Position numbers and translations under genes: made by a program. Shown here piece after piece: positions 1-64,000 of a stretch of DNA of 64,000 nt (the stretch's first letter is position 1; every line of letters starts with the position of its first letter). Location: positions 868,001 to 932,000 of the forward strand of contig CAILAC010000016.1 of the NCBI GenBank assembly GCA_903832055.1, read 5' to 3'. Under the pieces are notes generated by a model that had not been told where the DNA came from, did no database searches, and saw only the letters and a list, made by a program, of their open reading frames with translations. The DNA comes from an uncultured Acidobacteriota bacterium (GTDB taxonomy: Bacteria; Acidobacteriota; Terriglobia; Terriglobales; Acidobacteriaceae).

Positions 1-2
1 CC

Positions 3-665
3 GACGCGGCAGTACATCCCGTAATCGGCCCAAGACTTCAGGGTGTTCGGGCAATGAGACTGGCAAGCACAAAAATCGCAACACAAAAAGGCGCATCAAA
101 ACCACACAGGTTTGATGAGCGACGGCAATCTGGCAACGAAGCAGTCATTGCCATTGCAGCCATTAGTTCAGAGAATCGCGATTACCTCCCGTGCGGAATA
201 CTGCAAAAGGGCACCATCATATCGAATAAATGTTTCGCACTGTTCGACTCCCCTCTCTGGAACATGGCCTTAGTCGCATCGCGACTTCATTGGGTTTGGA
301 TAGCCACCGTTTGCGTGCGTCTGGAAATGCGGTTTTCATATTCGAACACGCTTGGTTGGAACACATTCCCGGTTCCACTACTGACGGAGAAGAACAAGGC
401 TGACCTCACCCGCTGTGCTGAAGACATCCTCTTGGCTCGGGAAGCACACTTCCCGGCGACGATTGCCGACCTCTACGAACCAGACAACATGCCCGAGGAC
501 TTGCGCCACGCCCATGAGCGCAACGATGAAGTTCTGGAACGTATCTACATCGGTCGCCGGTTCAAGAACGATACCGAGCGATTGGAAAAACTCTTTGAAC
601 TTTACACAAAGATGGTCGCCTCGGCGGGATTGGTCAACAGGAGAAAAGGGGAAATAGGAGAATGA
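3..665 (+). CDS. MmeI/YeeA-type DNA methyltransferase, C-terminal part (5' end outside window)
   Basis: The frame is open leftwards to the first base of the window, so this is the 3' end of a longer gene and the in-frame ATG at 54 is unlikely to be the real start. The visible part matches the target-recognition and C-terminal region of MmeI/YeeA-like (type IIG or BREX-PglX-like) N6-adenine DNA methyltransferases: a segment RLASTKIATQKG, then ISSENRDYLPCGIL, then YSNTLGWNTFPVP and a helical tail. The catalytic NPPY-type motif and any nuclease domain would lie to the left and cannot be checked. The stop codon overlaps the next start as ATGA, indicating translational coupling. The likely role is sequence-specific DNA modification, and possibly restriction, for the downstream helicase/nuclease genes. 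The family call is from motif memory. Confidence 0.75.
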   Translation, partial: DAAVHPVIGPRLQGVRAMRLASTKIATQKGASKPHRFDERRQSGNEAVIAIAAISSENRDYLPCGILQKGTIISNKCFALFDSPLWNMALVASRLHWVWIATVCVRLEMRFSYSNTLGWNTFPVPLLTEKNKADLTRCAEDILLAREAHFPATIADLYEPDNMPEDLRHAHERNDEVLERIYIGRRFKNDTERLEKLFELYTKMVASAGLVNRRKGEIGE

Positions 666-1057
666 GCATTGTGATTTGGCCGTCATTCTTTCCATCGGAG
701 TGCCCACCTACAGAGGCTGAAAATGCATCTGTCGAGGTATTTAGAATCGTTTCATTCGACCCACCAGCAGCGTGCGATTTTCAATCTTTCGCGCAAACTC
801 ACCCCAAGAAATATCAGGGCAAGTGCAAGCCTTCCGGGCTTTCGGTATTCACGGGGATGGAGGATGCACTGAAGTATCTGAGAAGAGTGCAGGGTGAGGC
901 TCAGGGCGTAGTTCCAAGGCGTCTTATCGCACGTGCACTGCTTTCACCACAGGCTGGAAAAATTCAGCATACTCCGAGCGCCTCGCACAATTCGCACCAT
1001 ACATGGTGGGCACCAGATGGTTTCGACCACGCCGCGACATTTAAGGTGGTGACATAG
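662..1057 (+). CDS. Conserved-looking 131-aa protein of unknown function in the methylase-helicase operon
   Basis: It overlaps the methyltransferase by ATGA and the helicase by a single shared base (TAGTG), so it is embedded in the operon and almost certainly translated. The protein has a mixed composition with no signal peptide or membrane segment. Visible landmarks are FRIVSFDPP near residue 27, an SGLSVF segment near 58-63 and a C-terminal HTWW at 113-116. This layout is reminiscent of small unannotated proteins found beside restriction-like genes, but I cannot name a family. It might be a specificity, immunity or adaptor component. Function unknown. Confidence 0.7.
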   Translation: MSIVIWPSFFPSECPPTEAENASVEVFRIVSFDPPAACDFQSFAQTHPKKYQGKCKPSGLSVFTGMEDALKYLRRVQGEAQGVVPRRLIARALLSPQAGKIQHTPSASHNSHHTWWAPDGFDHAATFKVVT

Positions 1058-3480
1058 TGGAACTGTTTACGGAAGGAACGACCCTCGGAGCATTGAAGGT
1101 ACTCGAAGTCTACGAGTACTATGACGGCCCGCGTCTCTTCGCGTCGTTGAATGAACGACGTTCGATTTTCCTTGTACTTTGGACTAGATTCAGAGGCACC
1201 AGCGACGAATACTATGTCCAACCACTGTCGATTCAGCGACTCCGAGAACTGCGTGAGGGCGTGATAAGTCTCCGCGAGGCTTTCAGCCAAGACACCGGGC
1301 TCGTCGTTCTGGAGATTGACCGCGAGTCTGGCACGGCGAGTACCCGAAGTCTGAAAACTGGCCAAATGGAAATATCGCTACTTCCCTTGCAAGGTGAAGC
1401 ACTGAACTTGACCTCACCCTTACCAATGGCTGAATTGAAAATACAAATCCCCTCTGTTTCCGTAACCTACGCCCACAATGGCAGTTCAACCCGCTCCAAT
1501 GCTTTCGGCATGAGGCCGATGCAGGAGCGGGTCTACGAGAAGCGTGGAGAGCAGTACTTGATTATCAAGTCACCGCCAGCATCGGGAAAAAGTAGAGCCT
1601 TGATGTTCGTTGCCCTCGACAAGCTTGAGCATCAGGGCATCAAACAAGCCATCATTGTGGTGCCAGAACGTTCCATCGGCGCGAGTTTCAATGACGAGCC
1701 GCTTTCACAGTTCGGCTTTTGGGCTGACTGGCATGTTGAACCCAAGTGGAACCTGTGCAACGCTCCGGGCGGTGGGAACGGCGGCATGGTCAATGCTGTA
1801 GGCGCGTTTCTTGAGAGCACAGCCAAGCTTCTGGTCTGCACACATGCGACGTTCCGCTTCGCCGTCAATGAATATGGCGTGGAGAAGTTCGATGACCGTC
1901 TGATTGCCGTGGATGAGTTCCATCATGTCGCCGCAAACGAGGGCAACATCCTTGGCAGGTATCTCAGCCAGTTCATCGCCCGGAACCGAGTACACATTGT
2001 CGCCATGACCGGCTCGTACTTCCGTGGCGATGCCGGGGCTATCCTCGACCCGCTGGATGAGAGCAAATTTGAGACAGTCACCTACACGTACTATGAGCAG
2101 TTGAACGGGTACCAGTACCTGAAGCAACTCGACATCGGCTACTACTTCTACAGCGGCTCTTACACGGACGAGATTCTGAGCGTGCTTGACCCAACGCAGA
2201 AAACGATTGTTCACATCCCGAACGTCAATTCGCGGGAGAGCACGCAGGACAAGATTAAAGAGGTCGAGCACATCATCGGGGAGATGGGAGAGTGGCAGGG
2301 CACGGACCCGGCAACTGGCTTCCAGCTTGTGAAGATTGCAAGTGGCACAGTGCTTCGAATCGCCGACCTTGTGGACGATGAACCCGCAAAGCGCGACCGC
2401 GTTGTGAGCGCGTTGAAAGACCCCGCCCAAAAGTTCAACCGTGACCACGTGGACATCATCATCGCTCTGGGCATGGCGAAGGAGGGCTTCGACTGGATTT
2501 GGTGTGAACACGCCTTGACGGTTGGCTATCGCTCCAGCCTGACAGAAATTGTGCAAATCATTGGGCGTGTGACTCGCGATGCCGTGGGGAAGACCCGTGC
2601 TCAGTTCACCAATCTCATTGCCGAGCCGGATGCCGCTGAGGAGGCCGTCTCTGAAGCCGTCAACGATACGTTGAAGGCTATTGCGGCCAGCTTGCTCATG
2701 GAACAGGTACTAGCTCCCCGCTTCGAGTTTCGCCCAAAGAATTCGGCGAACCAAGCCACTCCCGGCTACGAGTATGGGGTCGGGGGCTATGACGAGAACA
2801 AATGCAACGTAGGCGTCAACGAGCAGACGGGTGCAATCCAAATTGAAATCAAAGGGCTGACTCTGCCCAAGAGCAAAGAGGCAACTCGCATCTGCCAAGA
2901 AGACCTGACTGAAGTGATAGCTGCCTTCGTGCAGGACAAGACGGCCATCGAGCGTGGCATGTTCGATGAAGAACTCGTACCGGAAGAACTGACGCAAATG
3001 CGTATGGGAAAGATTGTCAAGGACAAGTATCCCGAGCTAGAAGCTGAAGACCAAGAGGCTGTCCGCCAGCACGCCATTGCCGCACTCAACTTCACCCAAC
3101 AGGCGAAGCGACACTCCGGGGGTGGTGGCGATGAGCCGACCGCGAACACGGCATTGATTGAGGGCGTGCGAAGGTTTGCTATGGATGTTCGCGACCTCGA
3201 CATTGACCTGATTGACCGCATCAATCCGTTCGGTGAGGCTTACGCCATCTTGGCTAAGACGATGAGCGAGGAGAGCCTGAGGCATGTCGCAGCGGCAATC
3301 TCGGCCAAGCGGACAGCCCTGACGCCCGAGGAGGCGCTTGACCTTGCCAAGCGTGCCTCACGATTCAATAAGGAACACAATCGGTTCCCGTCGCTCACCG
3401 CACAAGACCCATGGGAACGCAAGATGGCGGAGGGTGCTGCTGCCTTCGTTCGCTTCAAGGATGAGGGGCGTTATGTCTGA
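1057..3480 (+). CDS. SF2 DEAD/DEAH-box helicase with an N-terminal DUF6575-like extension
   Basis: This is an 807-aa protein starting at GTG 1057, which overlaps the previous stop codon. Helicase motifs are visible in order: Walker A SPPASGKS (172-179), motif II DEFH (286-289), motif III TGS (318-320), KEGFDW (475-480) and motif VI QIIGRVTR (500-507). It is therefore an intact RecA-like SF2 ATPase of the kind used by type I/III restriction and other defence systems. Residues about 10-80 (EYYDGPRLF to LREGVISLREAF) resemble the small DUF6575 module, here fused in front of the motor; that assignment is tentative. The long C-terminus after residue 520 has no domain I recognise. The gene overlaps the downstream nuclease by 8 bp (ATGTCTGA), so the two proteins are probably made in fixed ratio and act together as a DNA-translocating nuclease complex (inference). 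Confidence 0.85.
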   Translation: MELFTEGTTLGALKVLEVYEYYDGPRLFASLNERRSIFLVLWTRFRGTSDEYYVQPLSIQRLRELREGVISLREAFSQDTGLVVLEIDRESGTASTRSLKTGQMEISLLPLQGEALNLTSPLPMAELKIQIPSVSVTYAHNGSSTRSNAFGMRPMQERVYEKRGEQYLIIKSPPASGKSRALMFVALDKLEHQGIKQAIIVVPERSIGASFNDEPLSQFGFWADWHVEPKWNLCNAPGGGNGGMVNAVGAFLESTAKLLVCTHATFRFAVNEYGVEKFDDRLIAVDEFHHVAANEGNILGRYLSQFIARNRVHIVAMTGSYFRGDAGAILDPLDESKFETVTYTYYEQLNGYQYLKQLDIGYYFYSGSYTDEILSVLDPTQKTIVHIPNVNSRESTQDKIKEVEHIIGEMGEWQGTDPATGFQLVKIASGTVLRIADLVDDEPAKRDRVVSALKDPAQKFNRDHVDIIIALGMAKEGFDWIWCEHALTVGYRSSLTEIVQIIGRVTRDAVGKTRAQFTNLIAEPDAAEEAVSEAVNDTLKAIAASLLMEQVLAPRFEFRPKNSANQATPGYEYGVGGYDENKCNVGVNEQTGAIQIEIKGLTLPKSKEATRICQEDLTEVIAAFVQDKTAIERGMFDEELVPEELTQMRMGKIVKDKYPELEAEDQEAVRQHAIAALNFTQQAKRHSGGGGDEPTANTALIEGVRRFAMDVRDLDIDLIDRINPFGEAYAILAKTMSEESLRHVAAAISAKRTALTPEEALDLAKRASRFNKEHNRFPSLTAQDPWERKMAEGAAAFVRFKDEGRYV

Positions 3481-4669
3481 TTTCAATCTGGACGACCTCA
3501 GGGATGAACTGGATGTCTTCGCAGAGCCTAAGAAGACGCAGGAGCGCTCCGCTGTTGAAGAGAGGGTCATTGCCGGGTTCGAGGAGATTCAACGCTTCGC
3601 TGAGAAGCATGGTCACCCGCCGCAGCACGGTGAAGATAAGGATATCTTTGAGCGCCTGTACGCGGTTCGACTTGACCGGCTGAGGAAGCAAGATGAGTTG
3701 CGTGCCCTGCTTGCCCCCCAAGACCGTCAGGGGCTGCTGGTAGCGTCGGCAGAGCCTTTCGATGGCGATGGTGACACTGACCTTGATGAACTGCGTGCGG
3801 AACTCGAAGGCGCTATCGGCACAAGCGATATTACCGAGCTACGACATGTCCGGAGTAGCGTTGAGAAGCGTGCCGCTGAAGAGATTGCCAACCGTGCCGT
3901 CTGTGAAGACTTCGATGAGTACAAGCCCCTCTTTGAGCGAGTGAAGCGGGAACTTAAGGAGGGTGTGAGACAGACTCTCCCCTTCCAAAACTTGGACGAG
4001 ATTAGGCTGACTGAGATTCAGGACAACCAATTCTTCATCGTTCAGGGGCAGATTGCTTACATCGCCGAGGTTGGTGAAGACTTCAAGACGCAGTACGACC
4101 GGCGTGACAGCCGTCTGCGGGTCATCTATGACAACGGGACGGAAAGCGATTTGTTGATGCGGTCGTTCCAGCGTGCGCTTCATCGGGACGAAACAGCACG
4201 CATCATTACCAACACCGACAACGGGCCGTTGTTTGCTCAGGAGCCAGCCGGTGACGAACTCGCCAGCGGTACCATCTACGTCCTGAGGAGCAAGTCAGAG
4301 CAGCCCGAGATTGCAGCGCACCGGGACGTGCTGCACAAGATTGGCGTGACGGGTGGCAAGGTTGAAGCACGCTTTGCGAATGCCAAGCTAGACCCAACAT
4401 TTCTGATGGCTGATGTTGAGGTAGTTGCGACATACGGCCTCTACCAGATAAACCGGGTCAAGCTGGAGAATCTCATTCACCGCGTGTTCGACAGCGCACA
4501 GTTGGATTTAGAACTGAAAGACCGCTTCGGTACCCCGGTCAAGCCGCGTGAATGGTTTCTCGTGCCGCTCTACGCTATAGACGAAGCCGTGGAACGCATC
4601 AAGGATGGGTCAATCACCGGGTACGTGTATGACCCGGTGGTGGCACGGTTGGTGAAGGCAGGGTCGTAA
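3473..4669 (+). CDS. GIY-YIG nuclease family protein (T5orf172/MUG113-like)
   Basis: I chose ATG 3473 because it overlaps the helicase stop (ATGTCTGA) and begins MSDFNLDDL; the upstream open frame from 3338 is only helicase gene read out of frame. The product is 398 aa. The C-terminal third is a GIY-YIG nuclease core of the T5orf172/MUG113 type: GTIY (266-269), KIG (289-291), Arg300, and Glu332 in LENLIH, matching the conserved Tyr, Arg and Glu positions. The N-terminal ~180 residues are acidic and probably helical, suitable for partner binding. With the helicase and methyltransferase this looks like the cleavage subunit of a restriction-type defence system (inference). No DNA-binding domain other than the nuclease is obvious. 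Confidence 0.85.
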   Translation: MSDFNLDDLRDELDVFAEPKKTQERSAVEERVIAGFEEIQRFAEKHGHPPQHGEDKDIFERLYAVRLDRLRKQDELRALLAPQDRQGLLVASAEPFDGDGDTDLDELRAELEGAIGTSDITELRHVRSSVEKRAAEEIANRAVCEDFDEYKPLFERVKRELKEGVRQTLPFQNLDEIRLTEIQDNQFFIVQGQIAYIAEVGEDFKTQYDRRDSRLRVIYDNGTESDLLMRSFQRALHRDETARIITNTDNGPLFAQEPAGDELASGTIYVLRSKSEQPEIAAHRDVLHKIGVTGGKVEARFANAKLDPTFLMADVEVVATYGLYQINRVKLENLIHRVFDSAQLDLELKDRFGTPVKPREWFLVPLYAIDEAVERIKDGSITGYVYDPVVARLVKAGS

Positions 4670-4692
4670 AGAACTTTGAAGAGTGGAAAGGT

Positions 4693-5667
4693 ATGTTCAT
4701 CGACGCACAACGGTTCAACGGAGCAAGTGACATGGAGAACGAAACCAAGCAGCAGACAGTCGTTGAGTGGTGGCAATCAAAAGCTGCAAGACCGGAACTT
4801 GAGGGATGCGCTTCCAAGCTTAATGAAGCACAAGACACCCAAGACCTTGTTCACAGGTTCTCAACGTACGCACAGGCTCTCAACCTCCTGTGGAGCAGCA
4901 AGGCAAGACTCAGTAATGACAGGGAGCGTTCAGATAGCCAAGGATTTCGCGACATCCTCCTGTCTTTACCGGCTTCTCGGCAAAAGGAACTCTGTGATTC
5001 CTCGGAGATGCTGGCTCTTGCAAACTTCGCTCCCCAAATCTTGAATGTTAAGACGCTCCGAGAATCTGAACTTTACGTCCCCGACGAAACAATTCCACAC
5101 AGGCTGAAGACTGACGCTTCAGTAGAGCATAGACAACTCACAAATTCACTAAAGCGGTGGCACGACAACCCGACCGAAGAGACTCGGTTGCAGACGTTAA
5201 GAAAGCTAGGAACGCTCCTGTATGTCGTTCGGTCTAACATCGCTCACGGTGAAAAGACAATGCGTGGCCCAGACTCCGCCAAAGCTGAGCGCGACAAACA
5301 AGTCTGCGAAATCGCACTTCCGATGATTCACGCGGTTGCGGATGTTCTGCTTGACTATCCCACGCGAAAGTTAATCGCGTATGGCACTCTGAGGCCATCC
5401 GAACCCAACCATAAAGTCTTGGAACCTCTCACCGACCAACAGTGGATGGACATTGAGGTTGAAGGAACAATAGTTGACCGAGAGGCAGGACTGAAAGGCT
5501 TCCGGTGGTGCGACTCAAGGACTCGCCATAAAGCCATGCTTCTGAAATCCTCACAGCTTCCATCATTTTGGGGAAGACTCGATTCTTTCGAAGGCAGTGC
5601 ATACCGGAGGACATTGGCTACGGCCTTAGTGGGCGAACTCACAGTTGTAGCAACCATCTATCAGTAG
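4693..5667 (+). CDS. HEPN-like domain fused to a gamma-glutamylcyclotransferase (GGCT/AIG2-like) domain
   Basis: This 324-aa protein lies 23 nt after the GIY-YIG gene. ATG 4732 (residue 14) has a clearer GGAG at 4720-4723 and may be the true start. Residues about 50-220 are all-helical with RSNIAH (R180-H185) in the context LYVVRSNIAHGEK, a textbook HEPN Rx4-6H signature, implying RNase or toxin-like activity. Residues about 227-324 form a GGCT fold: YGTLRP (230-235) for substrate binding and LDSFEGSAYRR (296-306), in which E300 matches the conserved catalytic Glu. The pairing of a HEPN domain with GGCT is unusual. It could be the effector or abortive arm of the upstream system, or an independent toxin controlled by a small-molecule-processing domain. 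Both readings are inference; a standalone antitoxin gene is not seen. Base composition is low in G+C (27 of 60 bases in 5041-5100). Confidence 0.75.
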   Translation: MFIDAQRFNGASDMENETKQQTVVEWWQSKAARPELEGCASKLNEAQDTQDLVHRFSTYAQALNLLWSSKARLSNDRERSDSQGFRDILLSLPASRQKELCDSSEMLALANFAPQILNVKTLRESELYVPDETIPHRLKTDASVEHRQLTNSLKRWHDNPTEETRLQTLRKLGTLLYVVRSNIAHGEKTMRGPDSAKAERDKQVCEIALPMIHAVADVLLDYPTRKLIAYGTLRPSEPNHKVLEPLTDQQWMDIEVEGTIVDREAGLKGFRWCDSRTRHKAMLLKSSQLPSFWGRLDSFEGSAYRRTLATALVGELTVVATIYQ

Positions 5668-5697
5668 CGAGGCAGCGCCCACTCCTGACTCCATGTA

Positions 5698-6510
5698 TCA
5701 AAACAGCGAGGGCTGTAGGGGAGCAGTCGTCTTCTTCGGATAAAACACGCCGATGATGACCCACGTCTTCGGATGAGCAAGTATCGTGCCTACGTAAAAA
5801 TGAGTGTCCCGGTTGGAAGCGCACAACTGTTCAAGGAACTTCAGCCTCACTTTCTGACAGGCTTCGGTAGGGCTTGCACCGTCATCGACGCAGTTCCAAT
5901 ACAGTGCCGGGACCTCCCAATCCTCAATCATCATTCGATGAGAGCCTTTACAGCGACGGTCGTCGCAAGCGAACTTGTATTGAAATTTCCAAGGCAGCTT
6001 GCGGGGAGGCTCTTTGCTTGCCTTGCGGTTTTCCCAAAGTCTCTGCTGGCTCAGTGCGGCCTTGAACGACGGTTTCCAGTCAGGTTCTGAGGGCACCCAC
6101 ATGAGGTCAAAAACTTCCTTGGGCTTGAAGATTCCGAGCGAAGTCCTGTCGGAATTTTGCTTGGCGTAAAGCTCCTCCATCGACTGTGAGCATTTCGCCA
6201 ATGCAAACCGACCTCGCTCCACCCAGTTGTCTTTGGATAAAAGCGGTTCCCCGAGAAGGCGAATGCTGTCACACTGTGGGCGGTAGCTTTCTTTTCGGGA
6301 GTCACGCCCGGTGTGTTTCGCGGCATCGACTTCGAGCCACTGATACTTCTTGTACTGCTGGCTGTAAGATAAGTCTCGAAAATTGATTGGATACAGCCGA
6401 ACAAAATCCCCTGCCTCAGTCACGCCAGCCGTGCAAACAAGCTCGTCGTACTTGGAGGAAGGAATCGGCTGTGTCTTTACGGTGATGAGAACTTTCAGGT
6501 GCTCCAGCAT
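5698..6510 (-). CDS. DUF488-partner protein with a Cx5C-x-GSH motif, function unknown
   Basis: The frame is open up to 6570, but I favour ATG 6510. It lies one base after the DUF488 stop and begins MLEHLKVLITVKTQPIPSSK, the expected N-terminus of the family; ATG 6528 is an alternative. The 270-aa soluble protein has DELVCTAGVTE followed by RLYPINFRDL near the N-terminus, a possible metal or structural motif CDDRRCKGSH before an IEDWE segment, and a conserved-looking C-terminus HFYVGTILAHPKTW. I recall proteins of this shape commonly encoded beside DUF488 genes in genomic islands, but know no activity. It converges with the HEPN-GGCT gene, with 30 nt between the stops. Confidence 0.7.
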   Translation of the reverse strand: MLEHLKVLITVKTQPIPSSKYDELVCTAGVTEAGDFVRLYPINFRDLSYSQQYKKYQWLEVDAAKHTGRDSRKESYRPQCDSIRLLGEPLLSKDNWVERGRFALAKCSQSMEELYAKQNSDRTSLGIFKPKEVFDLMWVPSEPDWKPSFKAALSQQRLWENRKASKEPPRKLPWKFQYKFACDDRRCKGSHRMMIEDWEVPALYWNCVDDGASPTEACQKVRLKFLEQLCASNRDTHFYVGTILAHPKTWVIIGVFYPKKTTAPLQPSLF

Positions 6511-6511
6511 C

Positions 6512-7381
6512 TCACAGGTGTACAACATCGAGCTTGTTAAGGGCCGAGATGCGGTTGGCAAGACGACCACGGTGACAGTTCACTGCCTCTCTCTCCATGC
6601 AGAGGAGCACAGAAGGCGTTGCCTTCATTAACTCCGCAACTTTCATGGAATGGACTTCCTGTTCTGGCAGCATTTTGCTCTCGTAATAATTGAATAGCTT
6701 GAGGAAGTCTGTGTCGGACTGGACTTCCTTGCGGCGACTCGAAGGGATGCCCAATTCTGGACAGTGGACATATCCAATACCGAGTTTGGTAGCGAGGCCA
6801 GAGAGAGAACTCTTAGCAAATCCGAACTTCATCGAGACCGGGTTTGCTCGAACGTCTACGATGCGACGTATGCCGGAATGGAGAAGTTTGTCCAAAAAAC
6901 CATCCACGGAACGCCCTTCGTAGCCGATGGTGTAAATCGCGACTGGAGCCTTCTTGAGTTCTTTCGCTCCACTGGGAACCAGTTCCTGAAGCTCACTATT
7001 CCGGGCATACCAAGGGTATCTCGCGTACACATCTTTCAATAGCGGCTGGAGCCCAACCTTCCCGTATTTGGACACGATGGCAAGCACCGCACGGGTGGTA
7101 TCGCTGTCCACGTTCGCAGCCTCTCGTGCTCCGAGGGGGGTCAAGGCCAGAAACGAACCAGAAGCTGCAAGGTAGCCGTAAGCAGTGAGGGCTTCGACTT
7201 CACGTTGGGCCGCGAACGAGTACGGGCCGAATTTGTAGGGCAGAAAATCGTAGAAGGCCGAGTCCTGCTTGATAAAGGTCTCGTGACGAAGCAGGAACAC
7301 GTACTTCTGAAGCTTGGTCGCCGGAACAGGACAGTCTGCCGTACTGAAGAGTTTTAAGATTGTGCGTTGCCTTCGAAGCAC
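6512..7381 (-). CDS. DUF488 domain protein with winged-helix-like N-terminal domain
   Basis: The 289-aa protein has two parts. Residues 147-289 are a DUF488 domain: YTIGYEGRSVDGFLDKL, then DVRANPVS, and the diagnostic C-x-E-x(5)-CHR motif (C261, E263, C269-H270-R271). Residues 1-135 are helix-rich with LQKYVFLLR and FGPYSFAAQREVEAL, resembling the winged-helix YwgA/SocA-like modules found in antitoxin and defence proteins. The biochemical role of DUF488 is not established; the Cys-His-Arg signature suggests a cysteine-based active site or nucleic-acid-related enzyme. It is translationally linked to the downstream partner at 5698-6510 and transcribed away from the phosphatase pair across a 307-nt intergenic region. 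Confidence 0.8.
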   Translation of the reverse strand: MLRRQRTILKLFSTADCPVPATKLQKYVFLLRHETFIKQDSAFYDFLPYKFGPYSFAAQREVEALTAYGYLAASGSFLALTPLGAREAANVDSDTTRAVLAIVSKYGKVGLQPLLKDVYARYPWYARNSELQELVPSGAKELKKAPVAIYTIGYEGRSVDGFLDKLLHSGIRRIVDVRANPVSMKFGFAKSSLSGLATKLGIGYVHCPELGIPSSRRKEVQSDTDFLKLFNYYESKMLPEQEVHSMKVAELMKATPSVLLCMEREAVNCHRGRLANRISALNKLDVVHL

Positions 7382-7688
7382 TGGCAGACCCTCAGGGTCA
7401 GAATACCAAGTACGGAGGCAGCGGAGAAGTGACCAAATAGGCTCTTCCCTAATGCCAGATGAACGAAGGAGCCATTCAGCCGAGCGATATCCGCGTTAGG
7501 TTCAGACCTCACCTGCTTCCGGCCCGCTGCTGGCGGGTGACACGAGGCCGTCAAGCCGACCGAGGAAAACTTCTGAGGGCAAGTATCGTGTCGCGACGGT
7601 CTTGCCTACGATACGAATGGTTTCGTGATTTCAAGAATTTGTTTCAGGATTACTAGCTGAAAAACGAAGTCGGTTCGTATACTACTGC
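7382..7688. other. Divergent intergenic region with inverted repeats
   Basis: This 307-nt stretch separates the leftward DUF488 pair from the rightward phosphatase pair and must contain both promoters. I see no gene in it. It contains an inverted repeat GTATCGT (7583-7589) / ACGATAC (7608-7614), and a second, partly overlapping one, ATACGAA (7611-7617) / TTCGTAT (7674-7680), ending 8 nt before the GTG start at 7689. These could be operator sites for a local regulator, but no dedicated regulator gene is seen. Confidence 0.4.
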
Positions 7689-8009
7689 GTGTCCATCGAA
7701 ATCTCTCCTGCCCCTGACCTCTATCTGGTCGAATTCGTGCTAGGGCCGCAACCGAACGAGCGAATTTCCATTATTATCCCTGCCACTTGCGGACTGGCTG
7801 CGATGGCGAGGGTGTGGACGTTATTTCCGGAGTACAGAGCTGTCGCCAAACGCACTTCTGTTCACCCGGTGAAATATGTCGAGATTGATTGGCGCGACCT
7901 GCGAATCATCGTGAAGAAGGAGCGGCGTCCTTTCACCTCCCCGAGCGTGTTGAAAGTACCCAACAAGCGCAACAGAAAGAAGAGCCCCGATGAGGAGGAA
8001 GCTGAATGA
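7689..8009 (+). CDS. 106-aa protein of unknown function coupled to a phosphatase
   Basis: It starts at GTG 7689 and overlaps the phosphatase gene by ATGA, so the two are co-translated. The first 80 residues look like a compact alpha/beta domain (LYLVEFVLGPQPNERISIII ... YVEIDWRDLRIIVKK). The C-terminal 30 residues are highly charged and probably disordered (KRNRKKSPDEEEAE). There are no catalytic motifs, signal peptide or membrane segments. It may be a regulator or binding partner of the phosphatase; I do not recognise the family. Confidence 0.65.
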   Translation: MSIEISPAPDLYLVEFVLGPQPNERISIIIPATCGLAAMARVWTLFPEYRAVAKRTSVHPVKYVEIDWRDLRIIVKKERRPFTSPSVLKVPNKRNRKKSPDEEEAE

Positions 8010-8413
8010 CGCGAATCATGACAAACCTCTTCCTTGGAAGCCTTCGAGACGCCGAAGAACTCGCTGTGTCGAATCCACACAACATCAAGGCGGTCATCAC
8101 CCTGTGCGAGTCGTGGGTGGTTGAAAAGCGGCATGGCTTGCGCTACGTCCACATTCCTATCGAGGACGACGAGCCTGTCCCTATCTTTAAGTTCGACCGC
8201 ATCGTGAATGCCATCGGCGAGAACAGACGCAGAGGTGCCGTGCTCGTTCATTGCGGCGAAGGCGTGAGCAGGGCTCCTAGCCTAACTGCCGCCTACATGC
8301 ATGTCGTTGGCTACCTCAATATCGACTCGGCCCTTGCGGAAATCAAACGGCTAAGGCCATACATCAATCCCTCAGACACTTTACTGGAAAGCGTCAGGAG
8401 GCGTTGGGCATGA
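8006..8413 (+). CDS. Dual-specificity protein phosphatase
   Basis: The 135-aa protein contains the complete Cys-phosphatase P-loop HCGEGVSRAP: His82, Cys83 nucleophile and Arg89, i.e. HCx5R. An upstream acidic stretch IPIEDDE (50-56) can supply the general-acid Asp. Length and layout match small dual-specificity phosphatases (DSPc) that remove phosphate from Ser/Thr/Tyr in proteins or from nucleotides. It is translated from an ATG overlapping the 106-aa gene. In a defence-island setting it may counter a kinase or act on a nucleotide, but the substrate is not indicated by the sequence. Confidence 0.85.
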   Translation: MTRIMTNLFLGSLRDAEELAVSNPHNIKAVITLCESWVVEKRHGLRYVHIPIEDDEPVPIFKFDRIVNAIGENRRRGAVLVHCGEGVSRAPSLTAAYMHVVGYLNIDSALAEIKRLRPYINPSDTLLESVRRRWA

Positions 8414-8505
8414 AGAGAATTGCGATTGTGCAGCAGGTTCTCTTGTCATTCGAAGGTCTGATTACCGGACAACAGTTTGCGTGTTCACATCCGAAAGGAG
8501 AAACA

Positions 8506-8715
8506 ATGCCATTGAAAATTGAGTATGTTCGAAAGAGCGGCCAAATCCTTGGTTCCGTAACCTCGGGCTACGCCGACAACTCAACCACGGTTCGGGATTC
8601 GGGTGGGCGAACCCTCGGGCACACTTCCGAGAAGTTCTCCACCACCCGAGATGCGGCTGGTCGGCTGGTCTCGACCAACACGGCTTCGCCGGGGCTGCTC
8701 ATCAAGAAGAAGTAA
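8506..8715 (+). CDS. 69-aa protein with short beta-like repeats
   Basis: I chose ATG 8506, preceded by a strong AAAGGAG at 8494-8500. The open frame upstream to 8404 overlaps the phosphatase and has no ribosome site. The protein is built from related ~15-residue units: VRKSGQILGSVTS (8-20), STTVRDSGGRTLGHT (26-40) and STTRDAAGRLVSTNT (45-59), giving a pattern of short strands and Gly turns like a small beta-sheet. No function is known to me. A strong stem-loop terminator follows directly. Confidence 0.7.
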   Translation: MPLKIEYVRKSGQILGSVTSGYADNSTTVRDSGGRTLGHTSEKFSTTRDAAGRLVSTNTASPGLLIKKK

Positions 8716-8730
8716 CCATAAGCTGACTAC

Positions 8731-8760
8731 GCGGCCACTGCACAGACGCTCAGTGGCCGC
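8731..8760 (+). terminator. Rho-independent-type terminator after the 69-aa gene
   Basis: This is a perfect 10-bp inverted repeat, GCGGCCACTG (8731-8740) with CAGTGGCCGC (8751-8760), enclosing a 10-nt loop and followed shortly by a TTTT run. It lies 15 nt after the stop codon at 8715 and closes the last transcription unit of the island. Confidence 0.8.
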
Positions 8761-8914
8761 GTGCCTTTTCACAACGATAGATACCGCACCGCCGAAGTCC
8801 CCCTCGGGTGTCCTTTGCTCCCCCTCTGCACCCTGATATCCAAGTCAATTCCTCCCGGTTCACTCTAACGAACTCATCGCCGAACCAGACGATGGCGACG
8901 GTTCCGGCCTTAGG

Positions 8915-8934
8915 ATTTAGCTCGATTTAGCTCG
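8915..8934. repeat. Tandem 10-bp direct repeat near the tRNA-Ser junction
   Basis: Two adjacent exact copies of ATTTAGCTCG lie about 120 bp from the tRNA 3' end. Directly repeated short sites at this distance from a tRNA attachment site are typical of integrase arm-type binding sites, but this is inference. Confidence 0.5.
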
Positions 8935-9056
8935 AAAAACAGGGTGAACACGGGGTAAAACGAGGTATCAAGGAGACAGGAGAGACTCCGACGATTCCCT
9001 GTAAGCTATTGATTTTGAAGGTATTTGTTGAATCTAAAGGAATTTACTTGACAGGC

Positions 9057-9082
9057 TGGCGGAGAGAGGGGGATTCGAACCC
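9057..9082. other. Putative attachment site within the tRNA-Ser 3' end
   Basis: The island lies on the 3' side of the tRNA gene and the tRNA is intact, as expected if an element recombined at the T-arm/acceptor end and restored it. The partner copy of this sequence would lie to the left of the window and is not visible. Inference from position only. Confidence 0.35.
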
Positions 9083-9149
9083 CCGGTAGAGCTTTTGACC
9101 CTACAACGGTTTAGCAAACCGCCGCCTTCAGCCACTCGGCCATCTCTCC
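9057..9149 (-). tRNA. tRNA-Ser (anticodon GCT)
   Basis: Read on the minus strand this gives a complete class II tRNA. The acceptor stem is GGAGAGA / TCTCTCC with G discriminator and an encoded CCA (9057-9059 on the complement). It has the D-arm start GGCCGAGTGG, an anticodon loop with GCT flanked by T and A, a long variable arm, and the T-loop GGTTCGAATCC. The anticodon GCT reads AGC/AGU serine codons. The accessory island abuts its 3' end, the classic integration position for tyrosine-recombinase elements. Confidence 0.95.
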
Positions 9150-9323
9150 GACTCCTTCGGATTATACCCGAAGCTGGACTGGTGCTGCTTTTGGAGAACT
9201 CATGTTGATGCTTTTCGCCGTTGCGCGCATCTCAATTGCCCCTTTTCGAAACGCCCCAGGGGATGCGAAGCGACATATCTGCTCTCTATGAATTTTTTAC
9301 TAGGGACAAGCGCAAATCATTGT

Positions 9324-9329
9324 TAGATT
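9324..9329 (+). promoter_or_regulatory. Candidate -10 element of the APC permease gene
   Basis: TAGATT ends 7 nt before the ATG at 9337, leaving no room for a ribosome-binding site if it is used. No good -35 element is evident. Confidence 0.35.
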
Positions 9330-9336
9330 CACAGTC

Positions 9337-10692
9337 ATGCGCTTTGCACTCAAGCCGGCCCGGCGGAAGCTCCGCATCATTCCGCTGATCGCGGCCACCT
9401 ACTTCATGGTGTCAGGTGGACCGTACGGGATTGAGGACATTCTGGGTGGGGCGGGATTTGCCAAGGCGATTCTTATCCTGGTGCTGCTGCCTTTTCTGTG
9501 GAGCCTGCCAACCACGCTGATGATCGGCGAGTTGGCCAGTTCGATCCCCGCCGAGGGTGGATTTTACGTCTGGGTACGCCGCGCGCTGGGTCCTTTCTGG
9601 GGTTACCAGGAGGGATGGCTTTCACTTGCGGCAAGTGTATTTGACATGGCGATCTACCCGACGATCTTTGTCAGCTACCTGAGCCGTTTCAATCCGGATT
9701 TAACGGCGGGTCCGCGTGCGTATCTGTGGTCCTTGCTGGTCGTTGTTGTCTGTTGTGCGTGGAATCTGCGCGGTGCCCCAGCCGTCGGCGAGGGGACTGT
9801 CGGGTTGTTCGTTCTGCTGCTGGCTCCGTTTGCGGTTTTTATTGTGCTTGGATTCTGGCACGGATTCACGGCACACCCCGTGATTCAGTGGCATGCGGCG
9901 TCGACGGAGGCGTCTCTCTCCACCGCCGTGCTGGTGGCGATGTGGAACTACATGGGCTGGGATAACGCTTCAACGGTGGCGCAGGAGGTCGAAAATCCCC
10001 AGCGCAATTACCCGCTGGCAATGGTTTCGGCGGCGATGCTGGTAGCGGTCACCTACATTTTGCCCCTGGCGGCAGTCGCCTTGATGGGCATCTCCGTGAG
10101 CAACTTCTCCACTGGCTCCTGGGCGGATGCAGCCGGCATGATCGGCGGTCCAATCCTGGCGACGGCAGTTGTGGCGGGTGGAGCAATCAACGGCTTTGGC
10201 ATGTTCAACGTACTGATGATGAGCTATACGCGGCTGCCCGTTGCGATGGCCGAGGATGGAATGCTGCCTCGAATCGTCACCAGGCGGAACAGTCGCGGCG
10301 TACCTTACATCTCAGTGGTGCTCTGTGCAATCGCCTGGGCTCTGGCGCTCAACCTTAAATTTGAGCGCCTGATTTCGATCGATCTCAGCCTCTACGGAGC
10401 CAGCCTGATTCTCGAGTTCGTGGCGCTGGTTGTTTTGCGTTTGCGAGAACCCGATCTGGAGCGGCCCTTCAAAGCAGGAAATCTGGCCCTCGCGTGCGCC
10501 CTGGGGGTCGGACCGACCGTTTTGATTGGCTACGCACTTTACGCCTCTCGCGCCGAGCAGATTGTCAGCGGCTTCTCCGCGCTTTTGTTCGCATTTCTGG
10601 TGGCACTGGTTGGGCCCATCCTCTACTGGCTTACCACTTGGGGGCAAAACCGGCGCAAGCTGGCAGCGGCAATTGCCGACGAGTCAGCCTGA
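9337..10692 (+). CDS. APC-family amino acid/polyamine permease
   Basis: The 451-aa protein is very hydrophobic with about 12 predicted membrane spans. Near the N-terminus it has the APC signature FMVSGGPYGIEDILGGAG, close to the motif seen in plant PUT/LAT-type polyamine and amino-acid exchangers. It further has GELASSIPAEGGFYVWV in span 2-3 and WDNASTVAQEVENP in the sixth loop, all typical of APC-superfamily symporters. It acts in the inner membrane; the substrate cannot be fixed from sequence. It stands alone, converging with the serine hydrolase gene (17 nt between stops). Confidence 0.85.
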   Translation: MRFALKPARRKLRIIPLIAATYFMVSGGPYGIEDILGGAGFAKAILILVLLPFLWSLPTTLMIGELASSIPAEGGFYVWVRRALGPFWGYQEGWLSLAASVFDMAIYPTIFVSYLSRFNPDLTAGPRAYLWSLLVVVVCCAWNLRGAPAVGEGTVGLFVLLLAPFAVFIVLGFWHGFTAHPVIQWHAASTEASLSTAVLVAMWNYMGWDNASTVAQEVENPQRNYPLAMVSAAMLVAVTYILPLAAVALMGISVSNFSTGSWADAAGMIGGPILATAVVAGGAINGFGMFNVLMMSYTRLPVAMAEDGMLPRIVTRRNSRGVPYISVVLCAIAWALALNLKFERLISIDLSLYGASLILEFVALVVLRLREPDLERPFKAGNLALACALGVGPTVLIGYALYASRAEQIVSGFSALLFAFLVALVGPILYWLTTWGQNRRKLAAAIADESA

Positions 10693-10709
10693 ACTCGCGA
10701 CCCTGCACG

Positions 10710-11906
10710 CTATCGAACACTCAAGAAATGGTCGATCAGGTAATCCCTCAGTTCAAAGTCAAACGCGCGCGTATTCTGGGCAGGATCCTGAGCATCGGTG
10801 TTGTAAGCAACGATGTATGCGCTGCGAGTTGCTGGATCAAGATAGAAGTGGCTGCGAAACCCGTTTTGCCAGCCCGCGTGGCCGATGAGTTTCAGCTGCC
10901 CGTCAGTGTGAACGAAAAAGCTGGCTGCTACTTCATCATGCGCCCCTGCGCGCGACTGAAAATCATCGTCAGGCGGAACGGGCAAAAGTGGCTTCCACAT
11001 CTCCTCAAGGGACGCCCGTTTCAAAACGACGTCAAACTCCGCCTCCCTTGCCGGATCGCCCAGCAGGAAGTTTAGATATTTGACCAGGTCGGGAATCGGC
11101 GCGTTGAGCCCTCCGTTGGAGCGCGTAATACCCGTATTGAAGTCGAAAAGGTCCTCGGTCAGCTTGCCGCCCTTCCGGTCCCAGCTATGCGATCGATGGG
11201 CGAGCAGAAAATAGGGGCTGCGGTCAAAGTAAGACCGGCTCATCCCCAGCGGTCGCAACACGTTCTTCTCCATGTAAACCGCATAGGGATCGCCGGAGAG
11301 CCGTTCGATGATTTCGCCGAGAAAGATGACGCCGAGGTTGGAATAGCTGAAGCGCGAGCCGGGCTTGAACGCCACCTCGGTGTAAGGCATCATGGCAACG
11401 ATTTGCGACCATTGGGTCGGTTCAAAGGGCTGCCAGTCTTTATCGTCATCGCGCCACGGCCAGGTTGCATCGCGAAACCCTCCCGAATGCGACATGACGT
11501 GACGAATGGTTACCTGGGAGATCGGGCCAAAAGAATCGTGAGTCGCTGACAGTTCGGGGAGATACTTGACCAACGGGTCGTCGAGCGAAAGCAGCCCCCG
11601 GTCACGCAACTGCATCACCGCAATACCCGTAAGGCTTTTTGTGCAGGAGGCCCAATGAAAGGCTGTTTCATTGCCGACTGGAACTTCCGGGGAGAGACTC
11701 TGAAGGCCTTGGTTATCCTCCAGTATCACCTTGCCGTTGCGAATCATGGCCAGACTGCTGCCCACAATGCCATTGCGGCGCAATCCGGACTCATAAAATG
11801 AGCGGATTGCGCCGGGATTGATGGTCGAGTCCTGGGCCAGCAAGGGCGTAATGACAGCGAGTGCTAACAGAACCAGAGCTGTAAGACGCACTTTCCGCAT
11901 CGGCAT
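10710..11906 (-). CDS. Secreted serine hydrolase, beta-lactamase class C/AmpH-like family
   Basis: The 398-aa protein has an N-terminal signal peptide (KVRLTALVLLALAVITPLLAQ). ATG 11900 (third codon) also has a well-placed GGAG and may be the true start. Catalytic motifs of the penicillin-binding/class C beta-lactamase fold are present: SCTK (SxxK nucleophile), YSN (the YxN general base, in FSYSNLG) and a C-terminal HAG, the usual HxG counterpart of KTG in esterase-type members. It probably acts in the periplasm as an esterase or D,D-peptidase-like hydrolase rather than as a true beta-lactamase. Its start lies close to the pyrophosphatase stop, so it could be cotranscribed with it. Confidence 0.85.
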   Translation of the reverse strand: MPMRKVRLTALVLLALAVITPLLAQDSTINPGAIRSFYESGLRRNGIVGSSLAMIRNGKVILEDNQGLQSLSPEVPVGNETAFHWASCTKSLTGIAVMQLRDRGLLSLDDPLVKYLPELSATHDSFGPISQVTIRHVMSHSGGFRDATWPWRDDDKDWQPFEPTQWSQIVAMMPYTEVAFKPGSRFSYSNLGVIFLGEIIERLSGDPYAVYMEKNVLRPLGMSRSYFDRSPYFLLAHRSHSWDRKGGKLTEDLFDFNTGITRSNGGLNAPIPDLVKYLNFLLGDPAREAEFDVVLKRASLEEMWKPLLPVPPDDDFQSRAGAHDEVAASFFVHTDGQLKLIGHAGWQNGFRSHFYLDPATRSAYIVAYNTDAQDPAQNTRAFDFELRDYLIDHFLSVR

Positions 11907-11924
11907 ACTCCGCTTCCTGTCCGG

Positions 11925-12461
11925 CTAAGCCTTGTCCAGCTTGTTGTCATCAAACTGCTTCTTCGACCGAATAATATGGTCGCGCGCATAGGCAGCGTCG
12001 TGCCAGCCTTTGATCTCGACCCGCTTGCCCTCAAGATCCTTGTAAATCGAAAAGAAGTGGGTGATTTCCTTAAGCATGTGGGGATAAATATCGGTGTAAT
12101 TCCACACGTTGTTGTAGCGGGGATTGTTGTTTCCTACCGCCAGTACTTTCTCGTCCAACACGCCCTGATCCAGCATCTCCAGCAGCCCGATCGGCCTTAC
12201 CTCATGCACGCATCCTGAAAAGCTGGGATACGGCACCAGCACCAGCACGTCCAGAGGGTCGCCGTCGTCGCTGAGCGTAGACGGAATAAAGCCATAGTCG
12301 CCCGGATAGTGCACGGGAGAATAGAGATTACGGTCAAGCTTGAAAACGTGCAGTTCCTTGTCGTACTCAAACTTGTTGGTGCCATCTTTAGGAATTTCGA
12401 TGACTGCGCGAAAGACTTCAGGGGCCCGATCGCCGATCGGCAGTTCAAGATAGTTGACCAT
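11925..12461 (-). CDS. ppa: Inorganic pyrophosphatase
   Basis: The 178-aa protein matches family I soluble pyrophosphatases in length and motifs: FEYDKE with catalytic Glu/Lys, YPGDYGFIP, and the metal-binding signature DDGDPLDVLVL (65-75), followed by KGWHDAA near the C-terminus. It hydrolyses PPi to 2 Pi in the cytoplasm, driving biosynthetic reactions. The start has a GAGGAGA ribosome site about 9 nt upstream. It is divergent from purS and lies 18 nt upstream of the serine hydrolase gene. Confidence 0.97.
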   Translation of the reverse strand: MVNYLELPIGDRAPEVFRAVIEIPKDGTNKFEYDKELHVFKLDRNLYSPVHYPGDYGFIPSTLSDDGDPLDVLVLVPYPSFSGCVHEVRPIGLLEMLDQGVLDEKVLAVGNNNPRYNNVWNYTDIYPHMLKEITHFFSIYKDLEGKRVEIKGWHDAAYARDHIIRSKKQFDDNKLDKA

Positions 12462-12549
12462 TGGTGTGTCTTCTCCTCGTTAGGGGGGTTGAGTCCGGCG
12501 TAGAGAGTGAAGCCGGAGAATGAGAATTCATCGTTAAGCCTGGAGCTAC

Positions 12550-12555
12550 TATAAT
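12550..12555 (+). promoter_or_regulatory. Consensus -10 element of purS
   Basis: A perfect TATAAT ends 7 nt before the purS ATG (12563). Transcription would begin at or next to the start codon, giving a leaderless mRNA; no Shine-Dalgarno sequence is present. The TTCATC located 17 nt upstream is a weak -35 match. Confidence 0.55.
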
Positions 12556-12562
12556 CGGGTAA

Positions 12563-12808
12563 ATGAAGGCTCATGTCTACGTCACATTAAAGACTTCTGT
12601 TCTTGACCCACAAGGGCAGACCATCCAGAATGCCCTGCGCAAGCACCAGTTTACCGGCGTGGAAGATGTGCGCCAGGGCAAGTATTTCCTGCTTTCGCTG
12701 GCAGAGGGGCTCACTCTAGAGGCCGCCCGCAGCGAAGTGGAGCGCGTCGCCAAAGACGTGCTGACTAACCCGGTGATCGAGAACTACTCATACCGCATAG
12801 AGGAATAG
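12563..12808 (+). CDS. purS: Phosphoribosylformylglycinamidine synthase subunit PurS
   Basis: The 81-aa protein has the full PurS pattern: [17 protein letters not shown] at the N-terminus, [13 protein letters not shown] in the middle and [16 protein letters not shown] at the end. PurS dimers bridge PurL and PurQ in the fourth step of purine synthesis (FGAR to FGAM). Here it is separated from purQ and purL, which are not in the window; glmS follows after 67 nt. The TATAAT box sits immediately before the ATG. Confidence 0.95.
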
Positions 12809-12863
12809 TCTTCCCTGGATAACCTGTGATGCGGGCCACAACTCCTGGCTACGATCCGGGTTC

Positions 12864-12869
12864 TACAAT
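12864..12869 (+). promoter_or_regulatory. Candidate -10 element of glmS
   Basis: TACAAT ends 6 nt before the glmS ATG (12876) and no ribosome-binding site is visible, suggesting a leaderless transcript. The -35 region is poor. Confidence 0.4.
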
Positions 12870-12875
12870 CTATCT

Positions 12876-14759
12876 ATGTGCGGAATCGTCGGTTATGTTG
12901 GCAAGAAGGAAGTAGTCCCCGTCATTCTTGAGGGGTTGCGGCGTCTGGAGTATCGTGGGTATGACTCGGCCGGCATCGCCGTGGGCAGCCCGGGCGAAGA
13001 AAAGCTCTCGATTCGCCGAGCCCCAGGCAAGCTCAAAAACATTGAAGCTGTGCTGCGCGACCATCCGCTCCACGGTACCTACGGCATCGGCCACACCCGC
13101 TGGGCGACGCACGGCCGCCCCACTGAAGAGAACGCCCACCCGCACCGCGACTGCACCGGTCGCATTGTCGTCGTCCACAACGGCATCGTAGAGAACTACC
13201 TGGAGCTGAAGCGGGAACTCACCGCCCAGGGCCACGTCTTCGTCACCGAGACCGACACAGAAATCATCGCCCACCTCATCGAACAGGTGCAGAAAACCTC
13301 CGAGCAGGCAGGCCAGCCCATTTCCCTTGAAGTAGCCGTCCGCGCGGCCGTCAAGCGCCTTACCGGTGCTTTCGCGCTCGGTGTGCTCTCGTCGCTTGAG
13401 CCAGACAAGATTGTCGCCGCCCGCTTTGGCCCGCCCGTCGTGATCGGCATCGGCGAGGGCGAGTACTTTGTCGCCTCTGACGTGCCCGGTATTCTGCATC
13501 ACACCCGCAACATCTGCTTCCTCAACGACGGCGAAATGGCGATTCTGACCCTCGGCGGTGTTGAACTCACAGATTTTGAAGACCAGCCCCTCCCTTTGAA
13601 AGTCCAGCGCATCCTCTGGGACCCCATCCAGGCAGAAAAAGGCGGCTTCAAGCACTTCATGCTCAAGGAGATATGGGAGCAGCCGCGCGCCATCCGCGAC
13701 ACCACGCTGAGCCGCATCTCGCTCGATACCGGCCAGGTCTTCCTCAACGAGATGGGCCTTTCAGCCGATGAGCTGGCAAAAATCACCAGCGTGAATATCG
13801 CCGCCTGCGGCACCAGTTGGCACGCTGCCACCGCCGGCAAATACATGATCGAGCGGCTGGCGCGGGTACCGGTCGAGGTGGACTACGCCAGCGAATACCG
13901 CTACCGCTCGCCGATTGCCGACCCTAACGCCCTGGGCCTGCTGATTACGCAGTCCGGCGAGACCGCCGACACCCTCGCCGCCCAGCGGGAGATGATCGCG
14001 CTCGGCTCAAAGACCGTGGCCATCTGCAACGTGGTCGGCGCAATGATTACCCGCGACGCCAGCGGCACCATCTATACCCATGCGGGGCCAGAGATTGGCG
14101 TGGCCTCAACCAAGGCGTTTACCGCGCAGATTACCGCGCTCTTTCTGTTTGCGCTGCATCTGGCGCAGGTTCGCGGGCAGTTGACCGCTGCCGAATCCCT
14201 TACCCTCGTCGAAGAGCTGAGCAAAATTCCCGCGAAAATCGAAGAGATGATCAAAGGCATCAGCACCCAGTGTGAAGAGCTGGCGAAGAGCTTTTCGACG
14301 GCTCGCGATTTTCTCTACCTCGGCCGAGGCATCCACTTTCCCATTGCTCTTGAAGGCGCGCTGAAGCTCAAGGAAATCAGCTACATCCACGCAGAAGGGT
14401 ACCCCGCTGGCGAGATGAAGCACGGGCCCAATGCACTGATTGACGAGACGCTGCCGGTAGTCGTTCTCGCCACGCAAGACCACTCCGACGCCGGTTCTCG
14501 CCTGCGCTATGAAAAGACGCTCTCAAATGTTCAGGAAGTGACGGCACGTTCAGGACGAGTGATTGCCGTGGCGGTCGAGGGGCAGGAAGACATTGGGCAG
14601 CTGGTGGAGCATGTGATTTCGATTCCGCGTGCGCCGGAGCTGCTGCTGCCGCTGCTCGAAATCGTTCCTCTGCAACTGCTGGCCTACTACATCGCGGTGC
14701 GTCGCGGGTGCGACGTAGACCAGCCCCGCAATCTCGCCAAGTCCGTTACGGTGGAATAA
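12876..14759 (+). CDS. glmS: Glutamine-fructose-6-phosphate aminotransferase (isomerizing)
   Basis: The 627-aa length and architecture match GlmS. It starts MCGIVGYVG, with Cys2 as the N-terminal glutaminase nucleophile; the class II amidotransferase domain (1-~230) includes HTRWATHG and HNGIVENY. Two SIS sugar-isomerase domains follow, with [43 protein letters not shown] and the C-terminal [13 protein letters not shown]. It makes glucosamine-6-phosphate, the entry step to peptidoglycan and LPS amino sugars. No glmS ribozyme is evident, as there is almost no leader. A hairpin terminator lies about 180 nt downstream. Confidence 0.98.
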
Positions 14760-14801
14760 GGCATGCCGGATTAGGGCGGGGTGAAGTAAGGGAGCAACGC
14801 T

Positions 14802-14909
14802 CTAGTGCGAGGAGTCCTTTTCCTTGCTGGTGAGCGAGGCCCATAGGATGCAGCACAGGAACGTTACAGCCAGTACCGGCACAACGAAAAACGGCGACGT
14901 GATATCCAT
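14802..14909 (-). CDS. 35-aa single-span membrane peptide
   Basis: This is a small open frame with ATG at 14909, a good GAGGGA ribosome site 7 nt upstream and a TAG stop at 14802-14804. The peptide begins MDITSPFFVVPVLAVTF and continues through a hydrophobic LCCILWASL to a charged tail SKEKDSSH. It is a plausible one-span inner-membrane microprotein with its C-terminus in the cytoplasm, similar in shape to small subunits such as KdpF or CydX, though no such complex is nearby. It lies downstream of the mannosidase gene on the same strand. Confidence 0.55.
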   Translation of the reverse strand: MDITSPFFVVPVLAVTFLCCILWASLTSKEKDSSH

Positions 14910-14936
14910 AATAAAATCCCTCGGTTTTTAGCGTAG

Positions 14937-14971
14937 CACGGTCTGCTGATGTGGCAGACCGTGTTTTGCTT
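14937..14971 (+). terminator. Rho-independent terminator downstream of glmS
   Basis: A perfect 10-bp stem, CACGGTCTGC (14937-14946) with GCAGACCGTG (14954-14963) and a 7-nt loop, is followed by TTTTGCTTTT. The T tract is on the + strand, so it terminates rightward transcription from glmS. Confidence 0.8.
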
Positions 14972-14997
14972 TTGGGCCGTCCGGAATTCCCGGCCTG

Positions 14998-17900
14998 CTA
15001 CTTCTGCGGGTAGTCGACCCGGATGGTGAGGATCTCCCAGGGAGTGATGGGGGTCTTGATGACGTCGCCTGTAATCGTGAGCGGCGCGCCTTCAGGGGTC
15101 TCCTGCATGTTGGTGATGGTGGCGGCGGTGGCTCCGGGGGGAATGTGGAACTCGGCGGTGGTTCCCTTCCCGGCTGACTCGTAGACGCGGAAGATGAGCG
15201 AGTTGGTGTCTTCAGCCTTTTTGACGGCGGTCAGGACCACATTTTCTGGCCCAATAGACGCGAAGGAGTGGCTGGCGGGCAGCGAGCCGGGGTGGGAGGT
15301 GGTGACGACTGCCGTGAGCGGGTAGTTGTACTCCCAGCCATGGCGGACAGTCTGGGCCTGCTGCCATGTACCGGCGTGGGGGTAGAGAGCGTAGCGGAAG
15401 TGGTGGTGGCCCATGTCTGCCTCAGGGTCAGGCCACTTGGCGGAGCGGAGCAGGGTGAGGCGGAGCACGTTTCCGGCGGCATCGTAGGCGTACTTGGATT
15501 CGTTGAGGATGCTGAGGCCGTGTTGGCCGTCTCCCAGGTCAGCCCAGCGCATGGCGGGGACTTCGAACTGGGCTTTTTCCCAGCTATTGGTGCGCTTGGT
15601 GGTGCGCTCGATGGCTCCGTAGGGGATTTCGTATGTGGCGTGGTCGCTCTGGACGGCTAACGGGAAGGCGGCTTTGAGCAGGATGTGGGACTCGTGCCAG
15701 TCGATTTCGTTATCGATGTCGATCTGGTCGGATTTACTTCCAAGGCTGATCGTTTGGACAAATTTTGAATTCTGCCAATGACGAACAACCTTGATTTGCG
15801 GGATGGGGGCAGCTATGTCTCCCGGTATCACTTCGACGGAGTCTGCGCTATCAATCGTCGCTGGTGGGGCATCGAGAGTGCCCGGGTCAATATTCCATGC
15901 GTCGTAGTCTTTTGGGGTGTCCTTGAAGAGCTGTAGTTGATTGCCACATTTGCCATTGGCTATCCAATCGAATTGTGTCTTCACATCGACAATGCTCGTA
16001 ATGCAGCCCGTGGTTTTATTGACACTCACCTTGATTTGCTCGTTAGCGATGCTGATCATCGAGGAGGACTGAGTTACAGGTGGTGTTACCGGACTGTGCG
16101 ACCCTCGGCCAACGTAAATGACCTTGTAGCCCATGGCAGGGACTTGCACCCCTGAAATCTTGACGGTGACGACGCCGGTGGCATCATCCTGCTCGAGAAT
16201 TTGCGCGAAGGGAAAGGCCTTTTGACTCTCACTATAGCCCCATAGATATGCCTTCACTTGGCCGTCTGGGACAGGCTGGTTTTTGTGTGAATCCTGAAAC
16301 TTGACGATAATGTCGCCGGTTCGATCCCATCCCAGGGAATTCCACACCACGACTGGTGTTGAGAAGTTCCCCGCTACGGCGTTAATTTTCTCCGTGACCT
16401 TGCTAAGCGCTCCACTCGAAATCTCATTCGTGGACCACCGGACTACGTCGTAGTCTTTTTGGGCGTCTTTATAGATGACGCCAATGCCGGAGCCTGCTGC
16501 GAGATCGTGGAACTGGTTGAAGAGGACTTTCTTCCAGTCTTCGGTCAACTCCGCGACGGGATACGGCTTGCCGTCGAGCCATGCCAGCGATGCCCACTTT
16601 TCGGCGTTGAGAACCTGCTCTTCGCTTTCGCGCATGTTGCGCTTGTGGTTGGCCTGGGTGGTCATGACGCCGCGGTGGTATTCGAAGTAGAGCTCCGACT
16701 TCCACGTCGGAATGGAGACTTTGCCCTCGACGGCGGGGGGCGCGGTATAGCCCTTCGCAATCGACGCGTAGTCCCAAACCGGGCTGTTGTCGGCGAGCTG
16801 CTTTTCGACTGCGGAGAAGTAGGGCTGGGCGAGGCCGAACTCGATTTTGGGATGGACGGTCGAGGTGGAGAGCGGCGAGGGAGTGGAAGTTGCATCCGGA
16901 GACCAGTGGAAGCCCTCGTCGAGGACGTTGCGGGTGGGTCCGCCGCCGTGGTCGCCAATGCCGTAGAGATCCATGATGTTGGTCATGCCAGTGGCGCGGG
17001 TGCGGGCGGTGGCGAGATCTTCAGTGAGGCGGGTCTGGTGCAGGTTGTCGTTGGCGTAGTCGTGGGGGAAGTAGGCGAGCACCTTGCTGCCGTCGGGAGA
17101 CTGCCACCAGAAGAGCTTGAAAGGGAGCTGGTTGGTGTCATTCCAGGTCATCTTCTGAGTGACGAAGTAGTCGACGCCGGACTTTTTGTAGATTTGCGGG
17201 AGCTGCCAGTTGTAGCCGAAGGAGTCGGGATTCCAGCCAATGCGGACATCGACGCCGTAAGCCTGCTTGTAGAAGCGCTTGCCGACAAGCAGCTGGCGGA
17301 CGAGCGACTCGCCATCGGGCATGTTGAGGTCAGGCTCCACCCACATGCCGCCGACGATCTCCCAACGGCCCTCTTTGATGCGGCGATTGATATCGGCGTT
17401 GAGGTCGGGATACTTGTCGGCCATCCACTCGTTGTAAGCGGCGGCGGACTGAGTGTAGGTGTAACGCGGGTACTCGTACATGAGCTGGAGGGCGGTGCCG
17501 AAAGTGCGCTTGACGGCGTCGACGGTTTCAGTCCAGGGCCAGAGCCAGGCGGCATCGATGTGGGAGTTGCCGGTGAGGTGGAGTGTGGCGGTCTGGAGGA
17601 GGGGCTTGAGAGCCTCAAGCTTGTGCTGGGCGGCGAGGACTGAGGCGTCAAATTTCGCCTGATCTTTTTGGTCAAGCGCGCTCAGATCGACGGTCTGGAT
17701 GGCGTCGGCGAGGGTGGCCATCTTTGACGCATCGCCGGGGGCCAGGCTCGGAACCAGCAGGGCTGCGGAGAGGAATTCTGTACGCAGGTCGGCGGGGTTG
17801 GGCCGGGTGCCGGGGAAATCGATGCGCATCGTCGCGCCGTGGAAGCCTTTGACATCGACGGTGTGGAGTAGCTTGACGGCCACTGTGATCTTGTCGCCGG

Positions 17901-18411
17901 GGTGGGCCTCGTCAAGCAGGACGATGGGTTCGAGGTCGTCGCCCATGGCAACGCGGCGACCGTTGAAGTAGAGAATGGTCGGCATCGGTCCGTTGGCCGA
18001 GGCGTGGAACTGGAACCAGATGCGGGAGCCGGTGAGGTCGTATCCGTTGAGCGTGGCGGGGACCGTGATGGTCTGGCGGAACCAGAGAGCATCGTTGGAG
18101 GTGGCGGCCTCAAGCGCGACGGGCTGCCAGCCGGATTCATCCAGATTCAGGGCTTCGCCATGGGCCAGGTCGCCGTTGTGCATCTTCCACTGGCCGTCGG
18201 GAAGTTCGCTGAGGGTGGAGAGGCGGGCGATGACGGCCTGCGCGGGGGCGGGGAGAGCGGCGGCCATGCGGGCAGCCTCTTTTGCGTCCTGGGCGTGGGC
18301 AGGATTGGAAACGCTTCCGAAGAATGCGCAGACAATGATGGCGGAGAAGAGAGCGGCATTACTCCAAAACTTGTTCAAAGACGCGGGCCGGGCAGTAGGA
18401 AAGATATTCAT
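14998..18411 (-). CDS. Secreted alpha-mannosidase, glycoside hydrolase family 38
   Basis: The 1137-aa protein has a signal peptide (residues 1-40, ending NPAHA) and the GH38 catalytic domain. Visible motifs are HIDAAWLW (284-291, zinc-binding His and Asp) and GWNPDSFGY (392-400), with Asp396 as the expected nucleophile and zinc ligand. They are followed by the mid-helical domain and large beta-sandwich C-terminus typical of the family. It would release alpha-mannose from glycans in the periplasm or outside. It lies 71 nt after phnX in a leftward gene cluster, so it may be under the LacI-type regulator upstream. The long antisense open frames here are composition artefacts. Confidence 0.9.
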   Translation of the reverse strand: MNIFPTARPASLNKFWSNAALFSAIIVCAFFGSVSNPAHAQDAKEAARMAAALPAPAQAVIARLSTLSELPDGQWKMHNGDLAHGEALNLDESGWQPVALEAATSNDALWFRQTITVPATLNGYDLTGSRIWFQFHASANGPMPTILYFNGRRVAMGDDLEPIVLLDEAHPGDKITVAVKLLHTVDVKGFHGATMRIDFPGTRPNPADLRTEFLSAALLVPSLAPGDASKMATLADAIQTVDLSALDQKDQAKFDASVLAAQHKLEALKPLLQTATLHLTGNSHIDAAWLWPWTETVDAVKRTFGTALQLMYEYPRYTYTQSAAAYNEWMADKYPDLNADINRRIKEGRWEIVGGMWVEPDLNMPDGESLVRQLLVGKRFYKQAYGVDVRIGWNPDSFGYNWQLPQIYKKSGVDYFVTQKMTWNDTNQLPFKLFWWQSPDGSKVLAYFPHDYANDNLHQTRLTEDLATARTRATGMTNIMDLYGIGDHGGGPTRNVLDEGFHWSPDATSTPSPLSTSTVHPKIEFGLAQPYFSAVEKQLADNSPVWDYASIAKGYTAPPAVEGKVSIPTWKSELYFEYHRGVMTTQANHKRNMRESEEQVLNAEKWASLAWLDGKPYPVAELTEDWKKVLFNQFHDLAAGSGIGVIYKDAQKDYDVVRWSTNEISSGALSKVTEKINAVAGNFSTPVVVWNSLGWDRTGDIIVKFQDSHKNQPVPDGQVKAYLWGYSESQKAFPFAQILEQDDATGVVTVKISGVQVPAMGYKVIYVGRGSHSPVTPPVTQSSSMISIANEQIKVSVNKTTGCITSIVDVKTQFDWIANGKCGNQLQLFKDTPKDYDAWNIDPGTLDAPPATIDSADSVEVIPGDIAAPIPQIKVVRHWQNSKFVQTISLGSKSDQIDIDNEIDWHESHILLKAAFPLAVQSDHATYEIPYGAIERTTKRTNSWEKAQFEVPAMRWADLGDGQHGLSILNESKYAYDAAGNVLRLTLLRSAKWPDPEADMGHHHFRYALYPHAGTWQQAQTVRHGWEYNYPLTAVVTTSHPGSLPASHSFASIGPENVVLTAVKKAEDTNSLIFRVYESAGKGTTAEFHIPPGATAATITNMQETPEGAPLTITGDVIKTPITPWEILTIRVDYPQK

Positions 18412-18482
18412 GGGCGAAGAATCCTCCCCCGCATAGTAATTGGGATAAGGGAGGACTGTCGTGCGTCATTGCAAATGTCTTA

Positions 18483-19268
18483 TCAAATGGAGGCGCGTCT
18501 GACGATGGCCTGAATGACGGGAAGGCACTCTGCCACGGACTCGGCGACAGCGTCAGCACCGGCGTTGAGAAGTGCCGCGCTTGCTGCCGAGAGCAGGCTT
18601 TGCTGCTGGCTCGGGGTGGTTGCGGCCCACTCGGCGAGGCTGAGACCAACCATATTGCCGGTGCGGGTGATGCCGATGGTGGCCATGCCGGCGTTGCGGC
18701 CCTCGGCGATGTCACTGGGGGTGTCACCGATTTTGATGCATTCGTGGGGAGCGACACCAAAGCGGCGGCAGATTTCAAAGACCATCGCGGGCGAGGGGCG
18801 GCCGGAACCAACGTCTTCCGGGCTCATGGCGATTTCTGGCCTGTAGCCCTGGGTGGCGGCATTGGCGGCGAGGGCGTCAAGCATGGCGCGGGTGTAGCCG
18901 GTGGTCGAGCCGATGCGATAGCCAAGCTGGCGAAAGGACTCCATTGCTTCTGGCACGCCGGCGAGGACGGGGGAGTAGGCGAGCAGGCACTCCATCTGAA
19001 GCGGGAGGAAGGCGGCGTAGAGGGCATCGGCGTCGGACTCGGAAGGCAGACGACCAGGGGCGGATTGCCAGGCGGCGATGGCTTCTGCCTCCAGAAGAAT
19101 GCGAGCGATGTGATCGCGTTTGGCGAGGCCCATGTCGCGGCGGAGGACGGCCTGCGGCAGGGGAACGCCCGCCTGTGGGAAAACGCGTTCAAGGGTGAGA
19201 ACGGGGGCGAGGCTGCCGTGGTCGACAGTAGTGCCGGCCCAGTCGAAAATGAGTGCGCGTATGGCCAT
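18483..19268 (-). CDS. phnX: Phosphonoacetaldehyde hydrolase (phosphonatase)
   Basis: The 261-aa HAD-superfamily protein has the PhnX N-terminal motif DWAGTTVDHGS, including the nucleophilic Asp. The cap-domain MGLAKRDHI supplies the Schiff-base Lys that distinguishes PhnX from ordinary HAD phosphatases, and KIGDTPSDIAEGRNAG is the HAD motif III region. It cleaves phosphonoacetaldehyde to acetaldehyde and phosphate in phosphonate breakdown. Its ATG overlaps the stop of the FAD oxidoreductase frame (ATGA), so the two were translationally coupled. No phnW transaminase is visible nearby, so the oxidoreductase may be the source of the aldehyde (inference). Confidence 0.92.
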   Translation of the reverse strand: MAIRALIFDWAGTTVDHGSLAPVLTLERVFPQAGVPLPQAVLRRDMGLAKRDHIARILLEAEAIAAWQSAPGRLPSESDADALYAAFLPLQMECLLAYSPVLAGVPEAMESFRQLGYRIGSTTGYTRAMLDALAANAATQGYRPEIAMSPEDVGSGRPSPAMVFEICRRFGVAPHECIKIGDTPSDIAEGRNAGMATIGITRTGNMVGLSLAEWAATTPSQQQSLLSAASAALLNAGADAVAESVAECLPVIQAIVRRASI

Positions 19269-20472
19269 CAGGCTATTCCCATCTCTTGAATCATTCTTTC
19301 GCCTAGACCCATGGAGAGGGTCATGCCAGAGCCTCCGGGGGATGCGACGATGCGGACGGTAGGCTCGGGGTCCATCCAGAGCAGGGTCTTGTCGGGATGC
19401 TTGGCGTAGACGCCGTGCCAGCGTTCAGCGATGCGCATCTGGGGTGCACGCAGGAAGCCGTGCGTATATTCGAGGATCAGGTCGTCGATTTCAGACTTGT
19501 TGAAGACGTCGACGGCGAGGCCGTACTCGTGGGAGTCGCCGAGGGTGAGAGCTCCATCGGCAGTCTGGGAGACGAGCGCGTGGATGGCCCAGCGGTCGAG
19601 TTCCGGAGTCTCTTGGGCAATGCGCGCCCTGAGCGCAGGCAGGGTGGAGCATACGTCGAAGGCTGGGTAAAAGCGCAGGGTGAGGCCAGCAGCGAGGGAT
19701 GGGCCGAGTTGCCAGCCTGCAGGCTGCGGAGCGGTGCGAAGCATTTGCAGTTTGCAGCGAGGGATGGGCCGAGTTGCCAGCCTGCAGGCTGCGGAGCGGT
19801 GCGAAGCATTTGCAGTTTGCAGCGGGTGAGGCCGCTTTGGGCGAAGTGGGTGGGGTAGAGAGTTTCGAAGTCTTCGCCGCTGCAGACGATGAAGTGGCCG
19901 GCGTGCCAGCGGCAGGCCGCAGTTTCGAGATAGGGCGCGTTGATGGCGCGGACGGCGGTCGAGAAATGGAACTGGACGCCGTAACGTTCGGCGAGGAAGG
20001 CAGGTAGAGCGGCGAGTATCTGTCGCGGATCGACAGTCAACTCGGTGTCGCTCCAGAGCGCGCCGAGGAGGCCGCGTGGCTGGACGGCCTCTGACTTCTC
20101 AAAGACTTGCGCCGGGCTGTGCCAGCAGCAGTTGTAGCCGAGGCCGGGTGCGATGGCTGCAAATTCCTGGGCTACGGCGGCTTCGTCGTTGCGATAGGTG
20201 AGGTGGAGTGAACCAGTGTCGCGATATGGGAGTTGCGTGGCGTCGAGGAGTTCAAGCCAGATTGCGCGACTGCGCAGGGCAAGTTGCAGCAGCTCGCCTG
20301 AGGGCTGCCCAATGGGCCAGACCATGCCGAAATTCCGCACCGAGGCCCCGGCGGCCTGCGGTGAGCGGTCAAAGACGACAACGCGCTTGCCTGCTCTGGC
20401 GGCGGCATAGGCGTGGGCCAGGCCGAGGATACCTGCGCCGACAATGGCTACATCTGCTGAGTGATTTTTCAC
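19268..20472 (-). pseudogene. TIGR03364-type FAD-dependent oxidoreductase, frame broken by a 65-bp duplication
   Basis: The N-terminal frame (from ATG 20472) starts with the FAD-binding DVAIVGAGILGLAHAYAAARAG and reads as a glycine/D-amino-acid-oxidase-like protein up to LGPSLAA near residue 240, then turns into nonsense. The C-terminal part is in another frame, ending at 19268 with PTVRIVASPGGSGMTLS. The break coincides with two perfect 65-bp copies at 19689-19818. Because 65 is not a multiple of three, removing one copy would restore a 379-aa protein, the expected family length. TIGR03364 proteins are typically encoded next to phnX and probably oxidise an aminophosphonate to the aldehyde. 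The gene is inactive as read unless slippage or copy loss restores it. Confidence 0.85.
19689..19818. repeat. Perfect tandem 65-bp duplication inside the oxidoreductase gene
   Basis: Copy 1 spans 19689-19753 and copy 2 spans 19754-19818; I compared them base by base and they are identical. Each begins GCAGCGAGGG, and the sequence just after copy 2 begins GCAGCG again, so a 6-bp microrepeat flanks the unit, as expected for replication slippage. The unit length shifts the reading frame. Confidence 0.95.
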
Positions 20473-20547
20473 GGGGCCGCCTGCACTCGGGAGTTCAAGT
20501 CAAGAATATGCGAAGCGGGAGCGTTGGAGTGATGCGGCTTGCGGTGC

Positions 20548-20880
20548 TCAGCCACCGGAGATCGCTCCGATAATGAGGAGCGGCTCAGCGCCTGAGGCGA
20601 TCGCCGCGGGCAGAGGGGTGTCCTGCGGTTGGTGGGAGATGTCTTCGTTGCAGGCAAAAAAGCGCAGAAAGGGGCGGCGGCGAAGCGTGACGTGGTCGCG
20701 CATGGTGCCTGAAAGAGTCGGATAGCGGGCTTCCAGGGCATCCATGACGGAATTGACGGTCAGCGAACCGCTGATTTCCAGCGTCACTTCCCCGCCGGGC
20801 GCACTTTGGATTCCCGCCAGAGTGCGCAGGTGATAGGGAAGCTGAACGCGTATGACTTGCAAAGCGCAGGCTCCGGTCAC
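20548..20880 (-). CDS. MoaD/ThiS-like ubiquitin-fold protein ending in Gly-Gly
   Basis: The 110-aa protein starts at a GTG overlapping the preceding stop (GTGA), so it is coupled to the beta-propeller gene. It has a beta-grasp pattern with [25 protein letters not shown] in the middle and ends GAISGG, carrying the C-terminal diglycine used for thiocarboxylation or conjugation in MoaD, ThiS and related sulfur carriers. No molybdopterin or thiamine genes are nearby, so it probably serves another sulfur-transfer or modification role. MoaD/ThiS proteins beside BNR-propeller proteins are a pairing I recall from other genomes, with unknown function. Confidence 0.75.
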
Positions 20881-22001
20881 GCCAGCGTCTGGACCTCGAC
20901 CGATAGAACAGCAGGCAGGTCGCGCACAATGGCATTCCAGCTATCCCCGCCGTCTGCCGACGCGTATACCTGGCCGCCGGTGGTGCCAAAATAAATGCCG
21001 CATTCGCCCTTCTCATCAATGGAATCAACCGCCATTGCGTCGCGCAGTACGTTGACGAAGCAGTTCTCCTGGGGCAGGCCATTGGTCAGCGCTTCCCAGT
21101 CGTTGCCGCCGGTGCGGCTGCGGTAGACGCGCAGTTGGCCGTCGAGCGGGTAGTGTTCACTGTCGCTCTTGATGGGTACGACGTAGATCGTGTCGGGCTG
21201 ATGGGCGTGCACGTCGATGACGAAGCCAAAGTCTGTGGGGAGATTGCCGCTGACTTCGTGCCACTTTTCGCCGGCATTGTCGCTGCGCATCACGTCCCAG
21301 TGCTTTTGCATGAAAAGCACGTCAGGTCGGCCGGGATGCATGGCGATGTGATGAACGCAGTGGCCAACCTCAGCGGTGGGGTCGGGAATGTGTGCAGAAC
21401 GGAGGCCTTGATTGATGGGGAGCCATGTCTGGCCGCCGTCGTCGGTTCTGAAGGCACCTGCCGCCGAGATGGCGACATAGATTCGATCAGGGTTGGCAGG
21501 GTCGAGGATGACGGTATGCAGGCACATGCCGCCTGCGCCGGGAGTCCAATGAGGGCCGGTTCCGTGACCGCGCAGACCAGAAAGTTCGGTCCAGGTTTGG
21601 CCGCCGTCTGCTGAACGGAAGAGGGCCGCATCCTCAGCGCCCGCGTAGACGACCTCGGGATCGGTGAGGCTGGGCTCCAAATGCCAGACCCGTTTGAACT
21701 CCCAGGGGTGCGGCGTGCCGTCGTACCATTGGTGGGTTCCGGGAATGCCATCGTAAATGAATTTGTTGCCGACCGGCTGCCAGCTCTTGCCGCCGTCATC
21801 TGACCGCTGGAGCACCTGGCCAAACCAACTGCTGGACTGGGAAGCATAAAGCCGGTCAGGATTCACCGGGGAGCCCTTTACGTGATAGATCTCCCACCCT
21901 GCGAAGTGAGGACCGGAGACCTCCCAGTTTTGGCGCTTGGCATCGGACGAAAGAATGAACGCGCCTTTGCGGGTACCAACCAGCACTCTGACTCGACTCA
22001 T
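20877..22001 (-). CDS. BNR/Asp-box beta-propeller protein (exo-sialidase-like fold)
   Basis: The 374-aa protein carries at least five Asp-box (BNR) repeats of the form S-x-D-G-G-x-x-W: [27 protein letters not shown], a degenerate RSRTGGNDW and ASADGGDSW, consistent with a propeller. It starts [14 protein letters not shown] with no signal peptide, so it is predicted to be cytoplasmic. Annotation pipelines often label such proteins glycosyl hydrolase or exo-alpha-sialidase, but no sialidase catalytic set is evident. It is the first gene after the LacI regulator and is coupled to the MoaD/ThiS-like gene. Confidence 0.8.
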
Positions 22002-22172
22002 ATGTCCCCCCTAAAGAGTTGTCGGGCGATAGTAGTCTGCGTTTCCGCGGGGACGGAAGCGCCAATCAGGCGGGTCAACTCAACACGCAGACCAGAATAA
22101 TCCAAACTACAGCATGCGCACCAAGGATTTTTCCAACTCAGGTGCGACGCTGCAACGCGCAAATGCTCCTGC

Positions 22173-23258
22173 TTATTTCTTGCGAAGATGCTCCATGGTT
22201 CCGCGGGGATAGGAGGTCGATTCGCGGACGATCAATTCTGTCTTGATATTGAACTCGCGCTTGCCGATGAGCGCATTGGGAGATTCGACCTGCGATTGCA
22301 GTGCGTCGAAGGCTGCCTTGGCAATTTCGAAACGCGACATTTGAATCGTGGTGAGGGGAGGCATTGTGACTTCAGCGATATGAATGTCATCGAAGCCGAT
22401 GACCGAGATGTCGTCAGGAACCCGCTTGCCGGTGCGGTAAAGCTTGTGCAGAACTCCAATGGCCGTCATGTCGTTGGAGCAGAGAACAGCCGTGGCGAGA
22501 TTCTCCTGAGCGAGGAGCTTCTCCATCGCAGCTGCGCCACCCTCGAGAGTATGGTCGCCTTCGACAATCCAGCTGGGGTCGGGAACAATCCCACATTCAT
22601 TCATTGACCTGGTATAGGCAGCGAGTCGCGATTGCGCTGAATGGAGCTGCATGGGGCCGGAGACGAATGCGATCTTGCGATGGCCCAATGCCGCGAGATG
22701 CTGAACCGCCTGGCGGATGCCGTGGTGATAATCCACCTTGAGGACGCTGATACCAGGGCGGTCCGGGCCCACATCGATGAAGACGAGGGGAACCTTGCGC
22801 TTGGCGAGCTGATCGAGGAGGGGTTCTTCGATGCCGAAGGTCATGATCGCGACGCCCTCGACCTTGCGCTCAAGCATGCGTCGAATGCAGTGGGACATGC
22901 GCTTGGGATCGTGATTGGTAGAGCTGATGAGGATTTCGTAGCCGTTTTCAACGGCGATCTCTTCAAACCCCTGAATCAGTTCGGGAAAGAACGGGTTGGT
23001 GATTTCAGAGACGAGCAGTCCGAAAAGCTTGCTGCGGCCCGAAACCAGGGCCCGAGCCTGGGTGTTGGGCACGAAATCGAGCTTCTCGATCACGTCCCAA
23101 ACGCGCTTGGCCATCTTGGTGTTGACCGTGGGTACTCGGTTAATGGTGCGCGATACGGTCGCAATGGAGACATTGGCGAGGCGAGCGATTGTCCGGATGT
23201 CCATGCGCTCCGAAGCATCGTTTTGCGGCTGATTCTCTGGAGTTGGATTTTCAGTCAT
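22173..23258 (-). CDS. LacI-family transcriptional regulator
   Basis: The 361-aa protein has the LacI DNA-binding headpiece at residues about 20-65 (TIARLANVSIATVSRTIN followed by the hinge-helix region ARALVSGRS) and a periplasmic-binding-protein-like sugar-sensing domain (FGLLVSEITNPFFPELIQGF, then VLCSNDMTAIGVL and VIGFDDIHIAEVTMPPLTTI). It carries a short polar N-terminal extension; ATG 23204 is a shorter alternative start. It likely controls itself and the downstream propeller-MoaD-oxidoreductase-PhnX-mannosidase cluster in response to a sugar (inference from position). Confidence 0.93.
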   Translation of the reverse strand: MTENPTPENQPQNDASERMDIRTIARLANVSIATVSRTINRVPTVNTKMAKRVWDVIEKLDFVPNTQARALVSGRSKLFGLLVSEITNPFFPELIQGFEEIAVENGYEILISSTNHDPKRMSHCIRRMLERKVEGVAIMTFGIEEPLLDQLAKRKVPLVFIDVGPDRPGISVLKVDYHHGIRQAVQHLAALGHRKIAFVSGPMQLHSAQSRLAAYTRSMNECGIVPDPSWIVEGDHTLEGGAAAMEKLLAQENLATAVLCSNDMTAIGVLHKLYRTGKRVPDDISVIGFDDIHIAEVTMPPLTTIQMSRFEIAKAAFDALQSQVESPNALIGKREFNIKTELIVRESTSYPRGTMEHLRKK

Positions 23259-23270
23259 ATCGCCCTTTGG

Positions 23271-23282
23271 GAAAGCGTTTTC
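23271..23282. promoter_or_regulatory. Candidate LacI-type operator upstream of the regulator gene
   Basis: GAAAGCGTTTTC is a near-palindrome with the central CG and flanking GAAA/TTTC typical of LacI/GalR-family operators. It lies 13-24 nt upstream of the regulator's start codon, in position for autorepression. Confidence 0.5.
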
Positions 23283-23557
23283 GTACCGCCAAAATCAGCC
23301 TTCAGTCTATTCGATGTAACACGGGATGAATAGGCTCACGTGCGCAAAGCACTGCAATGAAGTCGCAAAGTCAAATGTGTTGAACAATTTCCTGTAAGTT
23401 TTGCCCGAGGGCAAAGATGATTACGCAATACTCCAAATACCGGAAGATGAGACCTGGGTAAAAACCAGTTCGCGACAGGCTACAGTCCGGTAGGTCACAA
23501 AAAAGATAAGTACGGAATCGTTTACCCGGGCGCTGGTTAAACCAATCGACTGCATGC

Positions 23558-23722
23558 TTAGAGTCGCTGATAGAACGGGCGGACGATCAGCGCGGCTACA
23601 CCCATTGCAGCCAACAAAGCCAACACCAGAAAGACATACAGCACCCAGATGTTTGGACCTGAAGATTTGGGCTCGTTTTCCGAAAACTCGTTTGGGTCCG
23701 GAGGCAGATTTCTCTTACTCAT
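23558..23722 (-). CDS. 54-aa single-span membrane protein coupled to the ABC permease
   Basis: The open frame extends to 23848, but ATG 23722 is the likely start: it overlaps the permease stop by 8 bp (ATGAGTAA), and the protein then begins MSKRNLPPDPNEF. A Pro/Glu-rich N-terminal half is followed by one hydrophobic span (IWVLYVFLVLALLAAMGVAAL) and a short basic tail. It is probably an inner-membrane accessory of the permease. I recognise no family. Confidence 0.65.
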   Translation of the reverse strand: MSKRNLPPDPNEFSENEPKSSGPNIWVLYVFLVLALLAAMGVAALIVRPFYQRL

Positions 23723-25022
23723 ATTTGAGAGCCTCAACGGGGTCCATTTGGGCTGCACGGGTGGCAGGCACGGTTCCGAAGATAACGCCGACAACCAAAG
23801 AAACGCCGAGCGCCGCGACAATTGACCAGGGAGATATGGGGATTGCATAGCTGCTCAACAAGTGGACTGATAACGGCAGCGCGAGGCCAAGCGCAGTGCC
23901 GACGACTCCCCCGGCTAGCGATATCATCACCGCTTCTGTAAGGAACTGCAGACGAATTTCACGCGAGGTTGCACCGAGGGCTTTGCGGATGCCAATTTCG
24001 CGGATGCGTGCGCGGACGTTTGCCAGCATGATGTTCATGATGCCGACTCCGCCAACCGCGAGGGTGACCATCGCTACTGCGATCAGAACCGCCGTCAGCC
24101 CGTTGGCGATGAGGGCAGCGGTGGTGAGCAGTTCTTTGAGATCGGTTGTGTGATAGACGGAGTTCGGCTTGTGGCGGCTTTTAACGATCTTGACGATGGA
24201 CTTGGCAGCGTCGGGCACGTCGTCCATGCTGCGCAATGAGAAATAAATCAGCTTCACGTTGTCAGTGCCCGTGAAGTAGCGGCCGACGGAATACGGGATA
24301 AGGATAGTGTTGTCAGTAATTTCCGATTGGCCAAAGTCATCGACGCTTTCCTTGAAGGTGCCGATGATGGTGAAGGGGATGCCGCTGATCTGGAAGGTCT
24401 GGCCTACGGCGGCGTCGGCCGAGCCAAACATTTGCTGGGCAAAAGGAATGGTGACGATGGCGCACTTGATATGAGCATTTTCGTCTTCATCATCCATGAA
24501 TCGGCCGTCGGTGACGATGAGATTGCGAACCTGCTGGTACTGCGGCACAACGCCGAGCACGAGGGTATCTTTGACCACGCCACCGCCAAAGCTGATGCGG
24601 TCATGCATTTCGAGGACGGGCGATGAATATTGGACGCTCGGAACCTGGGCAACTACGGCTCGCTCATCATCGCGAGTCAGGTAGTCGTTATAGATTGTGT
24701 TTTCTGTGCCGGTCGCGCCTCCACCCGAGTACTCGAGGGAGATCATGTTCGTGCCGATTTTCTCGATCAAACCGAGGGCATAGTCGCGCCCGGTGAGGCC
24801 GATGGTGACAACCAGAATGACGGATGCTGACCCGATGACCATACCCAGGGCGGTGAGCATGAATCGGGCCTTGCTGGAACGGAAACTGTCGATGGCCAGG
24901 CGCACAGTCTCACTGAACGCGATCGTGCGATGTGCGTTCAGGAGGGTCTGACGGAAGGATTCCTGCCGGGCTTGCTCGCGAGACTGTTCAACATCAATCA
25001 TGAGTTCATCACTGTTTGGCAC
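23715..25022 (-). CDS. MacB-like ABC transporter permease (FtsX fold)
   Basis: The 435-aa protein has an N-terminal cytoplasmic stretch, a first span (RFMLTALGMVIGSASVILVVTIG), a large periplasmic MacB-PCD domain (about residues 80-285) and three C-terminal spans with the FtsX signature VGGVGIMNIMLANVRARIREIGIRKALGA. This is the architecture of MacB/LolC-type mechanotransmission permeases that move lipoproteins, peptides or toxins. Unlike MacB it has no fused ATPase, and no ATP-binding subunit gene is adjacent in the window, so it must work with one encoded elsewhere. Confidence 0.9.
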   Translation of the reverse strand: MPNSDELMIDVEQSREQARQESFRQTLLNAHRTIAFSETVRLAIDSFRSSKARFMLTALGMVIGSASVILVVTIGLTGRDYALGLIEKIGTNMISLEYSGGGATGTENTIYNDYLTRDDERAVVAQVPSVQYSSPVLEMHDRISFGGGVVKDTLVLGVVPQYQQVRNLIVTDGRFMDDEDENAHIKCAIVTIPFAQQMFGSADAAVGQTFQISGIPFTIIGTFKESVDDFGQSEITDNTILIPYSVGRYFTGTDNVKLIYFSLRSMDDVPDAAKSIVKIVKSRHKPNSVYHTTDLKELLTTAALIANGLTAVLIAVAMVTLAVGGVGIMNIMLANVRARIREIGIRKALGATSREIRLQFLTEAVMISLAGGVVGTALGLALPLSVHLLSSYAIPISPWSIVAALGVSLVVGVIFGTVPATRAAQMDPVEALKYE

Positions 25023-25128
25023 TTTGTTAGACGCAGAAACGGCCCTGCGGCTTCTGAAAGTTCAGAAGCGTTTGCAAAGCCTCCCCCTTCAGCTTACGCG
25101 AGAGCACCTTCGCAAATCTGATGTTTGC

Positions 25129-27360
25129 TTATTTGCTGACGTACTTGTCGAGCCACAAGAGTTCTTCGCGGAGCTTGATGTAGCCATGCCAGGGATTGTT
25201 TCCGAGGGAGTGCCCTTCTCCTGGAAAGACCAGGAAATGGTGGGGCACGCCGAGTTGCTGCAGTGCTCGTTCGAGGGTGACGCCCTCAAGGAAGCTGACG
25301 CGTACGTCGCCTGATCCCTGCACGATGTGGGTGGGCGTCTTGACGCGATTCATGCGGAAGAGCGCTGCTTCACTCTGGTAGTTGCCGGGCGTCTCCCATG
25401 GCTTGCCGTTGAGGTACCAGGCGTCGTCGAAGGTGACGTCGTCGTTGCCCCAGTTGGCAGCATGCTCCACAGCGCCGGCACCGGTGACGGCGACTTTGAA
25501 CCGGGTGGTTTCGGTGATGAGCCAGTTGGTCATGTAGCCGCCGTAGCTGTAGCCGCCGATGGCGAGTTTGTCGGCATCGGCATAGCCGTCCTTTACGAGC
25601 GCATCGACGCCGGCGAGGATGTCTTCGCCGGGTTTTGAAACCAGCCGCGGGGCAATCTGCAGCATGAAATCGTCGCCGTATCCTGTTGACCCTCGATAAT
25701 TGGGGCGGAAGACCAGCCAGCCCCGAGTAGCGGCAAGGGTTGCCCAGTCATACCAGTCCGCGCCAAATCGGTTGCCATCTGCGTCGGCGGGTCCGCCATG
25801 GATGAAGGTGAGCATGCGCAGATGCTTTGATTCGGGCTTGCCAGGGGAGATGCCCGGCGGAAAGAGCAGCACTCCCTCCACGGTGACGCCATCGGGAGCT
25901 TTCCATGTGTAGGGCATCCAGGCAGGTTTGGCGCGCTGGGCAAAGACCGGGTTGAGCTGTGTGAGGGCAGTCAGTTTTTCCGGGTGGAGAGCGTCTGCCG
26001 CAAGATAGACCTGGCCGGGCTGGTTGATGGCCGAGTAGCGTACCAGCAGGCTGCTTCCGGTTCTGGGAGCGGAAATGGCGGCGTAGGTGCCGGGCATGGC
26101 GGGGAGAGCGTTAGCCCTGGGTCCATCGACGGTATAGATTTGCTGCTCAGTTCCCTTCAATCCGAGCGCTATTATTCGTCCGCCGGGCAGAAAGGAAAAA
26201 TCTTCGAATGACCCGCTGAACTCTGCGCCGAGCCGCTCGACGGGAATCTCGGCGGCCGTCGAAGCTGGATCCAGACGGTAGAGCCGACCCTGGACGTCCT
26301 GGTATTTGCCTTCAAGAGAGCCGCCTGCTGCTTTGACGGCAAAGTGAAGGAACTTGCCATCGGGAGACCAGCGAAGGCCCGCTTCAAGAGCGCTGTTGTG
26401 GGTGAGCTGGCGCGGATCGCCTCCTGCCGTCGGCAGGAAATAGATTTCAGTGTCCGCCGGGTTTTCCATGCGGTGGCTGATCGAGTTGGTCACCCAGGCG
26501 AGGGACTTGCCGTCGGGGGAGGGTGCGATTTCTGCGATTTCGAGATTGATTCGGGCAAGCGTGGCTGCTCCTGCAGGCAGCGGCAATGCCGATTCATCAG
26601 ACTTTGCTTTGGAATTTGCAAGCTTGCTCTCCGGCTCGTTATGAGAGGCGGGATGCGCTGCGGGCAGAGCGGCTGTGTTTGCCAACGAAGACTCGACGGG
26701 CATGGCCAGGAGCAGGTCGCCGCGTTCCTGTTCGCGCCAGCGGATTACATCTTTCCACTGCTCTTTCTGGGAATCCTCCTGGTCGTGAGGCTGTGGAGCG
26801 GCAGCGGAAAAGTAAATCGACTTGCCATCGGCAGACCAGGCAAAGGCGTGAACGTCCAGCTTCTCGCGAAACAGTGGCTGCGCCTCACCACCTGCGAGTG
26901 AGATGAGCCAGAGCCGCGTAGTCTTGTCATCGTCCGCTTCATTGGCCCGCATGCGACCGTAACGCGCTCTCAGCTTTGCGTCTCCGGTCGCTGAATCTGA
27001 TGCTTTGTCTGTGTCGTCGACGACGCCCAACACCGGCCGGTCAGAGAGAAAGGCAATCCATTTGCCGTCAGGGCTGAACTCGGCACCCTCGTCTGAACCG
27101 GCCTGCGTCAACGCGCGAAGGCCGTCCTTGGCTGTCCAGAGCCAGAGGGTGTGCCGGTAGGTTTCTGCTTTCCAATCCGGGCTCTCCGTTCCGAGAACCG
27201 CCGCGGTGCCGTCGGGAGAGATGCGGGCCCCTGTTATTTCGGTTGTATTCAAAAATTCATCGAGAGTGATGGCGGGCAGCGCGGATTGGGCGGGGGCAGG
27301 AGTCAGACCGAGGCAGGCAAGGAAAAGCGCGGTGGACCATTTGACGGCGTTGAGATTCAT
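25129..27360 (-). CDS. Secreted S9-family peptidase (acylaminoacyl-peptidase-like)
   Basis: I chose ATG 27360, which begins a clear signal peptide (MNLNAVKWSTALFLACLGL, cleavage near APAQS); the longer frame from 27477 adds an unlikely leader. The product of 743 aa has an N-terminal WD/TolB-like beta-propeller with repeated SPDGK motifs and a C-terminal alpha/beta-hydrolase domain. The nucleophile is in GGYSYGGYM, the catalytic His in GEGHSLG, and the Asp is expected in GSGDVRVS. It degrades peptides in the periplasm. It lies downstream of the TonB receptor on the same strand with a 149-nt gap. Confidence 0.93.
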   Translation of the reverse strand: MNLNAVKWSTALFLACLGLTPAPAQSALPAITLDEFLNTTEITGARISPDGTAAVLGTESPDWKAETYRHTLWLWTAKDGLRALTQAGSDEGAEFSPDGKWIAFLSDRPVLGVVDDTDKASDSATGDAKLRARYGRMRANEADDDKTTRLWLISLAGGEAQPLFREKLDVHAFAWSADGKSIYFSAAAPQPHDQEDSQKEQWKDVIRWREQERGDLLLAMPVESSLANTAALPAAHPASHNEPESKLANSKAKSDESALPLPAGAATLARINLEIAEIAPSPDGKSLAWVTNSISHRMENPADTEIYFLPTAGGDPRQLTHNSALEAGLRWSPDGKFLHFAVKAAGGSLEGKYQDVQGRLYRLDPASTAAEIPVERLGAEFSGSFEDFSFLPGGRIIALGLKGTEQQIYTVDGPRANALPAMPGTYAAISAPRTGSSLLVRYSAINQPGQVYLAADALHPEKLTALTQLNPVFAQRAKPAWMPYTWKAPDGVTVEGVLLFPPGISPGKPESKHLRMLTFIHGGPADADGNRFGADWYDWATLAATRGWLVFRPNYRGSTGYGDDFMLQIAPRLVSKPGEDILAGVDALVKDGYADADKLAIGGYSYGGYMTNWLITETTRFKVAVTGAGAVEHAANWGNDDVTFDDAWYLNGKPWETPGNYQSEAALFRMNRVKTPTHIVQGSGDVRVSFLEGVTLERALQQLGVPHHFLVFPGEGHSLGNNPWHGYIKLREELLWLDKYVSK

Positions 27361-27509
27361 TGGGGCGGCAGGACCTCTCGGGGGTTGCAATGCAAGTGCG
27401 ATTGCGAATGTCGGATGGGTGACGGAACCTGGGGTGAGATGAGTGAACGTAGATGCGCCGGCGGAGAGTGTCTCCACCGGCGCGGTGAGGATGCCTTGAG
27501 TGCTCCGCC

Positions 27510-30500
27510 TTAGAAGTCGTACCGAAGGCTGAACTGCATGTGGCGGAAGGGTGAGTTGCCCCCAAGTTCTGAGCTGTACTTGCCCAGCGAGCCATAGGTG
27601 AGGCTGGCACCGATGCTGTACACATCGAACCGGTGGGAGTTGGCTACGTTGAAGACATCCCAGGCGAAGCGCATTTTTCCGAATTCGCCGAGGCTGAAGC
27701 TCTTGTTGAGAGAGGAATCAACGTTGAAGTAGCCGTCTCCGCGGAAGGTATTGCGCTGTCCAGCCTCTCCGGGATAGGTGAGACGAATGGGGCCACCGTT
27801 GGCGACACCAGCATTGATCGCGCTGGGGTCGTCAAAGATCTGCGGTGTACCGTTCGAATCGAGGTGCTTTCTCAGTTTGATAGGAGCGGTCTTGACGCCC
27901 CAGCCGGAGAGTTCCCAGTTGGTCGTCCAGCCTGGCTCGTTCACGCTGAATGGCAGACCGCTTGTCCAGCGCGAAAGGCCCGACCATTGCCAGCCACCGA
28001 TGACACCATCGAGCAGGCGGCTGGATGAACTCAGAATCGCCTTGCCCCGTCCGAAGGGAAGCCGGTAGGCCCAGTTCACTGAGACCAGGTGGGTCGTATC
28101 AAAGTCAGAGATGGAGCGGTTGTATTCCGGGTGGAAGCTGTTTTGGATTGCACCGTAGCCGTAGCCGCCGCGCTCGACGTCGGAGCCCATGTCAATCGAT
28201 TTGGAAAGGGTATAGCTGAAGTCAAGGTTGAGACCGTGACTGGTCGGGTGACGCAACACCAGTTGCATCGCGTTGTAGTAGCTCTGGCCAATGGTTGACC
28301 AGGCGTAGAGCGATGCGAACTGTTGCTGCCAGAACTGGGTTCCGTTGGGGCAGCCGTAGTAGCAGGCTGCGTCTACGTCGAAGAGGGACTGGGTGGCACC
28401 AAACGAATAGCGATTCGCAGCCCACTCGTTGTTGTACATGCCGTCGGTCGCGGTTTCTCCAACGTAGTCAAGGTTGGCCATCTGGGGAAATACGTCTTCA
28501 ATGTAGTTGATCGTAGGCACATGAATTGCGCCGGGCCCATAGACGTAGTTACCACCATTCTTGTCGGCGTCTGCGGAGAGTTCAGCTCCCGCCTGGTAGT
28601 AATCGCCTGCGCCCTTGGGATCAACCAAGTTGACTGGCTCTGCAAGATCAAGCTGCTGCAGGAGATGCTTTCCGAGACGGCCAACGTAGTTGGCTTCCAG
28701 GGTGAATCCTGCCGGCAACTCTCGCTGCAGCGAAAAGTCGAAGGCTTCGGCGTATGGAGTCTTCAGCTTGTTATCGATGCCCCAGGTGATGAGGAAATTT
28801 CCATCGGCGGGGGTGTAGGGATATGTCTCATTCTGATCGATCGTTCCGAGTGGAATGTTCGGCAGATCGTGAGGTCCAGTAAACCTGGGCGACGTCAGAT
28901 ATCCCTGGATGGATGCAGGATTGGTGAGGCCAGTGCTGAGGCCAAAGGAGCCGCGCTGGCTGAAGCGCTGCGAGAGAGCCGCGCCATAGTGGTCAAAGTA
29001 GATGCCTGCTCCGCCGCGAATGGTGGTCTTGGCATCAGGCGAGTAGGCGATCGAAAAGCGCGGAGCAATGTTCAACTTCTGTTTGGGCCAGAAGCCGGGC
29101 TTGCCGTTGGCCTTGCCGATGGGTGAGAAGGTGAGGTCGGGTTGGTTCGACGTACCCATCTTGGCTGCAGCGGCGCGATCTACAAACCACTTGTGGGTGT
29201 CGACCGTCGGGGCAATCTGCTGACCCTTGGTTTCATAGGGGGTCTGCAACAGGGAATGGTGGATACCAAAGGTGACCGTCAGATTTGGCCGTGGCCGCCA
29301 ACTGTCCTGGATGTAGTATTCGAACGAATTGGTTTGGAAATGACGATTGATGAAGGAGCCGTCAGGGAGGAGTGTCGCCGTTGTGGGGCTGGAAACCTTG
29401 TAGTTGTAAACCCCGTTGAGCTGCGGAATATCGCCCACAATGGTCGAGTAGGCGACGGCGTAGTCGTTTGTCGAGCCAGGATCGACGGCCGGCATATCGA
29501 CCACCGTTGGCTGTGGCGGCTTGCCACCGAGCCAGAAGGGATTGGTGCTGGCTCCCGAAAACGAGCCGCCGTTGGACCCGTTGTTATTGAGAGTGCTGTT
29601 CCAGCCACCGCCGAACAGGAGAGTATGGTTGCCCTTGGTCCAGGTAAGCGAGTCAGTAATATTGTGGACGGGCACGCTGAGAATAGTGCTGCGCGTCTGC
29701 GCAGTGGGCTGAGTGAAGAAGCGGATTGAAACGTAATCGCCGCTGCCGACTCCTGAATCGGAGAAGCCCTGGCGCACATAGCCGTAGCGTAGATCGTTCA
29801 CGATATTTGCGGTTGGCATCCAGGTGTAGCCAAACGCAAGTCCCTTGGTGTTGTCGTTATGCGAGTTGGATGCCGGCTGACCGGGGAGATTCACGTCGTC
29901 GCCGCGCAGATCCTTTTGCAGGTTGCCGCGCACGAAGAGGTGATTCTTGCTGTTGAGGTCATAGTCGATTTTGACAATGCTGGTATTGAACGTCTTGGGA
30001 CGCGGCGAGCTAAACGTGTAAGAGCCGTAGTTGAGTCCGTCGCCCTGAGACGATCCGTTGGCGTATGGCTCGGTCGCGAGATAGCTGATCAGGGCATCGT
30101 TGACGCCGGGGGTGACGCATTTGGTGCAACCGGCATCGAGCGTGGCCAACTGAGCGGCAGTAATGGTTTGGGTTGATCCGTCCGCCGCCTTGTAGCGAAG
30201 TGATTTGTCCTTGGTGAAGCTGGAAAACGGCGTTGCAGCCGTGACTGCGTCGTTGGTCGCGATGCGCTGCCCCTCATAGTTGAAGAAGAAGAAGAGCTTG
30301 TCGCGGAAAATCGGTCCGCCGAAGCTGCCGCCAAAGACATTTTGAATGTACTTGGTAGGGCGATTCTTTTCACCGGAGGAAATCTGCGACTGCTTCAGGA
30401 ACCAGTCGTTGGCAACCGTGTTTGAGGGCCGGTGGTATTCATACAACGCACCGTGGAACTTGTTGGTGCCGCTCTTGGTGATGAGCGAGATTTGTGCGCC

Positions 30501-31205
30501 GGAGGAGCGACCGCCATCTGCGCCGCTATTGGACGTGGTGACGCGGAACTCTTCGGTGGAGTCGAGTGTCGAACGGAGCACACCCTGGAAGGCGAAACCG
30601 TTGACCGAGTCGTTGTCATCGATACCATCGATGGTAATGCTGCTCTGGTCAGAGCGGCTGCCGGAGACAGCTCCCTGGCGTCCATCCGCGCCAGAATCGC
30701 TTGGATTCTGCCCGAGGAAAAGCACGCCGGGCTGGAGGCTGAGCAGGGCGGCGGGTTCGCGGCCGTCGAGGGGCAGAGCCTCAATCATCTCGTTGCCCAC
30801 CGAGTTGCCGATGGTCGCATCCGAGGTATTGAGCGTCTGTGCCGACGCGGTCACGTCCACGGTCACGGCGCTGGATTGCACCGCCATATTGAAATCAATC
30901 GTAGCGGGCTGATTGACCAGCAGTTCGGCGGTTTTCGATTCGTTGCCGAAGCCGGAGGCCGAGACGGTGATCAGGTAGTGGGCAGGAGGAATCTGCGGAA
31001 ACTGGTACAGACCTGAAGCGCCAGTTGTTGCAGCGGAAGCTCTCCCCGTGGACTGATCCAGGATGGTGACCGTCGCACCGGGAATGAGTGCACCAGCGGG
31101 ATCCTTGACGACGCCGCGCAAAGAAGTGGTTGCGGTTTGACTAAAAGCCGAGCTACACGCGATGAGGATGCAAATAAGCATCGCTCCCAACAGGGATCGT
31201 TTCAC
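27510..31205 (-). CDS. Oar-like TonB-dependent receptor with carboxypeptidase-regulatory domain
   Basis: I start this at GTG 31205: it has an excellent GGAGGA at 31211-31216 and gives a clean signal peptide (KRSLLGAMLICILIACSSAFSQ), whereas the upstream ATG at 31373 adds 56 residues without a ribosome site. The product is 1231 aa. An N-terminal beta-sandwich (TTSLRGVVKDPAGALIPGATVTI) is followed by a plug domain and a ~900-residue outer-membrane barrel ending in SLRYDF, with the aromatic C-terminal residue needed for barrel assembly. These giant receptors are a hallmark of Acidobacteriota and are thought to import complex oligomers. The downstream secreted S9 peptidase suggests peptide or protein use. 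Confidence 0.93.
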   Translation of the reverse strand: MKRSLLGAMLICILIACSSAFSQTATTSLRGVVKDPAGALIPGATVTILDQSTGRASAATTGASGLYQFPQIPPAHYLITVSASGFGNESKTAELLVNQPATIDFNMAVQSSAVTVDVTASAQTLNTSDATIGNSVGNEMIEALPLDGREPAALLSLQPGVLFLGQNPSDSGADGRQGAVSGSRSDQSSITIDGIDDNDSVNGFAFQGVLRSTLDSTEEFRVTTSNSGADGGRSSGAQISLITKSGTNKFHGALYEYHRPSNTVANDWFLKQSQISSGEKNRPTKYIQNVFGGSFGGPIFRDKLFFFFNYEGQRIATNDAVTAATPFSSFTKDKSLRYKAADGSTQTITAAQLATLDAGCTKCVTPGVNDALISYLATEPYANGSSQGDGLNYGSYTFSSPRPKTFNTSIVKIDYDLNSKNHLFVRGNLQKDLRGDDVNLPGQPASNSHNDNTKGLAFGYTWMPTANIVNDLRYGYVRQGFSDSGVGSGDYVSIRFFTQPTAQTRSTILSVPVHNITDSLTWTKGNHTLLFGGGWNSTLNNNGSNGGSFSGASTNPFWLGGKPPQPTVVDMPAVDPGSTNDYAVAYSTIVGDIPQLNGVYNYKVSSPTTATLLPDGSFINRHFQTNSFEYYIQDSWRPRPNLTVTFGIHHSLLQTPYETKGQQIAPTVDTHKWFVDRAAAAKMGTSNQPDLTFSPIGKANGKPGFWPKQKLNIAPRFSIAYSPDAKTTIRGGAGIYFDHYGAALSQRFSQRGSFGLSTGLTNPASIQGYLTSPRFTGPHDLPNIPLGTIDQNETYPYTPADGNFLITWGIDNKLKTPYAEAFDFSLQRELPAGFTLEANYVGRLGKHLLQQLDLAEPVNLVDPKGAGDYYQAGAELSADADKNGGNYVYGPGAIHVPTINYIEDVFPQMANLDYVGETATDGMYNNEWAANRYSFGATQSLFDVDAACYYGCPNGTQFWQQQFASLYAWSTIGQSYYNAMQLVLRHPTSHGLNLDFSYTLSKSIDMGSDVERGGYGYGAIQNSFHPEYNRSISDFDTTHLVSVNWAYRLPFGRGKAILSSSSRLLDGVIGGWQWSGLSRWTSGLPFSVNEPGWTTNWELSGWGVKTAPIKLRKHLDSNGTPQIFDDPSAINAGVANGGPIRLTYPGEAGQRNTFRGDGYFNVDSSLNKSFSLGEFGKMRFAWDVFNVANSHRFDVYSIGASLTYGSLGKYSSELGGNSPFRHMQFSLRYDF

Positions 31206-31540
31206 GCCGTTCCTCCAAATTGTTCCGTTATCAAAAGGTGCTGCAAGGTTGCTCAGAGCGGTACATGCAATCAGAGTGATCTTGCCGTTTTGGGGACTCC
31301 GAATGAGGTTGATCCAGGAGCCTGCCCGCGCGATAGGTGAATACATCATGCCGCAATCTCCCGCAGGATTCAATGAAAATTCTCTTGCTGTTCAAATTGC
31401 GGCGGCTAAAATGTTGCTCCTGTCATACATCCTGATTGTTGTTTTGTTCTGAGGTAACCCCTCAAACAATGACTGATGACTGCCTCGAACTCCGATTTGA
31501 CGATGATTGAAATTGCAATTCGGCCGAATTCTCAACTGCT
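31206..31540. other. Intergenic region upstream of the TonB receptor
   Basis: This is the 335-nt gap between the transglutaminase stop and the receptor start. Besides the receptor ribosome site it contains a small hairpin TGAGG (31450-31454) / CCTCA (31460-31464) and a perfect 14-bp palindrome, AATTCGGCCGAATT, at 31517-31530. I see no gene. Confidence 0.4.
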
Positions 31541-32527
31541 TTACTGCTGTTGCTGTTGCATTTGTTGGATATCGACAATGGGTGCCGGACGCTCCGGGGG
31601 CTGCTGGGCCCGCTCTACGAGGACTGACCAGTCGTCGGGAATGGGCATCTTTCGATCGAGTGCAGGAGGTTCCATGCTGGCCTCTACCTGGACGGCAACA
31701 TAAAGTTCACTTTCCGTTTTGCCGCGGAAGATTCCGTGCGTCGGTGGAACATCTGCATAGTCACGGCCTACAGCAGTGCGAATGTGGCGGTTGTAGGCGA
31801 TGAGGTCATTGGTTGGATCAAATCCTACCCAGTTGAAATGCGGCATCAGGACTTCGACCCAGGCGTGCGAAGCGTCGGGGGTGGACCTGTCGTGATCCTC
31901 TCGTCCGCGATACAGGTAGCCACTCACGTAGCGGGCTGGAATGCCGACATGGCGCAGCAGCGCGATCATGGTGTGCGCGAAATCCTGGCACACTCCCTGG
32001 CGGCTGGCAATCGCCTCGTCAATCGGCGAATCGACACGCGTTGACCGCGGCACGTATTCAAAATACTCATAGATGCGCCGGTTCAGCTCGTGGACGACCA
32101 TCAGCGGGTCGTCGCGGCGGACTACGTTCAGCTCGCGGGCCAGCTTCAACAGGGCGGGCGTCGGCTGCGCAAATGTGCTGGGCAACAGCATCTCGCCGTA
32201 GTCCCCTTCATGCACCATTGCGTCCAGTTCATTCCACGCGTCCGGCGCAAGAAAGGCTGGTACATCCATCTCAATCTGCTGCTCGACCAGAGATTCGGCG
32301 ATGATGACGAGCTGATCGTGCTCTCCGGGAATATCGAAATGCTGCACATTGTTGCCGTGATGGTCTCGGTAGCTGAAGACACGGCAGCGAGGACTCACAG
32401 AAAGCGTAAAAGACAGGCACCTCTGGCTTTGGTCAGAGCTCGGATGCATGCGCGTCTCCATGATGCTCTCGCTTACAGGCCGCTTGTAACGGAAGCGGGT
32501 AAGATGCCGGATTGAGTAAAAGTTCAT
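31541..32527 (-). CDS. Transglutaminase-like protein of the Alpha-E/ATP-grasp cluster
   Basis: I chose ATG 32527 (MNFYSIRHLTRFRYKRPV), where the bacterial transglutaminase-like N-terminal domain begins; an upstream in-frame start at 32584 exists. The 328-aa product has the papain-like triad: Cys in GVCQDFAHTM, His in SHAWVEV and Asp in FDPTND. It ends in a glutamine run (DIQQMQQQQQ). Proteins of this type occur with Alpha-E and circularly permuted ATP-grasp proteins, where they are predicted to cleave or cross-link the peptide made by the ATP-grasp ligase. The gene lies 95 nt after the Alpha-E gene on the same strand. Confidence 0.88.
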   Translation of the reverse strand: MNFYSIRHLTRFRYKRPVSESIMETRMHPSSDQSQRCLSFTLSVSPRCRVFSYRDHHGNNVQHFDIPGEHDQLVIIAESLVEQQIEMDVPAFLAPDAWNELDAMVHEGDYGEMLLPSTFAQPTPALLKLARELNVVRRDDPLMVVHELNRRIYEYFEYVPRSTRVDSPIDEAIASRQGVCQDFAHTMIALLRHVGIPARYVSGYLYRGREDHDRSTPDASHAWVEVLMPHFNWVGFDPTNDLIAYNRHIRTAVGRDYADVPPTHGIFRGKTESELYVAVQVEASMEPPALDRKMPIPDDWSVLVERAQQPPERPAPIVDIQQMQQQQQ

Positions 32528-32622
32528 GACTGCCCCTTGTTGCGACACATTTGCCAGCAAAACTGGTAGAAGATTGCCAACCACCCGGTTCCCGATACCG
32601 GGCCCACCCGCAACAGACCGAC

Positions 32623-33585
32623 CTAAACTGCCAGGGCGGACTGGATGGAATATTGCACGTAGTACCGGTAGATCAGCTCATGAATCTGTTTGCATTGCTC
32701 GCGAATGGAATGCAGAAACGCTCCGGGATTGCCGTCGAGGATCTCGTTGATGGTCGTATAGCGAAGCATGGAGTGGAGCCTGCCCGCCGTCGCCAGCAGT
32801 TCCTCTGGTGGACGTCGGCCACTGCTCAGTTGGATGGCGTCGATTGACTGCCGGACGCCGTCAGTTGAGTAACGCAGGGCATGCGGAAAGTCGCGATTCA
32901 ACAGCAGAAACTCCAGAATGCGGTCGGGAGTCAGGTCAGCCGTGTAGACCTGGCAATACGCCTCAAACGATGTGCAGCAGCGCAGCAGGCCTACAAGCTC
33001 AAGGTATTGATAGCCGGAGTGTTCGCGCTCCGGCAGGTCGAGCAGACTTTCCTGGTAAACCTCAAGCAGGGTTGCGCTGGCGTAAGCCCGTTCAAGATAT
33101 CTGCCCAGGCGGATAAACTGCCATCCCTGCCCATGGATCATCGTTGTGTCACTCACGCCTTTGAAGAGGTGAATGCCGTCAACGATGTTGGCCAGAAAGT
33201 CGTTCATGTTGGCCTGAAACTGAGCCTGCGCCTGAGGCGAATGCATCTGGTGATAGAGCCGATTGAGGCGCTGCCACTGCTCGGTGCTGATTTCCTCACG
33301 GACCTGCCTCGCATTTTCGCGGGCTGCGTTCAGGCAGGTGGTCACCGACGCCGGATTGGTGCTGTCAAAGACCAGATTCCGGGCCATTTCTTCCATATTT
33401 CCGTTCCACTCAACGCCCGGAGGATCACCGAGAGAGGTCAGCAGCCGCTTCCAGCGGGTATCCGCAGTCGTTTCCGAAGCGTCGAGGAGCAGGCTCATGG
33501 TTACGTCCAGCTGGCGCACCGTGTTTTCGGCGCGCTCCAGGTAGCGACTCATCCAGTACAAGCTGTCAGCCACGCGTGAAAGCAT
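32623..33585 (-). CDS. Alpha-E domain protein (DUF403)
   Basis: The 320-aa all-helical protein begins MLSRVADSLYWMSRYLERAENTVR, the hallmark of the Alpha-E family, and lacks signal or membrane segments. It sits between the ATP-grasp and transglutaminase genes in the conserved order of this triad. The family has no established activity; comparative genomics suggests a scaffold or partner in ribosome-independent peptide synthesis. Confidence 0.93.
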   Translation of the reverse strand: MLSRVADSLYWMSRYLERAENTVRQLDVTMSLLLDASETTADTRWKRLLTSLGDPPGVEWNGNMEEMARNLVFDSTNPASVTTCLNAARENARQVREEISTEQWQRLNRLYHQMHSPQAQAQFQANMNDFLANIVDGIHLFKGVSDTTMIHGQGWQFIRLGRYLERAYASATLLEVYQESLLDLPEREHSGYQYLELVGLLRCCTSFEAYCQVYTADLTPDRILEFLLLNRDFPHALRYSTDGVRQSIDAIQLSSGRRPPEELLATAGRLHSMLRYTTINEILDGNPGAFLHSIREQCKQIHELIYRYYVQYSIQSALAV

Positions 33586-33695
33586 TCGTCCCTACTCCAA
33601 AAATGCAATGCAACCGTTCATTAAGCTGGCCCGGAAATAATCCGCTGTTGCCGGGTCGATGCGAGTTCTGGCACCCCTGAATCAAAGCGCTGAGG

Positions 33696-35240
33696 CTACT
33701 CCTCGAGAATCCAGGTATCTTTACTGCCCCCGCCCTGCGAGGAATTGACGACCAGCGATCCCTTCTCAAGAGCCACGCGCGTCAGGCCACCGGGCACGAT
33801 ATTCACCTTGTCCCCGAAGAGTATGTACGGCCGCAGGTCAACATGACGCGGCTCCATCCGGCTACCAAAAAGACAGGGGGCCCGGGAGAAATCGAGCGTT
33901 GGCTGGGCGATATAGTTGCGAGGATTGGCTTCAATAGCCCGGGCAAACTCGGCGCGCTCCTTGGCAGAAGAATGCGGTCCGATCAGCATGCCGTAGCCAC
34001 CACTCTCACCGACCGCCTTGACCACCAGCTTGTCCAGATTGGCCAGCACATGCTGCCGCGACTTCTCTTCAGTAAGCAGATAGGTTTCCACATTGTTGAG
34101 AATCGGCTCTTCATCCAGGTAGTACTTGATGATGCGGGGAACATAGGCGTACATCGCCTTGTCGTCGGCCAGACCGGTTCCAAAAGCGTTGGTCACGGTG
34201 ACATTGCCGGCGCGATAGGCGTTGAAAAGGCCGGCGCAGCCCAGAGTTGAATCTGAGCGGAAGATCAGCGGGTCGCTGAAGTCGTCATCCACGCGGCGGT
34301 AGATCACGTCAACACGCTTGAGGCCGTCCGTGGTGCGCATGTAGACAATGTTGTCGTGGGTGACCAGGTCACGGCCTTCGACGAGATCGATGCCCATCTG
34401 GCGGGCGAGGTAGGTGTGCTCAAAGTAGGCGGAATTGTAGACACCCGGCGTCAGAAGCACGATGTTTGGCTCAGGGCGGCCCTCGGGGGCCAGCGAACGC
34501 AGCGTGTTCAAGAGGAGCTGCGGATAGTGCTCGATGGGCCGAACACCCTGACTATGGAAAAGCTGCGGGAAAGTCCGCTTCATCACCCGGCGGTTGGTAA
34601 GCATGTAGCTCACGCCGGATGGAACGCGCAGATTGTCTTCGAGCACAACGAACTCGCCAGACCGCAGGCGCAGCAGATCTGAGCCAACCACCGCTATATA
34701 TACGTTGCGGGGCACTTCAAGGCCGCACATCTGGCGGCGGTAGTGCTTGCAACTGTAGACCATGTCGCGTGGAACAACACGGTCCCGCAAAATCTTGGCG
34801 TCTCCGTAGATGTCACGCAGAAAGTGATTGAGGGCCGCGATGCGCTGGGTCAGGCCCCGTTCAATGAGGTCCCATTCGCTTGCGGTAATGAGCCGGGGCA
34901 GCAGGTCATAGGGAAAGATGCGTTCAGTACCCTCATCGCGCCCATAGACCGTAAAGGTGATGCCCTGCGTCAAAAAGGAGAGATCGGCTGACTGCTTGCG
35001 GCGCAGCAACTCTTCATGGGGCAGGCTGGCGAGTGCCTCTACCAGTGCCTGGTAGTGAGGGCGAATGCCTCCGTCGGGCGTGCACATCTCATCGAATGCG
35101 CCATCAAGCAGGTAGTCACGAAACAGAGTTTCCACTTCGATTGGCTGGCGAACTTTATCTGTTGCCGCGAGTTCTCCGCCGGTGCCACGGGTCTCGCTCG
35201 CAGCCTCAATTTCCAATTTGACAGGCTCGTCTGTACTCAT
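33696..35240 (-). CDS. Circularly permuted type 2 ATP-grasp protein
   Basis: The 514-aa protein has the features of this family: [53 protein letters not shown], then [13 protein letters not shown] for nucleotide binding and the C-terminal [19 protein letters not shown]-grasp enzymes of this class are predicted to ligate amino acids or peptides through an acyl-phosphate. It heads the leftward three-gene unit with the Alpha-E (110 nt) and transglutaminase proteins. Confidence 0.92.
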
Positions 35241-35471
35241 CCGGCTGACTGCAATTCCTTTGGTCGACTGGTGTCATGAACTGGTGAAACAAATCCGTGC
35301 GAACCCACCTAGAGTACACCCAAGGAAATGAACACCACCTAAGGAAATGGCTCCTATTGCTCAAAGGAGGCAATTTACAGCGAGAAAAAGCATGCACAAG
35401 CAGGGTGAGAACGCCACTGACCGGTTTGCCCTGACAGAGGGCTGGAGCATTCCCGAAAAATCGTCCTGCGC

Positions 35472-35511
35472 AAAAACAAAAGCGGCCCATTCTCCTGTGA
35501 GGATGAGCCGC
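35472..35511 (-). terminator. Rho-independent terminator of the glutamine synthetase gene
   Basis: On the minus strand a roughly 13-bp stem with one mismatch and one G-U pair (35482-35511) is followed by TTTTGTTTTT (A-rich on the + strand at 35472-35481). It lies about 30 nt beyond the gene's stop codon. Confidence 0.75.
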
Positions 35512-35537
35512 TCGCGGTTTGCAACAGTTGCTTCAGT

Positions 35538-36968
35538 CTAGAACAGGCTCCAGAGCGCCTGGTTGTAGACTTCGTGGTGATATTGCACCTCTGAGCCTTT
35601 GACGAAAGTACCCAACTGGCGCGGAGAGCGATCAGCCGCTGCGCGCTTCAGGTCGGCGAAACGGCCCTGCACGTCGGCACCCAGAATTTCAGCGACCCAT
35701 TCTGAGCTCGTAAAGTCTTCAATCGCCGAGTAGATGTTATCCGGCAGGTAGCGCTGCGCCTGGCGCAGGTTGTCGATGGCTGAAACGTCGCCGTCGATGC
35801 CCGTTTTGAAGAGCGAGTACATCACCAGATAAGGATTGGCATCAGGACCGACCGAGCGCACCTCGACACGCATCGATTTTGAATTGCCGATTGGTACGCG
35901 CACCATGGAGCCCCGGTCAGTGGCCGAAGCCTTGATCTGGTTGGGCGCTTCAAAGTGTGGGTCAAGGCGGCGGTAGGAGTTCACGCTCGGGTTGAGGATG
36001 AGGCAAATGTCGAGCGAGTGGCTGAGGATGCGGTCGATGTAATCCCAGCCCATGGCCGAGAGCTTCTCCTGGCCGTTCGCGTCCCAGAAGAGGTTGGTTT
36101 TGTCTTTGGTGATCGACATGTTCGTGTGCATCCCGCTGCCGTTGACGCCGACGACCGGCTTGGGCAGGAAGCTGGCGGTGTAGCCCATCGAGGTTGCGAT
36201 CTGGCGGCTGAGCAGTTTGTAGAGCTGGATCTGGTCGGCTGCGGCAACAACTTCGCTGTAGCTGTAGTTGATTTCAAACTGGCTCGGCGCAACTTCCGGG
36301 TGGTCCTTTTCGTTCTGGAAGCCCATCGCGCGCTGCACTTCGGCGGCGGTGTCGATGAATTTGCGCAGCGGGTCGAGCGGAAGTGAGTGGTAATAGCCGC
36401 CCGTAGAGACGAATTCGAACTTGCCGGTCTCGTGGTAACTCTTTTCTGCGTCGATGCCTTTGAAGAGGAAGCCTTCAATTTCGTTGGCGGCATTGAGGGT
36501 GTAACCCTTTTCGGCATAGAGCTTGTCGGAGTAGCTCTTGAGTACGCCGCGCAGGTCGCCGGCATAGGGTTCTCCAGACTTGTCAATGACCGTGCCAAAG
36601 ACCAGCACTTTGCCGGTGCCGAAAACGTCCGCAGGAACCCAATAGAATGCACTCCAGTCGATGCCGAGGCGCAGGTCGCTCTCCTTCTGAGCGGTAAAGC
36701 CGCGGATCGACGAGCCATCAAAGGTCAGGTTGTCGTAGCTCGACAGCAGGAATTTCTTGTCATAATCCAGCAGGTGCAGACGGCCCTCGAGGTCGCTGAA
36801 CAGCACCGTTACAGCCTTGATGTGCTTCTCATCGGTCAGATACCTGAGCCGCTTCTCGCGAATTTCGTCCGGCGAAACGCGATTGACCCGATCAAACTTG
36901 GCTTTTAGGTTAAGCTCTTCCAATTCTTCATAGGTGAGTGCTAGAAAGTTACGATATTCGGTCGGCAT
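35538..36968 (-). CDS. glnA: Glutamine synthetase, type I family
   Basis: The 476-aa protein matches GSI enzymes: FDGSSIRGF for metal/ATP binding, NEIEGFLF carrying a metal-binding Glu, NGSGMHTNMS with the active-site His, NPSVNSYRRL and RVEVRSVGPDANPY near the end. It condenses glutamate and ammonia to glutamine in the cytoplasm. The N-terminal region is unusually long and variable, and I do not see the classical adenylylation NLYDLP near the C-terminus, so control by GlnE looks unlikely. It has a strong AAGGAG ribosome site and its own terminator. Confidence 0.93.
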   Translation of the reverse strand: MPTEYRNFLALTYEELEELNLKAKFDRVNRVSPDEIREKRLRYLTDEKHIKAVTVLFSDLEGRLHLLDYDKKFLLSSYDNLTFDGSSIRGFTAQKESDLRLGIDWSAFYWVPADVFGTGKVLVFGTVIDKSGEPYAGDLRGVLKSYSDKLYAEKGYTLNAANEIEGFLFKGIDAEKSYHETGKFEFVSTGGYYHSLPLDPLRKFIDTAAEVQRAMGFQNEKDHPEVAPSQFEINYSYSEVVAAADQIQLYKLLSRQIATSMGYTASFLPKPVVGVNGSGMHTNMSITKDKTNLFWDANGQEKLSAMGWDYIDRILSHSLDICLILNPSVNSYRRLDPHFEAPNQIKASATDRGSMVRVPIGNSKSMRVEVRSVGPDANPYLVMYSLFKTGIDGDVSAIDNLRQAQRYLPDNIYSAIEDFTSSEWVAEILGADVQGRFADLKRAAADRSPRQLGTFVKGSEVQYHHEVYNQALWSLF

Positions 36969-37220
36969 GGTTCTCCTTCTTGGCAGTTCTGAATGCGATA
37001 TAAGGCAGCGCCATCGAACTCAACCGGGCTGCGGATAAATCTTCACACAAGGGTAACGCGTCTTAGCCGCGCGCGACTATGGAAAATGTGCCGGCACTTT
37101 GGCCGCCAGGGTCTGCCGCGTGTGAGGAGGCTTTTTGGGCCTGCGCATACGATGAGGAATTGCTTTCCTCCAACCGTTGGTTCGCTGGTAGCATCGCCTT
37201 CAAGGAGTCTCCATCTGACC

Positions 37221-39176
37221 ATGTTCTCTTCACGCGTCCGCTCTGTCGGTCCCAAGTACCTTTTTGCTCTCGTTGTTTCTGCATTGGCACTTTTGCCCGC
37301 CAGTGCAAACGCACAGAAAAGCACGATCCTGATTACGGCCGACCTGTCTGAAGCGCCGCGCAAGCTCTTCCATGCGGAAATTGACATCCCCGTAACCGCC
37401 GGACCACTGACCTTGACCACGCCGAAGTGGATTCCCGGCAATCACCGCCCGACCGGGCCGGTGGATGACATCACGGGTGTGGTCTTTACCGTGGATGGCA
37501 AGCCGCTGCCCTGGCGGCGTGACGATGTGGAGCTCTACGAGTTTCACCTGACGATCCCGGCAGGGGCGACAACCCTGCATGCGCACCTGGACTGCATTGC
37601 GCTCGAGCGCATTACCCAGCGCATGGCGGTACTGGAGTGGGAGAAGCTGATGCTCTACCCGGCGAACACCCCGGTGAAGGAGATTGCGATTCAGCCATCG
37701 CTCAAGGTTCCCGATGGCTGGGGAGTTGGTACGGCGCTCAAGCCGGTTGGGACTGGAGCCTATCCGGTGCCTGCGGCGGGCGCGACGACACAGTTTGCAG
37801 TGACCAACGTGGAGCAGCTGGAAGATTCGCCGATCATCACCGGGCTTTACTTCCATGAATTTCCGCTGGCTCCCGAGGTAACGCCCAAGCATTATCTCGA
37901 CGTGGTATCGGACTTCCCCGAGGACTCGAAGCTTCGTCCGTCGGTGCTGGCAGAGGTGAGCAATCTGGTGCGTGAGGCTGGCGCGGTCTACAGTTCGCAT
38001 CACTACACGGTGTACCACTTTCTGCTGACGCTGTCGGATATCGCCGGCGGCGAGGGTTTGGAGCACCATGAATCCTCTGACAACGGCGTGGATGAGAAGG
38101 CGTTCTCTGACGATGATCACCAGTTGGCAGATGCTGACCTGCTTTCACATGAGTTCACGCACTCGTGGAATGGCAAGTATCGGCGCCCCGCAGGGCTGTA
38201 TCAGCCGGACTTTGCGACGGCGCAGCAGGGTGCTTTGCTGTGGGTGTACGAGGGCATGACGCAGTATCTGGGCAACGTGCTGGCGGCTCGTTCAGGGCTC
38301 AAGAATCAGCAGCAGTACCGTGAGCTGCTGGCACTGTCGGCGGCGAATCTGGATTCCAAGGTTGGGCGCGAATGGCGGCCGACGGAGGACACGGCAATTG
38401 CGGCGAGCATTCTGCGCGGGGGAAATCCTGCGTGGTCCAACTGGAAGCGCGGGCAGGATTACTACCAGGAAGGCGAGCTGCTTTGGCTGGATGCGGATAC
38501 GCTGATTCGCAAGCTCACCGGCGGGAAGAAGTCGCTGGATGATTTCCAGAAGATCTTCCTCGGCAAGGGCGGCGAGACAGGGCCGATGATTGTGACCTAC
38601 ACGCGGGACGAGCTGGTTGCTGACCTGAATCAGGTAGTTGCGTATGACTGGGCAAAGTTCCTGCATGAGCGGATTGATCTGATCAACCCCCGGGCAGATC
38701 TGGCCGGCATTGAGCAGGGCGGTTACCGGCTCGTCTATCGCGACAAGCCGAGCCGGAGTGAGCGGACGATGACCTACGACGAGGACGGTGATGGCCCTCG
38801 GCGCGGGCCGGATGTCTGGTACTCGATTGGGTTGCGGCTGACCAGCAACGGGCAGATTGCCGACGTGCGCGTGAATGGGCCTGCGGACAAGGCGAAGCTT
38901 GCGCCGGGATACAAGATTCTGGCGGTGGATGGAAATATCTACTCTGCCGAATCGCTGAAAGATGCGATCAAGGCGGCGAAGGGACGGACGGAGCCGATTC
39001 GGCTGATCGTGCAGGCGGATACGTTTGTTTCGACCATCGAGATCAACTATCACGAGGGCGAGCGATATCCGACGCTGGAACGGGTTTCAGGAACGCGCGC
39101 GTATCTGGATGAGATCACCACGCCGCGCACGGTTCCAGAGAAGGTTGCCGAGGAAAAGAAGACCGACGACGATTAG
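37221..39176 (+). CDS. Secreted M61-family metallopeptidase with PDZ domain
   Basis: The open frame extends back to 36993, but ATG 37221 begins a signal peptide (MFSSRVRSVGPKYLFALVV, cleaved after ASANA), so I use it, giving 651 aa. The M61 domain carries the zinc motif HEFTH in LLSHEFTHSWNGKYRRP, with GMTQYLG downstream, and a C-terminal PDZ domain (IGLRLTSNGQIADVRVNGP then PGYKILAVDG). M61 glycyl aminopeptidases act on N-terminal Gly/Ala peptides in the periplasm. It is divergent from glutamine synthetase and ends in a strong terminator. Confidence 0.9.
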   Translation: MFSSRVRSVGPKYLFALVVSALALLPASANAQKSTILITADLSEAPRKLFHAEIDIPVTAGPLTLTTPKWIPGNHRPTGPVDDITGVVFTVDGKPLPWRRDDVELYEFHLTIPAGATTLHAHLDCIALERITQRMAVLEWEKLMLYPANTPVKEIAIQPSLKVPDGWGVGTALKPVGTGAYPVPAAGATTQFAVTNVEQLEDSPIITGLYFHEFPLAPEVTPKHYLDVVSDFPEDSKLRPSVLAEVSNLVREAGAVYSSHHYTVYHFLLTLSDIAGGEGLEHHESSDNGVDEKAFSDDDHQLADADLLSHEFTHSWNGKYRRPAGLYQPDFATAQQGALLWVYEGMTQYLGNVLAARSGLKNQQQYRELLALSAANLDSKVGREWRPTEDTAIAASILRGGNPAWSNWKRGQDYYQEGELLWLDADTLIRKLTGGKKSLDDFQKIFLGKGGETGPMIVTYTRDELVADLNQVVAYDWAKFLHERIDLINPRADLAGIEQGGYRLVYRDKPSRSERTMTYDEDGDGPRRGPDVWYSIGLRLTSNGQIADVRVNGPADKAKLAPGYKILAVDGNIYSAESLKDAIKAAKGRTEPIRLIVQADTFVSTIEINYHEGERYPTLERVSGTRAYLDEITTPRTVPEKVAEEKKTDDD

Positions 39177-39208
39177 TCTGCTGCCTCGAAATATTGCAGA
39201 TGGTGATA

Positions 39209-39246
39209 AGCGGCCCCTGTTTTCGCCACAGGTGGCCGCTTTTTTG
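39209..39246 (+). terminator. Rho-independent terminator of the M61 peptidase gene
   Basis: The stem pairs AGCGGCC (39209-39215) with GGCCGCT (39234-39240), extended by inner CTGT/ACAG pairs, and is followed by a T6 run starting at 39240. Confidence 0.85.
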
Positions 39247-39411
39247 CTGGAAATTGGCGCACACAGCGCGAATCTAGGGGGGTGATCCCACCCATTCCGC
39301 AAGTGCGCGGAATGGATGGGGCACCCGGTTTTGTTGGCGACTCCGCTTTCAGCTTTGCTGGACAACCATCCTTATAGGGTAGTCTTTTGCTCAGGAGAAT
39401 CTGCGCATACT

Positions 39412-41373
39412 ATGAACCCTTCGCTTCGGACCTCGCTGCTCTGGTTGACTCGTCTTTGTCTTGTTTTCATCGCTCTGGCTGCTGCTGCGCCGCTGGTGGC
39501 GGAGGAGGCAGAGGTGCCTCAAGAGAGCTTTGTCAAATCGCACTACACCAAGTATGAGTACCGGATCCCGATGCGGGATGGGAAGCGGCTGTTTACGGCG
39601 GTGTATGTGCCGAAGGCGAGCGCGTTTGCCGGGGATGCGGGGCCGTACCCCTTCATGATGGACCGGACGCCTTACAGTGTGGGGCCTTACGGGGTGGACC
39701 AGTATCCGTCGCGACTGGGGCCCTCGGATGAGTTTGAGAAGGGTGGGTACATCTTTGTCTACCAGGATGTGCGCGGGCGGTGGATGAGCGAGGGCGAGTT
39801 TGTGGAGATGCGCCCGCACATTGACGAGAAGAAGGTGATGTCAGGGCCGAAGGCGGATGTGGACGACGCCTCGGACACCTATGACACGATCGAGTTTCTG
39901 CTGAAGCATGTCGCGAACAACAACGGCAAGGTGGGCATCTGGGGGATTTCGTACCCTGGGTTTTACACGTCGGCGAGCATCATCGATTCGCACCCGGCTC
40001 TGGTGGCGGCGAGCCCGCAGGCGCCGATGACTGATCTGTTCTTAAGCGATGACAGCTACCATGGCGGCGCGTTCATGCTTTCGGCAAACTTCGGGTTCTA
40101 CGTATTTTTCACGCCGAGCAAGAATCCCGAGACGCCGCATCCGACGGTGGGATTTGATTTTGGAACACCGGATTCGTACAGGTTTTACCTGAACGCGGGC
40201 AGCCTGGCGGAGATGGAGAAGCAGTATCTGAAGGGGACGAACTGGCTGTACGTGGACCAGATGAAGCACGACACTTATGACAGCTACTGGCAGGAGCGGG
40301 ACCTCTCGCGGCACATGAAGAATGTGAAGTGCGCGGTGCTGGTGGTGGGCGGCTGGTATGACGCGGAAGACCTGAGCGGGCCTTACAAGACGTTTAACGC
40401 AATCAGCAAATTTAACCCGGAGACGCCGACGACGCTGGTGGAGGGGCCGTGGGTGCATGGGGGCTGGTCACGCAATGACGGGAGCCGGCTGGGCGATGTT
40501 TCGTTCAACGCGAAGACTTCAGAGTACTTCAGGGCAAATGTGCAGTTCCCCTTCTTTGAGCATTATCTGAAGGGCAAGGGGGCAGCGCAGCCGAAGGCGG
40601 TGGTGTTTGAGACGGGTACCAATGTCTGGCGGAGCTTTGAGAGCTGGCCACCGAAGGCTGCGACGGCAAAGACACTGTATTTTCACGCCAACGGCAAGCT
40701 GAGCTTTGATGCCCCGACGGATGCTGCGAGCTCTGACGCGTACGTGAGCGATCCGGCGCATCCGGTGCCGTTTGTGGGGTATACGACGGACACGGTGCCG
40801 CAGCGATACATGGTGGACGACCAGCGCTTTGCGAGCTACCGGCCGGACGTGTTGGTGTACGAGAGCGACGTGCTTGAGGAAGATGTGACGATTGCAGGGC
40901 CGATTGCGCCGAAGTTGAAGGTGGCGAGCACGGGGACGGACTCTGACTTTGACGTGAAGCTGATTGATGTTTACCCAGAGGACTATCCGAATCCTGAAGA
41001 GGGCAGTGGCAGGCCGAACAAGCGGGTGATCGATGCTCCGCCATTGTTTATGGGTGGATATCAGCAATTGCTGCGCGGTGAGCCGATGCGCGCTAAGTTT
41101 CGCAACAGCTGGGAGAAGCCGGAAGCACTGACGCCGGGGAAGATGGCAGAGGTGGATTACACGATGCCGGACCTGTTCCATACATTCCGGCGCGGTCACC
41201 GGATCATGGTGCAGGTGCAGTCGAGCTGGTTTCCGCTGACAGACCGGAATCCGCAGACGTTCACGGATATACCGTTTGCGAAGCCGGAACAGTTTGTGAA
41301 GGCGACGGAGACGGTGTTTCACGAAAAGGATGCGGCATCGGGGGTAGAGGTGCTGGTGATGCCGAAGCCGTAG
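39412..41373 (+). CDS. Secreted CocE/NonD-family hydrolase (S15 X-Pro dipeptidyl-peptidase-like)
   Basis: I chose ATG 39412, which starts a signal peptide (MNPSLRTSLLWLTRLCLVFIA, cleaved near LVAEE); the frame from 39316 adds a non-signal leader. The 653-aa protein has the alpha/beta-hydrolase core YRIPMRDGKRL and GIWGISYPGFYTS, with the nucleophile Ser in GISYPG, and the C-terminal jelly-roll domain of CocE/X-Pro peptidases (VDYTMPDLFHTFRRGHRIMV). It probably acts as a periplasmic ester or N-terminal dipeptide hydrolase. The coding strand is very G-rich, which produces several long antisense open frames that are not genes. Confidence 0.9.
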   Translation: MNPSLRTSLLWLTRLCLVFIALAAAAPLVAEEAEVPQESFVKSHYTKYEYRIPMRDGKRLFTAVYVPKASAFAGDAGPYPFMMDRTPYSVGPYGVDQYPSRLGPSDEFEKGGYIFVYQDVRGRWMSEGEFVEMRPHIDEKKVMSGPKADVDDASDTYDTIEFLLKHVANNNGKVGIWGISYPGFYTSASIIDSHPALVAASPQAPMTDLFLSDDSYHGGAFMLSANFGFYVFFTPSKNPETPHPTVGFDFGTPDSYRFYLNAGSLAEMEKQYLKGTNWLYVDQMKHDTYDSYWQERDLSRHMKNVKCAVLVVGGWYDAEDLSGPYKTFNAISKFNPETPTTLVEGPWVHGGWSRNDGSRLGDVSFNAKTSEYFRANVQFPFFEHYLKGKGAAQPKAVVFETGTNVWRSFESWPPKAATAKTLYFHANGKLSFDAPTDAASSDAYVSDPAHPVPFVGYTTDTVPQRYMVDDQRFASYRPDVLVYESDVLEEDVTIAGPIAPKLKVASTGTDSDFDVKLIDVYPEDYPNPEEGSGRPNKRVIDAPPLFMGGYQQLLRGEPMRAKFRNSWEKPEALTPGKMAEVDYTMPDLFHTFRRGHRIMVQVQSSWFPLTDRNPQTFTDIPFAKPEQFVKATETVFHEKDAASGVEVLVMPKP

Positions 41374-41397
41374 ATTGGAAAGGAATTGGCGGGAATG

Positions 41398-41437
41398 AAA
41401 AAGCCCTTCAGCTGGATATACCGGCTGAAGGGCTTTT
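41398..41437. terminator. Bidirectional terminator between convergent genes
   Basis: The stem AAGCCCTTCAGC (41401-41412) pairs with GCTGAAGGGCTT (41424-41435). An A run on its left and a T run on its right let it work for both the S15-like gene (+) and the Ig-like gene (-). Confidence 0.85.
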
Positions 41438-41468
41438 GACTGCTGTGGTGCGGCTTGTTTGCGGGAAA

Positions 41469-42437
41469 CTAGTTGACGGTCAGGGCCAGCGATGTGGAGT
41501 GCACATTGGAGGTGAGGCCGTCGCTTGACTGGGCCGTGACGGTGAAGGTGTAGGAGCCTTTTGGGGTGCCGGGATTGTAGGTCGGCGGATGGTGGAAGTA
41601 ACCGTAGCGGGCGGAACACGCGGTAGTTCCGGCGATGGACAAGATACCGACCATGAGAAGCAAGGCTGTGCGGCCGAGGAGATTGCGCTTGCGGCCGAGC
41701 AAGCCCAGTCCAAGGATGCCAGGGAAGAGGACGGCGAGAACGAGGGGGGCACCGTGGCCGGAAGCCGGGAGGCCCTGGGGAGTTTCGTTGAGAGCCTTGC
41801 TGCCAGCGGGCGATGTGGTCTGGACGGTCAAGTCAGCCTTCACCGCAGCGCTAGTGGCCGTGACCTGGAGATTGGCTGGCGTATAGGTGCAAGTGACACC
41901 GATGGGCAGGCCCGAGCAGGAGAGGCTGATGAAGCCGGTGAATCCGTTGAGCGGCGTCACGGTCATGACGACGTTACCGGCCGCGCCCGCTTTGAGGGTG
42001 AGCGAAGCTGGAACAATCGCGACGGAAAAATCGGGCGTTACTGTCGCCATGGGATGCACGACGACTGGCTGGGAGAGAGAGGCGAGTCTCACCGAGTCAC
42101 CGCTGTAAACAGCGCGCACGGCGTGGTCGCCGCCGGTAAGCGAATCCAGCTTGATCTCGGCGCGACCCTCGCGGTCGAGCGCGGAGCCGGCGATTTCTTG
42201 GCCGCGGTCAACGAGCGTGACTACGCCGGATGCCGGGGCGCCATCGGCTCCGAGAACCGTTGCGGAGAAAGTTGCGACTGTATGCCCGCTGGTTTCGCGG
42301 GTTTCTGCTGTCAGCGTGGTTTGTGTGGCGGTTTGTGCCAGGGCAAAGGTGCTGCCGAGCCCTAGAACGACTGTCCCAACCAATGCCCCAACCATCGCGA
42401 TGCGCGTCAATGGACGCATGCCAAAATCAATACTCAC
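41469..42437 (-). CDS. Secreted Ig-like repeat protein with C-terminal hydrophobic segments
   Basis: This 322-aa protein starts at GTG 42437; ATG 42419 (MRPLTRIAMVG) is an alternative. It has a signal peptide ending at FALAQ, an Ig-like domain (about 35-125, ending AVRAVYSGDS), a second beta-domain with SCSGLPIGVTCTYTPANL, then two hydrophobic stretches around an RKR linker (LLGRKRNLLGR), an internal SIAGTTAC resembling a lipobox, and a final beta-strand segment. This layout recurs in secreted or surface proteins of Acidobacteriaceae. Role unknown, perhaps cell-surface adhesion. Confidence 0.7.
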   Translation of the reverse strand: MSIDFGMRPLTRIAMVGALVGTVVLGLGSTFALAQTATQTTLTAETRETSGHTVATFSATVLGADGAPASGVVTLVDRGQEIAGSALDREGRAEIKLDSLTGGDHAVRAVYSGDSVRLASLSQPVVVHPMATVTPDFSVAIVPASLTLKAGAAGNVVMTVTPLNGFTGFISLSCSGLPIGVTCTYTPANLQVTATSAAVKADLTVQTTSPAGSKALNETPQGLPASGHGAPLVLAVLFPGILGLGLLGRKRNLLGRTALLLMVGILSIAGTTACSARYGYFHHPPTYNPGTPKGSYTFTVTAQSSDGLTSNVHSTSLALTVN

Positions 42438-42704
42438 CCGTTGCCAACCTCTGCCGAAAAAGTCTCACGAAGCCGCATTCAACGCAGCTGGAATCTCAAT
42501 TGTATCTGCCCGCGGCCCATGGAAGCGAAACTGAGGCTGCGGGCGCGAAGATTGGGGACCAGGATTGCTGCTTGCACCTGAGGTGAGAGACGCTGTCGGC
42601 GGCTTGACGTAAGCCGGGAGGGAGCGAATTCGAGTCGGTTTCGGGGCATGTTCAAGGTGCGAGAAGGGTGGCGGGTTAAGATCATCTATTCGGAGCCAAC
42701 GACA

Positions 42705-43295
42705 ATGATTGCTCACCTGCGCGGCAAGCTGATTCACAAACAACCCGGCCAGGCCATTGTGGAGGCGGCGGGTGTGGGGTATGACGTCACGATTTCAGTG
42801 CCCACGTTTACGGCGCTGCCGGGGGTGGGGGCGGAGGCTTCGCTGCACATTCATACCCAGGTGCGGGAGGACGCGATTTCGCTGTTCGGCTTTCTGGAGC
42901 GCGACGAAAAGCGGCTGTTTGAGCGCCTGATCACCGTGACGGGCGTAGGGCCGAAGTTGGCAATTACGCTGCTGAGCGGGCTCTCAGCGGAGCGGGCGGT
43001 GACGGCGATTCGCGGGCAGGACCATGCGACGCTGGTGCGGATTCCGGGGGTTGGGAAGAAGCTGGCTGAACGGCTGGTGCTGGAACTGAAGGACAAGCTG
43101 GATGATTTTGCAGCGGCTCCGGTGGCGGCCTCAGTGCATGGGGCGGCGGTCGAAGATGTGCTCTCGGCGCTGACCAATCTGGGCTACCAGCGGGTGGCGG
43201 CCGAGAAGGCTGTGCAGCATTCGGTCGAGAAGGAGTCCGGGCTGGCGGGGGATTTTGATGGGTTGTTCCGGGCTGCGCTGAAGATTATCCGCTGA
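42705..43295 (+). CDS. ruvA: Holliday junction ATP-dependent DNA helicase subunit RuvA
   Basis: I chose ATG 42705 (MIAHLRGKL), the conserved RuvA N-terminus; the frame from 42648 adds an unrelated leader. The 196-aa length is normal. The OB domain (1-62), the central helix-hairpin-helix motifs (TVTGVGPKLAITLL and IPGVGKKLAERLVLEL) and the flexible C-terminal domain III (LTNLGYQRVAAEKAV) are all visible. RuvA tetramers bind Holliday junctions and load RuvB. ruvB and ruvC are not in the window. Confidence 0.96.
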   Translation: MIAHLRGKLIHKQPGQAIVEAAGVGYDVTISVPTFTALPGVGAEASLHIHTQVREDAISLFGFLERDEKRLFERLITVTGVGPKLAITLLSGLSAERAVTAIRGQDHATLVRIPGVGKKLAERLVLELKDKLDDFAAAPVAASVHGAAVEDVLSALTNLGYQRVAAEKAVQHSVEKESGLAGDFDGLFRAALKIIR

Positions 43296-43316
43296 TTTTG
43301 CTAATCTCATTCGAGT

Positions 43317-44117
43317 ATGAAGCGTGCTGTCAAAAAGCCTGACGTTCCTGCCGCGCACCTTCGCAAAGAGGGGTTGACGTTTCTCCGCTCGCTGATCCGC
43401 GTGAACAAGACGGACCCGGTGGAGGCGCGGGAGTGGTTCAACGCCAATAAGCCGACGTATGAGGCGGAGCTGAAGCAGCCGATGCTGGCGATTATCCGCG
43501 AGGTGACGGAGGCGATGGTGGAGTTTGCGCCGGAGCATGTGCGGCCAGCGGAGAAGTCTTTCTTCAGGATTTACCGGGACACTCGTTTTTCGAACGACAA
43601 GAAGCCCTACAAGGAGCATGTGGCGGCGTGGTGGTCGCATACGGGCCTTGAAAAGACCTCGGGAGCGGGGTTCTACTTTCACATTGCGCCGAAGGAAGTG
43701 ACGGTGGCGGCGGGTGCGTACATGCCAGAGAAGGAGCAACTGGCAGCTATCCGGCACTGGATGCTGGAGCACCACGCCGAGTTCAAAGGGCTGCTTGAGG
43801 CACCGGCGGTACGAGCGGTGTTTCGCGAGTTTGAAGGCAGCGCGTTGACGCGAGCACCAAAGGGATTTCCGACGGAGCTGGATGGGAAGCCGCATCCGGC
43901 GCTGGATCTGATCCGTTGCCGGCAGTGGGGACTGGCTGCAACGTTGCCGACGGAGGCTGCACTTCAGCCGGATTTTGCGGGGGAGCTGGTACGGCATTTC
44001 AGGCTTGCTGCGCCGCTGGTGGCGGCCTTGAATTCGCCCATTGTGGCGAGCGTCAGGGAGACTCAATCGAGCTTTCTGGGACTGCCAAAAGGCAAGAAAA
44101 CAGGCAAAACCCGGTAA
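43317..44117 (+). CDS. DUF2461 family protein
   Basis: The 266-aa protein matches DUF2461/TIGR02453: a core with EWFNANKPTYE, SFFRIYRDTRFSNDKKPYKEH and GAGFYFHIAPKEVTVAAGAYMP. The family is widespread and cytoplasmic with no assigned biochemical role. It lies 21 nt downstream of ruvA and may be cotranscribed. A TAATCT hexamer precedes the ATG by 9 nt. Confidence 0.9.
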   Translation: MKRAVKKPDVPAAHLRKEGLTFLRSLIRVNKTDPVEAREWFNANKPTYEAELKQPMLAIIREVTEAMVEFAPEHVRPAEKSFFRIYRDTRFSNDKKPYKEHVAAWWSHTGLEKTSGAGFYFHIAPKEVTVAAGAYMPEKEQLAAIRHWMLEHHAEFKGLLEAPAVRAVFREFEGSALTRAPKGFPTELDGKPHPALDLIRCRQWGLAATLPTEAALQPDFAGELVRHFRLAAPLVAALNSPIVASVRETQSSFLGLPKGKKTGKTR

Positions 44118-44366
44118 AACCCTACAATTTCGGGTCTATTTCCCATAATTCTTGTGGAAATGTGGCTTTTCGGGTTGACTTTCCTGCCCCCAAAGACGCA
44201 AGGTAACCAACGACAGGTTTCACCGGACCCGCGTCAACACTAGAGATTTGCGCAAGAGTTGCCTTCGCGTTCTTCTTCGACAGGCGGACTAAATACCGGT
44301 GTTACCCGGCAACAAAAACGAGTTCCAAAACAAGCCCAGAGTGGCAAATATCGGAGGAAACACAGA

Positions 44367-44663
44367 ATGGCAACAGGATTGACCAAGACAGCTCTTATCC
44401 GTCTCCTTGCTGAAAAGCTGGAGCTCACCAACAAGCAGGTCGCCGCTTTCCTCGAGACGCTGGCCGAAACCGCCGTCAAGGAAACGAAGAAGAACGGTGT
44501 TTTCGTAATCCCCGGCATCGGCCGTCTCGTAAAGGCAGAGCGCAAGGCCCGCGTAGGCCGTAACCCCCAGACGGGCGCAGCCATCAAGATCAAGGCCAAG
44601 ACCGTGGTGAAGTTCCGCGTAGCCAAGGCTGCGAAGGACGTTATCGCCCCCGTCAAGAAGTAG
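44367..44663 (+). CDS. HU-family histone-like DNA-binding protein
   Basis: I chose ATG 44367, with a clear GGAGG at 44352-44356; the frame from 44259 is leader. The 98-aa protein has the HU/IHF helical base (LTKTALIRLLAEKLELTNKQVAAFLETL) and the beta-arm segment with GIGRLVKAERKARVGRNPQTG, including the NPxTG turn. It ends with a basic Ala/Lys-rich tail (AKAAKDVIAPVKK). It bends and compacts DNA. A strong terminator follows, so it is monocistronic. Confidence 0.93.
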   Translation: MATGLTKTALIRLLAEKLELTNKQVAAFLETLAETAVKETKKNGVFVIPGIGRLVKAERKARVGRNPQTGAAIKIKAKTVVKFRVAKAAKDVIAPVKK

Positions 44664-44688
44664 TTTTCCTGTAACTGGCAGGATTTGG

Positions 44689-44720
44689 AAAGGGTGGGTC
44701 CTCAGGGGCTCACCCTTTTG
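44689..44720 (+). terminator. Rho-independent terminator of the HU-like gene
   Basis: The stem AAAGGGTG (44689-44696) pairs with CACCCTTT (44711-44718), which runs into a short T tract; the loop is C/G-rich. It begins 26 nt after the stop codon. Confidence 0.8.
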
Positions 44721-44767
44721 CATGGATAATTGCGCACCCTCCATCAGGGCCTGACATCCAAGGATGC

Positions 44768-45196
44768 ATGGAAAACTTGAACGTTGACACGTCTGGAGCC
44801 GGAGCTTCGGGCAATGGCATTGTTTGGCTGCTTCGACTGGAGGGGCTGGCTGTCGCGGTACTCAGTGCCCTGCTCTATGCGCGTACCGGGGCGAGTTGGG
44901 GTGTTTTTGCGGCTCTTTGGCTGGTGCCCGATCTGGGAATGCTCCCCTACTTTGTGAACCCGCGCCTGGGTGCTTACGGGTATAACGCCCTGCACACATA
45001 TGTAGTGCCAGGCGCGTTGGTGGTTGCGGCCCTGGTGTTGCCCTCGGCGCGGTTGCTGCCGTATGCGCTCATCTGGTTTAACCATATTGGCTTTGACAGG
45101 TTTGTCGGCTATGGTTTCAAATACGCGAACGCCTTTCGCATCAACCATTTGAATGTACTGCGGCAGACGGCTGTCGGCGCTGACCGGCAGTCCTGA
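44768..45196 (+). CDS. DUF4260 family membrane protein
   Basis: The 142-aa protein has about four hydrophobic segments and family landmarks LLRLEGLAVAVLSALLY, WLVPDLGMLPYFVNPRLGAYGYNALHTY and IWFNHIGFDRFVGYGFKY. DUF4260 proteins are small inner-membrane proteins of unknown function. The downstream DoxX-like gene follows 34 nt later on the same strand and is probably in the same unit. Confidence 0.85.
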   Translation: MENLNVDTSGAGASGNGIVWLLRLEGLAVAVLSALLYARTGASWGVFAALWLVPDLGMLPYFVNPRLGAYGYNALHTYVVPGALVVAALVLPSARLLPYALIWFNHIGFDRFVGYGFKYANAFRINHLNVLRQTAVGADRQS

Positions 45197-45230
45197 CGGA
45201 ACACTGCTCGAACCCTGGAGGACCAAAATC

Positions 45231-45611
45231 ATGAAAATTGCTTCGTTGGTTGCGCGCCTGTTGCTGGGCCTGCTGTTCCTCGTCTTTGGGCTGAACGGGT
45301 TTTTGCACTTCTTCCCCGACGGGCCACCGATGCCCGGCCTGGCGGGGCAGTTTGCGGGCGTGCTCAAAGCCGCGCACTACATGATTCCGATCTCGGCGCT
45401 TGAGGTGGTTTCAGCTCTTCTGTTCCTGGCAAACCGGTTTGTACCGCTTGGGCTGGTGCTGCTTGGTCCGATTCTTGTCAACATTCTGCTTTTTCACGCG
45501 CTGGTCATGCCTACAGGATTCCAGCCTGGAGTGGTGGCGACGGCGCTGTGGTTTGTCATCTTCTATGACAAGCGGGCGGCATTTGCGGGGATCTTTCAGG
45601 CTAAAGCGTAA
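45231..45611 (+). CDS. DoxX-like membrane protein
   Basis: I chose ATG 45231, with GGAGG just upstream; the frame from 45153 overlaps the previous gene. The 126-aa protein has four membrane spans, starting ASLVARLLLGLLFLVFGLNGF and with EVVSALLFLANRFVPLGLVLLGP, as in the DoxX/SURF4 family of small quinone- or redox-associated membrane proteins. It is probably cotranscribed with the DUF4260 gene. Substrate unknown. Confidence 0.85.
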   Translation: MKIASLVARLLLGLLFLVFGLNGFLHFFPDGPPMPGLAGQFAGVLKAAHYMIPISALEVVSALLFLANRFVPLGLVLLGPILVNILLFHALVMPTGFQPGVVATALWFVIFYDKRAAFAGIFQAKA

Positions 45612-45644
45612 ACTGCTGCGTTTTGACCATGGACGCGCGAGAGT

Positions 45645-46982
45645 CTATTCGTCCCCGTTGTGGCTGAAGAAGTTGAATTGATTTTTGCCTGCGTGTTTTG
45701 ACGCATACATGGCTGCATCGGCGCGATCCAACAGGTCTTTGTACTTGAGTGCGCTGTCTGGATAGACCGAGATGCCGATGCTGCAGGTCATGATGATTTT
45801 GTGATGACCGGCCTGGATCGGCATGCGCAGTGCATCAAGAATCTTGTTCACGACACCGACGAGTTCGTGGATCTGGTGGATCCAGGGGACGATTGCGATG
45901 AATTCGTCGCCGCCGATGCGGATGATGGAGTCCGAGGCGCGCATGACAGCGGTGAGGCGTTTTGCGATGGTGCGCAGAACGTCGTCGCCGATGGCGTGGC
46001 CCATTGAATCGTTGACCTGCTTGAAGGAATCGAGGTCGATGAGCAGAACTCCGACCTTGAAGCCTTCGCGCTTGGCAAAGGCAATGGATTGGTTGATGCG
46101 ATCTTCGAGCAGACTGCGATTGGGCAAGCCGGTAAGGGAGTCGTGCTGAGCCTGGTGGGTGATGCGCATCTCAAAGCGTTTGCGCTCAGAGATGTCTGAG
46201 GCGGTAATTGCCACGCCATCGCGGAACTTTACGACCTGAATGCGCAGCCACGCGCTGTCAACATTGCCCATCTTCAGCGGGTATTCCGACACGAATGGAT
46301 TGCCGGTGGTGACGACCTGCTTATACCGGTCAAAGAATCCGCCGTCGCGGTTCTGAGGCATGAGTTCGCACATCATTCCGCCGAGCATTCTTTCACGGGG
46401 GATGCCGACGAGCTTTTCGACATTGCTGTTGAGGTAAGTGAAGACGAAGTCTTCAATTTCTCCCGAAGGACCGCGCAGGGCCTGGCAGATGAGGAACGCA
46501 TCGAGGCTGCTCTCGACTACAGCGTGGAGCCGGTCGCGTTCTTCACGCAGGGTCGATTCCATCGTGCGGAGGGCATCTTCCTGGCGTTTGCGGCTGGTCA
46601 AGTCGCGAATGACCTGGGCGAAACCAGTTACGGTGCCGCTGGGGCTGCGCATGGTGGTGAGGACGTGGCTGGCCCAGAAGCGCTCTCCGTTTTTTCGCAG
46701 GCGCCAGCCCTCGCCTGAAACGCGTCCCGTGCGCAGGGCCTCTGCCAGATCAAGTTCGGGGCGGCATGCGGCCACATCTTCTGGAGCGAAAAAGATCTTG
46801 AAGTGCCGGCCGACGATTTCCTGCCGGGTATACCCTTTGTTGAGTTCTGCACCGCGGTTCCAGGTAAGCACATGCCCGGCGTTATCAAGCATGTAGATGC
46901 CGTCGACTTCGATGCTGTCGACCAGCTGTCGAAATCGCTCGTCATTGCTTTGTACAACGCTGGATCCGAGGTCAAAGAGCAT
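45645..46982 (-). CDS. PAS-PAS-GGDEF diguanylate cyclase
   Basis: The 445-aa soluble protein has two PAS sensor domains (about 13-130 and 145-270) with PAC-type ends (RDLTSRKRQ and SDISERKRF). A full GGDEF domain follows, with intact GGDEF at 357-361 and DLTGLPNR-like DSLTGLPNRS at its start. An RxxD (348-351) located five residues before GGDEF is the product-inhibition I-site. It should make c-di-GMP in response to redox, light or a ligand sensed by PAS. It stands alone on the minus strand. Confidence 0.95.
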   Translation of the reverse strand: MLFDLGSSVVQSNDERFRQLVDSIEVDGIYMLDNAGHVLTWNRGAELNKGYTRQEIVGRHFKIFFAPEDVAACRPELDLAEALRTGRVSGEGWRLRKNGERFWASHVLTTMRSPSGTVTGFAQVIRDLTSRKRQEDALRTMESTLREERDRLHAVVESSLDAFLICQALRGPSGEIEDFVFTYLNSNVEKLVGIPRERMLGGMMCELMPQNRDGGFFDRYKQVVTTGNPFVSEYPLKMGNVDSAWLRIQVVKFRDGVAITASDISERKRFEMRITHQAQHDSLTGLPNRSLLEDRINQSIAFAKREGFKVGVLLIDLDSFKQVNDSMGHAIGDDVLRTIAKRLTAVMRASDSIIRIGGDEFIAIVPWIHQIHELVGVVNKILDALRMPIQAGHHKIIMTCSIGISVYPDSALKYKDLLDRADAAMYASKHAGKNQFNFFSHNGDE

Positions 46983-47288
46983 TCAGATTCCTGTCATTAC
47001 AACGGTCTGTGCATGAGAGTGGCGGAGCACACTTCAGATTGCCGGGTGAGAACTGAGTGGCTGAGAACCCGGAAAATGAAGCGATTTGTGCCCTTCTACC
47101 CTCCCGAAGGCTGGTATTGCACGCTAATGAACTTGAGCTTAGCGGAGAATTCCTGGTGGCGAAATGGCGAATTTGTTGTCGTGAATCGCCCAAAAGTGCC
47201 ACTTGGGATGGGACGCGCGGCTTTAACCCGGTGTTTTGCTGATGTGATTGATATGGATTTTAGCGGTTGTGGAGAGCGACTTCAAGGC
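46983..47288. other. Intergenic region upstream of the diguanylate cyclase gene
   Basis: This 306-nt region presumably contains the cyclase promoter. The only structure I see is an inverted repeat CCGGGT (47042-47047) / ACCCGG (47067-47072). It does not match c-di-GMP riboswitch consensus features, and no gene is apparent. Confidence 0.35.
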
Positions 47289-48053
47289 TCAGGAAGATGC
47301 AACCTCACCGCCGGGAGCAATGAGAGCACGGGCTACCAGTGACACGCCAAAGCTCACGAGAAGCGCGCGAATGAGGAGATCAGAGTTGTATTGCCAGCTG
47401 AGCGCGGCGAAGCTTATGAGAACTCCAACGGGAAGCAGCTCCGCAGCGAGCGCACGGACCCAGGCAGGCTTTTGGCCGACCGAGTGGATTTGTTGCCTCC
47501 GGCCGGGAAGCAGGTTGGGAAAGAGTCTGGGGACGGCCTGGCGGTAGGCCGCGTATTGGTCTCCGAACTGCTTGGCGAGAAAGTCCTCTTCGGCGAGGAT
47601 GAGGCGGAAGACAAAGGCCGTCATCAGCAGAAATGAGACCAGCGCGCCAGTTGGCGGCATGAGGGTTGCGATGGCCAGGTTCATCAGCAGGCTGCCCCAG
47701 TAGAGTGGGTTGCGCACATACCGGTAGGGTCCGTCTGCGATCAGACGGCTGGTCTGCGGGGCGTCTGCGGCCTGCATGGTACTGCTCCACACTGTGGCGG
47801 GGCCCAGATAGGCTGAACCCCATACGCGCAGAAATGCGGCTTTGGCCGCGATAAGAATCGTTGCGATGGTGACGATTTCGATGGCAGTTGTCGCGGGGAC
47901 ACCGAAGCCGCCCAGTTGGAAGCCGAGCCAGAGCCAGGTGGTGGAGCGCGTGCCAAGATGCAGCCACTCGATCCACGGCGCCCAAAATCCCAAAAGTACG
48001 ATCACGGTACTCAAAATCAACCGAAAGCGATATTCAATTGCGCTTGCTTTCAT
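47289..48053 (-). CDS. Isoprenylcysteine carboxyl methyltransferase-like membrane protein
   Basis: The 254-aa protein has about six hydrophobic segments and the ICMT/PEMT-family SAM-binding signature LIADGPYRYVRNPLYWGSLL, followed by EEDFLAKQFGDQYAAYRQAVPR. Bacterial members methylate lipids or small membrane substrates, as bacteria lack prenylated CAAX proteins. It is divergent from mnmE and not obviously part of an operon. Confidence 0.82.
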   Translation of the reverse strand: MKASAIEYRFRLILSTVIVLLGFWAPWIEWLHLGTRSTTWLWLGFQLGGFGVPATTAIEIVTIATILIAAKAAFLRVWGSAYLGPATVWSSTMQAADAPQTSRLIADGPYRYVRNPLYWGSLLMNLAIATLMPPTGALVSFLLMTAFVFRLILAEEDFLAKQFGDQYAAYRQAVPRLFPNLLPGRRQQIHSVGQKPAWVRALAAELLPVGVLISFAALSWQYNSDLLIRALLVSFGVSLVARALIAPGGEVASS

Positions 48054-48160
48054 CTTTCACCCTCTTGCGCTTTTCCATACCACTTCCAGACTAATCCTTT
48101 GGGTGGGAGTGCGGAGGCTGTCGCGGAGGATGCTTTTAGAGCGATGGGGGCCTGATTCCC

Positions 48161-48166
48161 TACAAT
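48161..48166 (+). promoter_or_regulatory. Candidate -10 element of mnmE
   Basis: TACAAT ends 6 nt before the mnmE ATG (48173). The intervening GGAGGT is too close to the start to serve as a normal ribosome site, consistent with a leaderless transcript. Confidence 0.4.
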
Positions 48167-48172
48167 GGAGGT

Positions 48173-49606
48173 ATGTCCAGCAGCGCGACCAACGATACGA
48201 TAGCCGCGATTTCAACGCCCCCGGGGCGGGGTGGCATCGGCATTGTCCGGATCAGCGGTGCGGAGGCGGTGGCGATTGCCGAGCGGCTGGTTCGGCTGCA
48301 AGTACCTTTGGCGCATGCACGGGCCCGCGTGGCAAAGGTGCATGACCCGGACAGTCCGGACCCGAAAGATGGCGACGAGATCCGCAGCATCGATGAGGCG
48401 GTGGTGACGTGGTTTGCCGGGCCCAACTCCTACACTGCCGAAGACCTGGTGGAGATTGCGGCGCATGGTTCGCCGGTGGTGCTCAACCTGCTGCTGCGCC
48501 AGGCTCTCATGTTGGGGGCACGCCTGGCTGAGCCGGGGGAGTTTACGCAACGGGCATTTCTGAGTGGGCGTATTGACCTGACCCAGGCCGAGGCCGTTCA
48601 CGACCTGATTGAGGCGCAGACCGTTGCGCAGGCCCGGCTCGCAGCCAGCCAGATGGGTGGCGCCTTGAGTGCGCGCGTGGCACCGGCCAAGATGGCGCTG
48701 CTCGAGTTAATCGCGCTGATGGAGGCGGGCATCGACTTTGCCGAGGATGATCTCGCGGTGGCGCCGGATGCAGAACTGCTGCGGCGCATCGACGGCATAC
48801 GTCCGTCGCTGGTGACGCTGGAGGCCACCTTTGCGCATGGCCGCATTTTGCATGATGGGTTGACCTTGGCCATTGTGGGCAGGCCCAATGCGGGCAAAAG
48901 CTCTCTCTTCAATGCCCTGCTTGAGAAGGACCGGGCAATCGTCACGGCAACACCGGGTACGACACGCGATCTGATCTCTGAGCGAATCACGCTTGGAGGC
49001 ATTCCGCTGGAGCTGGTGGATACAGCGGGGCTGCGCGAGGCAACGGATGAGGTCGAGCGGCTGGGCATTGTGCGCAGCAAAGAGGCGCTGGCAGATGCCG
49101 CGATTGTGCTGGTGGTGATTGACTCAACGACTGAGCCCGGTGGGGATGACAAGCAGCTGATTGAACTGGTCAGGGACCGGGTAGTGCTGGCGGCCGTCAA
49201 CAAGTCAGACCTTGCTGCCCCACAACTTGAGGCCGCCGCCCAGCAATCAGGCGATTCGCTCGCGCGGTGGTTTGAGTTTCTGGCTGAAGCCGGGATACGG
49301 AGCTTGCCGACCTCGGCCACCAAGGGAACTGGCATTGCGGAATTGCGGGAGGCAGTCCTGGAACTCGCGACGGGCGGAGCGGCGGCCGAACCGGGGATGC
49401 TGACGAGCATCCGTCATCACCAGGCGATTACCAGTGCTCTTGCGGGGCTGGACGATGCGGCGGGCGCTATTGCCGGCGCGATTCCGCATGAGATGGTGCT
49501 GCTGGACCTGTACAGGTCGCTCTGGGCACTGGATTCGCTCACCGGGCAGACCACGCCAGACGATGTGCTTAACCTTATCTTCAGTACATTTTGCATCGGA
49601 AAATGA
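48173..49606 (+). CDS. mnmE: tRNA uridine-5-carboxymethylaminomethyl modification GTPase MnmE
   Basis: The 477-aa length and layout match MnmE (TrmE). The N-terminal tetrahydrofolate-binding domain starts DTIAAISTPPGRGGIGIVRISG. The helical domain contains an inserted G domain with P-loop GRPNAGKSSL, G2 TTRD, G3 DTAGLR and G4 NKSD. The C-terminal FCIGK motif carries the conserved Cys. With MnmG it makes the cmnm5 modification at U34 of tRNAs. mnmG is not in the window. Confidence 0.97.
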   Translation: MSSSATNDTIAAISTPPGRGGIGIVRISGAEAVAIAERLVRLQVPLAHARARVAKVHDPDSPDPKDGDEIRSIDEAVVTWFAGPNSYTAEDLVEIAAHGSPVVLNLLLRQALMLGARLAEPGEFTQRAFLSGRIDLTQAEAVHDLIEAQTVAQARLAASQMGGALSARVAPAKMALLELIALMEAGIDFAEDDLAVAPDAELLRRIDGIRPSLVTLEATFAHGRILHDGLTLAIVGRPNAGKSSLFNALLEKDRAIVTATPGTTRDLISERITLGGIPLELVDTAGLREATDEVERLGIVRSKEALADAAIVLVVIDSTTEPGGDDKQLIELVRDRVVLAAVNKSDLAAPQLEAAAQQSGDSLARWFEFLAEAGIRSLPTSATKGTGIAELREAVLELATGGAAAEPGMLTSIRHHQAITSALAGLDDAAGAIAGAIPHEMVLLDLYRSLWALDSLTGQTTPDDVLNLIFSTFCIGK

Positions 49607-49824
49607 GCCCTGCATCCCGCTGAACCGGTCACACGGGCTCGGGCTGACGGCTGGCATCGGGCCTATCCCCCAAGAGGGGTAGGCAAGGCTGATTGGGTGC
49701 AGAAGCCGATGACACTGAAGACTCCAAAGTAACCCTTGATGTGGAATGTCACGTTTTCGAGCAACGGGCTACCTTCAGAGTGTGGCCGAGAGACACTCGG
49801 CAAAGCGACAGAGGAGAGACCCCA

Positions 49825-50094
49825 ATGCAAGTACTACTGAAGAGCGCCGAGTCTGGTGTAGAAACCCGTTGCAGCGTATGTGGCCAGGGATTTGTGATGT
49901 TCTGGGAGCGCCAGACGCGCATGGAGCGCGGCGAGGCGATGCGCGAGATTGAAGCAACACTGCGCCACCACCACCACGTCAGCGACGGCGCAAATGTGCA
50001 CCCCACCAAAGGATTTCTGGTTCCGTCGTGGGACGGCCCGATTGCTTTCTCGGGTGCAGCGATTCTTGGCAACGCCCCCGTCTGGGCACTCTGA
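49825..50094 (+). CDS. 89-aa CxxC protein of unknown function
   Basis: I chose ATG 49825, preceded by a GAGGAGA ribosome site; the frame from 49693 lacks one. The protein has a CSVCGQGF motif at residues 16-23, a helical RMERGEAMREIEATLRHHHH and a hydrophobic C-terminus (GPIAFSGAAILGNAPVWAL). A single CxxC with nearby histidines could bind zinc or iron. A hairpin (GCCGAG 49785-49790 / CTCGGC 49796-49801) sits in its leader and a strong terminator follows, so it is its own unit. Confidence 0.7.
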   Translation: MQVLLKSAESGVETRCSVCGQGFVMFWERQTRMERGEAMREIEATLRHHHHVSDGANVHPTKGFLVPSWDGPIAFSGAAILGNAPVWAL

Positions 50095-50177
50095 GCATTT
50101 GATTTACGGTCAGCGGTGATGGACAGATGCACCGGTTGACCGACCAGCGCCCATCCTACTCTCTGTGCAGCTGCCAG

Positions 50178-50220
50178 CGGCAGATTCCGGCGAAACCGGG
50201 GTCTGCCGTTTCGCTTTTTC
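50178..50220 (+). terminator. Rho-independent terminator of the 89-aa gene
   Basis: The outer stem CGGCAGA (50178-50184) pairs with TCTGCCG (50202-50208), with an inner CCGG/CCGG pair around a GNRA-like loop. It is followed by TTTCGCTTTTTCG. Confidence 0.85.
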
Positions 50221-50264
50221 GTTTCAATCTGCAAAATCGATTATTGCTTGCGGCCACGAACTGG

Positions 50265-51872
50265 CTACTTCTTTTCTTCGCTGTATTCCATCTCTGTATT
50301 AATTTCCCATAAATTCGACTTATCGTTGATTCCCATGCTGATGTTATCGACGGCTGTCATTGCTGTAAGCATGGAGTGATCCTGATTGTTATATTTGTGC
50401 ATTCCGTTGCGGCCGATGAGAAAGAGGTTTTCGATTCCATTGGTGAATTCTCGAATCTGGTCAAAGCGATCATAGGTTCCAAAGTAGGCGGGGTAAGTTT
50501 TGGCTACCCTGACGACGTGGGAATCCAGAACACTTTCAGGGGCGAGCAGCCCAATGCGGCCAATTTCTTCAATTGCGAGAGCCGCCATTTCCTGGTCGCT
50601 CAGGCTCCAGATCGGGTCGGTCTGGTAGCAGAAGTATTCGAGGCCGATCCAGACGGTATCCGGGTCGGCGACCATGGCGGGACTCCAGTTGTTGAAGATT
50701 TGGAGGCGGCCTACCTGCACGTCAGCTTCCTGAATATAGATCCAGTTGTCCTTCAAGGGACTGCCGTCTTTCTCATGGACGGCGAGTCTGGAGGCGAGCA
50801 GACCAACGGTGATGAAGTCGCGATAGACGAGGCCTTCGCTGACCATGCGGACATGCTCGGGAGCGGGGACGGAGAGGGCGCGGATCAGCTCCTGAACCGG
50901 CATGGTAGAGAAGAAGTAGTCGCCCACAAAGGTATGACGCTGACCGTCGCCTGAGGTTGCTTCAATGGCGGTGACTCGATTGCCATCGAGAATGATGCGG
51001 TCTACTTTCATTTGCAGATGGAGTTCGCCGCCCGAGGTCTGGACGAGGTCGGCGACATGCTCCCATAGCTGACCGGGACCTAGTTTGGGGTAAAGAAACT
51101 GCTCGATGAGGGAGGTTTCTGTGGCCTTTTGCGCTACTTCGGAACCTGGGGAACCCGGCCTGGGGGCAAATGTCTTCTTGAGAAAGTGCATGACGACGCC
51201 ACGCAGGGAGAGGCCCTTGATCCGCTGGGCTCCCCACTCGGCGCTGATCTGGCTGCACGGAACTCCCCATACCTTCTCTGTATATGACTCAAAGAAAAGG
51301 TGATAGAGCTGGCGTCCGAAGCGGTTGACGAGAAAATCCTCAAGCGTACGCTCTTCTCGCCTGGGAAACAGAGCGGCGCGGCAGTAGCTGATGCCGGCTC
51401 GCGTCGTGCGGCCCAGACCGAGATTGATGAGGGTGTCGGCAGTCAGCTTGATGGGATAGTCGAAAAAGCGGCGAAGGAAGTAGATGCGGCTCTTGCGCGG
51501 ACGCAGAAGCATTACCCTGTGTGCATCATCGGGCCGTTTGTTGGAGGGGAAGGCGTCGGTGGGCAGATCGCGTTGCTGGCCCTGGTAGCGAATCTGGGCA
51601 GGCGTGGAGCCTGAATCGGAGGCTGGAACGGCCGTAGCCTCAAGCGGCATCAACTCCAGCCACCACCGCATGACTCGATCGGACTTTGAGAAGAAGCGGT
51701 GCCCCCCGATGTCCATCCGGTTGCCCTTGTACTGGACAGTGCGGCTGATGCCGCCGATTTCTCCCGAGGCCTCAAGAACAACCGGGCGAATGGATGTGCG
51801 GCGCAGGAGTTCAAGACCAGCGGTCAAACCGGCGGGACCGGCTCCGATAATGATTGCCCTGGGGTTGGTCAT
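50265..51872 (-). CDS. FAD-dependent oxidoreductase, UDP-galactopyranose-mutase/amine-oxidase-like
   Basis: I prefer ATG 51872 ([20 protein letters not shown]) because the dinucleotide-binding GxGxxG motif begins right after it; the frame is open to 51917. The 535-aa protein has [27 protein letters not shown] near the N-terminus and C-terminal [19 protein letters not shown], both typical of FAD enzymes resembling UDP-galactopyranose mutase and protoporphyrinogen oxidase that occur in polysaccharide clusters. It is divergent from the GT4 gene and likely contributes to sugar precursor formation for the exopolysaccharide (inference). Confidence 0.82.
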
Positions 51873-51995
51873 CTCGCTGGAATGTGATCCGCTTGGGTGT
51901 AAGCGTAGTATATCCACGGTTTGGCAAATTTCCCGTCAGCTTTGGTTAAATCGGTGCTTTCGGTGTTGATTCGGCGGGCTAAAATAGCGCAACTA

Positions 51996-52001
51996 TATAC
52001 T
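51996..52001 (+). promoter_or_regulatory. Candidate -10 element of the GT4 gene
   Basis: TATACT ends 8 nt before the ATG at 52010. No ribosome-binding site lies between. Confidence 0.4.
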
Positions 52002-52009
52002 GAGCTTCT

Positions 52010-53164
52010 ATGCGGCTTTTACATGTGGTGCATACTTTGAATCCGGACCGGGGCGGGCCCAGTGAGTCTGTGAGGATGTTCGTGCGGGCCCATCTACGCG
52101 CAGGCAATGAGGTTGAGGTAGCCACGCTGGACGACCCATCTGACGCCGCTGCGACCAGCACCTATCAGAAACTGCTGGGATGCCCGGTGCATCCCAACGG
52201 GCCGGGCAAGAGCAATTACGGTTACTCCAGGCGGCTGTACCAGTGGCTCCAGGAGAATTTCCATCGCTTTGATGGAGTTATCGTGAATGGCGTCTGGCAG
52301 TATCACGGAGTCGCTGTGCGCAAAGCCATTGCCGGCCGCAAGCCGTATGTTGTCTTTGCCCATGGCATGCTTGACCCGTACTTCATGGAACGCTATCCAC
52401 TCAAGCACCTGAAAAAGCTCGTTTACTGGATCTTGCAGGAGCACCGCAATCTCAATCGCGCCCAGGCAGTCTGTTTTACAAGCGACGAGGAGAAGCGAAT
52501 TGCTGCGGTCGGTTTCCCTTTCGCGCGCTTTCGGCGGGTTGTCGTACCGTATGGTTCGATGGGACCGACGGGGAATCCCGAAGAGCTGAAGACAGCTTTT
52601 TTTGATGCCTGGCCACAGTTGAAAGGTAAGCCATACCTTCTGTTTCTTGGGCGCATCCATCCCAAAAAGGGCTGCGATCTGCTGCTCGAGGCATTTGCAA
52701 GTACCGCCGATGCGGAGATGCAGCTGGTGATGGCCGGTCCGGATGAAACCGGATGGGGCGCGGATTTGAGAGCCCAGGCCCAGCGTCTGGGAGTTGTGGA
52801 CCGCATTACCTGGACCGGAATGCTGCGCGGCGATGCAAAATGGGGAGCGTTTTATGGTGCCAGGGCGTTCATTCTGCCTTCGCACCAGGAGAATTTTGGT
52901 ATTGCTGTTGCCGACGCGCTGGCTTGTGGAACGATTCCCCTGATATCAGACAAGGTCAATATTGCACCCGATGTAGCCGGCGACGGCGCGGGCCTGATGG
53001 AGGCCGATACCCTGGAAGGCACGGTTCGACTGCTCGAGCGATTTCAGGAAATGTCACCCGAAGAGCGTGACCTCATGCAAACGTCTGCGTTGGCTTGTTA
53101 CAACCGCAGATATGCGCTCGGCAATGCCGCGACTGAAGTCTATAAGGCTCTGGGAATTGGTTAG
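52010..53164 (+). CDS. GT4-family glycosyltransferase
   Basis: The 384-aa protein has a GT-B fold: the N-terminal MRLLHVVHTLNPDRGGPSES and the C-terminal nucleotide-sugar domain with YLLFLGRIHPKKGCDLLLEAF and the motif PSHQENFGIAVADALACG. The E-x7-E-like segment EnFGIavaDAlACG is typical of GT4 retaining enzymes. It would add a sugar to the lipid-linked exopolysaccharide repeat in the cytoplasm. It lies upstream of the export/polymerisation genes with a 246-nt gap, so that unit probably has its own promoter. Confidence 0.9.
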   Translation: MRLLHVVHTLNPDRGGPSESVRMFVRAHLRAGNEVEVATLDDPSDAAATSTYQKLLGCPVHPNGPGKSNYGYSRRLYQWLQENFHRFDGVIVNGVWQYHGVAVRKAIAGRKPYVVFAHGMLDPYFMERYPLKHLKKLVYWILQEHRNLNRAQAVCFTSDEEKRIAAVGFPFARFRRVVVPYGSMGPTGNPEELKTAFFDAWPQLKGKPYLLFLGRIHPKKGCDLLLEAFASTADAEMQLVMAGPDETGWGADLRAQAQRLGVVDRITWTGMLRGDAKWGAFYGARAFILPSHQENFGIAVADALACGTIPLISDKVNIAPDVAGDGAGLMEADTLEGTVRLLERFQEMSPEERDLMQTSALACYNRRYALGNAATEVYKALGIG

Positions 53165-53410
53165 TAGCCATTCATAGCGATTCGAACTTTGTTGCAACAG
53201 GAGATTAAAGCGTCAGTGTTGCGGCGGCAGGTTACGTGAAATCAGGTACTTCTGCCGTGAGGATGACAGACGTAGCATGGTATCTTTAGTGTAGGTAGTT
53301 GAGCGCAGGTACTAGGCCCCTTTCCAATCGCGAACCTGTTCAACTGGGGTCTTTGGCAGACAATTCATGCAGAGCACGTACTCTACGATGGAACGGATGA
53401 TCAACCTCCA

Positions 53411-54391
53411 GTGAAACTGACAAGCATTATTCTTACAGGCCTACTGCTGTTTCCGGCCGCTTCCTGGGCTCAGGGATCCGAGCCGGCGACAGTGACAGGA
53501 GCAACGGAAGCCAAATTCCTCCCTCCAGGCCTGACGGCCGGCGATCAGATTGAGGTGCGGCTTTTCGACTTTCCAGACGTTGGCTCCGCGCCACTGCGGG
53601 TTCGCGTCTCCGCTGACGGAACCGTGCGCCTTCCCTATGCCGGCGTTATTCAGGCCGAGGGCCTCTCGGCAGATGACTTGCAGCGGTCAATTGTTCAGGC
53701 GCTGAAGTCCAAGGAAATCGTCAAGGAGCCGAACGTTTCAGTTGACATTATCTCTGCGTTGAATCTCAACGTCAGGGTAATCGGTGAAGTGAGGCTTCCC
53801 AAATCGGTTCCTTTGTTCGCCCCGATGCCGATCTCCTTCATTCTCAGTGAAGTTGGCGGAATTACCGGCCTTGCCTCTCATCATTTGACGATTCTGCATC
53901 ACAGTCAGGAAGCTCCTACGTCGGTCGACTATGATCCGGATGCGCCGACGAGTGCTGCAATGAATGTTCTGGTCCAGCCCGGTGACATTGTCAGCGTCAG
54001 CCACATGGGGGTGTTTTTTGTGGGTGGCGAGGTCCTTCGCCCCGGCGTATACCCCCTGGGCGGAGCTGTCAGCGTGGGCGTCGCCAGCGGATTGTCGGGC
54101 ATGGGCGTCGTCAAGCAGATGACACTGCTGCAAGCGCTGACCCAGTCAGGTGGAGTTACGCAGATTGCCGCCCGCTCCAAGATGCATATTCTGCGCACAA
54201 TCGACGGAAAGCGTGAAGATATCGTCGTTGACCAGGTGAAGTTGTCAAAGGGCGAGATTGCCGATCCGATCTTGCATGCCGACGACATTATCTACGTTCC
54301 GCCGAGCTACATTCGCATGCAGACCAACAACCTGTTTTCGACGGCGATCGCCAGTCTTTACGCTGGAATTCAAGTCAGCCACTTACCCTAG
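53411..54391 (+). CDS. Wza-like polysaccharide export protein
   Basis: It starts at GTG 53411 with a signal peptide (MKLTSIILTGLLLFPAASWAQG). The 326-aa product has a polysaccharide-export domain (LTAGDQIEVRLFDFPDV ... VSADGTVRLPYAGVIQAEGLS) and SLBB-type segments (GEVLRPGVYPLGG, then ALTQSGGVTQIA). It forms the periplasmic or outer-membrane channel of Wzx/Wzy-type exopolysaccharide export. It is followed after 20 nt by the polymerase-like gene, then by the Wzc-type kinase, forming one operon. No lipobox Cys is present, unlike Wza of E. coli. Confidence 0.9.
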   Translation: MKLTSIILTGLLLFPAASWAQGSEPATVTGATEAKFLPPGLTAGDQIEVRLFDFPDVGSAPLRVRVSADGTVRLPYAGVIQAEGLSADDLQRSIVQALKSKEIVKEPNVSVDIISALNLNVRVIGEVRLPKSVPLFAPMPISFILSEVGGITGLASHHLTILHHSQEAPTSVDYDPDAPTSAAMNVLVQPGDIVSVSHMGVFFVGGEVLRPGVYPLGGAVSVGVASGLSGMGVVKQMTLLQALTQSGGVTQIAARSKMHILRTIDGKREDIVVDQVKLSKGEIADPILHADDIIYVPPSYIRMQTNNLFSTAIASLYAGIQVSHLP

Positions 54392-54411
54392 GCAGAGGAC
54401 AAGATTGTTCA

Positions 54412-55788
54412 TTGGCAACCACGCTCCAATTTGTGAATGAAGCTGAAGCACAGAGTGCGCCAGACACTGTATCCATTCGCATGATGGCGCGGTATTTTTT
54501 TGCCTGCTTCTGGGTGATCTTGTTTACGGGTGCAATTCGCAAGTGGATGTTTCCTGGGCTTTCTGTTCTGTATCTGACCCAGGATGTGCCGATTTTCTTT
54601 GCCTACCTTTATGCCATTTATTCTGGACTCTTCAATCGAGGCTTCCTCTTCCTTGCGATGATGATCTTCAGCGCGGCGCTCATCTTTCAGGCGCTGGCTC
54701 AGATTGTCGTTTCAGGGCTTAGCGGGTTTGTAGCCGCTGTCGGAATCCACCACTATCTGTTCTACCTTCCGATGCTCGTCGTCTTCCCGGTGTGCCTGAC
54801 TCCCAGGTATAGACGGAACTTTGTTCGATGGAACGTCTTGTTCAGCATTCCGATGTGCCTTTTAGCAGTTGCGCAGGCCCAGGCCCCAAAGGCCGCTTGG
54901 ATTAACAAGACTTCAGAGGGTCAAGCTTTTGGCGTCTCTGGCGCGGAAGAGGTGGCTCGCGTTTCCGGCACATTCAACTTTGTTTCGTTTTATGGCATCT
55001 GGGTGGGTATGGCGGTGGCGTTGTGTATGGGTGAATGGCTCATACCAAAGGAAAGACGCGTCATCAAGAACCAGTGGCTGCTCATCCTGTGCACCATGAC
55101 AGTTAATCTTTGCCACCTGGTAAGCGCATCTCGCTCTACGATTGGGTTGGCCGGTGTTTCAATTATTGGAGCGATGGTGGCTGCGATCATCATCAAGTCC
55201 AGTCGATCAATCCTGGCGATCGGCGGTATCCTGTTTCTATTGCCGATTGCCGCTGCGATGACCTATGTGATCTCACCGGCTGAATTCAATATTGTGCAAG
55301 AGCGATTCACGGGTGAATCCTATCAGTCTGATACCAAGTCCCGACTGACTGAGGGGCTTGTAGGCTTCATAACTGTCCCTAAGTTCAGCTTTGTAGGTGC
55401 GGGCATTGGCATGGGGGTCGACGCGGCTCACACGGGGAGCACCAATTCCTATGGCTTCACCTACACTCTTTCAGAGACGGATATTATTCGCAATGTGATG
55501 GAGCTAGGCACCCCGCTAGGTATGGTTTATGTCCTTACACGCCTCCTCTTTGGCGTGGGCATGATCTTTCTGGCTATTCGAATTGCAGGATCGGGCGGTT
55601 CCCCGCACGTTGTGCCGCTATCCTTCTTCCTTCTGGCGCAGATCTATGTAGGAGACTTAACACGTAACGCCAGTATGACTGCGTCCCAGGTAATGATCGG
55701 CTACTCGTTCATTCTGGGCGCTTGGTATTACCCTGACAACGCTGGCATGGAACTGGCTGGTGGTGATTCTTTGATGAGGTCCGTGTGA
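54412..55788 (+). CDS. O-antigen ligase/polymerase-like membrane protein
   Basis: It starts at TTG 54412 (20 nt after the export gene) or at GTG 54433 or ATG 54481 further in; there is only a weak AGAGG site. The 458-aa protein has ten or more membrane spans with a large periplasmic loop near residues 290-370, the layout of Wzy polymerases and WaaL ligases. It probably polymerises the exopolysaccharide repeat. Its stop overlaps the following gene as GTGA, so translation is coupled. Confidence 0.75.
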   Translation: MATTLQFVNEAEAQSAPDTVSIRMMARYFFACFWVILFTGAIRKWMFPGLSVLYLTQDVPIFFAYLYAIYSGLFNRGFLFLAMMIFSAALIFQALAQIVVSGLSGFVAAVGIHHYLFYLPMLVVFPVCLTPRYRRNFVRWNVLFSIPMCLLAVAQAQAPKAAWINKTSEGQAFGVSGAEEVARVSGTFNFVSFYGIWVGMAVALCMGEWLIPKERRVIKNQWLLILCTMTVNLCHLVSASRSTIGLAGVSIIGAMVAAIIIKSSRSILAIGGILFLLPIAAAMTYVISPAEFNIVQERFTGESYQSDTKSRLTEGLVGFITVPKFSFVGAGIGMGVDAAHTGSTNSYGFTYTLSETDIIRNVMELGTPLGMVYVLTRLLFGVGMIFLAIRIAGSGGSPHVVPLSFFLLAQIYVGDLTRNASMTASQVMIGYSFILGAWYYPDNAGMELAGGDSLMRSV

Positions 55789-57992
55789 CGACAAATCCCC
55801 CCTCTGTGGCGACGAAATTAGCAGAAAACTCTATCCATATTTCAGACATCCTGCGCGTACTGCGCAAGTATGGTCTTTACATGGTCGGCCTGATGATCCT
55901 GGGCGGAACCCTGGCTGCGATCTGGGCAAAGCTGCAGACGCCCCAGTACGATGCTGTTGCTCTCGTGCACCTGGATCAGCACAACTCGATCAGCTTGAGT
56001 TCTTCGGGGGGCTCGAGCGACGAATATTCACTCAAGTTGCAGACGCAGATTATCGGCTTCCAGAGCGCGAGCCTCGCCGAGCAGACAATGCGAAATCTGA
56101 ACCTGCAGAATCATCCGGTCTTTAGCTCCACATCGCAACATAGCCTGGACAACCCGATTCAGCGTGATGCGTTGGTGCAGCAGTTCCTCGAGTCGTTGAG
56201 CGTTGTTCCGGTACCGAAGTCAGAGTTGATCTCGATCCGTTTCCGGAGCAAGAGTCCCGCGATGGCAGCTCTTGTCGTCAACACCCTGGTAGATACCTAT
56301 ATTGACCAGAGCTTCCAGCAGCGTCATCGCAGTACAAAAGACATCACGGATTCTCTTCGTCTGGAAATGGATACGCTCAGAACGAAGATCCAGAGTGAGC
56401 AGAACGAACTGTTGAGCGCAGAAGCCCGGCTGGGAATCTTGTCGTCTGGCCCAACTGCGGAATCAAGCCTGCTGGTCAATGAAGTGACTGCCCTGCTGAG
56501 CGAACGAGTCAGAGTCCAAGGTGAGCGCTTCGTCGCCGAAGCTGAGTATCAAAACCTCCTCAATCATCCAGATGGCGCTTTGCCCCCGGATATTCCAAGT
56601 GCAGGTGCGCTGGCGGCTTTGGATGCCCAGATTGCAAATGCGCAGTCGCAGTCGGCCGCACTGCAAAATCGGTACGGAGTAAATTACCCCCCGCTTCAAT
56701 CGCAACTGGCTACATTGGCCAGCCTCAAAAAGAGCGAAGAAGAACTTCGGCGCAAAGTCATCAGCGGCGCTGCAGACAATCTGGAGCGAGCCAAGAAGTC
56801 AGAACAGAGCATTACGGATAGAGTTGCAGCGCTGCAGAAGGAGGCTGAGGGTCGCACGCCAGATACCGTTCGCTACGAGATCTTGAAATCTCAGTACGTG
56901 AGCGACCAGACACTTTACAACGTGCTTCTTTCTGCTATCGGCACAGGTGCTATTCAATCAAGTCTTCAAGCCCAGGAGCTGAATCGTTTCATCCCGGCTG
57001 AAGTGCCGGGAATGAAGGCTTACCCGATTGTGAGCGTTGATGCAATCGCTGGCGCTGCGGCGGGGCTACTGATTTCTCTGGTGATTGTTGGTGTCATCCT
57101 GCTCAATAGCGACACCGTTCAAACGGTTGACCATATTGAAGATGCGCTCCCGCTTCCGATTCTCGCCTCGGTGCCGGAATACAAGCAGGACCTTGCCGCC
57201 ATGCGCATCTCAGATGATGTGCTGCCGCTTGTCACTTTGCTTGCGCCGCGTTCGGCGGGCACTGAAGCGTATCGCCTGTTGCGTACCGCGATCACCCTGA
57301 TGCCTGTCAGCGGCAAGCATCGCGTCATCTCGCTGACCAGTTGTGGACCGGGCGAGGGCAAATCGACCACCTCACTCAACCTTGCAGTGGTGCTGGCGAC
57401 ACAGGCCAAGCGGGTGCTCCTGATTGACGCTGACTTGCGCAAACCAACCATCGCTCAACGACTCAAACTGCCGCCAACCGATCAGCCTGGCCTCAGCCGC
57501 TTCCTGAGCGACACCACGGTCTCTCCTGAGGAATGTCTCCAGCAGGTTCCCGAGGTCGCAGGTTTGGATGTTATCCCCGTGCAGGAGATCCCGCCTTTCC
57601 CCTCTGAGCTTCTAGGGCAGGGTCGGCTCGAACAACTACTGGCGTGGGCCCGCGACCACTATGACTACGTGCTCATCGATACGCCGCCAGTGCTGCTGGT
57701 CACCGATGCTCTGATCATCGCCACCCATTGCGACACGCTGCTCGTGGTGGTTCGTATCGGCGTCGCTCAAAAGCGCGCCCTGCGACGAATCCGGCAGGAT
57801 CTTGCCAAGTATCCCGGCAAGCAAACCGGCATCGTCGTCAACGCACTACCCCATGCCGACACCTACTACGGCGGATACGGAAATTACCGCAAATACTATG
57901 GCGGCAAGGGTTATGGCGGCAGCGGCAGCTACTACGGATCTGGATCCGGTACGGGCGGTGGCGGCTACTTCTCCTCTGAAAAGAAAAAGTAG
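55785..57992 (+). CDS. Wzc-type chain-length regulator fused to BY-kinase (tyrosine autokinase)
   Basis: The 735-aa protein has an N-terminal Wzz domain with two membrane spans (about 30-48 and 410-435) and a long periplasmic coiled coil between. The cytoplasmic bacterial tyrosine kinase domain contains Walker A GPGEGKST (near 520), Walker A' LLIDADLRKP and Walker B YVLIDTPPVLL. The last 46 residues contain ten tyrosines in a Gly-rich tail (TYYGGYGNY ... SYYGSGSG), the phosphorylation cluster that controls polymerisation. It starts at a GTG overlapping the previous stop. A strong terminator follows. Confidence 0.93.
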   Translation: MTTNPPSVATKLAENSIHISDILRVLRKYGLYMVGLMILGGTLAAIWAKLQTPQYDAVALVHLDQHNSISLSSSGGSSDEYSLKLQTQIIGFQSASLAEQTMRNLNLQNHPVFSSTSQHSLDNPIQRDALVQQFLESLSVVPVPKSELISIRFRSKSPAMAALVVNTLVDTYIDQSFQQRHRSTKDITDSLRLEMDTLRTKIQSEQNELLSAEARLGILSSGPTAESSLLVNEVTALLSERVRVQGERFVAEAEYQNLLNHPDGALPPDIPSAGALAALDAQIANAQSQSAALQNRYGVNYPPLQSQLATLASLKKSEEELRRKVISGAADNLERAKKSEQSITDRVAALQKEAEGRTPDTVRYEILKSQYVSDQTLYNVLLSAIGTGAIQSSLQAQELNRFIPAEVPGMKAYPIVSVDAIAGAAAGLLISLVIVGVILLNSDTVQTVDHIEDALPLPILASVPEYKQDLAAMRISDDVLPLVTLLAPRSAGTEAYRLLRTAITLMPVSGKHRVISLTSCGPGEGKSTTSLNLAVVLATQAKRVLLIDADLRKPTIAQRLKLPPTDQPGLSRFLSDTTVSPEECLQQVPEVAGLDVIPVQEIPPFPSELLGQGRLEQLLAWARDHYDYVLIDTPPVLLVTDALIIATHCDTLLVVVRIGVAQKRALRRIRQDLAKYPGKQTGIVVNALPHADTYYGGYGNYRKYYGGKGYGGSGSYYGSGSGTGGGGYFSSEKKK

Positions 57993-58308
57993 CATCTCTC
58001 TGGCGGCTGCCTCCATTCATCATGAGTGGAGGCGGCCGCTTTATTCATTGAGCAATCGGAAGTTGCCACGCGGCACGCATAAGACTGCGATGTCGACCGA
58101 TGAATTCGATTCATGCTTTTCGTTCAATCGTAATCTCAGATTAATCTTTGCCCGCTAGATTAGAAGTCGATACCCCGTCGATTCAGCACGTGAATCATTT
58201 GAGCTTTAGCCGGGACATGCCGGGACGCATCGCCACGAACGCCCCACTTCCACACGAACTGCGGAACTTTCAGGCTTATACCTGGTTCGAGCAAGTCCAG
58301 ACAAAGGT
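57993..58308. other. Intergenic region between the kinase and the second glycosyltransferase gene
   Basis: Besides the terminator at 58003-58046, this 316-nt region is AT-richer and contains a TAGATT hexamer near 58157. I see no gene. Confidence 0.35.
58003..58046 (+). terminator. Rho-independent terminator of the exopolysaccharide operon
   Basis: A 13-bp stem, GCGGCTGCCTCCA (58003-58015) with TGGAGGCGGCCGC (58027-58039) and one G-T wobble, is followed by TTTATTCATT. Confidence 0.85.
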
Positions 58309-59337
58309 TTGCGAAATCCGAAACGGGATCTGTTGCCAGGTTATGAAATCTTGATTCAGGAAGTTCCAAAAGCGCAGGCGTTCGTGGCGACGGAGCCCAC
58401 CATTTCGTCGCCGTTTGACCAGGTGGTCTGCACGCTTTACGAGGGCGACTACCACAAGGGCGTTGCTGTTCTTATCAACACCATCGTCAACGGCGGGTTC
58501 ACGGGGCTGTTTTGGGTCGGCTACAGGGGAGATTTGCCCCCCTGGGTGACGCAATTGCAGAAGCGTGAGGACGGGCTGTATCAGGTTGGCAAGGCTTTAC
58601 TGGGTTTTCATGCCATCGATGACAAGCGGCACTTTACGCACCTGAAACCCAGCCTGATGACCCAACTGATCGACAAGGGCATTGCAGGCAACCTGCTTTG
58701 GTACTTTGACCCTGACATCACGGTGCGCTGCCCGTGGAATTTCTTCGAGCGCTGGATTCGCTTTGGTGTCTGCCTGAATCAGGAAATCTCGATGGGGGTC
58801 ATGCCCTCTGATCATCCAATCCGCCGTGAGTGGTTGGAATTAACTCGAGTTGCTGGATGGGGCGAGCCAGCCCGTCAGCAGGAGCGCTATTACAACGGCG
58901 GCTTCGTTGGCCTTTCCGTGCAGAACCGGGCATTTCTTGAAACGTGGCTCAGGGCGAATGAACTCGCCAGCGCCTCGGGTGTGGACCTGACTCGATTCCA
59001 GACTGGCAGCCGCGTGAATACCTTTCATTTCGCAGATCAAGATGCGATGAACATTGCCGCCATGTATGCTCCCACGCCATTGACCACCCTCGGGCCGGAG
59101 GGCATGGGCTGGATTCCCGGCGGCTTTACCATGTATCACTCGGTTGGAGGTGCCAAGCCGTGGCGGAAGAAGTTCCTGGTCTCTGCCTTACGAGGCATAC
59201 CGCCTTCCAATGCAGACAAGCATTTTCTTGCATCAGCGTTTGGCCCGATCCAGCCCTATCCTCCCAATTCTCTGAAAAGAATGCGTCATTTCGCCCGATG
59301 GGCGAGCTTCATCGGCCGATTTTACCGACGCGGATAG
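58309..59337 (+). CDS. Glycosyltransferase-like protein (GT-A, DPD motif)
   Basis: The only upstream start in frame is TTG 58309, with AAAGG immediately before it. The 342-aa protein has a nucleotide-diphospho-sugar-transferase pattern: VCTLYEGDYHKGVAVLINT near the N-terminus, LLWYFDPDITV with the metal-binding DxD equivalent, YYNGGFVGLS and FADQDAMNIAAM towards the middle. Together these resemble GT-A enzymes such as GT8-like proteins, but I cannot fix the family. It probably decorates the exopolysaccharide made by the upstream operon. Its last 105 bp overlap the 3' end of the opposing gene. Confidence 0.7.
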   Translation: MRNPKRDLLPGYEILIQEVPKAQAFVATEPTISSPFDQVVCTLYEGDYHKGVAVLINTIVNGGFTGLFWVGYRGDLPPWVTQLQKREDGLYQVGKALLGFHAIDDKRHFTHLKPSLMTQLIDKGIAGNLLWYFDPDITVRCPWNFFERWIRFGVCLNQEISMGVMPSDHPIRREWLELTRVAGWGEPARQQERYYNGGFVGLSVQNRAFLETWLRANELASASGVDLTRFQTGSRVNTFHFADQDAMNIAAMYAPTPLTTLGPEGMGWIPGGFTMYHSVGGAKPWRKKFLVSALRGIPPSNADKHFLASAFGPIQPYPPNSLKRMRHFARWASFIGRFYRRG

Positions 59338-60531
59338 AAGTTCCGGGGGTGGTGTCTGGACTCCTGGATGCTTGAGAAGCATGGTGTTTGCCTCGCACCG
59401 CTGCATGCCCCGGAACCATGGCCCGAAGAGAAAATTTGCCGACCTGCTCATCAACATGCGCCAGAAGCCTTCACGGCCCGGGTGGCATGCTGAAGACAGT
59501 TGCGCCGGTTCAGATGGGCGACTATACGGCCGCATTGCGGCGAGCGCCTGCTTCACCTGAGCGCGCAAATGCTCGGCTTCAAGGACACATGAGCGCATGT
59601 AGGCGGAAACTGAGATACCAGACTCCTCTGCTCGTTGACGCAGCCTGGCGAACTCTTCCTCGTTGAGCCGCACGGAGATGATCGCCCGGCGATAGTCTGG
59701 TTGGAGAGCTTGTCGCTGCAGCTGGTGGAGGCGCTCGTCCTGTCCCACCTCGAGTCCATATTCCGGTCTGGGGGAAGGTTTGGGGGAGGACTGCGGATTC
59801 CTGTTGGTGTGTGGAGAAGATAAAGACTTTCTGCCGGGACCAGAATCGCCTCGGTTCGCCGGGGACACACTCTTCACTGATCCAGATCGCGGTCGGGCTT
59901 TGGTCGGGGCAGGGGATGCTTGCTCCTGATTTTTCGATGTCGATGCGAGCTTGCGTATTTGGGATTTTGCAGAACCTGCAACTGTCCCTTCTTGGGGCCT
60001 GACCGGAAGCGCGACCGGAAGCGCAGATCGAGGCTCCGGCTGCTTCTTCGGTGGCCTGGCTTGAGTCGCTGCTGCGATGCGTTGCGGTGCAGCCTGCTTC
60101 ACTGTCGGTTCGGGTGGGCGTGAGGGGCCAGGTTTTCGTGACAGCAGCGGCACAGGTGCGGTAACTGCAACGCGGGCAATCTCTTCGTCCTGTTGAGTCC
60201 CGGCCCTGTAGCGGCTGTGAAGGCGCAATGCCCTTTCGTAGGTGAGATCTGCACTCTCAGGCGTAGGCCTCTTTGGCGCAGCCTGCGGCACTCTGGCTTG
60301 GGGCGTCTGACCCTTGCCTAAATTTCGTATCAATGTTGACTTGCCGTCTGGGGCAGCTGAAGACCGGATGCGCTGAGCCCTCTCGGAGATGAACACCTGG
60401 TCAGACAGTGTCTCGAAGTCGGCTTCCTGTCCGTGAGAGGATGAAGCCGTGTGCGCGCGCCGAGTCAGCCGGTCGAGAAGGCCGGCAAAGTTTTCGGGAC
60501 TGACTTCCTGCGCTGCTTGGGCACGGCTCAT
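59233..60531 (-). CDS. Ribbon-helix-helix protein with long disordered N-terminus
   Basis: The 432-aa protein is Pro/Arg/Ser/Ala-rich and probably unstructured for residues 1-275. A compact domain then begins AIISVRLNEEEFARLRQR and ends SGISVSAYMRSCVLEA. This is the beta-strand/helix/helix pattern of MobC-like or Arc/MetJ-type ribbon-helix-helix DNA-binding domains. A further ~100 residues follow, reading partly in the region antisense to the glycosyltransferase gene. It may be a transcription factor or nucleoid protein; no partner is indicated. It converges with and overlaps the 58309-59337 gene by 105 bp, which is unusual and could mean the real protein is shorter in function but not in frame. 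Confidence 0.65.
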   Translation of the reverse strand: MSRAQAAQEVSPENFAGLLDRLTRRAHTASSSHGQEADFETLSDQVFISERAQRIRSSAAPDGKSTLIRNLGKGQTPQARVPQAAPKRPTPESADLTYERALRLHSRYRAGTQQDEEIARVAVTAPVPLLSRKPGPSRPPEPTVKQAAPQRIAAATQARPPKKQPEPRSALPVALPVRPQEGTVAGSAKSQIRKLASTSKNQEQASPAPTKARPRSGSVKSVSPANRGDSGPGRKSLSSPHTNRNPQSSPKPSPRPEYGLEVGQDERLHQLQRQALQPDYRRAIISVRLNEEEFARLRQRAEESGISVSAYMRSCVLEAEHLRAQVKQALAAMRPYSRPSEPAQLSSACHPGREGFWRMLMSRSANFLFGPWFRGMQRCEANTMLLKHPGVQTPPPELLSASVKSADEARPSGEMTHSFQRIGRIGLDRAKR

Positions 60532-60627
60532 GCCAGCAGATTAGCTTGAACGTTGTTGGTGCTTGAACTAATTCTGCCTGCCTGTTCGCTGGTTATTCCC
60601 AATTCTGATGCGGATATGGATTGAAGA

Positions 60628-62109
60628 CTAAATCGGGAGTGAGGCGGCGAAGAGTGACTCTGTCCTGATACTGCCGGGTGGCTGCTGCCGGGGAAAATGG
60701 CAGAGGTCCTCGTTTCGATCAAGAAAGTCATCTATTTTGGCCGCCGGCAAGGGCGGCGCAAAGAGATATCCCTGGCCGTAGCGGCAGCCCATCCGTTGCA
60801 ACAGCTCCAGTTGTTCTTCGGTTTCAATTCCCTCGGCAACGACGTCCATCCGCAGCACCCGGGCCAACTCAACGATGGTCTGGACAATCATGAGCGGTTG
60901 TTCTCCGGTGTTGATTCGCTGCACAAAGGAGCGGTCGATCTTCAATACGTCAAAGGGGAAGCTGTGCAGGTGGCTCAGGGAGCTATAACCGGTGCCAAAG
61001 TCGTCCATGTGGAGCGAAACTCCCAACCGATGCAGGCTGGCAAGCACTTCTGCAGCCGCGGTCGTGTTGGGCGTCAGGCTGGACTCGGTCATTTCGAGGC
61101 CAAGCTGACTGCCCGTGAGGCCGGTTTCAAGCAGCAGGGATTCGACGTGGTCGGCCAGCCCGGTCCGGGAGAACTGGCGCGCGGAGAGGTTCACACACAC
61201 GCGCAGTGTAGAGACCCCGGGGCAGCGTCTCTGCCAGATCTGCAACTGACGGCAGGCCTGGCCGAGGCCCCAGTCGCCCAGGGGCAGAATGAGCCCATTC
61301 TGCTCGGCCTGGGGGATGAAATCGAGAGGAGGCACCAGCCCCCGCTGCGGGTGCTGCCACCGCACCAACGCCTCCAGGCCGACGATGCGCCGGGTCGCCA
61401 ACTCCACTTCCGGCTGGTAGTACAGCACAAATTGATTGAGCTTGAGCGCTTTGCGAAAGTCTTCAGGTTGCGGCCAGTTCTGCTTTCTTCCGTTGCCTTG
61501 CTTCAGACCTGGATTCTGCTGAAGTGGTTCGCTTCCTGGATTTCCGGTTGTGCTCGCGGAAGAACAGCGCAAGCGACGCAGTTCCAGCTGATCAGCAGCG
61601 AGATCGGCCAATTGTTCCAGGAGATTTATCTGTTCTGTCGATACCTGATCCTGGGGGCAGTATCCGCGCACACAGAGTACGCCAACGATTTGCCCACCCG
61701 CCACGCGCAGCGGAGCCCCGGCAAAGAACCTGAACCCCGGTGCCCGGTGTCGGATGGGATTGAGATGAGCCTCATCCTTTGCTTCGACATCACAGTCGAC
61801 TACTGTTTGCCCTTCTGTGACGACTCTCTCGGCATGCGAATTGCGCCTGGGAAACTCCTTCAACTGGTCGCCAAAGGCTGACTTGGTCCATACGCGGGTT
61901 TCGTCGACAAAGGCGAGCGAGGCGGTCTCGGTCTGCATGTGTACAGCGGCCAGACGCGTAATCGTGTCGAAGCACTGTTCGGAAGGGGTGTCGAGCACTG
62001 CCAGATCACGCAGGGCGGCCAAACGCCGGGCTTCCTCCCTGGGGTGCCACGCTGCAGGTAGAGGCGCGGCGAGAGTCGACGCAGTTTGAATGGAAGCGGC
62101 CTGGGGCAT
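60628..62109 (-). CDS. GAF-EAL c-di-GMP phosphodiesterase
   Basis: The 493-aa soluble protein has an N-terminal GAF domain (about 40-180; [22 protein letters not shown] through [17 protein letters not shown]) and an EAL domain. The latter has intact EAL (246-248 in [11 protein letters not shown]), then [25 protein letters not shown] and [10 protein letters not shown], the set of catalytic and metal-binding motifs. It should hydrolyse c-di-GMP in response to a GAF ligand. It has no GGDEF domain, complementing the cyclase at 45645-46982. A 137-nt gap separates it from the downstream-transcribed peptidase gene on its right. Confidence 0.93.
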
Positions 62110-62246
62110 TGAAACTCCATGAATAGAGCCGGTTACTGCAAAGGATTGACCGCCCGATGGCCAAAATTCCCATGCAGATTTCCCGGCTCTTTGCTTATCG
62201 GAGCATTGCCCGTCTGCTTCAGGTTACGACAGCGGGTAACTTTGGA

Positions 62247-64000
62247 TTACTTTGCCGCTTGAGCAGTTCCCTCCCCGGTTTCAGTCCATAAGAACGCGAG
62301 CTGATCGGCATAATCCTCAATCAGCTGGGCGGCGGAAACGCCCTCGCTGTGACCACTCTTCAAGCTGTAGTGGAGCAGCACCGGCCGGCCGCTCGTGCTC
62401 GCTGCCTGCATCAGTGGCGTCATCTTGCGGGCGTGCAGCGGATCGACGCGGGTGTCGCTATCCCCGGTGAAGAACATGATTGCCGGATAAGCGGTTCCCG
62501 GCTTGACGTTGTGATACGGCGAGTACGCGCGCAGGTAAGCGAATTCCTTCTCCTTTTCGGCGGAGCCGTACTCAGCGGTCCAGAGACGGCCGAGAAGAAA
62601 CCTCTGATACCGCAGCATGTCGAGCAGCGGATAGCCACACCAGATGGCGCCGAACAGGTCTGGCCGCTGGGTCATGGCCGCGCCCATCAGCAAGCCTCCG
62701 TTGGAGCGGCCGCTGATGGCAAGATGTTCCGGGGAGGTATATTTGCTGGCAATCAAGTACTCCGCAGCAGCGTAGAAATCATCGAAGACATTCTGCTTCT
62801 TCTCAAACATGCCCTGCTTGTGCCAGGCCTCGCCATACTCTCCGCCGGCGCGCAGATTGGGCAGGGCAAACCAGCCCCCCTGCTGCATCCATGCGGCCCA
62901 GAGCGGGCTCCAGTTGGGAGTCATGCTGAGGTTGAAGCCGCCATAGGCAGTCATGAGCGTGCGCTCGCTGCCGTCCATCTTCAGGCCCTTTTTCCCGGCA
63001 ATAAACATCGGAATGCGGGTGCCGTCCTTGGACTTATAGAAGACCTGCTTCAACTCATACTGGCTGGAGTCAAAGGGCGTTCTGGGCTGGGCGAAGACTT
63101 CCTGTTTGCCGGTGACCGTGTCGTAGCGGTAGATGGTCGGGGGCTGAATGAGGGATTCAAAGCTGTAAAAGCCGTAGCGGTCGGCCACGCGCCCGCTCAG
63201 CCTTGAGGCTTCACCAATTCCCGTGTAGGGGATCGAGCCGGAGGCCTTGCCTTGCAGCGTATATACGGTGGTTTCAGACTTCACGTCTTTGAGCCGGTGC
63301 ACAAAGATGCGGTTACCCACGATGTTTGCGCCGTCGATGACGTCTGGCCCCTCGGGAACGATGGTGTCCCACGCCTCAGGCGCGACCGCCGGAATCACCT
63401 TGAGGATGCGGCCATTCGGTGCCTGGTAGTCGGTCTGCACGTACCAATCGCCATTTGCGTAGAGAGGGTAAAAGCGTGCATCGAAGCCCCAGATCAGAAT
63501 CTCAAAGGGCGCACCCGGTTTGCGGAGATCGCGGTAGACCACGTCGATGCGGGAGGCTGGAACACCGCGACTGATTTCGACCATCAGGTAGTGGCCGTCT
63601 TCAGTCACTTGCGCAGAGACCAGGTCCATTTCGCCCAGCAATTCGCTGTGAAATTCCCGGCCAAAAAGAAGCGCGTCGCTGCTGAGGCGGGTACCAAATT
63701 TGTGGAAGTAGACCAGCGACCCCTGATGGGTAAATCGCGCGTAGTAAAGGCCGCTCAAGTCGGGGGCCAGGTCCACGCTGTTGTACCGCGCGGCAGGCAA
63801 GGTGTCTTCGAGCGTTTTGCCGGTCTTGACGTTGAGCACGTGAATCTCCTGCTCGTCGGCACCTCCCTGGCGAACTCCGTAGACCAGCAGGCTTGCGTCG
63901 TTGCTCACCGCCACAATCGATACGGAAGTGTTGGGATCACGGCCGATGGAGGCAGGGTCAATGAGGCGGATATCCTTGCCGGCATCTGGATTTTTTGCGG
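62247..64000 (-). CDS. Prolyl oligopeptidase family S9A (5' end outside window)
   Basis: The reading frame is open through base 64000, continuing upstream of the in-frame start at 63914 as RLIDPASIGRDPNTS, so the N-terminus lies beyond the window. The visible part of about 584 residues contains the seven-blade propeller C-terminal portion and the whole hydrolase domain: nucleophile in ISGRSNGGLLMG, Asp expected in DSDTRVDP, His in KSGHSEGVS. Family members are about 700 aa and cleave after Pro in short peptides; a signal peptide cannot be checked. Confidence 0.92.
   Translation of the reverse strand, partial: AKNPDAGKDIRLIDPASIGRDPNTSVSIVAVSNDASLLVYGVRQGGADEQEIHVLNVKTGKTLEDTLPAARYNSVDLAPDLSGLYYARFTHQGSLVYFHKFGTRLSSDALLFGREFHSELLGEMDLVSAQVTEDGHYLMVEISRGVPASRIDVVYRDLRKPGAPFEILIWGFDARFYPLYANGDWYVQTDYQAPNGRILKVIPAVAPEAWDTIVPEGPDVIDGANIVGNRIFVHRLKDVKSETTVYTLQGKASGSIPYTGIGEASRLSGRVADRYGFYSFESLIQPPTIYRYDTVTGKQEVFAQPRTPFDSSQYELKQVFYKSKDGTRIPMFIAGKKGLKMDGSERTLMTAYGGFNLSMTPNWSPLWAAWMQQGGWFALPNLRAGGEYGEAWHKQGMFEKKQNVFDDFYAAAEYLIASKYTSPEHLAISGRSNGGLLMGAAMTQRPDLFGAIWCGYPLLDMLRYQRFLLGRLWTAEYGSAEKEKEFAYLRAYSPYHNVKPGTAYPAIMFFTGDSDTRVDPLHARKMTPLMQAASTSGRPVLLHYSLKSGHSEGVSAAQLIEDYADQLAFLWTETGEGTAQAAK

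Follow-up and report, generated by a model that had tools for sequence, protein, structure and literature searches.

A PD-T4-10-like A gene and a DUF6575-helicase fusion in the DnmA-YeeB-YeeC operon of an uncultured Acidobacteriaceae bacterium

The dnmA(yeeA)-yeeB-yeeC genes are described as a putative Type I-like restriction-modification (RM) system (PMC7261158, PMC9973331). In Bacillus subtilis, DnmA-YeeB-YeeC is reported to give no protection against three phages (PMC9973331) and not to restrict plasmid transformation (PMC7261158), and an orphan methyltransferase role has been proposed there. In Vibrio crassostreae, deletion of dnmA and yeeB homologues increases sensitivity to some phages, as cited in PMC9973331 (its reference 35). 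PD-T4-10 of E. coli is presented, in the sections of PMC9519451 that treat it, as a two-gene toxin-antitoxin (TA)-like abortive-infection system with a toxic protein, B, that A neutralises. TA and guard genes embedded in RM operons are known: DarTG2, whose DarT is an ADP-ribosyltransferase, embedded in a Type I RM island (PMC12255303), PrrC, the guard gene in the EcoprrI RM system (PMC12707154), and a 2024 preprint cited in PMC12255303.

The window, a stretch of 64,000 nucleotides (G000:C16:868001-932000) within the 4.57-Mb genome of a soil bacterium, carries an operon that resembles DnmA-YeeB-YeeC of B. subtilis and relatives in its MmeI-like methyltransferase (MTase) without a nuclease motif, its SF2 helicase and its T5orf172/GIY-YIG gene, arranged in the same order and on the same strand. 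It differs in an inserted PD-T4-10 A-like gene, an N-terminal DUF6575 domain on the helicase and a trailing HEPN-GGACT gene (Table 1).

Operon layout, core genes and surroundings

The sequence-only reading had described five packed genes with overlapping or near-overlapping stops and starts, and the ORF list of the window together with all four junctions confirms each of the five same-strand ORFs. An ATGA at 662-665 overlaps the MTase stop with the start of the 131-aa protein (A), whose TAG stop (1055-1057) shares its G with the GTG start of the helicase (1057). The GIY-YIG gene opens with an ATG at 3473, inside the end of the helicase gene (stop to 3480), and the HEPN-GGACT ATG at 4693 follows 23 bp after the GIY-YIG stop (4669). 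This anatomy, comprising gene content, order and fusion, is held with high confidence.

Table 1. Features of the operon and its neighbourhood, in window positions
Feature	Position	Strand	Basis and remarks
DnmA/MmeI-like DNA methyltransferase, C-terminal part	1..665	+	full gene G000:C16:865879-868665 (L002:16879-19665), 928 aa; MmeI structure 5hr4 E 1.3e-138
131-aa PD-T4-10 A-like protein (A)	662..1057	+	PADLOC profile; ART-like fold predicted; R28, S61, H112 conserved
DUF6575 domain (D), fused to helicase N-terminus	1057..1431	+	Pfam profile
DUF6575::YeeB-type SF2 helicase, 807 aa	1057..3480	+	body from about residue 131 (base 1447)
YeeC-type T5orf172/GIY-YIG nuclease, 398 aa from ATG 3473	3473..4669	+	Pfam, motifs
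HEPN-GGACT fusion, 324 aa, accessory gene behind core operon	4693..5667	+	motif, sub-threshold Pfam match
Neighbour: PDC-M19B homologue (PADLOC candidate), convergent with operon	5698..6570	-	PADLOC
Neighbour: PDC-M19A homologue with DUF488	6512..7381	-	Pfam, PADLOC
21-bp att-like repeat in 3' end of tRNA-Ser(GCT) (9057-9149, -)	9055..9075	+	identical copy C16:851598-851618

Leftward extension of the MTase, whose end had been read as MmeI/YeeA-type, yields the full gene, in which Pfam recognises each of the five domains of MmeI (N, helical spacer, MTase, TRD and C), the TRD and C domains lying in the window part (E 1.3e-50 and 4.5e-18), and with the motifs DPACGSG at 351 and NPPY at 491. The PD-ExK-like pattern [DE]x(6-25)[DE]xK is absent from residues 1-140, and on this pattern test a Type IIG/IIL (MmeI-like) enzyme with the nuclease inside the MTase is ruled out. 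The helicase matches DEAD (Pfam, E 1.1e-6) and holds DEFH at 286, TGS at 318 and QIIGR at 500; the textbook GxxxxGK[ST] pattern is unmatched, the translation there being PPASGKS. Most of the SF2 motifs earlier described as intact are present. The GIY-YIG nuclease gene stands as first read, with Pfam matches to MUG113 (E 3.6e-12) and T5orf172 (E 3.6e-11) and with YVL, KIG and Glu332 (numbered from ATG 3473) in place.

By family matches and gene order, the MTase, helicase and GIY-YIG genes are a DnmA(YeeA)-YeeB-YeeC set, already known. An entirely unnamed system, as first suspected from the gene combination, is ruled out since this core is in print; what stays unusual is the A protein and the DUF6575 front end. 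HsdS, HsdR, Res, PglZ and DrmA/B of Type I, Type III, BREX and DISARM were found in the operon neither by PADLOC, run on the operon (with only the C-terminal 220 aa of the MTase) and two neighbours, nor by NCBIfam, run on the whole MTase and the remaining proteins. PADLOC assigned the MTase to IIG and weakly to DrmMI, the helicase weakly to PbeA/Cas3/HamB, and one stretch of the PDC-M19A homologue to Type I specificity (E 1.8e-10). The NCBIfam hits of these proteins, to PglX, MADS2 and dnd besides one by chance, all fell well short of the cut-off.

The helicase, with its partner genes, recurs on plasmids and viral contigs: tblastn of the helicase returned 265 plasmid records, with 143 covering at least 80% of the helicase and 187 below 60% identity. 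A viral-contig scan gave 23 loci, and the phylum sample held the helicase in 7 of 396 genomes, G000 included. Our collection of YeeB-type helicase loci comprises 43 entries, counting the window and a few near-duplicates (L059/L060; L055/L056/L062). Helicase body identity across the 42 other loci is 61-81%, bar one outlier at 45% (L063); the MTase is also present in 36 of the 43 and the GIY-YIG gene in 42.

The trailing gene carries a HEPN-like R-x4-H motif (RSNIAH at residue 180) and a GGACT match (E 0.0057, 17.6 bits) below the Pfam cut-off of 22.8. None of 23 matching plasmid records contains it at 80% coverage or more. Among 300 family genomes eight match, full length only in its own genome and with the GGACT part only in the other seven. 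It is likewise found in 0 of the 42 other helicase loci, some of them cut short; the sequence-only reading had listed it, as a HEPN-GGCT fusion, among the five genes of the candidate system. Judged by this distribution, HEPN-GGACT is an accessory gene, not a conserved operon member.

The junction between MTase and helicase holds further genes in related loci. Of 36 loci with both genes, 13 (window and L016 included) contain one or more ORFs between them, 15 have the genes abutting within 15 bp, and 8 have either a wider spacing in which no ORF is called or a broken MTase; in this count L097 is taken as occupied from annotation, L060 is a near-duplicate of L059, and L011 and L098 have a fragmented MTase. 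Occupants include RelE/ParE with an antidote (L012), YafQ (L033), DUF1016/YhcG (L059), RhuM (L057) and a CoiA-like protein (L050), along with proteins lacking a Pfam match in five loci (L049, L093, L095, L097 and the first ORF of L099). Behind GIY-YIG, the helicase loci carry genes that include DUF4357, Abi_C, DUF4062 and GajA/OLD-like proteins. Such occupancy suggests that DnmA-YeeB-YeeC operons take up defence cargo at the junction of MTase and helicase. The window shares with DarTG2 in Type I RM and PrrC in EcoprrI a TA/guard gene inside an RM operon; in the accounts of those two systems the embedded genes stay separate, whereas in the window one partner sits covalently in the RM motor.

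The 21-bp repeat at the tRNA gene recurs exactly upstream of the window, and about 100 bp inside this copy (C16:851598-851618) lies a tyrosine integrase gene, after which come genes for an HTH_17 protein and a Prim-Pol primase. Resolvase, Mom-family protein, REase-ARP and Mrr genes are found as well in the ~25 kb that the repeats enclose. Because the 21-bp repeats lie at tRNA-Ser with the integrase and mobile/defence genes between them, the operon is most likely cargo of a ~25-kb mobile island at tRNA-Ser. The original restriction/defence reading was in the right area, given the Mrr, REase-ARP, Mom-like and PDC-M19 neighbours; defence activity itself we infer.

The A protein and the DUF6575-helicase fusion

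A matches the PADLOC profile PD-T4-10_A (PDLC04023) with E 1.4e-5, and its Edaphobacter counterpart does so with E 9.8e-8. This likeness and the DUF6575 domain of the helicase were both overlooked in the sequence-only reading. Alignment of 18 A sequences reveals R28 in 17 of 17 filled rows, S61 in 18 of 18 and His112 in 17 of 17. ADP-ribosyltransferases (ARTs) usually have Arg on strand 1, Ser/Tyr on strand 2 and Glu on strand 5. His112 lies on predicted strand 5 of A, and no Glu is present there. In its predicted structure, A looks like an ADP-ribosyltransferase-like fold with a conserved Arg/Ser/His pattern. Support for A as an ART was not found at the sequence level: no Pfam ART family matched in nine A proteins, and HHalign of A against RES gave Prob 0.2 or less.

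Residues 1-81 of the helicase match DUF6575 (PF20215) with E 2.7e-17, and the protein aligns to the PD-T4-10 B profile PDLC04024 over 25-109 of 353 (E 0.0011). Among the 40 plasmid matches listed of 265, 34 have their first aligned helicase residue at 130-141 and none has it before 75; 0 of 23 viral matches start before residue 107. Only the window and Edaphobacter L016 combine DUF6575 on the helicase with an A gene, 2 of the 38 YeeB-type helicase loci able to tell, as 5 of the 43 end at a contig edge in the helicase (L035, L038, L046, L047 and L058). Comparison shows, at the level of protein alignments, that the DUF6575 half of a PD-T4-10-related module is joined in frame to an otherwise complete YeeB helicase. 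An internal start giving a DUF6575-less helicase was considered and rejected: an in-frame ATG occurs at residue 124 in the window and in L016, with no clear ribosome-binding site before it.

L016 belongs to Edaphobacter lichenicola M8UP22 (G163), of the Acidobacteriaceae, the same family as the window genome, and reproduces the order MTase-A-DUF6575::helicase-GIY-YIG with a fused protein of 813 aa. Identity between the two loci is about 57-58% for A, 52% for DUF6575, 76% for the helicase body, 68% for GIY-YIG and 62% for the MTase. The A and DUF6575 reading frames are intact in both, and NG86 gives dN/dS values of about 0.18 (A) and 0.19 (D), with dS of 1.8-1.9, near saturation. Because of these ratios, purifying selection appears to act on both A and DUF6575. 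GC3 is 0.50 for A and 0.56 for D, against 0.64 for the MTase, 0.68 for the helicase body and 0.65 for GIY-YIG; the lower values suit a later acquisition of A and D than of the core genes. An 18-row helicase tree gives no decision for or against sister status of the two fused helicases (AU p 0.584), an earlier one built from 38 of the 43 rows did not settle their position, and the GIY-YIG tree groups window and L016 at 88/83.

The A/DUF6575 pair in other contexts

PD-T4-10, as described, shares with the window the arrangement of a small A gene ahead of one for a DUF6575 protein, the ORFs overlapping. The described B protein ends in its own C-terminal region, whereas the DUF6575 protein of the window ends in a restriction helicase. 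A tblastn search with 12 B C-terminal regions found no convincing match in window positions 1-8000 or in L016 (best window E 0.061), and membership in PD-T4-10 is ruled out by this absence, though A and DUF6575 match.

A genome scan with one short peptide pattern of A, which relatives will have escaped, gave 29 pattern stretches that resolve into 8 loci, and a DUF6575 ORF follows A in all 8. This ORF is about 400 aa in L017, L018, L020, L021 and L022, 167 aa in L023, 1230 aa in L019 and 813 aa, as the helicase fusion, in L016. Conversely, A lies directly upstream in 12 of 15 DUF6575-profile places (4 and 11 from two scans) and is absent at the remaining three (L082, L086 and L087). Short DUF6575 ORFs of 136-167 aa adjoin A in L083, L084, L085, L090 and L092, the last being the genome of L023. 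No convincing B C-terminal region lies near these five, the one weak match (E 5.5e-4, L092) being about 3.5 kb off. Truncation may account for some of the short ORFs, and in L083 A too is short, at 93 aa.

A second graft occurs in L019, from the MAG Deltaproteobacteria bacterium P_S1_bin.14 (G386), of the same phylum as the window genome, where A is followed by a DUF6575::SNF2 helicase in the 1230-aa ORF. In alignments with three native SNF2 proteins (62, 56 and 53% identity), residue 159 of this ORF falls on their residue 1, the 62% match being a Methanomethylovorans plasmid protein, and the position of the native ATG reads ATC. Of 129 plasmid records that match the L019 query, the 12 listed all start at query residue 120-135, after DUF6575. 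The native SNF2 genes head an SNF2-DUF4391-Mod-Res operon in 3 of 3 records read (L124, L125 and L126), and DUF4391, Mod and Res likewise follow the fusion in L019 at 37, 51 and 66% identity. This Type III-like operon in its grafted form resembles the window in that A and DUF6575 are joined to an RM helicase just where the native protein begins; it differs in an unrelated helicase family, another methyltransferase family and no GIY-YIG among the genes read. On these alignments, the A/DUF6575 pair has entered two unrelated RM operons, each time at the point where the native helicase starts. Purifying selection together with this independent graft rules out a recent chance fusion. A and DUF6575 thus appear to form a portable module joined to restriction helicases twice. 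A literature search found no description of a covalent fusion of a TA-system domain to an RM helicase.

Proposed role and competing readings

We propose, with a probability of roughly 45%, that A holds the DUF6575-helicase off until infection, in a DnmA-YeeB-YeeC-type operon on a mobile island. By analogy with MmeI, Type I enzymes and YeeABC, the MTase would mark a specific site; on unmarked DNA it would load the helicase, which would translocate and bring in the GIY-YIG nuclease, as members of the same families suggest. Following the PD-T4-10 model, A would bind or modify DUF6575 and so keep the restriction motor off in healthy cells, and infection would remove A or its signal and release the motor. 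With such gating, a mobile restriction system would be less likely to damage its own cell, and HEPN-GGACT would be accessory effector cargo. A wider version, in which A and DUF6575 are a portable control module repeatedly joined to RM helicases, an ART-fold A modifies DUF6575 NAD-dependently and the motor is latent until infection, is doubtful.

Several observations count against gating. The short DUF6575 ORFs that adjoin A without a B C-terminal region mean that the effector partner could be either protein; further, the B. subtilis system reportedly showed no activity against three phages or in plasmid transformation, A is missing at three DUF6575 places, the helicase fusion was seen in two species only, and the trees do not decide whether the two fused helicases are sisters. 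The portion of PMC9519451 that deals with PD-T4-10 leaves the toxic part of B unmapped, and if it lies in the C-terminal part missing here, A may lack its target.

The main rival, which we consider rather unlikely, takes A/DUF6575 as a unit for abortive infection that is coupled to the restriction machinery. The helicase would act as the sensor, and its blocking or overloading by a phage protein would make DUF6575 let the ART-like A, or DUF6575 itself, hit the cell, in the manner of PrrC in EcoprrI. TA or nuclease genes found between MTase and helicase in other loci (13 of 36 have an ORF there, as above) agree with this, as do the precedents of DarTG2 (PMC12255303) and PrrC (PMC12707154), and the invariant R28/S61/H112 of A suits an enzyme. 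The roles described for PD-T4-10, with B toxic and A neutralising, are however the reverse of A as the effector, and the third position of A is His, not the usual ART Glu. An assembly adaptor, in which A and DUF6575 only dock the helicase on the MTase or DNA with no switching, would fit a module situated between MTase and helicase and a helicase body that is otherwise complete. We judge it improbable, as the module is absent in 36 of the 38 related helicase loci able to tell and occurs also on a helicase of the unrelated SNF2 family and on B proteins like that of PD-T4-10, which have other partners.

Decay offers another explanation: a TA cassette would have landed between MTase and helicase and degenerated to a harmless fusion, leaving the operon at most an orphan MTase, the role proposed for DnmA. 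The missing B C-terminal region, the lower GC3 of A and D than of the core genes and the negative result reported for B. subtilis (PMC9973331) point this way. Against it stand the dN/dS of A and D between two genera, with frames intact in both, the independent graft in L019 and the presence of most helicase and GIY-YIG motifs; we consider such a relic improbable.

What is new here is the A and DUF6575 module on restriction helicases, the DnmA-YeeB-YeeC core being known already, and the locus provides testable proteins of 131 and 125 aa together with a first fold hypothesis for A. A recurring link between the pair and RM helicases would help explain PD-T4-10, for which the relevant portion of PMC9519451 gives no function predicted by its discoverers. 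Mobile restriction systems must spare a naive host, and a recurring covalent link between a TA module and the helicase would offer one solution to this control problem.

Boundaries and neighbours of the island

The 3' end of tRNA-Ser(GCT) is duplicated as a perfect 21-bp direct repeat, and the two copies enclose an island of ~25 kb that encodes a tyrosine integrase, HTH_17 and Prim-Pol alongside several restriction genes. Both fused operons, that of the window and that of the Edaphobacter locus L016, have PDC-M19A/B homologues as neighbours, in an orientation that differs between the two; such homologues were present at none of the 41 other loci with a YeeB-type helicase, some of which are incomplete.

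Related arrangements elsewhere

On a Synechococcus plasmid (L012), a toxin-antitoxin cassette fills the same methyltransferase-helicase slot that A, the PD-T4-10 A-like protein, occupies in the window operon. An Agrobacterium plasmid (L013) bearing a DnmA-YeeB-YeeC-type operon also carries a predicted aminoglycoside resistance gene. At L019, a Deltaproteobacteria MAG locus, A and a second DUF6575 fusion, DUF6575::SNF2, head a Type III-like operon, with a group II intron-type reverse transcriptase located upstream.

Features of the island and of related loci (L002, larger extract of the window's contig)
Feature	Coordinates	Strand	Context
tRNA-Ser(GCT) repeat	window 9055-9075		island boundary
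tRNA-Ser(GCT) repeat	L002:2598-2618		island boundary
Mom-family (DNA modification) domain, 604-aa ORF	L002:10828-12642	-	same island as fused operon
Dual-specificity phosphatase gene	window 8006-8413		between PDC-M19 pair and tRNA-Ser end of island
PDC-M19A/B homologues	window 5698-7381	-	adjoin fused operon
PDC-M19A/B homologues	L016:14119-15826	+	adjoin fused operon
MTase - addiction protein - RelE/ParE toxin - antidote - helicase - GIY-YIG	L012:45-7072		Synechococcus plasmid
Predicted aminoglycoside resistance gene	L013:13717-13944		Agrobacterium plasmid
A + DUF6575::SNF2 fusion, operon SNF2-DUF4391-Mod-Res	L019:9959-20152		Deltaproteobacteria MAG
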